From Capitulum mitella (lineage: Eukaryota; Arthropoda; Thecostraca; Pollicipedomorpha; Pollicipedidae), in contig CP099854.1 of assembly GCA_030062745.1 (NCBI GenBank), forward strand, positions 11,728,153-11,792,152: a stretch of 64,000 nucleotides of DNA. The letters run 5' to 3'. Position 1 is the stretch's first letter, and every line of letters starts with the position of its first letter. Both the position numbers and the translations under genes were made by a program. Of this stretch, positions 1 through 64,000 are shown piece by piece. The notes below the pieces were generated by a model that saw nothing but the letters and a program-made list of their open reading frames with translations, searched no databases and was not told where the DNA came from.

Positions 1-762
1 TTTACTTTTTACTGGTCACACAAATCATGTATTTGTCCAATCTTTTGAGATGAAATAGTAAGCATTACATGTCAGAATTGTATTTCAGGTATCATAGAAC
101 CACTATTTTGATCATTTTCCGACAACATAAGCACTAGGCCACAATCTTATTGTGGACTGAAATTTGAGCTAGTTTGGTATATTTCAGAGTGACTCTAAAA
201 CCTAGGGGCATGCTCTAGAATCTTGGGAAAGTTGTGTGAAAGTAAAGATCTCCTGGGACTCCATATCTACCAGAACTGGTGGTGCACAACTGGACGTACC
301 TAGCTCAAGTTTTGAGAAAAGATTCTGATTTGTTTCCCACCTAGGATGCCTGTCACACCTGAACCATTGTTTGCAGACTGGGATTTAGATGTGTTGTCGC
401 CAGACAGTGTAGATATTGGCTATCGCCAGGCAGCTAATGCAGTAATCACCGGACTACATTAGCCTTCCGTACAACTTTCCACGTACTGAATTCAAGAAAA
501 GGAAGAGAATAACCAACAGCAGCGACAGCAATACAACACACAGCATCACACGGAATTCAGTTTTGTGTAATTTGCGCCGCTATTAAATGCTATTAAGGGA
601 ATCAAGTTTAAACTACTACCATCCCCATATTACGACTGTTAAATTCAAACGCATCATATCTTTTCCCGAAGACACTTGAATTCAAAATTTTGATCGTTTT
701 GCTAGAAAGTTAGAAATCGCAAAGAGAACACAAACGTACACACTCTATAAGTTCTCCTTGTC

Positions 763-826
<64 letters not shown>

Positions 827-2757
827 TAGGGGGGAGCCAAGCCGAGGATCCGACAACCTAACCTTCCCAAATGTAAATTTCTCAACGGATTTAGCCCACT
901 TTATTCTGACTGACGGAAATTTATAGGCTTTCTGTTGCTATTTATCCAACAGAAATTGCTTTTATTGCCATGTAAAAGATGGGCACATCGCTTTAGACTT
1001 TATTCTTTACTTTTTGACTATCTCTTGTGTTTTGCGGCCGTTCTTTTCGCTATTATTACTCATTTCCCTTTAAACCCGGCAAAAAATACGGGGGGGGGGC
1101 GGCCAAACCAACATTGGATGGGCCCAAATCAACAGGGGATGGGCCAGGGCCACCTCAAAAGAACACAGATCGATACCCCTGTATTGCATCCAATTATGAG
1201 AAGTACTGGAAGGCGGAATGAGACAGCTATCCACACTTCAATGTTTCATTTACGTACAAAATAATCGCCAGGTTTTCCTCGGGTGGGGCCAATTTTTTTA
1301 AGCTACCCCACCCCATGTTTTTTTGTTAAATTGCCAAATATATAGGCATGTTTATTACAAATATATAGGTGTCAGTCTTGGAGAATGTCCGGGACGGGAC
1401 CAAACATACCACAACGAGGCCCGGTCTAAAATCATTTTTTTTTGGGAGGGGGCGACTGTCAATGGAAGATTGAAGGAATATGGCTAAATTTCCTACAAGC
1501 GCATGGTTTGGACGAGGACAGGCCCAAACCAGGCTTACGGCTAGGCCTGCCAGGCCCTGGTTTTGGCACAACTATGGTAGACTGTAGAACACTTGACTCA
1601 GGAGAGTGATTACGCGCATTTTCTTATCCTGTGTATGGTTGGGAGGCAGTGGTGTCAATACAAGGGTCCGGCAAGTCCAACCAAAACCGCGGTTTGGGCC
1701 CGACCGGCCTCAGACCGGGTAGCTTGTGGTAAATTTGCCCATAGCGCTCCATTTTCCCACTTGTTTGTTTCAAAAAGCCGGGCCTGGCCCGGAACTTGCC
1801 GTGGGATGGTTGGTTTCCGGTCCGCACCGGTCCCGGAAAATGTCTAAGATTGACGCCTCTGTGGCAGATCCCACAGTTCAGTGGTCTCCCACCGACTGAG
1901 TACTTGGCGAAGACCAGGCAGCTTGTACGTACGACTTGTACGGCAGCAGTTAAACGCTATTGATAAGCCCGGCGCAAATAGTACGAAACAACTGAGATGC
2001 GCCCTGGATCAAAGGTATTTTGTTCTGGTCCTGGGTCCTGGCTGAAGCAGAGCTATCACTGACCACTGGCGACCTTGTTGCAGCGGAATGAAATACATGG
2101 AGGGCCGCGAACCATACTATGCGCCTAATTTTTGAAAAAAAATCGTCCATAGTGTTGGACGTGAGGCGTTCGACCAATGTTCGTCTGTTTAGCAGCCAAA
2201 TATAAAGGAGACCGTGAACTGTGTTATAAGGATACATTTAATTAATAACAAATCGTTTATGGATTTTTGATGACGCTGATGTCCGATGCCATATCGGTTT
2301 TGCAGAAAATACTTTTGATCCTTTTTGTCGTGTTTTTGAGCGCATGAAGCAGCAGAGAGCCGAAAACCACTACAGCTGTAAATAGCTACGATACAAAGAA
2401 GACCTTCGTAGCACAGATCGATGTCGTGGCTTGTAACCATTCACAAGTAAGGGCCGTACCGCGTAAGCGGCCTTACCCTTACATGAATGTTCCTTGCTTT
2501 TCAAAAACGAGCGCAAAGAAACACGTTGTAAGGATAGTACTGGTACATGGATGCCAATGATAATGGCATTGCTATCATGCGGTAAACTGTCGTAGATATT
2601 ACGATGACAAAACAGTCCTTCATAGATCACTCGACAAACGACGAGGGACTGGGTGGTCGAAATGTAAGACACCCGTATATAACGACCCAAAAGGTTGTGT
2701 TCAAACGAAGCAAAAGGCACGCAGTTTTGCGGTAACCTCGTACGGTCGTAAATTTTC
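1..2757. other. gene-free AT-rich flank with (TA)n
   Basis: I see no supportable gene here. The short open frames have no recognisable domain and no splice context. The stretch holds a (TA)n microsatellite and, around 1480-1850, several imperfect copies of GGCCTGG/CCAGGCC-type words that suggest a decayed GC-rich repeat. The remainder looks like ordinary unique or degenerate intergenic DNA. Confidence 0.5.
767..823. repeat. (TA)n microsatellite
   Basis: About 28 uninterrupted TA dinucleotides, directly visible. This is likely a length-polymorphic locus. Confidence 0.97.
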
Positions 2758-3024
2758 AAGCGCTTGTCGAAATGAGTTTACATTGTGGGCGCTGATTGGA
2801 GAAAATTAGCCTAAAATACTGTTTTGCCTTCCCCTCCCAAATGTGAAAGAGGAAACGCGCATCTCCGCGCATCGCTACTTCTTCACTTTTACTTCTTAAG
2901 CGCTTGTCGAAATGAGTTTACATTGTGGGAGCTGATTGGAGGAAATTAGCCTAAAATACTGTTTTGCCTTCCCCTCCCAAATGTGAAGACAAAAACGCGC
3001 ATCTCCGCGCATCGCTACTTTCCG
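2758..3024. repeat. 140-bp tandem duplication
   Basis: Two adjacent units begin with AAGCGCTTGTCGAAATGAG at 2758 and 2898, so the period is 140 bp. They stay near-identical through the block ending CGCATCGCTACTT. Differences are a few substitutions and small indels (for example GGGCGCTG versus GGGAGCTG). The second unit lacks the last few bases of the first. No coding sense is apparent. Confidence 0.93.
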
Positions 3025-3539
3025 CGTTCTCTTTTCGGCAAGAAAAATGGGTCATGGTGAAATTCTTCTTAGAAAGAAATGGTTTACACAACTCTGATGT
3101 TAAGTTGAAGGAGTTTTACGAATGAGCAAGCCACATGCAGCCATCGCAAGGCACCACCATTCCGCAGACAGATGGTCCCCCTGGACGAGACACTACTCCT
3201 GCAATGAAAGTTCAACGTAATATGGGAAACATCACCAAATATTCCAGTCGGCGGTATAACCACGATGACAAATGCACATGATAAACAGAAGCAGGATTTT
3301 TCGGTGTGAAACACAAAAATGATTACTATTGACGCGAATCAGTTTTCGAAAAACAGACGAATTAGTCATCTTCATGTGGCATATTAAACATAGTGTTAAT
3401 TAAGTTTGAAGATAAGAAGGGAAAGGCAAACATTACGCTTACCAGGATTTCTTTGGTGACTAGGGAAGATGCCTCTTAATCGGCGATACCACGCATTTTC
3501 TTGGTCCATCGCCCTAAAAATGAGCAACACGACACAAAA

Positions 3540-4374
3540 GTCAAGGGAGTGACAGCTCCTTACAGGATAACCAAGGGGTAAAATACAGAAAAAGTGATGA
3601 ATTCGACATGGTTTTGAGACATTGCGCCCAAACACTGTCGGACACTGGGCCGTCCACAGCGCAGCCGCGGCAGCAGACGTCTGCCGGGTCCAAAGAGCCC
3701 AGCACGTGTCGCGACTGAGTCTCTGACCGCTGACAGCTGTCTCGCTGCTCTCTGGCAGCTGAAGGGTATCGTCGCACCACAGGAGACCGATCTCACACTG
3801 GAGACCGGTCTCGCATCTGCCGCCGACCCGTTTGGTGGTGCTGTCCAGAACATTCATCGCACATCTGTCTGCCTGAGAGCAGCTGCGCTTTGTCGTACTC
3901 GGCGCCGAAAGCTTCCGTCGCCCAGAGCCATTTGACCTGATCATCGAGATCAACAAGTTCACAAGCGTCGTTAGCGACGCGGGCGTGATGCACCGGTCGT
4001 CAGAATGATGGTCTGATTGACGCGGTATGCGGATGGTGACCGCCCGGCCGAGAAGCGTCCGCACGGCGCGAGGCGCACCAGCCGACCCTTCCGCAACTTT
4101 ACGTGGAACGATCAGGTGTGAGGCGTCCGTCCCCAGCAGGACGACCACAGGAGCCGCCATTCACACACGGCAGGTTCAGTGCTGCCAGGTGAGGCCAGCT
4201 GGCCTTTTCCGTCGAGCAGTCCCCGGAGTCAGACTGCTCCGGAGTCCCCGGAGCAGTCCGAGCAGTCGCCACATTCAGCAACGGGTTGGCTGGGCATCGT
4301 GGATCTCGTACATTTCCCCGCCTACTTCTAAATTGGCGTGGAAACTCACACACGTCAAATAGAGCCGACAACAC
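3540..4374 (-). pseudogene. BEL/Pao pol fragment (pre-RT region)
   Basis: Across two or three minus-strand frames the reading gives WPHLAALNLP, then VVLLGTDASHLIVP, then APRAVRTLLG. This is the conserved BEL/Pao run upstream of the reverse transcriptase (a 'WPHL..L', 'LIG.D', 'P.AVRT.LGW' pattern). After a frameshift come DDQVKWLWATEAFGAEY and GLLWCDDTLQLPES, matching the family's 'L..FW..E..G' and 'Y.V.LPW..D...LP.N' signatures. Repeated frame changes and stops show that it is not functional. Confidence 0.72.
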
Positions 4375-4869
4375 AACAAGTGACTGCCACTTTCATGGCT
4401 TCATTCCAGCCGGACATTGTGGGAGGCGTCCAGACGCCATCGACATCCTAGCTGACATGGGAAAACATATGATTTGAAAAATGTGAGCTTATTGCCGACG
4501 GGACAATGGGAATTTGGGGGAGGGACGCAGCTGCCTCCATGCCACCGCTTCTCGCGTTCCCGATTACAGATTTCACAGATTTCGTAACAAGAGCTCCTTT
4601 TCGTAAGCAATCCAAGCACCTATTTGTAGCTTCCTTCATCAGATAAACTACGTCGCAAAATGTTCATGATGTGCCCAACATCGGCCTAAAGGAAGGCCGG
4701 GAACCGTAGCCAACCATTTTCGGTTACTTTGCTACAGCCTCAAGTTTCCTTGTATAGCTTGCAGTGATGTTCTCATACATGCAACATCATGATATAAGGA
4801 AAGCAGGGAAAAATTCAAATTTCTTCTTGAGAAATGAGACAGAGAGAGGGGGGAGGGAGAGTGAGAGCT

Positions 4870-5521
4870 CTACTAAATGTTTTTAGTATTACCCGTCCGT
4901 GGGGCTCGATATATTAAGTCGGTAACAAAGCTTTTCAGTAACGAGTGTAACCAAACGTCCGGAATCCAGAAAGTCATTTCTTGAAATTTGTTACATGGCT
5001 TCCCGCTGGTCACGAACGGAGAGTGGCAATATTTGCTGGAGGACTTTGCTGCGAGTCTCCGCGACCGCTGTGCCAATATGCATTGTGCCCATCGGCGCTG
5101 GCGTACCTTTTGTCACTGCGAGGCGTGCGAACACGCGTTTTCCAATGTGGATACGCGTATGAGTGCCGCAGTTTTTGACGCACTTCACTTGAACTGGGCA
5201 CTACGCACTTGCGTGATTACGTGCCAAACAGTTGAAGCACAGCCCGTTTTTACAGGCGAACTCGGTTCGTTCGTCAACATTCAGCGCCGCAAACGCGCCA
5301 CAACTTTGGAAGCTGTGTTCCTTGGCATTCATGGAACACGTGTCACGACTTATGGCCGCCCTCAGAGTTATCACTGTCATCTTCTCCGCGGACTTTATGG
5401 GCCGTCCGCCCGGTGCTACCTTTGTCGCCGCGGCAAATAGGCGTTTCGATCCAAAGTACGAGATATAGGGTGAAACAAAATTAAGTCTTGATATTTTGGT
5501 ATAATACCAGAAATCTACCAA
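4870..5521 (-). pseudogene. BEL/Pao gag zinc knuckle and protease remnant
   Basis: The minus strand encodes CGAFAALNVDERTEF followed by LCFNCLARNHASA, a Pao-type CCHC-like block ('C..F..L...ER..F....LCFNCL...H....C'). In a shifted frame comes CVKNCGTHTRIH, resembling the second 'C..C...HHTLLH' knuckle. Further on, DSGRLVTLVTEKL resembles the retropepsin 'DSG...TLI...' active-site segment. Frameshifts separate all three. Confidence 0.68.
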
Positions 5522-5524
5522 ATG

Positions 5525-6443
5525 GCCGCTTTACTCGTGGTTTTTCTAACAGTTTCATAACTCATTGCTTCATTTAGAATTTATCTCTACTTTCAAGGGA
5601 AGATGACGCAAATGTTTCGATTATGGTGGATGTTTCAGCAGCAGTGTATTTGATCTTGGCGACATGATTTCGTGCAACAATCTGCTTAGTTTTTGCTATG
5701 TATTTTTTACCGCGCTCTAGTCTTTCGGTTGTCTCGCAGGCGTTTTACGGTGGGCACCTTATATACAGAACATTTTTAGTTTTGCTAATGCGTTTACCAT
5801 GTTAAGGTCTTGTTACTTGCCACAGAGCAGTCTTACAGTAAGTACCATATACACAGTACACTGTACTCTAGTTTTTATCATAAATTTACCTTTTGCTGCG
5901 TTTTGGTATTGATGTTACTGTTCCTCGAGTATTTTTGTAGAGACTGCCTTATGTATACGACCAACATGTTATCTTTCACCTGATGGTTGCGAGGCTAAAG
6001 CTTGGTCAGATAAATAGCATAAATTGTCAGAATTATTTCATTCCTCTTATCACCATTGATATTATTCTTCACATTATTACCATTCTCTTTTTCTTATCAC
6101 TCTAAATGTTTCTTACTTTATGTCATCTCTCGTTCGTGACTGGCTTTGTGACCCTGTGATTCTCATTGCTTCTGTTCTGTTTATATGCTATATTATATTT
6201 AATTATGTGTATATCCAATATAGCATAAATTACATTATATTACACATGCTGCTGTACAACGTTTCTGTCACAAAACTGGTCAGAACGCACGCTACAAAAA
6301 CAGATGCTGAAGAGTTAACTTCAGTCACTTTCACGTCATAGTTTTTTTAAACAATCCCTGAGACAAAATAAATGGTGCGTAGGCATATAACAAATACCAT
6401 CATCCCTTAATGCATTTTCATGCACTGAAACAAGAAAATTGAA
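5525..6443. other. AT-rich intergenic stretch
   Basis: No gene, structured repeat or RNA is recognised. Composition is AT-rich with T-runs. The one open frame here (6120-6341) is hydrophobic only because of the base composition and has no homologous motif. Confidence 0.5.
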
Positions 6444-7668
6444 ATAAACTCGCGCACGACCGCCGGTCTGTTACGATCATACGCGACTGGGGAGGGGGTG
6501 TTGGCAGCCCCCTCTAACTCGCGAACGGTTGGTCGCAAAATAACAATAAGCACACCGTTGGAAAGCTTGTGACGAGTAGAGCTCGAGACTGCTCTCATTT
6601 TTAGTTTTAGATAATATGTAAGCAATTTACGACCTATATATGTTTGATCACTGCCGACTACATGAGACCGAGAATTGGCCTGAATCTCAAGGGCTGTGAC
6701 TAATAACGCATAAATAAAGGCACCAGCGCACAAGTAAAGGTTCGCAAACGCCGATACACATCTTATTTCTCATATTTGTTAAATGTATACTCCGAAACGT
6801 CGAGTTAAAGACACAGTAATTCTCGCGCCGGCTGTCGGCGTGCGCCGCAGCCGTATGCAGAACCAAACTGGCGGGAACTAATTTTAGCGTTCTTTTATTT
6901 TCGCGAAAAAAGCCTATCCATGTAAAGTGTACTGATCTTACTGGTTCTTGTGATGGTTTTCCATGTTTAAATTTTGGGAAAATTCATTAGTTACCAATCT
7001 ACACAATTAGCGAAGCTTTGTTCGCGAGAGCCTGTTTATTTCCAAAATATGATCCTTTTTCAAACTTTTTGAAGTTCCTGGTATTACTTACGTCTGTGTA
7101 AGCTAGTTCTGCCATTTTCTACCGATTCTGAGTAATTCATCGCCGATTTTGACAGTAATACATTTTGGCTCACTACAGTTATTCGTGATCTGACCTCAGG
7201 TCAATGGCTGGAAGTCATTGATAGTTTGCCCAATGACGGTAACTAGATGTCTGCTTCACTCCACACTAAAAATGTTATAAAATATTCCGTTAATCTCCAA
7301 AAAAGCGACATGTGTATACAATGGGCTTGACCTTAGGTAAATGACCCGAAAAATTCCGAAAAATCTGGGATAGGAGATTTGTTGCATCTATCAAGATCAC
7401 TAATCCCTGAAAGTATTATTAAGATATCTTGTTTTGGGGAAAAAAATTACAGGGCGCTAAGCTTTTTGGAGATAGGTCTTTTTGACTTGACTTAGGTGAG
7501 GTACCTGACCTGACCTGAGGTCAAAATTTCGACACAAGATGTAAGATTGATGAAGCAAAAGGTACACAAAGTTTCGTGGCTCTGCGTTTGTTCGTTGTCT
7601 TGCAATCCCAGAAAAAACCTCAGGGGTGACTGTCAATAGCCCCCCGCCCCCAGTTGAAGGTGGGTTAA
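6444..7668 (+). mobile_element. TTAA element family 2, copy A
   Basis: About 1225 bp, non-coding. The right end is GGGTTAA (TTAA at 7665-7668). The left end, ATAAACTCGCGCACG, corresponds to the TTAACCCGCGCACG end of copy B with mutations. Reverse-complemented, copy B aligns along the whole length: shared blocks include the GAGTTAAAGACAC segment near 6805, AACTAATTTTAGCGTTC near 6878 and the AGGTCA-rich segment near 7500-7532. A G-run/C-run palindrome sits just inside the left end (about 6490-6514). The TTAA boundaries and lack of coding capacity suggest a piggyBac-like non-autonomous element. Confidence 0.8.
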
Positions 7669-7889
7669 ATCATGAGAGGTCTGGAACATGGTAAAAGACT
7701 GTTTAAAAAAGCTCATTCTGTATTGCGTGGAAGACTTGTAAATGAGTATGCAGCAAAACGATGCTCAATATCGGAAAACTTCATCTGAAAGGCCCTTATT
7801 ATCATCGTAGCAACATGCACGTAATTGCAATTATATTGCACCCTACAAAGAAATAGAATACTTTCTTACTGATTACACTACAGATCCAT

Positions 7890-8549
7890 GTACATTTTAT
7901 GTCTAGGCCTTACTCTCATCCGTAATCTATTTTTATCAGTGATGACGCGACATTGCAGAAGACACATTGTGAGGTCTTCACAGTTCTCCAGGTGTAGTCA
8001 ATTTACGATGAGGACTAATTTTACATATTGTCTGGGAAATATCCTTCTTGCTGTCATTTTGCTGAGCCTTCTTTCATGCCAGCCTAGCATCTTCAGTAGA
8101 AATCAGCATACAATGACCTCCTTCTGGTATCATCCCCTTTGGCTCATTTCAAGTTCCCTTACTTAATTCTGTCATTCTCTTAGTCTAGGGATTCACTATT
8201 ACATAGTCACACCACGCCCTGATAAATGGCAACCCTTCTGAAGCAGTCCAAGCTTTAGCCATCACCATCATTCCAGGTATTGACTTCACTGCCTTGCAAA
8301 CATATGACTACCTAGAAGCCCCATTCTCAGTCTCCGAAGCAGTTTACGGATCTGCATTCTTCGTAGCTACCGGATTTCATGGTTTACATGCAATCATCGG
8401 ATCAACTTTCTTCACAATTTGTCTTTCCCGAATAAGCTTTCTTTTCTCAGCTTCCCATCATTTTGGCTTCAAAGCTGCTGCTTGATACTGACACTTCGTT
8501 GACGTAGTTTGACTTGTCCTTTACGTCTCTATCGACTGATGAGGAGGAT
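7890..8549 (+). pseudogene. cox3: nuclear mitochondrial copy of cox3 (numt)
   Basis: Read with an invertebrate mitochondrial code (TGA = Trp), this gives about 215 continuous residues of cytochrome c oxidase subunit III. Recognisable pieces are YQWWRD near 7940, LRWGLIL near 8010, FCWAFFHASL near 8060, QWPPSGIIPFGSFQVPLLN near 8110-8166, [17 protein letters not shown] near 8205, [16 protein letters not shown] near 8375, [16 protein letters not shown] near 8460 and a terminal WWGG. The N-terminal roughly 45 residues are missing or degenerate. Two TAG stops (GTC-TAG-GGA near 8193 and ACA-TAG-TCA near 8208) and the many TGA codons make it unreadable as a nuclear gene. Confidence 0.93.
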
Positions 8550-8610
8550 GATTTATTAGTATAAAGAGTATTATAGACTTGCAGTCTTTAGGTCTAATTC
8601 TAGATTAATC
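8550..8610 (+). pseudogene. trnG: numt tRNA, probably trnG
   Basis: Begins one base after cox3 ends on an incomplete T stop. The ends GATTTAT and ATTAATC form a seven-pair acceptor stem with one mismatch. The loop reads CTTGCAG between stems ATAGA and TCTTT. That loop would give anticodon TGC, but arthropod trnG has TCC in the same context (CTTCCA), and cox3-trnG is the ancestral arthropod order. I therefore read this as trnG with one substitution in the anticodon. The numt seems to end here, since no nad3-like sequence follows. Confidence 0.65.
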
Positions 8611-10165
8611 CGCCTAGTGGAAGGGGGTTTCGCGCTAACGCGCTCTGAAAGGGGGCACAAAAGTGACACCCTCTGATCTCGGAAACGGAAAGATCTAGAT
8701 ACATGGAATTTTATGGACAGGGTGAGGCCATAATTACATTGCGGGCAATAATTACATCTGGGGCGGTCGAAATGGATGTAAAGGTCCTGTAAAGAAATGA
8801 TTTGCTGCGAATCAGCCCTTGGTTCAGTGGAAGTGCAGCAAAACTAAGTGTCGGACTCAGTTACAAGTGATTCTGGGCAAGTGGACATGATATGGCCTAT
8901 GGTAGGGTGTTGCTCCCAAAAAGTGGGCGCGTTCAAGTATAACTGATGTTACAACACATTGCAAGTGATCTCAGATTGTTGTTCTGTTTGCAATACGAAC
9001 TGGCTCCAACCAAAGCCTTTTTTATATCGGTGGATGCCTGACTATGTACATTGCATTACATTATTTTACTTATGGAACTAGTTGACAATAAATCGCCAAA
9101 AATTCTATGCCGACCACCAATAATTTTTGAAGATTTGCCATTTGTACACCAACAGCATTCAACGAATATGGCTTTGATACAAACAGTCAGAACGTTGGAG
9201 AAATCGTGATAGTTAAGAACCAAACGCCTGTGGAAAGTAAACCCTCTTCTTTTTTTCAATTCCGATGACTGAAAAGATCACTAACCACTGTTTATAAACC
9301 GTCCTGTTCTGTCTAATGCGCGTTCACGGGGAATGGAAAACCTGTACATGACTGAGATTCAAGCATAAATTGTGCAATTCGGCGCACATTCCGACAATAC
9401 CCGACTGGTCGCTAGAAATGAGAAAATACATGCGAAACACCCACAAAAACTCAACAACAAACCATCACTTAAAGGGCATATCTTTTTCAAAAGTCAACGT
9501 CGACTACGATGACAAACCTGCACCAACCGATCAAAAGTTCCGTCTCGTCCAGTTGCGATATATTTACAGCTGTTACGGACTACCAAACAAACTAGCAGAC
9601 TGCAATATGTAGAATGTCACGCCGAAGTGTTCCTGTCTTCTCATAGTTTCTACTAGATTCAAAGTGACACGCTATTAAGGCACTCCAATCGCGTAATGCA
9701 TACTACCCCTAAAGTTGGGTGTACTCGTTGGTTTATGCTACCCGGATTTGCACCATCATATCAGTGACCTTCTCTGAACGCCGGGACGGGCTGGCAGGAT
9801 GTATTCAGGGTGAAGCAGTGTGAGATGTTAAAACCGATGTTACGCTCAAATGAATAAAAGTATTATCAGCATTTCCACGAAATATGAGACGAAATGCTTG
9901 AGTCAACAGTGCCGGCAGCGACGCCGACAGGTCCTGCTTCTGTAGGACTTGCCATCCCTTGGCCACCGGGGAGACGGCGAATCAACGCAGCCCAGCCAGA
10001 GGCTCAGCAGCAGCAGCTGACCAAGTCATTGCCGCACCACGACCACCACCCAGACAGTAGCAGGAACGGCCGCTCAACCGCCTGTCAACAGGAGATGACG
10101 GCTGATACTGCTGGCAGGTCAGTCGCCAATCCGAGCAGAACGAACGGGGATGGACGTCCGCAACT
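8611..10165. other. intergenic, no gene recognised
   Basis: Short open frames (for example 9370-9612 and 9894-10169) have no motif, signal or splice support. The segment at 8611-8690 has G-run blocks around GCGCTAACGCGC and may be an unrecognised repeat end. Nothing else is supportable. Confidence 0.45.
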
Positions 10166-11380
10166 TTAACCCTATTCCCGGCAGGGGGGGCGGAATCCGC
10201 CCCCCCTTGGGTTTTTTGCTTGCCAATTCCAGGCTTTTTAACGCAGCTTCACGAAACTTGTTGACTTTTCCTAGCTATTCCTTCTACGCGCCGTGACAAA
10301 ATTTCGAAATTCTATTTTGCTCAGGGGCGGAGCCAGGCAACGTTTTTGGGAGGCACCTCAGGTCATTTTTGGCCATGTTGAGGGTAAAAGGAAAATGTCT
10401 GCCAAAAACAGAGTTTTTAAGATAGAACTTAAAACTTTATATGAATATATAGCTAAATAGTTGGGCAATGTGCATATGTAATTTTGTTTATCTGAGGTCA
10501 CTTTACAAGGTCAGGTCAAGGTCAAAATCAAAATTTGTTTTTTCGCAATAATTTCGGCGCCGTTTTTTCAAATGCCAAACCCGGAATATATATGACGCAG
10601 AAAGATGCCCTCTACTTGTGTACCAAGTTTCAGCTTGATATCAGGTCGGGTCACGGAGCTATGACCTAAAATGTCAGTGCACGTACCCTATATCGCAAAA
10701 GCCAAAAAATGAATTTTTTGGAATAGAGTGAATTTAATCGATTAAAAACGTTTACAGATAATATTGAATGCACACGACATCATTCCAGGTGACCCCAAGA
10801 TCACTGGAGGTCATTTAAGGTCAAAAGTCACAAGTTGATCTGAGAAACGTGTGACCATGACAGTTCCCCCTTTCTCATGTCCCTGGCACCGCCTATGCTA
10901 ACATTATACAAACATTGTAATGCGATTTGTACTTCTTTAGCATAACATGACTAGCAGAAGCTAAAAAAGTGTTTTTACCTTTTTTGTTCATTCCGTTATT
11001 AGAAAACTTATCCCCCTATTTTTGAAACCCTGTGAACGCCCATGAATTTTTTCAAATTTTCAGATTTGCATACCCATGGTAAAAGCCCTATCTATAATCT
11101 CTCGATTGATGCCAGTTTCATCGAAATCGGTCCATAAACAACGGAGTTATAAGAAGTCAAAAAGTACCCCCCATTTTGACATTTTTGCCCCCCTGTATCC
11201 ACAAATTTCAAAATTTTGAAAATTTCTTTTTATCAAAACGTAGTTCACGTCACGGCGAATCGATTGCCGTTTGTTGCGATGAAATCGGATAAGTAGTTCT
11301 CGAGATCTCAGGGGGGGGCCGAATCCGCCCCCCCTGCCGGGAATCGGCCATACCGTCTAGCCCTCCGGGAATAGGGTTAA
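10166..11380 (+). mobile_element. TTAA element family 1, copy 1 (1215 bp)
   Basis: Bounded by TTAA on both sides (10166-10169 and 11377-11380), with the perfect 12-bp terminal inverted repeat CCCTATTCCCGG next to each. Just inside lie G-run palindromes at 10184-10206 and 11311-11334. The interior is non-coding and carries repeated AGGTCA words, including AGGTCA-TTTA-AGGTCA at 10808-10823. It is colinear and of identical length with the copy at 21781-22995. The TTAA target and the short inverted repeat are the hallmarks of piggyBac-type non-autonomous elements. Mobilising transposase: unknown. Confidence 0.9.
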
Positions 11381-12131
11381 GAAATTTACTGAGTCGAGAG
11401 ATAGATAGATCGCTGATAGATAATGGTTTGGATACAACTGCGCTAGCGGCCGGCGGCCGAGGAATGGACAACTGGCGCCGTTTACTTGTGTCTGTGGAAG
11501 CTGTTGATCATGAACACTGGAACAAGAAACACTAAGCTAGCAGTGGTCAGTAATGAGAAAGATGCAAACATTTTTTACTGCGACAACTTCAACATCCATT
11601 TGAACAAGCGCGACGTGTGCGAGGCACATTGCAGACAGTCCCAGTCGAGTAAGGAGGTATCCATATTTGATAGGAATGTCACATGGGACACATGTGCCGA
11701 CGAATGAATTCAAAGACCCATCCATCCACATGACGACATTTCAGGCCACTCCAACAGTTTTTCCGTCGGAAGGAAAATGGACAGACAAAGCGAGTTACTG
11801 GAGGCTTTTCAGGCGAGGAAAGTGGCTTTCCGCGCCAAAGCCATAAAGGTATTTCATAACACTGGTCATCGATTGCCTTTTGGCACGACGTCTTTTCTAC
11901 TGGGCCAAATGCTTTATACATTGTATCAGTATAACGGTGTCGATAACGGCGTGCTTATATCGTCTTACACGCATTTCCCGTGCGGTATGGTATTGCATAG
12001 CGTGGACCCCTGCTTTTCGCAGGTCTAAATATTGCACATGCTGGCTTCAGACGACACGTCCGGTATGCGTCGCAACGGCGGACAGCATGAAGGTTGGTCT
12101 ATAGCTGCCTGGTTCCCTGACGTCACCACTC
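11381..12131. other. intergenic between element and LINE scrap
   Basis: Open frames on both strands, none with a recognisable domain. A 25-bp tandem doublet at about 12117-12167 (TGACGTCACCA...CATGGAGCGC twice) abuts the reverse transcriptase fragment. Confidence 0.45.
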
Positions 12132-12428
12132 TCATGGAGCGCTGACGTCACCACCCCCATGGAGCGCGACAGTAGCAGCGGTTCCCCAGCAGTGAGGCAG
12201 TTCGCGGTTCACAATGCTGCTATTAATAAATCGTAGCAGGTGCAAGCCTACAGCGGAAAAAGTCATCCTGACCATGTCGATGGTAATGACGTCAACACCA
12301 CTGGCCCGTGACGTGCCCATCCCCTGTAAGGCGGCCGACAGCTCCGGTAGAGTCTTGTTCTGAGAAAGCCCTCCTGCTCTTGGAAAGAAGGCCAACGCTT
12401 GCGCTGGTAATTTCGGAGCGGCCACCAT
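12132..12428 (-). pseudogene. non-LTR retrotransposon RT fragment
   Basis: The minus-strand frame contains ASGVDVITIDMVRMTF, then HLLRFINSSIVNRELPHCW and a terminal GGGDVSAP. This is the N-terminal part of a LINE-type reverse transcriptase: 'A.G.D.I....L', 'L..L.N.S...G..P..W..A.V.P..K.GD'. It stops before the catalytic YADD box, which is absent. It is a short 5'-part relic with no endonuclease visible nearby; the clade cannot be named from this length. Confidence 0.72.
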
Positions 12429-12569
12429 TTGCCAAGATTAACCGTGTTTTTCTTTTCCTTCTTCCCCTTCTTTTCTTTTTCTTGCCTTTCTCCGGTCCCG
12501 ATAGTGTCTCGTTGTCAGGGGTCGCGTGTGAATAGCCGGGAGTTTTCTGTTTTCCTTTTTTCATTTGTT

Positions 12570-15500
12570 AATTATGCTGGATGTAGATCGTCGGCTCAGA
12601 CTATTCTGAAAAGTTCTGAGCGACCGCTGTCGCACAGACGTGAGCCCACTCCGGCCGGCCGGGATGACGGCTGTTAAGTGGGTGTCACCCTCTGTTGTCT
12701 CACGGCTCACGGTGCTGACTCTCGACGCATTTAATCTCTGCCTGTTCCACGCGCTTGATATGCGAATGGTGAGGTGGGAATGAAAGTAGAGAGATACTGA
12801 CCGAGAAGGAGAGGAAACAAGCAGAGAACAAAACACGAGGCGAAAAGAAACAAACTTTTTTTGTCATAAGAAAATTAACTGCTACGACTGACTACAAAAA
12901 ACTACTAAATAGAACAAGTAAAGCTTTGTAACAATTTCTCTTTTCCTCATCAAAACGGCCTTTGCAAAAGTTTTGGGTACGATACTAGTAAGCACAATAA
13001 ACCGCACTTTCTTTACTTCATCTACCAACGACTCTTGCGCACGCAAGAAAGTAGACATGATTACGTTAAAAAGAGCACTGGCAGACAATTGCCAAATTTG
13101 ACTATGGGCTACTCTCAGATATGAACCCGGGATCCGTCCTCTGATGTTGTATTTTACCAAAATTTCGACGCAACAGGTAGAAAGCATTTTTTAATGTAAA
13201 GCCACTAGGTTCGATGCCTGCTACAACCTGTTTAGAAATAACGACCTAAGAACCCCATGGACAGAATTGGTCCCCTGCACGGAATGGGGTAAAACTACAT
13301 CTTTACATCCAGTTACGCACATTTTTCGGTTCTCCGGAGTTAAGACAATTTGTCTCCTCGTGAGAATAGTTTGTTGCGACATTACAGTTGGGGGAAGGCG
13401 TCAGATGCCTTCAGTCAATACTTCCGCAGTCAAGGGACCGATTTGACTTGATGAAAGATCATTTGGTTTAACCCGATGGTACTAAGCTTGGCGTGCACAG
13501 GTCACGTGAAAGGCTACGTGAAATTTTGATCTATTTCTGAAACGCCGATGCTGCGTACGAGAGTTTACGTGTCATATCAAGCCGGAATGCGTTAACAGAC
13601 AAACATCAGATATCAGTGCACGCCTGTCTGAGGAACCTGGTGACACCCGTCAAGATAGGTCATGCGGTAATAAGGGGGTAAATAAGCTTGTTTTGAGTAT
13701 GCCTACTTTGACGAACAAAATTGAAGAAGCGCCATAAAACCCAGTAAAATGCCGCTAGATATAGGTTTTTGCACCGCAGAATCCTCAGATATTTGTCACG
13801 GCTTGTTTTGTAGCATAAAAATTCACTATATTTGAAAAAATGGTGTCACTTATGACGTCTTAATGTAAGGTCCAAAGTGGAATGCACTGACGTGTCCTGA
13901 CATAACATCATGTTTCGACATCCTCATAATGTCTTGACTACAAGTATTTTAGTTAAATATTAAAGTATTTTACACTTTCGACCATCTAACAATACCAGTG
14001 TATCGATGAAAATGGACAGTGAGAACGACAGTCCGGTTATGGTTAGTCTAATGTGCTAGACTGTTGCCTTGTAAGGTTGGAAAAGATGTTGTTTTATGGT
14101 GTCCTTCAACACCAAAAAACATACGCTGCTAAAGACATTTTGTACTCTCGAAACCTGACCTTGTGCCTCCATCAAAAAACCACATCATAACCATTCTGAT
14201 AAATTTGTAGCTCTGTAAGCAAATGACTGTCTCCACTCACTAGGCAAAAGATATGATATCATCACTGACTTACTACTGACCTACACCAAGAATGACAACT
14301 ATCAGTGTTACTGTTTGCAAAAGTTTCTACTTGAAATGAAAAATCGTACTCCTGACACCAGAACGAAAACGAAATTTTCAACCGTGTTGTATTACGTTGT
14401 GCCTTGGCTTTTACATATCTTGCCCGTCGTCAGCATCTCTGTCCTACTATGTCTGGCGGTTTTCTTTCTACGCTCGCGTATCGTGCAGACGTGGCTCTTT
14501 CCGCCTGCCAGCACCGTGAGACAGTGATTGTACGTGACCAGAGGAACGAGGGACGGGAGAAGAAGTGACGAGGAGCGCGGCCGACCCCTCTTCCTCTGAG
14601 ACGGGCGGTCACGGCAGGGAGCCAGTTGGAACACATCACAGGAGCAGTCAGCGTTCTGTCGTGAAACAGGACCCAGTGTGCCGTACGAAAATTTGTAGAT
14701 CTCCAGCATGATCTACAGCTTCCTGCTATCCATCCGCCGCAGCTTCTTCAGATAACAGTAACAGATGCCGAGCGGGAAGCGAAAGTCAATAGTCATACTT
14801 GCGGTAGAAGTGGCGACGATTTTTTCTGTTCCCACGTCGGTCGCTTTCTTGTCAGCTTTGTTCATGCAAACAGTGCATACTTTAAAACGATTCTCCTCAA
14901 AAAACAAGTGCGAGTTCGGTATATGCATCATTAAAACTGGTGAAACTTATGTCCTGACTCCCCAGCTAACTCGGTACATGTGCGGAGAAAATGGGGTCAA
15001 AAAACAAGAAGAGCAATGAGAGGACTGCGCGCAAAACAACAGCAGACGCAAAGTTGTGTTTTAGAATGTGCCTCACATGTGATACCTAGAACAGCACCTC
15101 CATTACGGAGAAGCTACACACATATAACAACAATACTGACTGGTCAATTCATAACCCAGCGGCCTTACCGTTCACGACAGAAATAGGTAAAGGCAAAATC
15201 TTTTTCAATCTGTTTCGAATGTTATGTCTCTCGCGCTCTGAATGGTGCCAGAATTTCTTGCTAGTATATGTCTAATTTTTCCAAGAAACGGGGTACTTTC
15301 GCCATGAAAAATATGTCGTTCAGAAAACAGAGGCCCGTCACAACATGTAAAACATACTTGTGTACAATACAGAGATGTATGTTTGAAAAGACTAAACTTC
15401 TACGATTAAACAAAAATACATCGACTTGCTAAGAATGTTTTGCGCCGTCGTATGGTACTTAAATCATCCCTGCGACAGACATTTTCAAGCGGTGCCGGGC

Positions 15501-16050
15501 TACCATGCTGCATCGGCAAGAGTCTCCAAAACCCGACATAGGTATCACTTCGAAGGAAGCTGAACGCCTAGTCGTACAGCAACATGCACGTGCAAAAACA
15601 CATTGCTTGTGCTGAAGCCTAGAACTGAACTTGAGGCTTGTAAAACCGACCGACATTCGGAAAATTCGATGTCTGTCACTTGGAATTCATGTGTCACCAC
15701 GGACTTTTACCGGACGGTTAAGAGCCGCATAGATTACACGCAGCGGTGGTGCAAATAAGGCATGATTCGTCGCTTAAACAGGCAAACATATAACTGTAGG
15801 CATTCCGGACCACCCTGAATAAATGAAACCACCAAACGGAAAAATGTATTCAACCGAGAATTGTAGCGCGTGGCCTTCAAGTTTCTGTGTTAGCAAAGTG
15901 CGTGAGCGACATTGTCCCCAACGAATACGCAACATTGCGGGATCAATAAAGGGCCGGTTTCCATGGCTGACTTGTACACGCAGTCGGCTGGTCTTCTTCG
16001 GTCCGCGGGGGGTGTTCACTGTTTCCGGCAAGAGTCAAGAGCAAGCAGAC
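12570..16050. other. intergenic upstream of the lectin gene
   Basis: No gene is recognised in this 3.5-kb stretch. A sequence near 13105-13140, read on the minus strand, contains GGATCCCGGGTTCATATC, resembling a degenerate pol III B box, but no A box or tRNA fold is convincing. Near 15945 there is CAATAAAGGG before the lectin start, which I do not claim as a TATA box. Confidence 0.45.
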
Positions 16051-16689
16051 ATGGCTCGTCCCGCTGTGAAGGTCCTGCGGCTCGTCGTCCTGCTGGTGAC
16101 GGCCGACGCCTTGAAGCTGAAGGTCCTACCGCCGGCGGGACACGGTATGCGTGTTTTGAAGACCCTGGCAGGCTTGAGGGCGGTTCAGTGCGGAGTCGTC
16201 TGTGCCCAGATCTCGGGCTGTCACGACATCGCCCACGACCACGAGACATCTGGCGGAGAATGCCAGCTGCTGAATAAGCCAACTGGCGGAGAATGCCTGC
16301 CTCTCTGGACGGAGCACGACAGCGCCTGTTACAGGATCGTGATGGAGTCGAAGAATCACTCTGAGGCCGAGCAGAGCTGCCGCGACGTCCGCCCGGGCGC
16401 CCACCTGGCCTCGATCCTGTCGGAAGACGAGAGCAACTTCGTAGCATCACTTTGTCCCGACTGCGGCATGGTCCACATCGGTCTGATACATCTGCCGGAG
16501 TGGGGCGACGGTGTTTTCCGCTGGGTGGATGGCAGCCCGCTGATCTTCACCGAGTGGGGCACCAACCCTCCGCAGCCGAATGAACGGATGCAGTCTGTAG
16601 CAACCACTACCCTAGGCGTCAGAGAAGGAGCATGGTATGACAGAACGGCCCGCGCTTCTGAGGTTTTTGCGTGCAAATACATCCCATAG
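16051..16689 (+). CDS. secreted PAN-like + C-type lectin protein
   Basis: A 212-residue single-exon protein. I start at the ATG at 16051 because it opens a clean signal peptide: a short charged start, then LRLVVLLVTADA with likely cleavage around residues 20-22. The frame is open further upstream, but that part has no secretory signal. Residues about 47-75 (CGVVCAQISGCHD... CQLL) resemble a short PAN/apple-like cysteine module. Residues about 81-212 form a C-type lectin domain: the opening CLPLW...CYRI, the helix region with SCRDV and HLASILSEDESNF, WVDGSP...FTEW, and a final AWYD...FACKY. The Ca2+/sugar motif reads QPN, between the mannose-type EPN and galactose-type QPD, and the usual WND is WYD. 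Sugar specificity is therefore uncertain. Such lectins usually act outside the cell in pathogen or surface recognition; that role is inferred from the family. No canonical AATAAA follows closely. Confidence 0.85.
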   Translation: MARPAVKVLRLVVLLVTADALKLKVLPPAGHGMRVLKTLAGLRAVQCGVVCAQISGCHDIAHDHETSGGECQLLNKPTGGECLPLWTEHDSACYRIVMESKNHSEAEQSCRDVRPGAHLASILSEDESNFVASLCPDCGMVHIGLIHLPEWGDGVFRWVDGSPLIFTEWGTNPPQPNERMQSVATTTLGVREGAWYDRTARASEVFACKYIP

Positions 16690-17889
16690 CATGCTTGCCG
16701 TACAATCTGAGTGCTGCACACGGTAGATGCATAATTTTTTTGCTTGCACACCCAGAATAACCTTAATATTGTAACTGCGGTTGTGCTTTTCCGTCGGTAA
16801 AGTTAATGCGTTGTAAAAATGCAGGTACTTAAGCGTTTAGTTGCGATATCTTCGCCAGTGAGTTGGATGATCAACGTACCCCGCAAATTCAGTGGCATTA
16901 TGTGTCAAGAAGAACAAGAGGGTCAAACATTATTGCTACTTTAGCAGAAATAGTTATGCGAACTTTTCTGATCTGACTTAATCTGGATGCAAAGAAGGTA
17001 ATACAAAACTGCTCGTTATGTTTCACTCCGGTCGTTTTTGTGGCGACGATCACAAAGGCTACGGGTGATTACTGAATTCACAATCTTTGGCAGGTAGAGT
17101 AAGACCAATATTTTACCTGACCTACCTTGAGCTCGGCTCGACATTTTTACATTTAGAAATGTTTCTCTTGCAGAAGATCTTGACCTTTCGTTTGATACGC
17201 ACTTAAAGACTCTAGGAGCATTATTGCCGATGATATGATGTGCGAACTGGTTTCAATTTTTTCGACGCCGTGTTCCTAGTTTTATGAGACTGCTGGCATC
17301 ATCAAACACGTGACCGGGACTTACATGGTATTTTCTAAATCGCAATACTCGGGGCTATGGAGTGGTGGCTGTAGCAGAATGCTACGACTAATGTAATGGT
17401 TGTACTATATTTGGAACCTGGTCTGTGGCAATATTTTTTTCTTTGTTCAATAACTCCTTCTTTGCATATTTTATTTATCCATAATTTATTTCTTCATTTG
17501 TCAGAGAGACGGAACCTCAACTTCCAACACCTAGGGTGTATTCGCAGCGCTCGTAGAACATTGTGTTTTACGTTACGTCACGTAGAATCTTTCCCAGATG
17601 TGTGCGCCGCTTTTGTTTACAATTGTGTTACGCTGATGACAATAACTGCGCATGCAGGACTTCACCGTGTCTGTCAATAATTGACAACGGATAACGATCA
17701 TCGTCAATCTGCTGTGAATCGCTTACGAACCCTCTGTATTTCGCGAATTTGGATAGACAAGCTCAAAGAGCTCACACTGTTCAAATGCAGTTACTGGTTG
17801 CCTGGCGAGGTAATATTATAATTTGTATCCCCTTCGGTTCCTGTTTTCCCTTGCAGGTCCCTTCAGATGATGGCAACGTCGCCCTGACA
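16690..17889. other. 3' flank of the lectin gene
   Basis: No gene. It contains one copy of an interspersed repeat (16970-17150) and otherwise AT-rich unique-looking DNA up to the TTAA boundary of the next transposon. Confidence 0.5.
16970..17150 (-). repeat. interspersed repeat D, copy 1
   Basis: Its reverse complement matches 20250-20440 (shared ATGTAAAAATG, CTGCCAAAGAT, GAGTGAAAC, GAGCAGTTTTGTA blocks, in order). A shorter part matches about 40630-40745. Copies are diverged, with no coding sense and no clear ends. Class unknown. Confidence 0.65.
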
Positions 17890-19108
17890 TTAACCCGTCT
17901 CCGAATGGGGGGGCAGTTGACTGCCCCCCCCTGAGGTTTTTCTGGGATTGCGAGAGAACAAACAAACACAGAGCTGCGAAACGTTTTGTACCTTTTGCAT
18001 CATTAATTTTACATCTCGTGTCAAAATTTTGACCTCAGGTCAGGTCAGGTGCCTCACCTAGGTCAGGTCAAACGGACCTATGTCCAAAAAAAGTTTAACG
18101 AACTCTAACATTTTCGCAAAACAAGATATCTCAATAATACTGTCAGGTATTAGTGATCGTGATAGATGCAACAAATCTGCTATCTCAGATTTTTCGGAAT
18201 TTTCCGGGTCATTAACCTAAGGTCAAGCCCATTTTTAATGCAGGTCGTCGTTTTTTCGAAAATTAACGGAATATTTCATAACATTTTTAGTGTGGAGTGA
18301 GCAGACATGTAATTACCGTCATTGGCCAAAGTATCAATGACTTCCAGCCATTGACCTGAGGTCAGGTCACGAATAACTGTAGTGAGCCAAAATGTACCAC
18401 CCTCAAAATCGACGATGGATTACTTAGAATGGGTAGAAAATGGCAGAAATAGCTTTCACAGACGTAAGTAATACCAGGAATCTCGAAAAGTTTGAAAAAG
18501 GAGCATATTTTGGAAAGAAACAGGCTCTCGCCATCAAAGCTCCGCCAATTGTGTAGATTTGTAACTAATGAATTTTTCCAAAATTTAAGCATGAGAAACC
18601 ATCACAGGAACCACAAAGATCAACAAAATTGACACAGATCGTCTTTTTGAGAAAAAAGGAACGTTAAAATTAGTTCCGTCAATTTGTTAATGCATGCGGC
18701 AGCGGCGCACGCCTACAGCTAGCGCGAGATTGCCGTGTCTTTAACTCAACGTTTCGGCGTATATATTGAAGAAATCTGGGAAATGAGACGTGTATCGGTA
18801 TCCGGAGACTTTTACTTGTGCCCTGATGCCTTTACCTATGCGTTATTAGTCACAGCCCTTGAGATTCCGGCCATTTCTCGGTCTCATGCAGTCAGCTATG
18901 AGAAAACATATATAGGGCGTAAATTGCTTACATATTATCTAAAACCAAAAATGAAACTAGTTTCGAGTTGTACTCCTCACAAGCTTTCCAACGGCGTGCT
19001 TATTTTTATCGTGCGACCAACCGTTCGTGAGTTAGAGGGGGCGGCCAACTGCCCCTTCCCCTTCAGTCGCCCATGTTCGAAACCGACCGACGTTCGTGCG
19101 CGGGTTAA
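17890..19108 (-). mobile_element. TTAA element family 2, copy B
   Basis: Runs from TTAACCCG (TTAA at 17890-17893) to CGGGTTAA (TTAA at 19105-19108), about 1219 bp, inverted relative to copy A. A near-perfect palindrome of seven G, CAGTTGACTG and a C run occupies 17907-17930 just inside the left end; a weaker G/C hairpin lies near 19034-19062. AGGTCA words cluster near 18028-18070 and 18352-18368. It is non-coding: the open frame over its right part (18735-19181) is not conserved in copy A. Confidence 0.87.
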
Positions 19109-19978
19109 AGAAACGGTGATTTCCGCAATGCTGCACGGTGGGCGCCGCCGACGAAGCCGGTATGAAAGTAACGGGAACTAATTCTAGTGTTCTTTTATTT
19201 TCGTGAGATATGCCATTCCAAGTGTTCTTTCTCAATGCAACTGGTTCTTGGGATGATTTTCCATGCTCAGATTAAAAAAAACATTAATTGTCAGTTTACA
19301 GAATTGACGGAACTTTATTCGCAAAAGTCTTTTTGTTTCCAAAATAAGCAATTTATTCAAACTTTATCGACATCTTGGTATTAGATGCAACTGTGCGAGC
19401 CAGTTCTGCCATTTTCAATCCGATCTGAGTCGGATTTTGATCTTTTCGGATAAGATCATCGCCGATTTTGATGGCAGTGAATTTTGACTCCAAACAGTTC
19501 TTCGTTACCTCACCTCACGTCAGTGGTTGGAAGTCATTGAAACCGCACCCACTGATGGAAGCTGGATGTCTAAATCTCCCACACTCAAAGTGTTTTCAAA
19601 AATGTTGTCAGTTTTCGAAAAACGACGAGTTTTGTTGAAAAAGGTCTTGACCTTAGGTCGGTGGCCCGTACATTTCCGAGAAATCCGAGATAGCAGTTCT
19701 GTTTAAGTTATCAAAATCTCTAATCCTTGAAAGTTTTATTGCGATATTATGTTTACCAAAAAAGTTACAGGGCGCTAAACTTTTTTTGGACATAGGTCCA
19801 TTTGGCCTGGCCTAGGTCAAATGCCTTATTTGACCTGAGGTCAAAAATTGACTACAAGATCTAACAATGATCAAGCTAGACACACGAAGTTTCGGGGTGC
19901 TGCGTTGGTTTATTCTCTCGCAGTCTCGGAAAAACTCAGAGGGGGGGTTCGACGGCACCCCTCAGTCGGGGACGAATT
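19105..19978 (+). mobile_element. TTAA element family 2, truncated copy C
   Basis: About 870 bp matching the right two-thirds of copy A in the same orientation, from the TTAAAGA block (A: about 6805) through AACTAATTCTAGTGTTC at 19177 to a degenerate G-run end near 19940-19978. It begins exactly at the TTAA that closes copy B, so B and C stand head to head as a long inverted repeat. The missing left third is not found on the other side of B. Confidence 0.75.
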
Positions 19979-21780
19979 GACATTACGGATATGATTCACC
20001 TAGCGGCACTGCGGCACGATTGATGTACTTAAGGCGTTTATGTGTTCTCAGACGTCTTTGTCTGATGTCCTTCGGTGCCGACTGCGGGAACTAGAGTTGA
20101 AGGCATCTTTAGCCTTAGACAGTCTTTCAAACCAAAGGCTTTTGAAGGGAAACCTCTACGATTTAGAAAAAAAATAGCAAACATTGAAAGCTGAAGGTTT
20201 ATTGATACAGAAACTTTAAAGCCATGACGCGAGCTTTGTTACACATGTCCTGATGTAAAAATGCCGGGTCAAGTTCAAGTTAGCTCAGACTGGATATTGA
20301 TCTTACTTCCCCTGCCAAAGATCTTTAATCGGACAATACTCGCAGCCATTGTGATCCTCGTCACAAAAAGGACTGAAGTGAAACCTCCTGATGAGCAGTT
20401 TTGTACTGCGTGCTTCGTATCCAGTCAAGGGTAGTCTAAGTTAGAACAGTAAGTTCGCGTTGCGTTTTCCAATTTTCTCTAAGTTGTAGAGATTTTCCTT
20501 CAGAAAGCTTTGGTTTAAGTAGTAAGTAACGCCTCAAGTACATCAGTCGTGCCGCAGTGTCGCTGGGTAAATCTTATCCATAATGTTGAACGATAATCCC
20601 TGCTTCTAACTTTAAAATAGCTTACCTCCACGGGAACTTCTGAGCTCTTGCATCCGTCGCACATCATCCAGTTCTTTGAATTCCGTGCGTTCTCACGCGC
20701 GTTCATTGGTTGAAGCCTAGTCTTTCCAGAATAATCGGGTAGCAAAACAGCTAGTAGATGGCTGTATTTGATATCATAATTGTACCATCACCTTTCATCA
20801 TTTCCTTTCGTGGGTAGCATATAAGTAGGACCGGTTTTCGCTCAGTATCTGTTTATCTTTCCATCTGCCTATCGACTCAGCATGTGGTGGACCTCGTGAC
20901 GCTCGTGACGGAGGGGAGTGCTGGTGCTGTGAGTGGTCAGTGTTTGACGTCAAGAATATATGTGGTGAAAATGTATGCTCTGTGTGTCTGACGAATGAAC
21001 GAAAAACTCAGTGACAAGACGAACTTTCAAAAACAAAAGTAATGAAGAAGAAAAAATTGGCGCAAACGAGGTCGCCAACAGAACTATCACGCCAAGCAGA
21101 AAACTCTGCTACACGGGTTCGGGGGCAGCACTTCAAGTAGTGAAACAGCCAAAGGCCATGAAAACATCAGGCAGGGAGATGGAATGGTAAGAGGAAGGGG
21201 AAGGGGACAGCAACTGGGGCGATGCTGTACCAGTAGGCCATGGAAGGAGCTCCGGTCCTCTCCTGGACTATTGCTTACAAAGCAAGCTCACCTTGAACTG
21301 AGCCATCATTGCGTTGCCCAAACTTCGCTCTTTTCGTCTCCACCAACGAAAAAATCCTCTGGTCAGTGGTGAACAATGTGCGCTCACAGGGTCAAAATAC
21401 AAGCAGTTAGAGATGGCTCTCGATCAGGCTACATAGCAACAAGACTAAGGATTTATAAGAAGAAAACGAAATACTTATGACTGCTTTCTTAACAAATGCT
21501 AACCGCAATTTTTCTCAGTAAAGGTAAAGGGCATTTTTCTCCACCTGGTAGTTATACCCAAATCTGAACAATTACCAGCTTCACTCAGCAATAAGCAGTC
21601 AGCAACCAAGCATGATTGAACATGGCCTAAAGTAAACGCACCTGTCAAAAGCAAAAGTGCTTGGATCAGCAATAAATCATTTTTGAACCTTGACAGGACT
21701 TGTAACAACAATGAATTTTAGCCCATATACTACAAACTCTTTTCAAGGTATTTCTTGACGAACTGGGCATGCAAACTTCT
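19979..21780. other. intergenic, contains repeat D copy 2
   Basis: No gene is recognised. Includes a repeat at 20250-20440 and scattered short open frames without motifs. Confidence 0.45.
20250..20440 (+). repeat. interspersed repeat D, copy 2
   Basis: Matches the reverse complement of 16970-17150 over roughly 180 bp with many substitutions. It starts near GATGTAAAAATGCCGGG and runs through GCAGTTTTGTACTGCG to TCTAAGTTAGAACAG. Confidence 0.65.
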
Positions 21781-22995
21781 TTAACCCTATTCCCGGCAGG
21801 GGGGCGGAATCCGCCCCCCCCCGGTTTTTTGCTGGCCAATTCCAGGCTTTTTAACGCAGCTTCACGAACCTTGGTGACTCTTCCTAGCTATTCTTTCTAC
21901 GTGCTGTGACAAAATTTCAAAGTTCTACTTTGCCCAGGGGCGGAGTCAGGCAACGTTTTTGGGAGGCACCTCATGCCATTTTTGGCCATGTTAAGGGTAA
22001 AAGGAAAATGTCTGCCAGAAACAGAGTTTTTAAGATAGAACTTAAAACCTTATATGGATGTATAGCTAAATAGTTGGGCCACGTGCAGATATAATCTTGT
22101 TTATCTGAGGTCATTTTACAAGGTCAGGTCGAGGTCAAAATTTAAAATTTGTTTTTTCGTTATAATTTCGGCGCCACCTTTTTAAATGGCAAACCCGGAA
22201 CACATATGACGTAGAAGGCTGCCCTCTAGTTGTGTATCAAGTTTCAGCTTGATATCAGGTTGGGTCACGGAGCTATGACCTAAAATGTCAGTGCGCGTAC
22301 CCTATATCGCAATAGCCATAAAATAAATTTTTTGAAATAGAGTGAATTCAGATGATTGAAAAACGTCTAAAGATAATATTAAATGCATAGGAGATCATTC
22401 CAAGTGACCCCAAGGTCACTGGAGGTCATTTAAGGTCAAAAGTCACAAGTTGATCTGAGAAACGTGTGACCATGACAGTTCCCCCTTTTTCATGTCCCTG
22501 GCACCGCCTATGCTAACATTATACAAACATTGTAATGCGATTTGTACTTCTTTAGTATAACACGACTAGCAGAAGCCAAAAAAGGGCGTTTGCCTCTTTT
22601 GTTCATCCAGTTGTTAGAAAATTAATCCTCCTATTTTTGAAACCCTGTGAACGCCCATGAATTTTCTCAAAATTTCCGATTTGTGGGCCCATGGTAAAAG
22701 CCCTATCCATAATCTCTCGATTGATGCCAGTTTCATCGAAATCGGTCCATAAACAACGGAGTTATAAGAAGTCCAAAAGTACCCCCATTTTGACACTTTT
22801 GCCCCCCTGTATCCACAAATTTCAAAATTTTGAAACTTTCTTTTTATAAAAATGTAGTTCACGTGACGGTAAATCGATTGCCGTTTGTTGCGATGAAATG
22901 GGACGAGTAGTTCTCGAGATCTCAGGGGGGGGCCGAATCCGCCCCCCCCCGCTGGGAATCGGCCATACCGTCTAGCCCTCCGGGAATAGGGTTAA
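21781..22995 (+). mobile_element. TTAA element family 1, copy 2 (1215 bp)
   Basis: TTAA at 21781-21784 and 22992-22995 with CCCTATTCCCGG inverted repeats. It is the same length as the copy at 10166 and visibly close to it along the whole interior, with scattered substitutions and compensating small indels. G-run palindromes lie at 21799-21822 and 22925-22950. The DR4-type AGGTCA-TTTA-AGGTCA is preserved at 22423-22438. No open frame is shared between the two copies, so neither encodes a transposase. Confidence 0.92.
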
Positions 22996-24622
22996 GGCAC
23001 TCACATTATTATTCTGTAATAAACTGGACAGCACACATAAGATATCTGCAGAACACACTGCAGTGGATGGTAAATGTACCCTATCCAAAACTGTGCCAAA
23101 ATGCCCGAACGGTAGGGCACTGCTTAAGTTTCCCACACAGTCCAGAGACGTGCTACAAAAACGTCATTAGGTACTGTTGGTGAAAGAGCACATCAATTTT
23201 GACCAGAAAAAATGATGGTTTGTCACCGATGCGCAATGTAGCATCCACTTAACAAGTAAATGGAGATCTGTTATATTATTATCGTGACATGGTATGACAT
23301 TACGAAATCCTCAGTGGTTTTATTATGTCACTGGCAACTTTATATCTAACATGAGAAAACAAAAGTTAATGTGTGTATATGTTTTCTGTCATGAATTGAC
23401 CATGGGTGTAGAACTGGGACAAGTTTTGTTACAGAAAAATAAATGAATCAACGGAAATTTATTTTAGAAAGCAAGGATGCACATAAATGAGCCAAAATAT
23501 TACTAAGGAATTTCATATAAATAATTCCCTTTGGTATGGAAAACTACATACCAAAGGTATACAAAGTTACGCCGCTAGAAATGACCCAGTTGCACGCTTT
23601 TGGGGAAAACCACGTGTCTTCACGTTGAAACAACTACCACAACCTCACGCCACTACCACACTCTCCCTAATCCTATAGCTCACCCTTCCCACTCCCTACC
23701 CCTATCCAGGCACGAAGGCAAGGAGGGTTATGGGGTCATAAGGTCCATAGCCCTCACCGCACTCTCTGAGAGAAGCAGTTTACTGTAGATATTGCGCCAT
23801 TTTGTGGGAAAACGGAGTGGCATATGGCCAAATTTGGCATCCCCCCAGTGAGAAAAATCCTAGCTAGGTGCCTGCTCCCATCCCCTTCCTTCCGGGAATG
23901 TTACCTTGTTGCTCTAATTTAACGCGGGCTGTGAAATGCAATTCCGCCTGAAACACTTTTATCCACGATGCAACAGACACACCTCCTGCAATGCGCCATA
24001 CGCTACCAAACATGCCAACCATATTAAATTATGCCCGTGGTTGTTCTACATATATGGTTCATCTCCCACGCTACCACCTTGAATGGGACCTGCCGGGTAC
24101 CGCTATATCACAGGCAAACCGCACGTGCTTCACGCGAAATGCGTCGCGACGTTGGTTATGGTGATGTATTAAGTTTCCATGTTCAAACAAACAATACAGC
24201 GTAAACATGCTGTTCACTAGTGTTTTTCAAGATGGATTTTTTTCATTATGAGCATTTTTTGGCACGTTACCGTTTCACCGTAAATGGCGGGTGCATGCGA
24301 CTATCACTTCACAATGAAGACGTCACGAAAACGTCACAGGCTTGGCGAGAAAACTCCCGGCGGCTTTGTGCAAACCTCCGATGCCGCAGCGATGTCGCTC
24401 AGCTGACTGCATAAACGCTCTGCACACCTCGGCAGGAAAATGCTCCCAAGCGAGGACCAGTGTGATATCAATACCAGAGGTCCCTCTGAGGATGATGATC
24501 GGGTTTCTATGGTTGGCAAAGAGAGAGCCGGCTTTTCGGTCCTCGCTTTGCAAACGGATCTCTCTGCACACATGTGTGATGGGTCTCGGCCCTTGGTTCG
24601 GAGTGCATACCAACACGCACAT

Positions 24623-24624
<2 letters not shown>
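22996..24624. other. intergenic, no gene recognised
   Basis: Nothing supportable. Short polypyrimidine-rich segment near 23640-23710; otherwise unique-looking sequence. Confidence 0.45.
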
Positions 24625-24675
<51 letters not shown>

Positions 24676-24696
24676 TGCATATATATATTTACATAT

Positions 24697-24727
<31 letters not shown>

Positions 24728-24729
24728 TT
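24625..24729. repeat. compound (CA)n / (TA,TACA)n microsatellite
   Basis: About 23 CA units (24625-24670) pass into an AT-rich ATACAT/TATA tract ending at about 24729. Open frames through it on both strands are repeat artefacts. Confidence 0.96.
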
Positions 24730-26940
24730 CCAATTTATTTTAAACCTTCCTTGCATACTATTAATTTTCTGGTGATGGGGGCAAATTGCCGCCAGGGTTT
24801 GAGGGACGCCGTTTGAGGGACCCTGAAAAATTGCTCGACTCCATCCGAAAAAAAAACGATCCGCCGCCACTAACAGAAGACGGGCGCATGGCCTGCATAG
24901 GGCGCCGAACACGTGAGGGTTACCTGACCTGTGAGAGAGCGCTTATCTGTAAGGGGTGCCGTGTTCACGAGGAGTGGTTGATCAGCACATAGGGAGGGGT
25001 CCTTGGAGGCTTATGCCTGCTGAGAAGATCAAAACGTCTTCCCAGTAAAAGGAAAAATCCTCGGTTTTTGGTATTGCTTTGAAATCGAATTTAAGAGATG
25101 TTTTTTTTATTTCTTTCCAGACCCGTTTTCTGCCCTGTCATGAAGGGGACGCTCGCACCTCGGGCCAAAAAAGTGTGGGATACATGTCCCCGTGCCCTTC
25201 CCTTCCCCGGTTCCTACAATCATGCCTACGTGAACGTCAACTTCAAGTAATTATTTCGCACTCTCTCTGTCTCAGAGAACTTACTCGAACTTGAAACCTG
25301 TTGGTAACGCACCCAATTGGTTAAATTCAGTTGTACGCATGTATCCTTTTCGTTTTTTTTGCGTTCCGCGACGCGTTGGTTTTGATGAAAGGCTGGACAG
25401 CCTTAGGGTTCTTCTGGATATGACTAGGCAGCGACTTTCGTGATCAGATGTTTGAAAAAAAACACTAAAATCGTGATGGTGGATTGTCCCTCTAGTCCTA
25501 TGTATTTTGTTGGGGGTGATTTCCAGGAAATAAGCTAAACAGACAGCAAGCCAGGATAAGTTATCTATAGACCAGGCGACCAGTTTTCCAACTTTTCTCA
25601 GTTTTCCTGTTGACCATTTGATGACGCAGACCATTTGATTCCACATGACCATGACTGATGCAGCAGGTCCGAGCTTCGCTGTTAGACATCTGCCACAGTA
25701 TCAAATCGTATATTGGCCTCAGGGTGTCGTGCTAGTGCGCACGTGTGCGTGTAGGTAACAAAGCATGCCGTAGCACCGACCAGCGCCACCATAACTAGTG
25801 AAAACATCAAGCCCAGAACACACACTCGTCACGATACAGCCGTGACACGACGAGCGATAACACAAACTGGCGTCATGGCAACAGCGGGCCATCGCCGGCA
25901 CAAAATGACGTCGCGATAAAAGCACTCGTGGACAAAGACAGCACATATGCGCCATCATGACGAAGACAGCACATACGCGCCATCATGACGAGGACAGCAC
26001 ATATCATCGTGACGGGCAGCGTCGTCACGGACGGAAGCACGCCCAGGTGAGGATTTACGTTACGAGTGCGCGGGTGGAGCCTGTCCGAGCCACACGTGAC
26101 ATAAAAACGCGATGTTCGTTATCAGTTTAGGTAACGAGTCTTTCCAGCTGCTGATCATTTCGTCGCCATATTACGCAGACATGCATTTGCGTCCTTCCCA
26201 TCGATGGCCTCAGGGAGCGGCCGGGAGAGCGGGCGCCCTTTGGCGAGTCCGTCAAACGACGGACGGTCTTCCACGGCCTGGCCCAGCGGTGCACAAAGGC
26301 ATCGGTCAGACCTGGTTAGCACAGGAGGACACAGCAGGTGGGACAACGCTGAAACGCTCGCGGCGCAGCGCGTGACGTCACGACTCCGCCGAGGCCCACC
26401 AGGGCGGCGCCATTGTCGCAAAGCTCTGGCCCCGACAGCAGCGGCGGTTAGACCGCCGGTCAGCTGACCGTCGCGCGGCCCGGGACGGTCGTCCTGGGCG
26501 GTGCGGTGATGGTCGACACCGAGAGAACCAGGCCCCCACCCCCGCCGAAACACAGTGGCCAATCTGAGCGCAACACAGCCCGAGCGCGCAGAATTAGCGC
26601 GACATCCACAGCGAAAAAGGTCCGCTCGGCAGCGGACAGAGCAGTACCGGTACACGCCGCAAGAGACAGGCACGACAGGAAGAGCGTGGTATACCCTTTA
26701 ACCAGCGGGAATTCTCCGAGACGCCCGCAGGCGACACTGGCGCACCATCGACCTACCAGCGGCAGTGTTGTGCACTAGACAAACGTACGGACCACAACAC
26801 GCAGTTGGCCATACCCAGCCAGTACAGAGACCACGCACAAGCGGACTGTGGCCGATGAATACTGGGAACACAGACACTTCTGACTGCATCCGACATCGAT
26901 TAGGAGCACAAACACTCGCCGATTTTATCCCACAAGCACA
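24730..26940. other. downstream flank of the STOX gene
   Basis: No gene is recognised. GC content and CpG frequency rise after about 26000. A short tandem repeat occupies 25931-26015. Confidence 0.45.
25931..26015. repeat. about 28-bp tandem repeat, 3 units
   Basis: Three successive units built on GACAGCACATA followed by CGCCATCATGACGA. The third is shortened. Confidence 0.85.
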
Positions 26941-26953
26941 GTTTGTCGGATAC

Positions 26954-26959
26954 TTTATT
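26954..26959 (-). terminator. candidate poly(A) signal of the STOX gene
   Basis: Minus-strand AATAAA about 190 nt after the stop codon at 27149, a reasonable 3' UTR length. No transcript evidence; other signals further down cannot be excluded. Confidence 0.5.
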
Positions 26960-27148
26960 ATACTTACATACATACATACATACACACTTTATCACATGCA
27001 GGGAACACAAAAACATCCGCACAGCTGACTGCACCTTACAGACACAGCGAGCGCAAGCGTGCGTCTGGCCAGAGGGACAGTGGACACAGCACGCAGACAC
27101 CGAGGCGCAGCTGGCTGGCGGGCGCTGAGGGCGGCCGCCGCCGGGCCG

Positions 27149-27719
27149 CTACAGAATGCCCAGCAGCTGGGCCTCGCCGGTGCGCCGCCTCTCGGCCGCC
27201 AGGTTCACTTCCACCAGCGTGTCCAGACTGTTGGCGCTCGTGCCGCGCATCAGCCGCTGCGCCGCCAGCGACTTGAACGTCAGGTTGAGCGAGCTCAGGC
27301 TCGGGTAGGTGCGGAGTGAGGCCTCGCCGGGCGATCCGGGCCGCTCTGGCTCGCCCGGCGTCTCCTCCGGCGGCGGCGGCGGCTCGACCCGCTGGCTGCG
27401 CGGCACCTGCTTCGGCGCCACCTCGGCCGGCGCCGCCAGCTCGCCCAAGATGACGCGCAGCTGCGCAGGCCGGCGCGGCGGGCCACCGGCCGGCGGAGGC
27501 GGCGGCGGCTTCTCGTTGTTAATGGGCGGCCGGACAGAGCCCATCTGTCGGCCGGCGCGCTCGGCTCGGCTCTCTAGTTCGCGCGGCTCCGGCGGCGGCG
27601 GCGGAGCCGCAGGCGAGGTGTCCGTTTCGCTCCGTGGAGGCGACCGCCGGCCGCCGCCGAGCTCGCCGACGTTCTGGTACACAGGCTCGACCGGCCGGGA
27701 CGTCGTCCGTCCTCCCGCG

Positions 27720-27755
<36 letters not shown>

Positions 27756-28726
27756 CGCTCCGGCTCCGGCCGCCGGCGCAGCTCCCGGCCCGAATCGCCG
27801 CGCCGCCGGCTGCGCGCCGCGGTTTGGCCTGCCTTCTCGCCGCGGCTTCTGTGCGGTCTCACCGCGGCGGGAGCCTCCAGGCCGGGCCGGCCGCGCCCGC
27901 CGTCCCCAGCGGCCGCCGGCTCACAGCCGTTCACCGCCGCCCGGGCTCGCTCGCCGCCGCCAGCCGGCCTTTTCGGAGACCTGTGCTGCCGCCGCTTGCT
28001 CGGGGAGTCGGCGTGAAGCTTCACCTGCGGCCGGGACTCGGCCGCAGCGGAGAAGACGGTGAGTTTTGGCGACCGGTGGTCGCCCTTCATGTCCGGCGGA
28101 TGGCTGTTGGCGGTCTTCGGTCGTGTCACGCCGGCGTCCGGGCCTCGTCCGACCTCGCCCTTCCGCTCAAAACGCCGACTTGGCTCAGCGGCACCGACAA
28201 CCGACGTGCCACCTGTCGGTGACAGGCGCAACTCGAGTTTGGCGTTCCTCTCCAGAGATGACGCCGGCGACGGGCCGCTGCTGCGCTCCAGGCTGGAGCC
28301 GCTGCTGGTGCGGCCGCTGCTGTGGCGCGCACGCGCCTCCAGCCGCTCGCGCACGTGGCGCCGCGCAAACGTCTCGGCGCGGCCGGCGCCGTCGGTGGTG
28401 AGCTCAGCCGAGACGCCGCTCTGCGCCAGCCCCGAGTCCAGCGTCTCGCGGCCGCTACCGGCGCCGTCCGACAGCCGGCAGGCCGACTGCAGCGCCGCCT
28501 GGCGGCCGCTCGGGCTGCCGGACCGGTTCGCCGGCCGCGCTGGCTCCTGCTGTCGGCCGGCGGCGGCCGGCGGTGACTCGGCGAGCAATGCCCGCCGCGG
28601 CAGGCTCGACGATCGTAGCGCCGCTCTTTGAGGGGTTGTGGAAGGTGAGGTTTTTGTGGTTTCTGCCAGGTGGTCCAAGCTGCCGTTACCCGTTTTCCGG
28701 TGTTTGTGGCGGCGAGAACGCATCAT
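27149..28726 (-). CDS. STOX coding exon 8, long Pro/Arg-rich tail
   Basis: A 525-codon terminal exon (residues 331-855) after the strong acceptor TTTGTTTTCAG, ending in TAG. It opens MMRSRRHKHRKTG, a basic segment. The middle is low-complexity: a PEPEPE repeat at about residues 650-665, EPVYQNV at about 676 (resembling a phospho-Tyr-x-Asn motif), and proline runs at about 735 and 775 (EKPPPPPP, EPPPPPEE) of the kind bound by SH3/WW/EVH1 domains. The last 55 residues (YPSLSSLNLTFKSLAAQRL, SANSLDTLVEVN) are the most ordered and probably conserved. GC is very high, so long open frames appear on the opposite strand too; phase-correct joining to exon 7 and the serine/charge pattern support this strand. 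Confidence 0.85.
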
Positions 28727-31700
28727 CTGAAAACAAACATTTGGTAAAGCGCTAAGAAATGGACGGTAAGGTTCTAACGAATGGCCGGTAAAGCGCTAGT
28801 CACATCTCCGGCTAAGTGCTATCCGATATAAAACCGTAAAAGTAGCTACTTAAAATTTCCATTCTTAATGTAATATGCTGGCATTAATTCAGCCTTCTCT
28901 AATGTTCACTCAAGAAACGGGTCGACGGCAGCACTGGACAGTAAGCAGCATTTCCCGGCCCCGCAGCGTGCTACGTCTTCAGCACCAGTGCCTGCCCCTT
29001 GCATTACCTGTATCATGCTCCAGTCTCTTTTCCCAGCGAGCGTATACCTCAGACTAGCCCCTTCCCCAGTCCCATCAGACCAGCCCTGCCTCAGTCCCCT
29101 CAGATCCAGCCCTGCCTCATTCCCGTCAGACCGAACCCTGACCCAGTCCCCTCAGCCCCAGACCAGCACCAGTCCTCTCGGACCAGCTTCCAGCCCGTTC
29201 CCACCTTCGGCGAGCCGTCGCCTCGCTGGCTCCGTCTCGGCGACGTCTGCGTGCCGACCGAGTGTAGGTGGGTGACGTCACCGGACGTCCACTCCGGCGG
29301 CGGAAACTGAGCGCTGAACGTGGCCAGCTGACGACGCGGCGACGCCAGCCGCAGCAGTTTCGAGAACAGAGACGGCCGCTCCACTGCGCAGCAGAATATC
29401 AGATGTTAGGTGGAACCACGGCCGCTTCCGTCTATGCTGGCACACGAACTGCACGTTAAAAGGTCAATCCGTGAAAGGACAATTCGTACTCACATAGAAA
29501 AACACGAAAACGAGTTATTCCTTTATTTCGGCCATCAGCCTTCCTAACGAATAATTTTTGAAAACTTTTGTTTACCCATCCCTGAGGAAGCCCTAAGACC
29601 GAAATAAAGGATTAAGTTTTTTCGTGTTTTTACCTGATATAATTTGGTGAGGGTGTTCTTCAAGAAAACTTTTTCAAAAGAAAAAAGGCGCTTTTCTTAA
29701 AAAAAAACTCAGTGAGGAAGGTCCATGACCAAAAATAGGGTTAATTTCTTCTCGTGTTTTCTTTTTCCTTTTTTTACATTATGAGCTTAAGATTACTTCT
29801 ATTTTACCTTATTACAACAATCATCCTCATTTAAGCATTCAAGTACATCAAAGGTCAGTTCGTCATTACAGGTTTTGTGTCACGTGATTCAGATAAAACA
29901 TGGGTTCAGAAAGGCGATTCATGCCAACAAATCACGATCAAAATCAATGTCTGCGTCTGCCACAAACTACGAGATACTAGAACCGGAGCCGAACATAATG
30001 ACAGTGGGCAATGGCGGGATGGGGCAACGGAAGATGGAAGGGCCACCTACGCCGCCTCTTCACAACACCACACGCGTTTTTTTTTCGCCCCTCTGTGTAA
30101 AAAATCGAGTCAGTGCGAGCGCCATGAGTGACTACTACTCACGGACGCTGAACTCGGCGCTGGTCGGCGTTTCGTCACTGTAGTGGCGCCGTGACGTCAC
30201 TGGTCGCAGGGCCGTGCTGGGATAGCGCATCGAACTGGCCCGCCGAAAATGGTCCTGAAACGCACCGGGAATGATCGCAAAACAGGCCAAAAATAGTAAT
30301 AAAACACACCGGAAATGGTCCTAAAACACGCCGGGAAAAGGTCCTGAAACACGCCGAAATTGTAATAAAACACAAACTGGGAGTGGTGTTGAAACACGCC
30401 GGAAATGGCTTGAAATGCGGCGGAAATGGTCTTTAAACCTACCGGAAATGGTCCTGAGACATTTCATACATATTACTGAAGCGCACCGGAAATGGTGCTG
30501 AAACACGCCTGAAGTGGTACTGACGCACGCCAAAAATGGTCCCAAGATGTTGCGAAAACGGTCTTGAAATATACCAGACATAACGTTGAAATGTGGCGAA
30601 ATTTGTCGAAACATGACGGAGGTGATCTCAAAACACGATAGAATTCGTCCTGAAACGCGTCTGACATGCCAGAATGCCGTTTCTGTTTTTGCTCTTACCA
30701 CAGTCCGCCTTTGGTCTGTCCCTGTCTCGTTTGATACTCTAACTGTTCTGCGTGTGTTCAACCTCTATTTCGCGTCCAATGTCTTCATTTCTCCTTGCGT
30801 CTTTTTACGATTCTATGCATTCCCTTTTACTTCCGAAGTTTTTTCCATTTTTTGTATCCTGTCATTAATTTTATGACTGACAATAGTAGATGCACTTCAT
30901 GATCCACGACATACTCGTGCCAGTTCCCCGCCTCAGCAGTCGATCTGGTTGATTTAAACGAACTGACTTTGTTGCAGACCAGTATGAGGCCAGGGACAGA
31001 ACGGAACAGAACAGGCCATCTGCTAACTTGACTGTGCACACCGGAACAGGGGTTGTCGGAGTGAGCCAGCATGATGCGACGTCCCATACACACCGTTCGG
31101 CGAGGCACGTCCGTGGTCCGCTTCCATGTAGGTGTCGGCGTCGATAGTGTCCGCGTCCGTGTCCGTGACCATGGTCGAACCCTTGTCCGTGTCCGTATCA
31201 TTGTCCGTGTCCGTGTCAGTATCCGTTTCCGTTTCCGTTTCCGTGTCCGTGTCGGTATCAGTGTCCGTGTCCGTGCCCATGTCCTTGTCCGTGTCTGTCT
31301 TCACCTCTGCCTTCGCCCCAGCCTCTGTCTCAACCTCTGCCTCGGCCTCGGTCTCTGACTCTGTCTCTCTGCTGGTCCTCTGTTGCGTTTCCGGCCGTCC
31401 GCCGGCCGCCGCTCACCTCTCGCTGACTGGCCGACAGTTTCATAGAGTGGCGGCGGGCCAGCAGGGCCAGTCCGGCAGGCGGCGCTAGTGACGGACACGG
31501 CAGAGGGCGCGCGTGTATCACGGGGTCGGAGTCTGTCCCTGAAACACAGTAACCTAGCCGGTGGAGAGTCGAACAGAGGGCAGCCATATCCAGACCCGAG
31601 GTAGGAGCCGGCATTTAGCACACCCGAGCTAATTCCTGGATGAGAAGCGCTTTAAGCGGAGACAAATCATCCGTGGATCCATAAGATCATTTCTGTTCTG

Positions 31701-34700
31701 ACCATGGTAGAACTTTCAGACGCAAAGGATTCAATCACATTAGATAGGTGCTCATTCTCTAGTGGGATCCAGTTGTACGGCTGCCATTGTTTACAAAAGG
31801 AGATTATTGGCCGACTGCAGTTGGCTACAGTCGACTGAAAGAATCGGGAAAAAACACACGCGTGATGTTCTGAGCGAAATGCCACGGCATCAGCATCTCC
31901 CGCCACACACCACAAACACGCACCTCCCACCACACACCGCAAACACGCACCTCCCACCACACTCCACAAACACGCACCTCCCGCCACATACGCACCTCCC
32001 ACCACACACCGCAAACACGCACCTCCCATGATGATGTCGGCCAGGTCGGTCTGCACCATCCTGAAGACGCGGCGGCCGCGGCGGACGGCGTCCCTCTCCA
32101 GCTCGGCCGCCAGCTGCTGCTGGTACGTGCTCGGCGTCACGATCCGATAGCCGGCCTTCGTGTGGTAGATCTGACGACGCAGGCGGCACGGTCACAGCCC
32201 GGCGTCCCGGGTTCGAATCTCAGCAACGGCGACATGTTTTGGCATTTTGCTGGCTCCTAGCCTTGTGGCCTTCGAGCGGTTGTTTCGTGAGCGGGTGGCA
32301 ACGGTCATTATTTATCGAGACTTTCAACAGAAAATCATGTCTAACGACAACATGTCTCGGCACACCACGAGACATCGCTGATCGGTATCCAACGTTCGCT
32401 GATCAATGTCCAGCCTAGCCCTGACCAGCACGTACCTTCCTCTCCCTGACCAGTCGGCCGAGGGTGGAGAACACTACCCCCCGATCCGGTAGCTCCAGGT
32501 GAGGAAAGTGCCGACGCAGGTGGACGCACACGTCATCTAACGTCACCTGTGGCGTCATCAGAGACATCAGTTCGGTCCGGTCATGGAATTTCAACGGTTC
32601 AAGCGGTTTACTGGGAGGCTCACTGCGGGTCAGAGCTGCCTTGTGAGCACCACACAACCACGCTATTTGACTACACGTGCTTTGCGTGTATTACCCTGTA
32701 TGACCACCTGTACACTTTGCTGTGCGTAAACATTACCACTTGACAAATTGTTTTATGTATGCTCGACTCGAGACACGGAAAAGTGATAATGCATGGAATT
32801 GCCTCACGACATGTATAGATGAAAAACAGGTAAATATTTCCGTCTCACGATGGGGCCAACATGAAAACCATGCCGCCACCTGAATCATGACCGATGAAAA
32901 ACACATTTCCTCGCCAAGTCTAGACTTTTCCGACAAGGTGACCGTCTTAAGATCCCCCCCCCCCCATGCGCAAAGTATTTGCGAAAAGACTTGGTTGAAC
33001 ACAAAGCACAACACTTGTTCCGATGCTGCAAACCCATTCATTCTCCTTCATCTGCGTCATAAGACGACGTCGGCAATGGTCACGACTGACTGCAGCTAAC
33101 TCAACTACATATGAAGTGTTCCGCGTGAGCCTCTACCTCACCTTGGTGTCCGCCTGCTTTTCGTTGAGCGCCTGGATCACGAAGCAGATGGCCTCGGGCA
33201 GTGAAGTGAAGTGACCCGGTGTCACCGGGGTCACGTTGTAGCCGTGCGCCTCCCCTGGCGGTCAGACGGACTCGGTCGGACCGCCCGGTACAGACAGGGT
33301 CCCGCCCAACACAACACGCCACACAACACAGGGCACCGCCAGTGGCGGATCCACAGCACGCCACAGGGTCGTGACCTCACCCTTGGGACTTGAAGACCTC
33401 CATTACGCTGCACAGCAATATGCAAAATATGAACGGAAAAACGTTGTCCTTCAGTGCTAGTTCCGGTTACTTCAGAATTGGTTCTGATATTCAATCCACT
33501 ACTTTTGATTATGATGTGGAATCCGGCGGGGAACGCTGTCCTTCCCGGTGAATCGGCGCTCCCTGCGCGCGCAGGCGTTGCTTCCAGGAAATTCCGGAGC
33601 ACCGCTTCTTCCAAAAGACGGCATAGATGTAATAAAACACAAAAAGTGTTTCACGCATCAACAAACACCATGTACATGACCAGGTAATGGTTCATGGCTT
33701 CGGGGATGGTACGAGACTTCCGTTTACCTGTTAATCGGGACGGAATTCTCAGAAAACCGAATAGATTAGAGCTCACGTGATCTCGAAGCCGTGTCCCACT
33801 TCTGGTGCCGGCACCACGTACATGCGACATGTATCTGATTGCCCACAGCTGGGCCTAGCCTAGGCCTCATTTTCCTGGATCCGCCCCTGTCTTACACGAC
33901 AGATCACCACAGCGCTTGTGTCACGTGAGCTGTGAGTTCACGCCACAGATGGCCGGATTGATGAGGCCATGTGGCGTTTCACGTGCCTTCACTTCGTAAC
34001 GGACGGAGCCAGTTGCACTGCTGGGACAGCCGAGCTTGTCCACTACAATTCTGGGGTCAGCAGGCAGCCGGTGACAAAGCAGGGCAGTGTTCGGGGCAGG
34101 ACAGCCACGCGCCATGTGGCAAACGAGACCGTAGATAACATGCTCGGCAGCGAACACTGTACTCGGCGATTTTCCAGATCTGATCCCTTTTGCAAACGAC
34201 GTACATAGAACAGTGGAATGAGTTACCGCCAGTTTCCATTATCATCGCCGAGGGTTTCCGGGTAAGGCCTGGCAAAAACGTAAGCTGCGTCACTTGAGGT
34301 ATTTGGCAATTAAAAAAAACAAACATCCCACATTTCACCTTCACTTCAGCAACGTCAGATGAAATCGAACGAGAACAGGGATCTTGCGGTGGAAGCTGTG
34401 CTGTTCAGAACGCCAGTGATACATGAATGCACCATGAGGAGAAAAGTGAGACGACGACCCTGTCGAACTGCTCTGCCATTATCCTCAGCCTTGACCGCTG
34501 CCGGTGCAGTAAACCGTTTACGAGCCTCCGCGGACGACCGCTGCCGTTAATTACGGCCAACGCTCGGCGATGGCGATGGCGTGACGTCCCTCCTAATCAT
34601 CCCCCGGTCATTCCTACCGCGAATACGCCAGACGTCTCGATAAACCCACACCTCAGCGACCTGTGAAAACAGTCCGAGAGCGGCTCAGCAATTGTCGCCG

Positions 34701-37700
34701 TACATCACCGTTACGATTATCAAACGCTGACGCGGAGGATCAGCGGAATTCCAGCTCCAAGCAGGGGCGAAGCCAACGCTTCCAATGCCCACGTAAACAA
34801 CATTTTGACAGCTGACGCACAGGTGGCCGGAACTTCCCAGAAAACTGGCCAGTCTGCCCGGTACACCCCAGTCTTTCCGGCAGAACAGCGCAAGCGAGAT
34901 TCAGCCCCGTCGACCACTGATGTCCGCGAAGCTCTACAGACGTGATGAAGTGACAGACGTGATCACGTGACTGGCGTGTCACTTGGTGGTTATTGGGTTA
35001 TTTTACGACGCCCTCGACTGCCAGGGTCATATCGCGTCACAACCTCTCACGCCGGTTTTCGCGAGGGACGGCGAAATGTCACCATTACCCGGATTCGAAC
35101 CGGGGACCTACCGGTCACAAGGGGAGCACGGTAACCACTACACTACGCTGCCCCCGGCGTGTCACGTGACTGGACGGTGTCACCAGCCTGGCCGTCACGC
35201 GCCGCCACGTTCCACGGCTAAACAGCTGTCACGCGGGGAGCGTTTTCACGGCTGAGCAGCTGTCACACGGTATACGGGGCACACCTGAGGAGTTCCTGCA
35301 GGAGGGTCTACTTTCGCTGGAAAACCAGAGGCCAACGTGTCTTGCATCCTTGTTTAAACAAATAATGCAGTGATTATCTTTCCGAAGTGAATGTATTTCT
35401 ATACATGAAAATTTCTTTCAAGGCAAAATAAAATGGAAGACATCCCAGGAGATACTAGCGTTGGGGGTTAGGCTAAACCACACGCATGGCGACTTGGCCC
35501 CTAACTTGGTCACATGGTCCCCATCCGCCAGTGGTCAAAACCTTCCGGACCGGGACGGACTGCTCCGGTTCCGGTGGACCACAACCTTCGGAACCAGCTC
35601 GGGATCTCGATCGCAGCCTGCCAGCCTGGATCTGTATCCCAACCTATAAGGCCAGCTGTGGATGTGGATCGCAGTCTTCGAGGTTGACTTTAGATATGGA
35701 TCACTGCTTCCACGGAGAGCTCTGGATCTGGATCACAGCATCCAGCACCGACCCTGGGTTTGGGTCACAACTTTCGGGACCAGGGATCAGACCAGTCGCA
35801 TAGATGGCGAATTTCGGGATCCATGCGATCCCTGCATCTGGATCATAATTTCTGGGGCCATCTCTGGATCTGGATCACAGCCTCCGGGGGCTAACTCCGG
35901 ATCTGGACTGAAGCCGATGCCGTACCGTCTGACTCCACATCTCCAGCCTCCTTTGACGTAAAAGGCAGAACTTGTCGACCAGGTCTCACGAATGGAAACT
36001 GTTTTGTCAGGCTGGTCACGGACGTGCCATAACGTTTATCCCTCCTGCACTGGTTCATTCGTTATTTCTATCACGCCCACCTGCACTTTAGCAAAAATCT
36101 TGGTCAGTGGGCCCTGAAGCCACGACGTGACTGTGCCGTGTTGCTGCACATTTAGCCTCCAGTTCGGCTCCTTTCCCACACCGCCGCAGGGCAAGCACGA
36201 TTCCGTCACCGCGACACTCGGCCGTGAGCCACCGGGGCCGGCTCTCGTCGCCTCAGGGCAAACAGAGTCCATACCCAGTCACGTGGGTCGGCCTGCAGCG
36301 GTCAGCTGACTCGCCTGTTCACAGGTCACGTCAGACGGGGCGACTTGTCCAGTGACTAGGCACGCCGAGATGCACTGACGGCACGGGCAATTACCGGTGC
36401 CTTTTATCGGACTTCGGCGGTGCCACGCCCATTTCTCTCCATCGTCGGAAGCTCCTGAAGAATGCGGTCGACTCGTGTGACGGAGGTGCGCTTACCCCGC
36501 TCTCTTCCGACCCCGAGGCGGACAGACGTGCTCTTTCACACGGTCTGGTGCGGCGCGCGGCCCGCTTTCAGGCCGGAGCAGCAGCGCGCAAATCGGCGCA
36601 GTTCATAACGAACAAACGTCGCGGAATTCAGCGTTCGAGAGTGAATCAAATCCACCTTCATCATAAATATCGGTTCGTCTTCTATTTTGTCATGAAGCCA
36701 TTTTTCCTGAGTGCGTAATATATTCTGCTCCACGAGGATGCACATGTGCAATGAATGAAATGAAATGAAATGCCATGGATCCCGTCACGAAGGGGTTGAC
36801 TGCACGAGGCCGGGTGCACCGACAGCCTGTTGTACGAGCACCGTGCGGGGTCCCACAGCGCCGGCCGGGGTTAACGTCACGTCACGGCCGGCCGGGCGGG
36901 GCGTGACGTCAGAGTGGCGCTCGGCGTCACGCGGCGTGGCGCGCGCCGGCCGAATTAGCGAGCACGGAAGCCGGAACGCGACCTGGCCGCGCGGCCGCAG
37001 GAACTGAAGGCATGAGCAGACGCACGGGACCGAGTGGAGGAGGAACTGTGGGGGTGAGCAGACGCATGGGACCGAGAGGTGGGGGGAACTGAGGTCATGA
37101 ACAGACACACGGCACCAAGTGGGGGGAGGAATTGAGAAGGTGAACAGACACACGGCACCAAGTGGTGGAAGGAACTCAGAGGGTGAACAGATATGGGCCG
37201 GGGCAAAGGCGTGTCGTGGAACCGGCAGGGCCCATGGTGCTGAAAGAAACTAATTCCTCGCCGTCACGGGCTGTTCCCCAAAATCCGTGACGCGGTCGCT
37301 CTTTGCCTTTCAAAAGAGTGCAGATTTACAAGATTTTTCGCCATACTGAAGGACTGAAGTGGGCAGTCCCAAAGCTATTACCCCAAACGCCCTAAACATA
37401 CTCTTGCTTTTGTTCTTGTTTTTTCATCCGAAACTATACGGGAATACAGCTCAGAAAACATGCTATTACGACTGCTTGTCTCCCTTACCAAAATATTACT
37501 ACCACTTCCTTACCCCAAACATGCACGTATTACGGTTGGCATGCCTAGTTGCGAAAGGTACTTACCATCCATTTGTCTTTATCCGCATCAGATGCATATT
37601 TGCGACGCCCCGCAAAAACACACTCTATATCCGGCAGTAACGATGGAACCTCTGGAGATGGGGCGGTGGCAAACGCGATTTTTACCTCGTTTCTTTCCGT

Positions 37701-40700
37701 CCAACGCCATAGGGTTAATGTTATATGCTGCCTGAAGTTGGGGGGGCAGCTGTCCCCTACCTCCCATCGCTCCAACGCCCCTGATATCAGGCGTTGAACA
37801 GATACGCACGCTGAACGCTCCAACATTACGTCATTAGCCGGAGGATTTCCGAGCCCAGTGGATCTGCAGCACCGTTATTTGAAGCCCCGTCGACAGATTA
37901 GCGCCCGCCGCCGTGAACGATGGACTAATTGTTCATTGTCGCCCGTGGGAGAACGGCACCGGCGTGGGAGCCCTGGGAAAAAGAAACCTGCCGAGAGGAG
38001 GTGGGCGGGAACAGCGCGCACGAGACTTTTGTCAGAGCCGCAGTTCGGTAATGGGCAGTCTTTGTGGTCGTCTCTTCCCAGGGCACGCAGAACAACGCAC
38101 GCGCCGAGCACGCTGTACGACCAGGGACCACGTCGCGCCCAAATCGCGATTGATGGGGACGTACGTACGGCGTCCAAACGTGCACGGTATGCAGTCCAGC
38201 AGGTAACACTCAGGCCAGCCCGTCACAGAACAGAGGTATGCAATTTGCCATCCCTTTGACCGATTCATGCATGGTCTGTCTCGTGATTTTCAGTCAACAT
38301 TGTGGTCCAGAGCATACACTGAAACGGGACGTTGTGTCGTACAGAGGATGAATGGCTACATGCGAGAGTTTTAGTGCTTCCTCCAAGCGGGCTTCAACTT
38401 CCTTTGCCGTCATACCAGCAGACTGATACCCGCCGTCGCTATCCCCCATGTGGTCACGTGACAGCAGTGGCGGGTCCAGGAATCCTGACTGGGAGGCGCA
38501 AAAAGGGTTTGGAAACATTTAAGAAGCATACGGATTATAACTTTTTCTACTATATACTCAACATGTCTACTTCGATTTCATAAAATCCCGCTATTGGTAA
38601 GCATAGGATTGCTGTACGATCGATAGAAAATAGGTAAACCTTGCATTTTGATACATGGGAGTATTTGTGACGTCTGATTGTTGTCAGATCGACAAATTCC
38701 AGCGGAAATCAAGTTTTAGGGGACGTTTAGCCCGACGTTTAGCCCGACGTTTCCTCGCTGGATCCGCCACTGAGCGCCTGACCGTCGCGTGTCACGTGAA
38801 GCGTGACCTTGACTTCCGGCGCCATCGGACAGTTCCCGGCCGAGCCGTGATCGGCGACCGCGCAGGAGTCGACAGTGACCGGGACAGATGACTGACCGCG
38901 CAGGAGTCGACAGTGACGGGGACAGACGACTGACCGCGCAGGAGTCGACAGTGACGGGGGCAGACGACTGACCGAGCAGAAGTCGACAATAACGGGGACA
39001 GACGACGGACCGCGCAGGAATCGACAGTGATGGAGGACTGACGACTGACCGCGAAGGAGTCGACAGTGACAGGGACAGACGACTGACCGCGGACAACCGA
39101 TCCCAGTCAAAGCTCACTGACAACAGTCCCGACCATTCAGTCGCTCACAGCTCACTGACAACAGCCCCGATCATTCAGCCGCTCACAGCTCATTGACAAT
39201 AGCCCCGAGCAGTCAGCCGCTCACAGCGCAACAACAGCACAACTCACAGCTCAGAGCACAACGGCCCCGACCAGTCAGCGGCTAGCCCTGCTCACAGTTC
39301 ACTGTATGTCATCTGGCATCTGCCCCGGCCAGTCAGAGGTCAACACCACTCACAACTCATAACAGCTCCGACCAATCAGAGGCCAGCCTCATTTACCAGA
39401 GGCCAACCCCGTTCACAGCTCAATAACAACAGCGCCGACTAATCAGATGCCGTACTAAAGCCGAGAGCACGGGACCAGATAGACAGGACCGGCCAGAGAC
39501 CGCGGGACCAGCCACAAAACTGGCGGGAAAACAGCGTCCATGGCGCGTGTCCAGCAGTCACACCGTGACCATGTTTTGCAGTCGCGCTCGGCAAAAACTG
39601 AAATAATCTTTTTGTGTGCTGGTTTTGTGTCGTGATGCCGCAGTCCCATCAGCTGCCGATGCTCTCGGCGTGGGGAGGATGCCTGCGGTGTCTGACTCCA
39701 CCGCGGCACTCTGCCAGCAAGCGGGCCATCATTGTGATCTGCGGTACAGCCAGACTGTAAAAATCGGACATGGACCAGCCAGCTCTGGCACGGAAAAACC
39801 GCCACCCGCGCCGGACCTGGTGAGAAGGCTTATCATTCACAACACAACAATTCCTTCCTTTAACACAACAATGCTGTATTATGCCAATATAATGCAAATA
39901 TATGTCTGTATAGCGTTCATGGGATGTTTCATACAGCCGAGGAACCCAAATAAATGTTCAAGATGTGCACAGGTCATTGTTAGCCAGGCAGTTGCCGAAT
40001 AGTCGATCCCCTTCCAACATCCTCTTGCACAACTTCGGGTGCGTTTTCGGATCAGGATATTTAATCTAAGTCCTTACATTTGGATTGACCAAGGCATGCT
40101 TTTGATGATCAAAAGGGTCCAATGCTTTGTTAAATCCTAGAATGCAACGACTCGGCATGTGCTGTGAGCTTGACAGCCATCAACAGGACCGTTACTGTTT
40201 GCCGAACACTTGTCTTCAAACGGGTCGCACAACTCCGACCCTCTGTCAATATGGGAGCCCTCTTCCAGGTGGCACACTGAAATAAATGCCGCACAATGAC
40301 AAAGGAACGTGTGACCACAGCCACGGCAGTTTCAATGATGACGTCAGCGATCCCGAGTTCATTAGTGGTCTCATTCATTGCAGTTCACCCAGCACCGCCT
40401 GGCGTGTTTTTGTACCCACCAGCCCCTGTGGGGTGTCAAACAAGGCACCCCCTGTTATCTCACGATTTAATCGTCGGATGTGAACGAGTCTACCAACAAC
40501 TAATAGCCCTGAGTCTTGCAATTCAGAAAATACTATGTTATCCATTGCCACGTGACTGGTGACGTCACATATCACGTAAAACGCATGGCAGGATACTTAC
40601 TACCTACTTACTGACAGTGGTTTTGATTCACGTGGCAAGAAGAACGGAAGTAAAACCTGATGGTCAGTTTTGCGTTACCTGTTTTTCATCCGGTCATGGT

Positions 40701-43700
40701 CAGTATAGGTTAGGTCAGAGAAGGTTGCATTACTCTTCCTGACAAAGAACAATATTTACTCTCTGAGATTCTTGGTTGTGTCAAATACAGAACCGAAATG
40801 ACACATCATGATAATTAAATCTCTTCTGTGAACTCTTCATTGGGTCCCGGTCAAGCCAGGTCAGGACGGAAAGTCGTTTTTCTTTTTCTCACGAGGAACA
40901 ATGATTGCTTTCTGCTGCTACTGCACGATCAACCTCAGACGTTGCATTTCATTTCGTTTTGCTATCGTTGCTCGCGTGGATCAAAACGGCTGCGAGTAAC
41001 GTGACGTGACCTCACAATGCATTTGGTAAACCTTGCTGAGAGTCGCGTGCAGATCCCCTTGTCTGGCTTGAACGATGGGAAAGGTCAGCGGTGACCATTT
41101 CTATCACCCGCAGTGCAAATCAGTCCAACTGTCATTATGCATGTGACCTAGCATGACCTCTAATGTTGACAGGTGATGGCTGTATATCTTTTTGGGGACC
41201 TTGTCCTTTGTAAATACAAATAATTCATGCATTATATTCGCGAATGTTATTAAAAAATGAAGCATGTTAGTGCCACCGCCCGAAGAGGCGAAAACATGCA
41301 TGCAAGGATTTACTTATAACGCCATATCTCCATGACCTGACCTAGCATGAAAATGGTTTTTATATCGAAATATGTGAAATCGATTATTGAACGGGTATTG
41401 AAAGGTTGATTGGGTTGGCTGTGACGTTCGAAAGTTATTCAAGAAAAACCGAGGGGTGCCCTCTTTGATATCCCCAGGCGGTGCCGGGTTAAATGCCATG
41501 AATATGCACTTCACGGTTATTCACTGGACACGAGCAGGATATGATACTGCCAAGTTTTTTTAAACTGTGGGTTCTTTAATTTAGGGCGGCGGAAGGACTC
41601 CATTCGTGCGGTGGCGTTCGGCGTTTAAAGCGTATTCCTTTGACTGCCGCTTTGGTTTGCATGACTGATTAATGACCGATCGTGCAGCGAGAAACAATCA
41701 AGAGCGAGAAAGCGCAAAGGCCAAAAAAGAAGCAAAGAGGCCAACACAAGTCCGCAGCCTCGACATCCTCGGGGCGGTTGAAACAACTCTACCCAACCCC
41801 CTGACATGCGCGAGGAGGAATCAAACGCCATTAAGATACCGATGTAACGCAAGGCTTATAACACATGCACAAATTAAAGACATCAACAGATGTTAAGAAA
41901 AAAAACAACATGAATATGACGCTTGCGAAAGGAATGCGTAAACGGTCAGTGACAAAAGTTTAATACCATCTGCTAACACGTAATTCAATCATCTTTTTTT
42001 ATATCCAAATTCCTTTCTGTCGAACATTTACAATGACAAATATTTGAGATACTGCAGACATTTAAGCCAGCGGTAAATCGGGTGTCGGAGACGCATGGTC
42101 TCTGAAACACTGCACTCGTCTTTCCAATGTACTCGCTCACCCTCTACGTCAAAATAAAGTGTTCTGGGTGGATTTCATCTGACGTACAGGAAAAGAATGA
42201 GCTGCTGACGGTACTCCAAAACATCATAATTCACCATTTGTTGTTGTCTAAGATCGTGAGGGGCCAAGCACGCTCCAACAATTAAGAGGGTACCTATGAA
42301 GCAATCATTTATTTTGAGGCCTCAAAACTGCGCAGAAATGAAACGTAAAATTAGAAGATATCGTGTTTATACACAAAATAAAGAAGACGCTAAATTGTCA
42401 TTCCAGATAGGCATTTTTAGTTAATACCGGTCGTCCACTGCTCATCGTACCAAACACTCCCAGAAAAAACTAACCTGAAAATATGAAGGTCTGAAATAAT
42501 GTTAAACAAAAACGTAAAATCTAAATAGCACTTTAATGCTTACACTTGGCATTACAACTTCAAAAAATCCCCCAGTCCAACGTTCACATGTTCGCCCGTT
42601 ATGGCAAACATTTTCCCGCTACAGTTTACATCTTTGAAATTTGACAAGACATGACCGTAAATTGCCTTGAGACTCAATACACTGGGCACTTTGGTAACTT
42701 CTGGCTTTTCGAGACCCGTGAAATCAAGTTGCAGACAATATTTTCACCAAAGTTGCGAGCCTCTGAAAAAAATACATTTCTACCCTGAGACCGCAGCCAC
42801 AAGATATCCAATCTCTGTAAGGTAAGGAATTAAGGATAACAAATCACTACGAGTACCTGCGTCCAGTATCTGGCTAATCCATCTGTTTGGTATTCGACGT
42901 CCCCTGTCCACTTCATTCTGAAGGCCATCTGATGGCGACGAGCCTGGACAAACAAAAACTAGACGACGCGTGACCAGCTAAAGTGAAATGTAGCCCTCTG
43001 TCTGTCATACGAAAAAAGTGCTCTGATGTTTATGCAAACGTGCTAACAAAATATAGCGAGGAAAGTGTGGCCAAAGAGAAAAAAATGTTCATTCGTGCAT
43101 CACTCAATCCATCATTCGTTCAACTTCAGCTATTCAACAGGAGAATAACCAGTCGTCTGGACGTGTCACGTGGCACACACCAGACAGTGCCACGTGCCCA
43201 GCTGGCTCTCCCATTTCACCACCGGAAGATCATCCTAACGGCCGGTCATTGTTCAGCCTGCTGTCAGCGTCGGCCGCCGTCAACGGCGGTCATTATCACC
43301 GCTGGCCATCGTCCATCGGGCACCATCCACCGGCGCAGATATCACCGACGGCTATCATCCACCGCGTGACACCGCCACCGACATGCACCGCCGATAACAC
43401 GTTATCACGCCTCCCTACCGACACCCACGCAGGGCAGACCGGTCTGTCACGACGGACGACGTCACGCGCGCCCGCGGTCTGTCCAATGCAGCGGCGTGGG
43501 GCTGACGGTCGCGCTCAACGATCCCCCACTGCGAGACACGTGACAAACTGCCCCTCCGGGAATGAGGTCCGGCACATGAAGACAAATACTAAGCCAAACC
43601 TGCGGTGGACACCATTTATGAGTGGGGCATTGCCGTATAATGGACTCTGCGGGAAACGATGGCAGATCACGGTTATCGGTGCACGGGCCGTACGGAGCAT

Positions 43701-46700
43701 TGTGATGATATCGCTGAGAACGGACAGATGTGGTCTAGGCGTGCAGGACTAGCTATGATGATTTGTGTCCACTGCTAGCTGGCCATCACGATCTGCGTCA
43801 GGGCCAGATGAATCACATGCCCCTTTGTACCAGTGCAACTCAAGATATCCAGCGCAGAGGTGTACTCCGTGACTGGCAATGGCGACAGAGCTTTTCTTTT
43901 CTCCTGAAACAGTTTTTCAGGTGATCTGGCACGAGCAAAAAAATCATTGTTGGTCGTGGCCAGTACTCGCACCGACAAGAATGACGTTAACTTATGACGG
44001 TCGGTTGGTACGTGCCGGCTGTGCCAAGGCCAGGCCAACAACCGTTCCCAGCACTACGGATGGTGGTTTCAAATCGTCTTTGGATGCAGCCACATCATGC
44101 CGAATTTTACACTTTATTGATACTCGGACCTTCGAGCGATTTATGTTCACCTTATAACTGTGGCCAGTATATGACAAAATATCTAGCCTTGTGATGGATG
44201 CACTTTGGGACAATAACGACGAATCACGGAGCTGCATAAAGGAAGACTAATATTCAGACTACCACCGAATAATCACTTAACATCACTACCACCGAACATA
44301 AAACTGGAGTGGGGCAAGGCCCAGCAAATGTCAAATGAAAATGGAACAAAAGTTATCCTTTCAGTATGTTCCTTTGGCCCCGCAACCACAGAAAACGTAT
44401 ATCAGCCTAACTAAATTTCTCCCTCTCCAGAAAGTACACGTGCAAGCTTGCAAAGCGTTCAACTTTCACTTACACTAGTGTGATTTGGCCTCTCTCGCTT
44501 ATAGCCGTCAACAATTTTTTTTTTTTTTTAATGCGACCAGCGCGGCAGTTCTGGAACTGTTGGGGAGTCGCCATTTCGCCCGCAGGGAAGGCGATGACTC
44601 CAGACATCCGTTGACAGTTTCACACAACAAACCGAGCTGGAACGCCTACGTCCACCGCCGACCGGCGCACTCCTCCACTGGCGATGCACGCCCGCGCCCT
44701 CACCACCGCTCCAGGCAGCGTGACGCCCAAACGATGCCTCCGATCGACATGCTCTGCGTATCGCTGCTGACCAGAATGTCCTAAAGAGACGGCGATGGCG
44801 AGCTGCGGCCGGCAGCCAGGAACAGCCCCACTTCCGGTGCCGCGGGCGTGACTTCCGGTGGCGCCGAGGACAAAGGCCACCAGGAGGCGGTCGGCGATCA
44901 GCGATTGGCTGCGCCGCGTGTGGCGTCACTCACGGCACTGCTCGCGGTATCCCGGTACCACTGCGGCTGGTCGATATGGTATCCCGGTATCTCTGCCGCT
45001 GCTCGACCTCCGCGGGCTCGGCTTTACCTTCCGGATCATTGGGTGTTCCTCGCCCCGGGGCGTTTGCTCCCGCTGTTTAGTTGGTGAGCGCTGAATTCGC
45101 TCCTGCAGCGGAAGTGGGTCCTGGATCGTTGCAGGGCGTAGCTTTTAGGATTATTTGCAGTGCTTCAAGAGCATTTTTTATAGTTTTTCAACTTCATGTT
45201 AGTGGGTTCCAGTGGATCTTTCTGGTTGTGCCCCAATGAGGACTGTAGGCACCTCAAGCACCTCGCACCTTAACTGCCGCCGCAGCCCTGAAAGCGTCTC
45301 TCTCTCTCTGTCCCTCTCTCTGCTCTCCGTCTCACGTCTTGACTGTTTTTCAGCACAGGTGCGGTCGTCGCCACCTTTCCAGACACCAGACCGACAGCGG
45401 CCACTCCTTTTACCCTCGTCACCTGTCACGCTGCCCGTCATGTACGATCAACTCTGCGCCAGGAATGTCGCCACAGCGCCAGTTTCGCCGCCGAGCGCCG
45501 CGGCAAACCTGCCTGGTCGGGCGGTCGGCCTTGGTTTCAAAGGCGCCGACGGCCGGCCAGCCGCCAGCTTTCGTCTCATTAGGAGTGGCCAAGCGGGGGG
45601 CGACGGCAGATCGTCATCCGTCTGTCAGGATGCGGCGTGACAGACGGCCTGACAGGTGGTGTCAGGCGGCGACGCCCGGCTCGCGGTCAGCCAGAGATGG
45701 ACGAGACTGACGGGCTGGTGCCGGCGTCTATTGCCAGATGAGAACAGCACGGTCTGACGAAACAGATAGATCTTCGGCTTATTGCCAAGGACGTGAGGAT
45801 GCCATGGAGCTGGTGTGAGACACAAAGCGGACCAATTAGCTGATGTGCCAACACCAAAACACTGACGTCCATGCATTTCAGTATCCCCAAAACGGTACAC
45901 ATCTACTATGAATGCCTTTGTGTCCACGCTGTTTTCGGCAGTGAAATTGCAGTGATGGTAAGCTGGTCATGTGAAAAAATCTACTGACGGACAATATCGT
46001 ATTCCATGTAGCACAGACAAATTGCCTTGATGATGTCAACAGAACGTACCTCGCGAAACAAACGTCCATGACAGTGGGAAGTCGTTTGGCTTTCTGAAAC
46101 AAACTACCGACGATTGCACCTCGCAGTTTACAATATTAAACAAAATGGCAGATGAAACCCCACCCAAAGCAACAAGGCCCGTAATCATGGAAGAAGTGAC
46201 GCAAAAAAAAACATGTGGTGGCTGGTCCAATGCCAGGCAAAAATGCTCTCCATGTTGTGGGGAAAGCAGCCACTGGTAAGCGTGAGGGCTCTAACGTATA
46301 TCACATGTGGGATAACGTGTATGCATGTGCCTGGTTCATCTCAGATAACCAAACTAAAGCCGGTCCGCCACCAGTCGGTGAACGAAAACGACACGTGTCA
46401 GCCTGAAAGGCCAGATCTGCATCGAGCTCTGGCCAGATCTGACGTTGAGCATACTTCTTGACACATTTGAGTGTCACTGAAGTGTAGATCTTCATGAGCA
46501 AAACGTCGAGGCGGAACCCCGTGCATTACCAAATGTTTCTCTGCCGAATTTCTGTTCCATGTGTCTATTTCCAATGGGCTACCAGAAGTAGCCCGTAAAC
46601 AATACGACACAGAACATGGCATGGGCTACTGCCCCGTCCACGCCCAATCAGAACGGATAATGTGTTGTTTTTCAGACCTTTCTGCCAACACGCCGACTAA

Positions 46701-49700
46701 TAGCTCGCTCTGGAGCGGCTTTGAACGGCCGATCTGGCTGGTTTTTCCGAACAGAAACCATTCGTCATCGCCTCTCTCCGCCTCACCAAGCGGCGCAGCC
46801 GACGAGGCCCGTTGCCATGGCAGCAGTGCCGCTGGCTATTTGCTGTCACGGTTTAATCCGGTAATGCTGCGCCCCGGGCGTCTCCCACTGGACGCCGCCC
46901 CTTCAAGGTCATAGGTCAGGCTGTGACGTCACCAGTGGTCAGGGACCGCCGGGTCCCCGTATCGGAGTAATCTTGCTACTGCCCGGCAAAGAACAGACCG
47001 CTGCCAAGAGAAAAGCGCCTGTTGTGAAATATACGTAAGTGTATGACAGCGGGTACCAGCTTTTCACCAAACTGCGTCATGCGCTTCAAACGCAACGGCG
47101 TACCAAATAGTACGAATGAAGGCACTGCAAAACTTCTGACTGTGACTGTTCAAAAGTGTAAAAATGCATAAAGACCACGCGCGTGAATTTAACTTCTGTA
47201 ATTCGCTCTCATATGGTTCCGAACAAAGCTATGGGGAAATAAATCTGGACAAGGAAGAAATGTTTTTAATCCAACCGATTCCAGTGTGACACCCGCTATG
47301 CCGTCCTCCGGCCTTGACTAGCTCACCAGGTGCAGCTTACACCGGCATGCACAGTGGAATTGGCACCTGACCAGCCGACGCAAGCAGAGCGACGAAGAAC
47401 ACCAACTCTGCACAGAAAGATAGCAGCGGCGCCTCGCATTGCCGCAATTCACAGACAACACGGTCCATCCAGCAACGGAACCAGATTCGTTGTCTCCGAT
47501 TTACGGCTGCCGCCGACGCATTCGTTTTCGGAGCCCGCGGAAAACATTTACTCCCCGTTTGATGTCCATTTAACGAGCACGATAAACGCGAATTTCCCAG
47601 GCGGCGATTTCACGCTCAATTTGGCGCGGTTCGCTCGAACCCGCCGCACAAACGGCACGTGGCTGGAATTGGAGGCGCTGTGGAGTGAATCAGTCCGGCA
47701 TCCCCAGCTCTCAACTGTCCAACGTGCGGCCGAGCGGGTCGATGTGATGTTCGCCAGAGGCGGCACCAAGCGACTCAAAAGCTGTCTGTCACGCCATCGG
47801 GGCTCCCTGAGCCGTCTCACGACTTCCTAGCGGCGGTGCCACGCCTCCGCGGCACGGGGTGGGGTGGGGGACAGAAGACATTTCTGAGCCCCCTTTTCAG
47901 GGATCACCACTGGGATAGTGTTAAATATACCCGAGTTAGAAGGAAGCTGCCATGCTGCCTCCCCCCGTGACGTCGCTACTGCTTTCTGCCCATCTTACGA
48001 CAGCGCGATCCGTTCCAAAAGCTCGCGCGATCGCACGTGTTTCACGTCTTGCTGTTGGCCAGGGAATACACCCAGTAGCGCTGGGGAAAGTGAAGTGTCC
48101 GGCAGTGACCTCTGGCAGGTCGCGTGCCCGGATGATCTCACAGTTCGGGTAACATTATCGGCGGGCCCCCTGACGTGACTCAGGCCTGGCCGTGTGGCCG
48201 ACTGCAGATCTCAGGACTCGCGTAGGCGGGACTGCACGCTGCTCTGCCTGATGCGATTACGATTTAGTGGCCTGTTCTTACGCGGCGCGGGGGCGGGACC
48301 GTGTCGCGAGACAAGGAGGCCGACCGCCGCCAGTCTGTCCCGACAGCCAGACAAAGCGCCTCCGGCGAAAAATGCCACCGCGCGCCGTGCGACTTTCGTG
48401 TCCTGCGGCGCCTCCCGTCAGTGCGATCATGTCTTCTGGTCCTGAAGTCAGAAGCCGGCGTTACGTCTACCCCATCCCGACGTAGTCTCACGGTTTTAGC
48501 CAATGCACATGGAAACGAGTACCAGCGGAGGCTATTTGGTACTCCACCACAGGACGACGCGGAGAGAAAAATGCATTCGAATAAGGCTCACCAATCTGCT
48601 TAATTTTCAAAACGATATTTCTGAATGTCTGAAGCAAAGCGCACCATTTTTGTCAATTCTGTTAGGACCATCTACAAACCATCTATGTTGACAGCACATA
48701 GTTAATGTAAACTGCACATCTCTTGAAAATCTCCAAGCGCTCGAAACAACAAATCAAAGAACTCGTGTTTAAAACTACTTCCAGTACCTCCTAAGTGCTC
48801 TGAAAATGCTATCCAAGGATCAATGATAAAATGTTGTCAGTTCCTTTGGGAACTGACATCTAATGGAAAAATCAAAGTTCTTCTCAGGCCACTTCCCCCC
48901 GCCCGTAACCATTACTGTTTTCTCGAACGTTGTTTTCACTTCACGTCCAGCCTTCGGGTTCGAGTGCGCGTGGCCATGATAAATCTTGTCAACATTGATC
49001 GAACAATGCATCTGATAAGAACACGTATCTGCTCAGGCCCCAAGCAATCCGGACACAGCATCCAGGCCGCCTCTGTCGACTCGACCGACGCCGCCCCTGC
49101 GTCGGCGCCGCCGCCGCCGGGCCTGGGGCCGCCCCTGCTCCGGCGCCGGCGGCGGCGACGGTCCATTGTGCTGGCCGGCCGGGCGGCGACGGCCGCGTCT
49201 GGCCGAGCTGCTGATACGCTCCCCTCCCCGGCGCCGGCTCTGCGCTGACGGCCGCCGGCAGCGGCCAGTGATGGCTTATCGGGCTGGCGGGATATAAACC
49301 CCGACCCGCGACACGAAATTCCCGACCAAACTTTTCCACCCGGCGCGACGGAAAACGAAACGGGGCTGGCTATTTTCCGGGGAATGTCCCCGTTGCTGAC
49401 AGTGCTCGGAAACTCTTTTCCGTCATGATGATAATGTTTAAGTTGTTCGCTGTCTAGTCCTGACAGATCAATGCCGGGTCCACCAACAATGTGGTGTTTA
49501 TTAAAAACGAAAACGTTTATTCCATGAGTTCTGAAAGTCATTGCGATCGCATCAGTTAACATGCGAGGCGCTATGCATTTTCATCGTGCCGTAGTTTTGC
49601 ATTAAATGTCCCGAATGGCACCAATATGTGGCCTGAATGATTGGTTATTGCACAGCCACGACTCGCTGTTGGTAAAATGCTATTACTCGTTCTCAAGACA

Positions 49701-52700
49701 ATACCCTTTCAAGAACGAACAGATAACACTTATTCTCCCACGCCTGGTTCAATGCCGAGGGTATGGTTCGTTTTCAGGGAGTCTGTAGACCCTGTTAGGC
49801 TGGGAGCCTCGTCAGGTGGACCGTGAAAGTGAAATATAAAATCTTGCAAGTCGTATCTGAGCTCACGAAAGTAACTGTAAGTCGACTTCCCATGTTCTTC
49901 TAATTAAATCCCATGTTCCCATGTTCCTGAAAACAAAGCACTGCGGTTTCAGAAAAGATCATTTTTGAGCATGCCGCGTTTCTCCTGCAGAAAATCATGC
50001 AGGGAAAAGCAAACAATCCAGGCATGATCAAATATGACCTTGTGTGATACCATGACTGGAGTCAATTGCGTCTAACTGAATCGTTCGGGCACACCGCACA
50101 GATGTTATACCACCTGTGCGCACGTCAGTTGTTTACGCACGTGCATTTGTGTCCTAACAAAAGCTGGAACACAACCAGCCCTTCCAGACGTTAGATGACC
50201 AGTGACATCATCAATGATCTTGAGATCAAAACTGTATCGTTTTATAGTCGGCATATGCAAACTGCCAGAGCTGACAGCACAAATAAATACAGCTCTGTCT
50301 TTCCACGGCCGATATAGGCATATCAGTTTCCGGTAAAGGCAGGGTGCGAGCGGAATATCTCTTTTCAGGAGGGGTGAACAACACCAATACATACCAGGTC
50401 AGCCCAGTTAGCGTTACTCCTCATGTCGAGGAGAATGTACTGCAGTACAAAAGTCCCCTAAAGTACGTTCGTCGCCTCCGAGGCTGGAACGGGATATTTA
50501 TCGCTGTGTTTGGAGGCCATAAATTCCAGCTCTTGCGTAACGCCCAGCAGAGCCTGCGATACGATGGCCTATTCCGGCGACGGAGCACGGTGAGTAGGCC
50601 CGGACGCGTAGCCAGAGAGAACTGCCGGGAGAGGGTGCGGAGTCTGGCGCCTGATGACGTCATTGGCACACCCTGCTAGGTCCCCGGAGGCGCAATAGTC
50701 TCCAGGGTCACTTGAAAGCTGCGGGAACAACATGACATGCGGTCCATGCATGTTGTCCAGCTGTTTTCACGCATGCATGGAAACAGCAGTAATCTAATTA
50801 TCAGAGCGGGATGTTTGTGAAAGAATGCCCGTACCTCCAGGAGGACGCATAGCGCAGATAAAGTTGACACGTCGACGGAAGACAGCCATACGGACGCAGG
50901 AAAAAGTTTTCCCAGTAAATATTTGGGGACAAAATGTTTCGGGCAAACGAATATAGGTACTGTTAAACTGAAAATAATAAAGCAGGGGCGATGCGTTCTA
51001 CCAGAGGAGCGCGGAATAATTTCAAAATGGGGACAGCCTCGAAAATCAGTGAAGCAATCAGGGATACAAACAGGCCCTGGGTCATTAGGCCCACTCTCTT
51101 TTTCCTTTCAGCTCTATCCCTCTCCCTCTTCCCAAAGGGTTCTTATCAACACCGAACCAGAAAAACCAATCGTTGTGCAGAGTCTCTCTGGATTACAGAC
51201 CATAATGACTGAAATGTTGCATGGAGAAGTTTCTCGCCTGAGTTCCGTGCTTGTAATGTTTTAATTGGACAGAAAGCTAAGAGCCTCAACAACTCACTGG
51301 ATAGACAAAGCATTCAAGGTGAAACAGATGGTCTTTTTCTGATAAAAAAATACCAATCAGGGAGTTGATAACGTTTGTACGAAAATCTGAACAGTGATTG
51401 CAAAGACATCCAGTTCATTATGGAACTCGAACAAAACGGGCACCTGTCATTCGTGAATACATTGATACAACGGCTGGCAGCAAGATTACAGCAAAGGTAT
51501 GCAACGAAAGCCGACATCGAACGCATCCTTAGAATATGAATCAAACCACCCAACGGACATGAAGACCGGTCTTGCAAAGTCCTTTACGAACAGGACTCAT
51601 AACGTCCGCCGAGAAAAGAACGATTTTAGAGAAGAACTCACGAACATCAAAACAGCTTCCTATTCATTCGCTATCCCAGAACAGTTCACACGAACGGTAA
51701 TGATGCTAAACACACCTCCACCAGGTGTGCTGCACCTCCCAGGTACGACACAGCAATAACACCGGACGCAAAACGAAGAATGTACGTCTCCATTCCGTAC
51801 GCTAAAAGAGTGAGTGAAGCTATATCCAGACTCCCCCAGTCTCTTGGCACACGAGTGGCACACTGTTCTAGCAGTTAGCGCGATTGGCTCGTCAGGATCG
51901 TTCAAGGATCTCGTGTCTCGGAGAGAGGTAAAACTGTGTACAAGTTTTTCTGCCAGTGCGGCGCCACCTACGTTGGTGAGACTGGTCGCCATCTCAGCGT
52001 CCTCTTGAAAGACCACACTGCGGACTTGAAGTTCGAGCACATGGACATCTCAGTTCAGCCGTTAATGAATTCCTTACTGCTTAGGATGTTTTGCCATGAA
52101 ATGTGTACTGTTGCGCTTTTGAGTGAGATCAGTATTTACAGCCGTGTGTAGCGCAGAGCTGTGTTAGTAAAAGGATATTCCTAGGTCTTTGGCACCTTTG
52201 CTTTTGGAATACCTGAACAAAACTGGTTGATCAATAGTTGTCTGGCCGAGAATAACAGTCACTGGACAATGCAGACAACCGGTACAAGTTTGACAAAAAA
52301 TGCCGATAATTTGGTCAGAAACAAGTACCACGCCGGCACATCACGCTTTGTTGGAATCGCAGTTTTCAGCATCTGGATCGCCGGGCTCGTACTAAAGTAA
52401 CCTTACCAGTTCATTTAACGCTCCTAACAGACGTTTGCCTGCCCCCTGAATCCCCTAAGCAGTCAATATCCAAGATATTTTCAACCCATATTTTGTATCG
52501 CACTTACCATGTCTTAATTTATTTTATGATGTAACCAAAGGGTCGCACACTGAATACTATTCACAACGTCAGCTTCATGTCATGCATACCTCAACTATAC
52601 TTATATGTATGTACCATCAATCACGAGCTTATTGTTTTGACTGCTGCCTTTTTCTGCTAGTCATTTGGTGACTCCATTGATGAAAGCCTATCAAACTGAG

Positions 52701-55700
52701 CTGAAATATGCGGGCTTTAATAACATCAAACCCATTAGACTCGCGCATCATACGAAAAATGAAGTCAGTTCGCTTAATGCCACCTACAGCCACCAAACGA
52801 GCCTTCTGAAGTCCCAGATTAAAACTGACAAATGTCTCTCCTGCTGAGGCCTTCCCGGGTTTTCCTTTTACCCATGGAAGCCGAAGGAGTCGGCTGAAGC
52901 ATGCAGTTTTTGCTAGCCGTTGTGCGCTTACAAACGTTTCCTTTTCTTCCGTGCGCTCCTCCTCAACGTGTAATATTGGCCTGTCCCCGTTTTGTTCGCT
53001 ATTTTGCATTGACAGGTTTAATTTTTTATTGCTTTCACAGTTATATACGCGTACTATTTTGTAACAGTACCAAATGGCGAATAAACATATTGCATATCCT
53101 CAGTGCTGAAAAAAACTGGGGTGTTGCGCCCCCCCCCCGGCCTGAAAGTTGGAAGGGCTGAGGCCCCTCCACCCAATGGCTTCCGCGCTCCTGCCTGCTA
53201 CCATACTCGTATCACCTTCATCAGGTTCCTGACACCTTCATGCTTGTTGCACCCAAGCCACCCAACAACAGCGTTAAAACCAGGCTCAGTATTTTCCGAT
53301 CACGAAATAAGCACGGGAACCAGGTCAGGGAGGAAGGGAAGTAAAAGTCACCGTTGTATCCGCACTGGTTTGCTGTGCGCTAAGCAGGATAGACTATTGA
53401 CTGACTTTACTGAAGTCGCAAAGGCTCGGAGCAGGGAGGAAGATTAAATCAGTTGCCCTGAATCCATCCTGACTCAATTTGCCTTTGCCGACGCCAGTAA
53501 AACCGCGCTCAGCCTTGTCTGCCACCATTTCTCCACCCCTTTGGCACGACCAATTTCTTAACCTTAACAGCTTACGATTTTGGTGTCGTCCTTGTTCATG
53601 GCAATATTATCCAGTCTCCTTCGTTCGGATTTAAGCCCCATCACAAAGTGGACGTTTTGTCTTGCACGTCTTGTAACCGGACCCGGCACCCCCTTCGTCA
53701 CCCTGACTCCGTCCCTGCCACAGCCCAACCTCCCTAACCCTGCACCCTGACTCCGCCCCTGCCACAGTCCACCATCCCAAACCCTGCAGCCTGACTCCGC
53801 CCCTGCCACAGTCCACCATCCCAAACCCTGCACCCTGACTCCGCCCCTGCCACAGTCCACCATCCCAGACCCTGCACCCTGACTCCGCCCCTGCCACAGT
53901 CCACCTTCCCAGACCCTGCAGCCTGACTCCGCCCCTGCCCAGGCGGACTGATGCTGGTTTATGGGCGTTTTTCGGCAGTAACGCCGTGGCGGGTTTTTCC
54001 GTCCGTACGTGGCCGCCTCCTCGGCCGTGTCTCCGCTCCTCCACTGCCACCCGTGGGAACAGCCCCAACCGAGTCCGGCCTCTGCCCGATCAGAACCATC
54101 CACCGCACAGTCACAGACGTGTGGTGCCCGGAAACACCCCAACCGAGCCCGTCTGCCCGATCAGAACCACCCTCCGCACTGTCACAGACGTGTGGGGCCC
54201 GGGAACACCCCAACCGAGCCCGTCTGCCCGATCAGAACCACCCTCCGCACTGTCACAGACGTGTGGTGCACGAGAACGCCTCTGAACTGCCACAGGCGTG
54301 TGGTGCACGGACCGTGCTGCACATCCCAAGCTGCGACAGAAGCACTGCGCTAACAGGGCGCACGCGACGTTGGAATATTTTAAGGTTCTGGTCAGGTTTT
54401 CATCAACAGAGGAGGGCGCTTGATTGGTCCCGCGTTGTGCCCACACCACGTTGCTCTCGTGTCCTTTGCCGTCAGGTGTGCATTAAATGGCATACGGCAC
54501 AGTGCAAAACACAGCAAACTATACTAACGCAACTGATATTATGCCCTGCGCATGCATCTCCAGTAAAACACGGATCAAAGGTGGGCAGAGAAAGTGCGAA
54601 AACCGCGATCACTTCTGCAGTTCCAGATCCATCTCGGCTGATCCTGAATAAGGCTTTGATTGGTTTGGACTGAGCCAGACGTCGCTGTAATTCCGTCACA
54701 GCTGTCGTGCTGAATTCTAATTAAGCAATTACGCCTTGAATTCACCAGCCGGAACCGTCGAAATTAGTTGTACCATATCGACAAAGAGCAATAATTGCGC
54801 AGGTTATACTGAGCATTAGGGAATAATTCGTTTGCTACGCCTTTACAACGTGAAGGATTTCAGAGCCGAATCATTCCATGAAACGTTGCTAAGTAGCCTG
54901 GGGGGAATGGTACTGACTTAGTGAGGCCACAGTGTATCTGGGGGAGAGGCACTGACCTAGCATGGCCACGGTGTACCCGGGAGGTGCCCGCAGCGTCTGT
55001 TGGCTCCAGGCCGTTCTGATGACCTCAAGATGACCCGGGGAGGCGGTCACCAGGAACATGCAGGGCCGCAGCAGGCCGACCAGGGTCAGTCGCCTCAGGG
55101 CAGCCAGCAGCGGCGGACTCCAGTAGGACTCCAAGTTGGTGCCGAGCCACGCCTGCGGAACGGACTCGAGTTACAGTGGCGGACTCCGGAAGGACTCCGG
55201 GCAAGTCCCGAGCCTCGCCCAAGGAACACTCTCGATTACAGCAGGACCAAAGGCCGTCTCTTGGGCCTCGCAATGGAGAAAAACGCCCATCCAGTTTCGT
55301 TTGGGAATAAGAAGATTCAAAGACCGTTTTCTCACAGTGACCCGTTTTATTGACGGCTTTTCAAAGGTACCTTTGAATGTTATCTAAGGTCCCAATCTCC
55401 ATGGTAACACATGTTCCTAACTAAAATATTACCCATTTTCTGTCTTCAAGATTTCGCTGATACACTCTTGCCCCCTTTTCTTACACTGTTTCCACACAGC
55501 TGTAACCTACTAACTCCACAGGAAACCCCGGTAAAAAGTCGCACAGAAAACCAGCTCAGATAGAATCAGATCTGGCGGTCACATGCACACCTACACCCGG
55601 GCCGGCTCCACCAGCAGGGTGAAAGTGACGCGTAACATGTGCACCGTTACGTGTCGGTGGTGCCGTTGGGTAGCCGTGATGCAAGGAACGATTAATTTAC

Positions 55701-57009
55701 GGAACGGCTGCGGCCCAGGAGACCTTGAGACAGCTGATCGTGGATAGCAGTTCAGGCCTAACGCCTGGCAGAAACAGACGTGGAGTTTCTCAGGAGCAGA
55801 CGCCACCGCCAAGCTCCAGAACAGCAGAGCAGAGCCTCTGCTATCCAACGGTGTGACGAGTGGAGGTGCGAAATTTCCAGCCAGTTTGACAGTAACAAGG
55901 AAGAAGCGTACTTTTCCGCCCATCGCCCAGTGACCGTCCATTAACTGGCAGGTGGTGGTAACTGCCCGCAGAACAGTGGGTCGTTAACGTGCAGCGCTGC
56001 GTTGTTTCGGCACAGACCACAAAGAATAGGAACGTTTTACGGCAAGTCAACATTTGCATCAAGGAAGTTGTATTAACCGCAGTCGTCCACGTTGCACAGG
56101 ACTCGATATGTCACAAGCCAGCCGGCAGAACATAAGCAGAGCAAATTTATAAAAAAAAAACAAACGACGCCAAGGAACACCATATCAGACGGCCGGATCA
56201 TGATTGGATGTTTTTTACGGACAATGATGTCGCAGTTATTCATTGGCGTGGGAACATTTTTTAAGTCTGCAGAAGGTCTTCGCTATACCAAACTTATGGG
56301 CTGCTGTTCCACACATGCAGGCATGGTCGCATTTCAAGTAAGGCATCAGAAACGGGCAAGACTTCTGTTCCACAGGAGACGCAACGCACCAGACAGAGAG
56401 ATAATCTGTCGGGTGGATGGGCAGACAGACAGACAAGCAGACGGATGGAAAATTAATCGGACTGGTGGACAGACAAACAGATTGAAGTTCTGTCGGAGGG
56501 ACGGACAGTATGTCGCACGGATGGCCGAACAGACAGACGGACACTTTGTCACATGGATGGGCGGACGAAAAGACGGCCAAATGGCGAATAACTCACACCT
56601 CTCTTTCCTCTGCAGCGTCTTATCTTTGACCTGAAAACGTCCTATGACGTTTATCTCTACAGAGCTTCCTTATCAGTAAGACAGTGTTACGGCTGAGCCC
56701 ACACCCGGCCCAAATGATTGCTCTTCATTAATTTTCTCTGCCAATGACAAGCCAGCTTTAAATACGACAGATTACCACATTCGGTCTGAATGACGCTGTT
56801 GATGTCTACCTGCTGCGGAGTTGACTACTCGTCCACGGATCAGACTCGTGATCTCAGGCAGGCTGAAGCGGAGTCGGACTCACCTTGAACACGGCGAACC
56901 CATCCTCCTCGGCCGGCCGGTGACCTTGACCTTTGACCGCGCCCGGTGACCGGCGCAGGTCGATCACCAGGCACTTGTTGAGCAGGTGCCGGTGGTCTAT
57001 ACCGGACAT
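27149..57009 (-). CDS. storkhead-box (STOX/knockout) winged-helix protein
   Basis: Eight coding exons, whose boundaries I placed by consensus splice sites and family similarity, join as 57009-56884, 55152-54957, 33254-33142, 32546-32436, 32170-32023, 31538-31417, 29378-29205 and 28726-27149. All phases match. The total is 2568 nt, 855 residues plus TAG, close to human STOX1 and STOX2 (roughly 900-1000). The diagnostic part is the winged helix: ...LGRLVRERK joined to IYHTKAGYRIVTPSTY, against the vertebrate '[22 protein letters not shown]'. Further on, TFSAQFPPPEW matches a short conserved block after the domain. Family members are nuclear or cytoplasmic DNA-binding regulators: STOX1 in placenta and brain, Drosophila knockout in motor axon targeting, C. 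elegans ham-1 in asymmetric neuroblast division. A similar neural role is inference. The 525-codon last exon is unusually long and low-complexity. No other gene in the window appears to share its function. Confidence 0.9.
27718..27770. repeat. (GGCTCC)n coding hexamer repeat
   Basis: About eight units of GGCTCC with one CCCGCT variant inside STOX exon 8. The minus strand reads Glu-Pro repeats. Likely length-variable in frame. Confidence 0.93.
28727..29204 (-). other. STOX intron 7
   Basis: 478 bp, donor GTGGGA, acceptor TTTGTTTTCAG. Contains short CAGTCCC/CAGACC-type imperfect repeats near 29060-29170 and no coding sense. Confidence 0.85.
29205..29378 (-). CDS. STOX coding exon 7
   Basis: 174 nt, phase 0 both sides, residues 273-330; donor AAG|GTGGGA. 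Encodes RPSLFSKLLRLASPRRQ, then TFSAQFPPPEW, then HSVGTQTSPRR. The FSAQFPP-EW block is conserved in STOX1 (FSAQFPPEEW). Start choice: the best acceptor by context is TGCGCAG at 29384, but it would break the frame from exon 6. The AG six bases on (TGGAG|CGG) restores phase 0, and I used it. A missed microexon is the alternative. Confidence 0.82.
29498..29632. repeat. inverted repeat, 45-bp imperfect arms
   Basis: Left arm AACACGAAAA...CCTTTATTTCGG...CTTCCT (29498-29544) is mirrored by AGGAAG...CCGAAATAAAGG...TTTTCGTGTT (29585-29632). A further partial copy of the right arm occurs near 29708-29762. It could fold as a hairpin; class unknown. Confidence 0.82.
30240..30660. repeat. degenerate 21-22-bp minisatellite
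   Basis: About 18-20 imperfect units around GGAAATGGTCCTGAAACACGCC. Many units keep TGAAACACGCC. Confidence 0.9.
31130..31370. repeat. degenerate (CCGTGT)n tract
   Basis: Hexamer GTGTCC and relatives (GTTTCC, GTGTCA, CTCTGC) repeat for about 240 bp. The apparent Thr-Asp repeat protein on the minus strand (31023-31304) is a by-product of this tract. Confidence 0.92.
31417..31538 (-). CDS. STOX coding exon 6
   Basis: 122 nt, phase 1 to phase 0; residues 232-272. Acceptor TGTGTTTCAG, donor GAG|GTGAGC. Encodes DSDPVIHARPLPCPS, then LARRHSMKLSASQRE. Basic/serine content (RRHSMKLS) suggests a phosphorylatable basic motif; that is inference. Confidence 0.85.
31539..32022 (-). other. STOX intron 5
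   Basis: 484 bp, ending at the acceptor TTACTGTGTTTCAG. Its first 105-130 bp are the donor-bearing tandem repeat. The remainder holds nothing recognisable. Confidence 0.85.
31895..32027 (-). repeat. 27/18-bp repeat duplicating the exon 5 splice donor
   Basis: On the minus strand the unit is GGGAGGTGCGT followed by GTTTG..GTGTGTGG. Donors GG|GTGCGT-type occur with their GTGCGT at 32022-32017 (authentic), 31995-31990, 31977-31972, 31950-31945 and 31923-31918. Spacings are 27, 18, 27 and 27 bp, all multiples of 9. A sixth, decayed unit (GGGAGATGC) lies near 31895. The frame stays open through all units, giving repeats like GACLRCVVG. Confidence 0.95.
32023..32170 (-). CDS. STOX coding exon 5 (winged helix, wing)
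   Basis: 148 nt, phase 0 to phase 1; residues 183-231. Acceptor GCGTCGTCAG, donor GGGAG|GTGCGT. Encodes IYHTKAGYRIVTPSTY, then RRVFRMVQTDLADIIM. Joined to exon 4, RERK-IYHT is the storkhead signature. The donor is the first copy of a tandem repeat that carries the same donor four more times (see the intron 5 repeat), so the 3' boundary of this exon may vary. Confidence 0.92.
32171..32435 (-). other. STOX intron 4 with tRNA-like fragment
   Basis: 265 bp. Near 32180-32230 (plus strand) lies GGGTTCGAATCTC, a good pol III B-box core within about 45 bp that loosely resembles the 3' half of a tRNA. There is no intact A box, so it is at most a SINE or tRNA relic beside the exon 5 acceptor. Confidence 0.55.
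32436..32546 (-). CDS. STOX coding exon 4 (winged helix, core)
   Basis: 111 nt, phase 0 both sides, residues 146-182. Acceptor ACGCCACAG|GTG, donor AAG|GTACGT. Encodes VTLDDVCVHLRRHFPHLEL then VFSTLGRLVRERK, the recognition-helix region. Earlier AG dinucleotides (for example CCCGCAG near 32618) could extend the exon in frame, but only this one keeps the spacing of the family. Confidence 0.9.
32547..33141 (-). other. STOX intron 3
   Basis: 595 bp between exons 3 and 4; nothing else recognised apart from a C10 run near 32956. Confidence 0.8.
33142..33254 (-). CDS. STOX coding exon 3 (winged helix, first part)
   Basis: Acceptor CGTCTGACCGCCAG, donor AAG|GTGAGG; 113 nt, phase 1 to phase 0; residues 108-145. 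Encodes HGYNVTPVTPGHF then TSLPEAICFVIQALNEKQ, matching the vertebrate 'PI..SQFVPL.EVLC.AISDMN..Q' helix at the domain start. Its coding sequence contains a near-palindrome around GTGACCCGGTGTCACCGGGG at 33211. Confidence 0.9.
35080..35155 (-). mobile_element. tRNA-derived SINE head
   Basis: On the minus strand the sequence has an A-box region TAGTGTAGTGGTTACC and a B box GGTTCGAATCC inside a good T arm (CCCCGGTTCGAATCCGGG), spaced as in a Val-like tRNA. The acceptor ends do not pair and the anticodon arm is degenerate, so it is not a working tRNA. Most likely the 5' head of a SINE inserted in STOX intron 2. Confidence 0.72.
35545..35930. repeat. degenerate tandem array on GGATCTGGATCACAGC
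   Basis: Seven to eight imperfect units of about 45-57 bp, each with a TGGATCTGGATC-like core followed by ACAGC/ACAAC and TTCGG-type ends. Confidence 0.8.
37007..37190. repeat. about 45-bp minisatellite, 4 units
   Basis: Units contain GAACAGACACACGGCACCAAGT or close variants followed by a G-rich GGAGGAACTG block. Confidence 0.87.
38853..39095. repeat. 38-bp minisatellite, about 6 units
   Basis: Units read ACTGACCGCGCAGGAGTCGA then CAGTGACGGGGACAGACG with few changes. Open frames on the minus strand through this array are repeat artefacts. Confidence 0.94.
39105..39440. repeat. second 38-bp minisatellite, degenerate
   Basis: Directly follows the previous array. Units read AGCTCACTGACAACAGCCCC then GATCATTCAGCCGCTCAC, clean for three copies and then decayed (CAGTCAGAGG, CAATCAGAGG variants). 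Confidence 0.88.
40630..40745 (+). repeat. interspersed repeat D, copy 3 (partial)
   Basis: Matches the GGAAGTAAAACCT...GGTCAGTTTTGCG...CATCCGGTCATGGTCAG section of the repeats at 16970-17150 and 20250-20440, more diverged and shorter. Confidence 0.5.
45296..45335. repeat. (TC)n-rich tract
   Basis: Imperfect CT dinucleotide run inside STOX intron 2. Confidence 0.85.
51300..52060 (+). mobile_element. Penelope-like element relic with GIY-YIG
   Basis: The plus strand, over several frames, shows QRKPTSNASLEYESNHP near 51500 (Penelope 'RKPT.T..YL...S.HP'), then RRMYVSIPYAKRVSEAISR near 51775 ('VSIPYV.G.SE.I.R'). Near 51937 comes VYKFFCQCGATYVGETGRHL, the start of a GIY-YIG endonuclease as in canonical Penelope elements. 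Stops and frameshifts separate the parts, and the reverse transcriptase core is missing, so only the C-terminal third is present and it is inactive. Confidence 0.82.
53703..53942. repeat. 44-45-bp minisatellite, 5-6 units
   Basis: Near-identical units TGACTCCGCCCCTGCCACAG then TCCACCATCCCAAACCCTGC. Long open frames through it on the minus strand are artefacts of a period divisible by three. Confidence 0.95.
54062..54290. repeat. about 70-bp minisatellite, 3 units
   Basis: Units contain CCGAGCCCGTCTGCCCGATC then AGAACCACCCTCCGCACTGT and CACAGACGTGTGG. A fourth unit is partial. Confidence 0.93.
54957..55152 (-). CDS. STOX coding exon 2
   Basis: Acceptor GTCCGTTCCGCAG, donor CTAG|GTCAGT, 196 nt, phase 0 in and phase 1 out. 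Encodes residues 43-107: SYWSPPLLAALRRL, then LEVIRTAWSQQTLR, then APPGYTVAML. The pattern 'F/YW...L..A..RL...G.L......L.V.R.AW....LR.P.G' matches the region before the winged helix in vertebrate STOX proteins. The phase-1 end (G) joins with GG of the next exon across a 21.7-kb intron to give glycine. Confidence 0.87.
55153..56883 (-). other. STOX intron 1
   Basis: 1731 bp, GT-AG. Holds a degenerate GACA/GACGGA-type tandem region at 56390-56580; no other gene seen. Confidence 0.8.
56390..56580. repeat. degenerate GACA/GACGGA-type tandem region
   Basis: Irregular runs of GACAGACA, GACGGATGG and relatives in STOX intron 1. Confidence 0.8.
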
Positions 57010-57012
57010 CGT
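56884..57012 (-). CDS. STOX coding exon 1 (start codon)
   Basis: Acceptor CCGCTGTTTGCAG at 57013 and donor AAG|GTGAGT. The ATG (57009-57007) lies three bases inside the exon, so an upstream untranslated exon must exist. It encodes residues 1-42, MSGIDHRHLL ... EEDGFAVFK, aligning with the N-terminus of STOX1, which also reaches an 'AVF' motif at the matching place. Ends in phase 0. If the true start were further upstream, an extra coding exon would be needed; the family alignment favours this ATG. Confidence 0.8.
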
Positions 57013-58137
57013 CTGCAAACAGCGGACAAAGTCAGATACACCGACCGCGGTACACACAACAGGCGGCCACGGTCAGACACTGGTGCACCACTACCGTGCG
57101 GTGTGTGAGATAGACCGTGGTTTTACTCAGCGGCGTTCCAGCCGGCATTAACCTGCTCATGCTCGTGACGTCATCAGAAACGGTGAAGTATTGGTGTTCA
57201 CGGCTCTGTAACATCTGTTACCTTTTTGTTAACCGTCTGGGCAGTTGCAGCAATCGCTCTGATGCTTCGCGACATTCATTTCTTATTTCCCGTAACACAT
57301 AAACGGCGCTCCACCGCAAAATCAATGTCGGCTCAGGAGACAATTAGAATGGATTAATCGTTATTTGGAAGGCAAATCCAGCATTTTAAAAGCTTACAAA
57401 GTTTAATGGCAATATCAAAATCGGATTGATGGACCATTTAACCTTCGTCCGAGCTTTCCGTCAACGAGCGTGTGGGTCGAGCTGGTGCTTTTCCCGGGAA
57501 TAGATCTTATTTCCCGGCGAGTTCTCCCCCGGCTGGGTCTCCCTTGAGACGCGTGACGTGCGGGGGCGTTACTATGATCAATAGCGACACGTGGGGACGC
57601 CTGGCGGAGCCTTACTGGACGCGTGGGATGGACTCTTCTGCTCCCCAAGATTCCGCTGTAAGGGCGACCTGATAATGTCCTGAGCGGAAGATTCGCGGGC
57701 TGGTTTCAAAACTAAGACCTACTTAGGCACAATGGTTCTTGCCATCTCTGATGTCCTTGCAGCCGCCGACAACATGTTTCCAGAATTTTCTTGACGTATC
57801 CCTTGCCCATTGACTTAATAAATACTACTTCAAATGATTCATCTCCAAAACACCCGCTTCCAAAAAGCTGGCAAACACCTGAGCCATGAAGGAGGTAAAA
57901 ATTGAGGCATTAGTCGTTACATGGTTTCCTGTGAAATTTGTGCAGTATCAGTGTTACTGCGTAAACTGTTCGGCGGGGAAAACCACATCAGCACGGAATC
58001 GAACTCCGTGCCAAACTGGGGGATCAGACACGTCTGCTGTGACGGTTTCAATCACATGCTGCTGAAGATCGGCTGCTATTACGGTCATCTGTGAGGACCA
58101 TGACGATCTATATTTTTGTATTATATATATGACCTGA

Positions 58138-58176
58138 CGGCTGCGTCAGCCGCTCGTCAGGCGGCTGACGCAGCCG
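58138..58176. repeat. 15-bp perfect palindrome with 9-bp spacer
   Basis: CGGCTGCGTCAGCCG (58138-58152) and its exact reverse complement CGGCTGACGCAGCCG (58162-58176). Each arm is itself nearly self-complementary. Confidence 0.96.
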
Positions 58177-60013
58177 ACTGACGAGCCGTTGCGTCTGGTC
58201 GAACACACCCCCTCCCCCTTCTCCACCCTCTAGTCAGCCACTTAGCTGCATGCTGGTAGCGTATGACGACTGGACCGCGTGAGTCTGATGGCTCTCGCGG
58301 GCGTCCCCAGCGCGCCTGGTTTGGGACAACATGCCGAGCGCCTGTAAAACATGCGGTTTTTTCCAAGACCCCGATTCATATTTACTCGGGGATAAACTGT
58401 CCATCTTCCCTTTAACGCCTTCCTGGCTGCGCCCCTGGCGGCCCGCCCATTTCCGTAGCGCGCGGGATAGCCGGAGCTCCGTCATCGGAACCGACGCGAC
58501 AGCTCCGTCGGCGGCGACGGCCCGGCCAGTGACTCACGCGCACGACAATCGAGTTAGCTGATTCGGCCGCGGGCGTGCGTGGCATGCCGACGCAGTATCT
58601 CGCCCGCGGCGACAGCCAGCTGACGCGCCGGGCGGTACGGTTTTTGTGAAACTCGAGACGTTCAGGAGTGTGGTGGCAGGGCGGTAGCAGCGGGGGAAGG
58701 AGAAAAACATGCCGCGAGAGATGAGAGGAGAAAAAGAGGATGGTCCACTGGGATGGAGTGTCGGCAGGAGCTCGTTTTGATGCGCATACGCTTGCGGGGG
58801 CGACCACGATAGTGCAACGAACTAAGGCCTTCGTCTTGTATCTCTGATGTTCAAAAGGAAATAGTAACGTAGTCTGGGACACCACTGAACTTGTTAGAAA
58901 CGAGCCACCGAGACAGGCGTGAGCACGCATTTAAGCAGGTGATAAAGCAGGTACAGCAGCTGCCCCACCAGCTTTGGATAATAACATCAACCATACCTAC
59001 GTTTAAGTCCTAGGAAGGACTTAAACGCATTTATATTCTATATATATCTATATTTAAGGAGGAGCCAAGGCGTTAAGCAGGGCTGTGAAAAAATACAAAA
59101 TGACCAAAAAAACGGATGCAACCATTCCTGAATAAAGCTGGTAGCTGCGCGGAACGAAGCTACATCGAAGCGGGATTGGCCGTGGCATCTCGAAAAAAAA
59201 ACAGCCTTTCACCTTCATCCATTGACAACCTCACTTCATACACGTTAGCGTCGATGATGTCCTTGTAACTAATCAGTTGAAATAAGTTGTGGTCAAATTA
59301 TCGCGATCCACATGGACGCCATCAACAAGATATGCAGCCCGTGTACTTTGCGCCGCAGTCGGTTGCGCAGATGCGTGTGGACACACGGAACCCAGAACAA
59401 GCCGGAAACAGCTTCAGCGAAAGCCGCTATCCACTAATCCGGCAGGCTTACTTCCTGCAAGTATTTAACCCTACAAACAGCAGAATCGACGGGTGGTTTT
59501 GCCAACTGCAAGGGCGGCTCCAGGCACAATGACGGCAGGTGCACCTCTGGTAAATTCGTTATTTTTCCAGCTTTTTTGGTCTCACTCCACAATGCCCATA
59601 CACTATGAACATCCCTAAGCACATACACAAATGGACAATGGGGCCGTGTCTGCGTGCCCAAGTGCTCTTGTCCTGGATCCGCCACTGGCCGCTGTTGCCT
59701 GCATAGTCAGCGATGGCGTCTGCGGCTCACGGCCGTGTTTTTATCACGGAAATCTACGCTCCCGACGTGCGCAGAAGTCACGGAACGGCCGAGAACAGGC
59801 GATTTCGCCTTTTAACCTCTCGAAGATAACGGCGCCACACGCTGAGCAGCGAGCTGTTCGATTAATGCCCGGCAATTACAGCCATTTACGGCCACTTACG
59901 GCCGGTCCGGCTCGCAGCGGCCGAGCCACCAAAACACCGCAGCCTTGGCCAGTCTGCCGGCTACCTCGGCGCTGTGGTCATTCCTCCAACACCAGCCGCG
60001 GCCTCCGGACATA

Positions 60014-60040
60014 GCCGCCGCCGCCGCCGCCGCCGCCGGC
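60014..60040. repeat. (CCG)n trinucleotide repeat
   Basis: Eight to nine uninterrupted GCC/CCG units in a CpG-rich stretch. Confidence 0.95.
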
Positions 60041-62548
60041 ACTCAGAGCGGACACAGCTGGCCGGGCTCGACCCAGTACCGCCCGGAGGCCGCACGCAGC
60101 TTCCGGGCGGCACTGGGCGGCTGTTCCTGGCGTCACGCCCCCAGCGGTGACGGCGTGCCCTGGCGTCACGTCACGCGTGCCGCCGCCGCCCTGGCGTCAC
60201 GTCACGCGTGCCGGCCGCGACCCCGCGCCGCCGATACCGCTCTGCGTGACGTCACGACTGCTGTGACGTCACGGCTCGGACCGGCGGTCCCGGCAGACGG
60301 GGAGTCCCTTCGGTGGCACCCTCCCTCTCGCGGAGGGACGGCCTTTCCAAACAGTGGCACTTTCCCTCCCACGACAAACTGGCACCTCCTTAATCGCCGC
60401 CCTGCCCGCGGTGCACGGCACAGCTAAGACCCGGCGACTCGTTACCAACGGAGTCGCTGGTGCTGCTCCTTCGTAAGTTATTTGTTGGCCAGTGCTGCGG
60501 GATTTTCTCATATCTTAGCATTATCTCGTCCAACGTCACTGTGTGCGCTGCGTGGAGCGTGGAAGCCTCCACTTGCACCAGTTATATATTCGCTCCTCTA
60601 AAATCTTGTCTGCTCATCTTGAGCAGGACTGGCGAGGGATGGAACCGTTTGGCGTCCAGCCAGGCGGTTTATGTGTGCAATCTGAAGGCCGCAGACCGAA
60701 TAAATTACATTACATGTCGCGTCATTCCCTTTTCTTCGTAATCCATTCAATGCCGTACAGTGGCTAAGATTTCTCCGTTTTTGGAGTGATAATCAGGCGG
60801 GTGACCCGACGAAAATAAAGAAAAAAGCCGTACATGTTATGTTTTTTATGTTTTTATACTGTTATGTTCCTACTATTCATTGCGTTTTTTTCCCTTTTAA
60901 ATTTCAATGCATGCACAGTGAGAATGAAATATAGCACATATTTATCACACATATTAAATATAGCACATCTTTATCACACAGAAATACAGAACATATTTAA
61001 ATAAATTAACTGTGCCAGGCGCCACACGCAACAGAAGCAAACTGCGCCAGGTTCCCCGCCTAGCAACCCTCGCACCATGCTGTCCATTGAACACGTTGTC
61101 CCGTTACTGTTTTGCCCAACGAGCGCGTCGTCCGACGAACGAAGCGCTCCTCAGCACGTCATCCCGGCGCCAGCCCCGCCTGCGGCCTGCCCATCGCCAG
61201 GCGACACGTCGGCGGCCGGCCGAGCCAATTAGCCGGCGGCGACCCGGTGACCTCTCTCACAGAGGTCATGCGGGGTCACGCAGGGGTCGCAGCCCGGCCG
61301 GACGGCGTACGCCGCCGTAAACAATGGGCCTGCTGATCCGCCGGCCGGACACAGACAGCCCGTTAACGCTCTAATGAGGGACGGCAGGGGGAGGGGGACC
61401 GAGGGACCGGTGTGGACGAGGGTACACGGGACAGTGTGGCTTTGAGCTGGCTAGGAGAAACGGAGAACTGCGACGTGCAACATCAGGTGAGCAGAGTGTA
61501 TCACAACATGTAAGAACAACGTGAGTTGTTATCGTTTTGGCTTGAACAATGGTAGGAGGCAGGGGCTCTTACTGCATTTCCGTTGGATGTGTCTTAACAT
61601 GGAATGACATTTCAGATTCATTGTAAATAAATCAAAACAGACCGGCTGGATCATGCTACACAAGTGCACAGTGCATGTCGGAGTCCTTTGGAATACGCAA
61701 CGAAAGTGCATGCAGCGACAGAAAGGAACATTGAACCATGTGCCTCATATGTGACGCGTTCTTAGGCAGCCTGCTCTGTACGCAAAAGCACATCACGGGC
61801 TGGGGGGAGGAGGTCGGCCCTGGAAAAAGAGATAGCGAGGAGGAGAAACTGCGGGGTAAGGAATCGGCCAGCTAAAATCGGTATGCATCTTTTACCTCCG
61901 GACGCCCTCAGAAGAATCCTGGGACGCCCCTGGCTATACGAATCCAATTGCCACGAGTTCGTATGTTTAGCACAGGGAGCTTGCAGTCTTACTTTCAAAA
62001 TGTGTTTTGTGGCATTCCGGAGCAGTGCTCATCAACGACCACTCCAGTGATTCCACGCACCGTGCCACTTGACTGCACGATGCGGAAACTTTACCCGCAC
62101 AAACGCAAACTGAACATTCCGAGGTCCACGCACCAGGTCACGTGATTTTGTTCGATCCTGCATCTAAGCCAGGGCGGGTGATCACGTGACCTCACCAGAT
62201 TCTGTGGCTGCTCCGGTGCGGGGATCACGTGGCCACATGAGACCCCCGGGCGAAATGACCGCCGCAGCAGCAGCCGGTGCCTGCCGTGAGACGAGGCCGA
62301 CCTCCAACACGCGAGGCAGCCGCGTGAACAGAGCGCTTTTTGTCCAGCTGCCCCGGTCGTATCAAAGTGGACGGCTCTGAGATCAGACAGCATGCCAGGC
62401 CGAACTGGTCTCGGTAGCTCTGACCACAGCCATCTCCGGATCAGCAGCTGTTTCCACGGGCGCCGCACCAGCTGGCGCAGGAGCAATGTAGCCGCCTGCT
62501 CGGGATCATCCAGGAGCGACCTCAGTGGGCTTCGCCCGAACGCCCCGG

Positions 62549-62634
62549 CTCGTGTCTGGCCTGGGAGGAGCGCCGGCTCGTGTCTGGCCTGGGAGGAGCG
62601 CCAGCTCGTGTCTGGCCTGGGAGGAGCGCCAGCT
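62549..62634. repeat. 28-bp tandem repeat, 3 units
   Basis: CTCGTGTCTGGCCTGGGAGG followed by AGCGCCGG or AGCGCCAG, three times. Confidence 0.95.
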
Positions 62635-63734
62635 ATCAAGACATAACGGGCGTCATCGGAGGGCTCAGTCAGCACGCGATTCCGCTGCACATCAATGCCG
62701 GACGGCAAGCAACACCCACGGCTTGTGCTGATCGCGTGGGCCTTGAGCCCTTTAAAAGTGCTTTATAGCACGCATCTATATACTAAATGTCCTCTGTATA
62801 ACCATATGCAATCTTGGCTGGAGTTCTGGAGGTTCGGGGGTCTTAACCGCCCACTTTCCGTATATTTAACGTTTGCCCCACGGCAGTAATCGCAACGAAA
62901 CTGTCTGGAAACCTATGGAACTATCCTCAATAAGATTCGAAAATCTCCGGCCATGCACGTGCCGGTCATTAATTAAATGAGACTCTATCCTCTCATCCCT
63001 CTCGCATTTTACATGGGCGTAAAACATAACGTGTGTACGTCCGCTGAACAAAGAAATCATGCCAGATACTACACCCTCTGTACTGCGAAATCAGGACAGA
63101 TGCCAGGACCACCGTATTGCGCCTGTGGACCCCAGTGGCGACGCCCGACGCGGGGCAGGCGGAGTGACGTCACCGTCAGGATGACGTCACCAGACCGCTC
63201 TGCCATGCCGAGCAGGCCGGACGCAGATTCCGCTTCCGATTTCAGCTCCGCCCTCGGCTTTTGATCGACTGAGGAACAAGGGATTCCGGCTTCTGGAGTA
63301 ACGGCAATGAAAGTTTCTGAGGTGGGGCTATTGACGGACCGATGCCAGCCATGTTGGACGGCATCTCGGCGGTCCAGCTTCCCGATCCACGAAAATATCG
63401 CGCCGCTTCTGAAGATAATGTTGACGTGCTTCGCATTCACAATGCTTCATATGGCGAAGTAAAATATTCGAATGATTCGTTATTCAGCCAATGGCGGCAG
63501 TTGATGACGTCCCTGGAGGGGGGTCGTTATCGCAGGCCGGAAGGGGGGCGCAGGCGCAGATCCAGAAGTCCTCGGGGGATGGACTGGAACAACCTCTTCC
63601 CGGATATTTTTCGGACGAATCTGCGGAAAGTTATTCGCTTGCACGACAGTTCTTCATTCAGGAGCCCATACGCTCCCGTCTCGCACCACGAGCCTCTTGG
63701 TTCAATGCCAGGGACCTGCGCCTAGGCATGACGG

Positions 63735-63850
63735 ACCGACCAGTTAACCGCAGCCCACGTCAGCCGGCCCCAGTCAGTCTCGGCCGTCCCCAGTCGGCTC
63801 CAGATGGCCTCAGCCGGCCCCAGTCAGTCTCGGCCGTCCCCAGTCGCCAC
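63735..63850. repeat. CCCCAGTC-based tandem repeat
   Basis: Units around CGGCCCCAGTCAGTCTCGGC and CGTCCCCAGTCGGCTCC, with one long exact duplicate of about 30 bp. Confidence 0.88.
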
Positions 63851-63865
63851 CAGGTGGCCTGAGTT

Positions 63866-64000
63866 CTCTGACGGGCCGGTGGTCCTCTGACGGTCCGCTG
63901 GTCCTCTGAAGGTTCGGCGGTCCTCTGACGGTCCGGCGTTCCTTTGACGGTTCGGTGGTCCTCTGAAGGTTCGGCGGTCCTCTGACGGTCCGGCGTTCCT
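63866..64000. repeat. 18-20-bp minisatellite running off the window
   Basis: Seven units of GGTCCTCTGACGGTCCGGC or the variant with GAAGGTTCGGC. The array is cut by the window end. Confidence 0.93.

Follow-up and report, generated by a model that had tools for sequence, protein, structure and literature searches.

A minisatellite repeats the splice donor of a storkhead exon in five phase-compatible copies

The storkhead locus and the exon that meets the array

The DNA analysed here, a stretch of 64 kb that we refer to as the window, carries on its minus strand part of a gene which, by its Stork_head winged helix (Pfam PF10264), belongs to the storkhead-box group (STOX/knockout/HAM-1). The preceding exon, whose donor reads AAG|GTACGT with the GT at 32435, lies within a longer open reading frame (32421-32690) that matches PF10264 with 30.5 bits. 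When this open reading frame is joined to the exon that ends in the array, the score rises to 52.5 bits (cut-off 27) and the match covers positions 28-79 of the 79 in the profile, reaching its last position. This rise argues that the array exon is real and supports both the identity of the gene and its reading frame, and is in line with the preliminary description, which had proposed a STOX gene with a winged helix. Profile positions 1-27 were not seen in the joined open reading frame and exon, and a motif for the N-terminal region of the domain, run as a regular expression over the minus strand, gave no match. The organism's own genome yielded one match to PF10264 among four candidates scored, and hence no second storkhead gene for comparison; none of the 14 control genomes yielded a match.

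The exons, the donors and a candidate small exon discussed further below are collected in Table 1. Pfam gave no match to the open reading frame around the downstream exon (29106-29405), and the FSAQFPPPEW of this exon is a stretch that we take to resemble vertebrate STOX. A 26-bp minisatellite in the same gene (29047-29187 of the window) begins about 17 nt past the donor of the downstream exon (GT 29204). Still further along the minus strand lies an open frame of 548 residues (27152-28795), in which a GGCTCC hexamer repeat (27720-27770) reads EPEPEP; it has no Pfam match and may be the storkhead gene's large C-terminal exon.

Table 1. Features of the storkhead locus, in positions of the window
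Feature	Position	Strand	Remarks
Preceding exon, VTLDDVCVHL...LVRERK	32436..32546	minus	contributes to the storkhead winged helix; acceptor end placed tentatively
Exon ending in the array, IYHTKAGYRIVTPSTY...ADIIMG plus one base	32023..32170	minus	148 nt, phase-1 end, then GTGCGT
Tandem array	31902..32027	minus	five units of 27, 18, 27, 27 and 27 bp, GGGAG|GTGCGT at the start of each
Donor 1 (GT)	32021..32022	minus	presumed main donor, +0 residues
Donor 2 (GT)	31994..31995	minus	+9 residues
Donor 3 (GT)	31976..31977	minus	+15 residues
Donor 4 (GT)	31949..31950	minus	+24 residues
Donor 5 (GT)	31922..31923	minus	+33 residues
Candidate small exon, ...RRHYSDETPTSAEFSV, then GTGAGT	30143-30320	minus	leaves in phase 1 into 29383
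Downstream exon, ERPSLFSKLLRLASPRRQLATFSAQFPPPEW...	29205..29383	minus	phase-1 acceptor at 29383, donor GT at 29204

Five identical donors in a local minisatellite

The 11-mer GGGAGGTGCGT, which spans the end of the exon and its donor (GGGAG|GTGCGT), occurs in five exact copies on the minus strand, with the GT at 32022, 31995, 31977, 31950 and 31923 and hence at spacings of 27, 18, 27 and 27 bp, and is absent from the rest of the 64-kb window on both strands. Tandem Repeats Finder (TRF) places the array at 31893-32028, with a period of 27 and 5.4 copies. The preliminary description had made the donor of this exon a member of a tandem repeat and had placed four further copies at exactly these spacings; the five exact 11-mers and the TRF array bear out the first point, and the positions of the second agree to the base. 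The four 27-bp units are identical to one another at 25-27 of 27 bases, the remaining unit, of 18 bp, falls short of these by nine bases, and the fifth unit is followed, from 31901 onwards, by a sixth, decayed copy (GGGAGATGC) from which the GT is gone.

The repetition of the donor exceeds chance. Across 2000 dinucleotide shuffles of the array the 11-mer appeared 0.005 times on average and never more than once, against the five copies seen; the 9-mer GAGGTGCGT, likewise present five times, never exceeded one copy when the 870 nt of surrounding sequence were shuffled 1000 times. With five strong donors in 136 nt, the array is the densest such cluster of the window, in which no other stretch of this length holds more than two on either strand. 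The comparison of the units does not demonstrate purifying selection on the donor inside the repeat: the donor 11-mer is invariant across the four 27-bp units, and the chance of this is 0.19, as only three columns vary at all.

The array stands in repeat-rich surroundings. The window contains 28 merged arrays with a period of at least 10, and tandem arrays make up 5.5% of its length. A background sample of 200 kb (500 N), made up of 10-kb stretches from twenty fixed positions spread over the 16 contigs, held 76 arrays of this kind, and 1 of them carries three or more strong donors on the same strand. This one array (L023, 3559-3773, minus strand) has a period of 54 bp and four donor-like copies of CAG|GTGGGA; translation of 550 nt showed one of the three minus frames open over almost the whole length and another over about two thirds, and the array may represent a coding repeat or a second donor array. 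Repetition of a donor-like motif within a minisatellite is in itself no rarity; the present array is set apart by repeating the very donor of its exon.

Searches of the whole genome (477 Mb, 16 contigs) point to a local origin. A pattern of two donor 11-mers lying 7-25 bases apart, for which exact matches only were counted by a tool whose DNA search skips very common words, was met four times, always in this array, and the reversed pattern that served as a control was met nowhere. Because exact donor pairs were found solely here, we consider it probable that the array arose by local tandem duplication of the junction segment. Descent from a dispersed element is unlikely, given that the exact two-donor pattern is confined to this array genome-wide. 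A DNA search returned 30 other places, all at C16:17.42 Mb; one of them, locus L002, is a different and far larger minisatellite with a 40-bp period and a similar base make-up.

The 27 bases upstream of the array agree with its first unit at 4 of 27 positions, so that the array starts at the edge of the exon. As in a donor-containing minisatellite, it runs from this edge, as placed from the sequence, and includes the exon's own donor, and its further units hold four exact, equally scoring copies that look usable as donors. We also considered whether the units might be new introns, since intron gain by tandem duplication of AGGT has been reported (PMC4974935, excerpt) and the duplication described here also contains AG|GT. 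Unlike such introns, the units are at most 27 nt long, G/T-rich and without a pyrimidine tract before the AG, and therefore do not resemble new introns. In addition, the seven AG sites in 32030-31891 score only -6.8 to -11.1 as acceptors, as compared with 2.1 for 29383 and 8.1 for 31834, and the duplicated segment lacks a pyrimidine tract with an acceptor, as judged from sequence only with vertebrate-type base frequencies.

Reading frame and coding character of the repeated segment

All five donors are in phase 1 and compatible with the acceptor at 29383, from which phase 1 runs on for 93 codons; the joins are open and add 0, 9, 15, 24 or 33 residues. The inserts of 9, 15, 24 and 33 residues that were foreseen in the preliminary description are thus in frame when joined to 29383. 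The same description had stressed that the spacings are all multiples of three and that the frame is open through them. Both statements are true but carry little information. None of the three minus-strand frames meets a stop in the array, and a single 27-bp unit accounts for three of the four spacings, so that the agreement with a multiple of three amounts to about two independent facts, with a chance of about 1 in 9 by our own reckoning. For these reasons phase compatibility is weak evidence for function.

The donors themselves are alike in strength. Splice sites were scored with vertebrate-type base frequencies rather than a matrix from this genome, and the scores serve for ranking only. 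On this scale the five array donors are the top-scoring donors from the start of the exon to 31700 and have an equal score (4.12); they are identical through position +6, and the computed pairing with U1 is -8.3 kcal/mol in 5 of 5. Folding of 181 nt gave no signal of an RNA structure that would mask the donors (z-score +0.82, with 159 of 200 shuffles folding as well or better). Weaker donor-like sites are repeated along with them, in phase 2 at 32009, 31937 and 31910 and in phase 0 at 32002, 31957 and 31930, the latter with a score of 1.29 as compared with 4.12 for the array donors; joined to 29383, the sites of either phase would shift the frame.

The composition of the 33-residue insert argues against its routine inclusion. 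G or C stands at the third position in 18 of its 33 codons, as opposed to 124 of 145 codons in the three exons compared (Fisher p 0.0002), and cysteine and tryptophan account for 6 of its 33 residues as opposed to 2 of 145 (p 0.0006), although a young insert would show the same contrast even if it were included. Moreover, the differences between the 27-bp units alter residues in the frame of the exon (R/W, C/S, V/A). From the contrast in composition together with these residue-changing differences, we see no sign of long-term coding constraint, which fits either an intronic array with little or no use in splicing or a very young array.

These observations bear directly on the idea that the fifth, intron-proximal donor is the main one and that the repeat is constitutively coding, adding 33 residues. 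Such an arrangement would be allowed by the open frame and its join into 29383, and the introduction of PMC5585400 states that SRSF1 promotes the use of an intron-proximal donor and hnRNP A1 that of an intron-distal one. Because regulatory proteins of this kind steer the choice between competing donors, dominance of the first donor is not assured. Nevertheless, both the composition of the insert and the unit differences, which give no sign of constraint on the peptide, speak against a main fifth donor, and we regard this arrangement as very unlikely.

Precedents and possible use of the donors

Two human genes offer precedents. The repeat of IFI6 (6-16) has a unit of 12 bp, which makes for steps of four residues. 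Minisatellite donors in this gene were reportedly described by Turri et al. in 1995. Splicing of IFI6 can use either of two downstream repeat units as an alternative donor, so that three mRNA species arise, of which the 130-residue form predominates (PMC4526556, excerpt). In ABCA7, a VNTR in intron 18 has a unit of 25 bp and its first GT is the donor of exon 18, while the GT of the next unit is a cryptic donor that leads to an isoform in which a single unit is retained; the paper gives 14 and 2% for the frameshifting isoforms, and we read the 2% as the unit-keeping one (PMC5954066, excerpt). The same excerpt gives 23.7 units in the human reference, strong variation in length, and more skipping of the next exon with longer arrays (PMC5954066). 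The array described here is like that of ABCA7 in that the repeat directly flanks an exon whose donor is the first GT of the array, and like that of IFI6 in that downstream repeat units carry donors. In contrast to ABCA7, where keeping one unit of 25 bp causes a frameshift, the units of 27 and 18 bp keep the frame and are five in number. IFI6 is a different gene with a different repeat unit and is backed by RNA evidence; the present array is described from the sequence of one assembly. Donor-containing minisatellites are therefore already known, and the present case adds to them a storkhead gene, in a probable invertebrate, with five donors in frame. A literature search for storkhead with crustacean or splice gave no paper naming storkhead among the matches listed, which we do not put forward as a claim of absence from print.

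Taken with these precedents, the features of the array lead us to lean, if only slightly, towards a locally born minisatellite in which the first donor dominates and later copies give minor in-frame isoforms. A 27-bp stretch straddling the junction of exon and intron, with five exonic and 22 intronic bases, would have been duplicated locally, and because this stretch straddles the junction, each complete unit would carry an identical donor in an identical phase. The spliceosome would then mainly use the first donor, where the coding sequence of the exon ends, and the later copies would be used at a low rate, adding up to 33 residues behind the winged helix in minor isoforms. Such a pattern of a dominant first donor with minor use of later ones is to be expected because IFI6 and ABCA7 both use downstream units.

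The main rival to minor in-frame isoforms is that the first donor alone is used and that the downstream copies are silent intronic repeats, suppressed by exon definition and regulatory proteins. It gains from an insert composition unlike that of the three exons compared, and from a genome in which minisatellites are common and where one array with a repeated donor-like motif turned up in the 200-kb background sample. It has more difficulty with downstream donors that match the first through +6 and in computed U1 pairing, and with the occurrence of the ABCA7 isoform that keeps one unit, at about 2% by our reading of the excerpt (PMC5954066). We think silence of the later copies rather unlikely, yet a possibility to be reckoned with.

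The proposal in the preliminary description that the array provides a ready-made series of alternative exon ends holds in part: five phase-compatible donors do fit the acceptor at 29383, whereas the composition of the insert speaks against routine inclusion. The array may vary in length between individuals. In its strongest form the proposal would make of the array an individually variable splice ruler, in which a regulated choice of donor sets the addition at 0, 9, 15, 24 or 33 residues rich in Gly, Cys and Val and other alleles offer other sets of lengths; this we consider quite improbable.

If the later donors are used, the locus would allow spliceosomal choice among five identical donors, set in near-identical local surroundings, to be studied as a clean natural experiment, and would offer an in-frame counterpart, in a probable invertebrate, of the disease-linked repeat of ABCA7. 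A local duplication would in that case have handed a regulatory gene graded protein variants in a single step. If they are not used, the donor is an incidental part of what is otherwise an ordinary intronic minisatellite.

Minor in-frame isoforms would not follow if our gene model is incomplete or wrong, with further exons between the array and 29383 or a splice to 31834, so that the frame would not be kept into the true partner exon. The site at 31834 is the best-scoring acceptor-like site in 31890-29251 (8.1, as compared with 2.1 for 29383) and lies 89 nt past donor 5; entered in phase 1, it gives 13 codons and then a stop, which would cut the protein short behind the winged helix. A further form of this alternative involves the candidate small exon of Table 1, which exits in phase 1 into 29383, yet whose better acceptors, at 30254 (3.5) and 30320 (4.2), are open solely from a phase-0 donor and would then be fed by 32002, 31957 or 31930. 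Of the four entries tested, 30199 alone is open from phase 1, with a score of -5.3. If real, the small exon would in part argue against the in-frame reading. Against a different gene model stand the fit of the acceptor at 29383 to phase 1 with its 93 codons onward, the low score of the phase-0 donors (1.29 against 4.12) and that of the small exon's own donor, which reaches only 0.34, and we judge a failure of this kind to be improbable.

The same intron contains a 22-bp minisatellite (30241-30540 of the window, minus strand) that repeats an acceptor-like TTTCAG|GACC; among the 147 AG sites of 31890-29251, the copy at 30320 takes third place and the one at 30254 fifth. One intron thus holds both a donor-like and an acceptor-like array.
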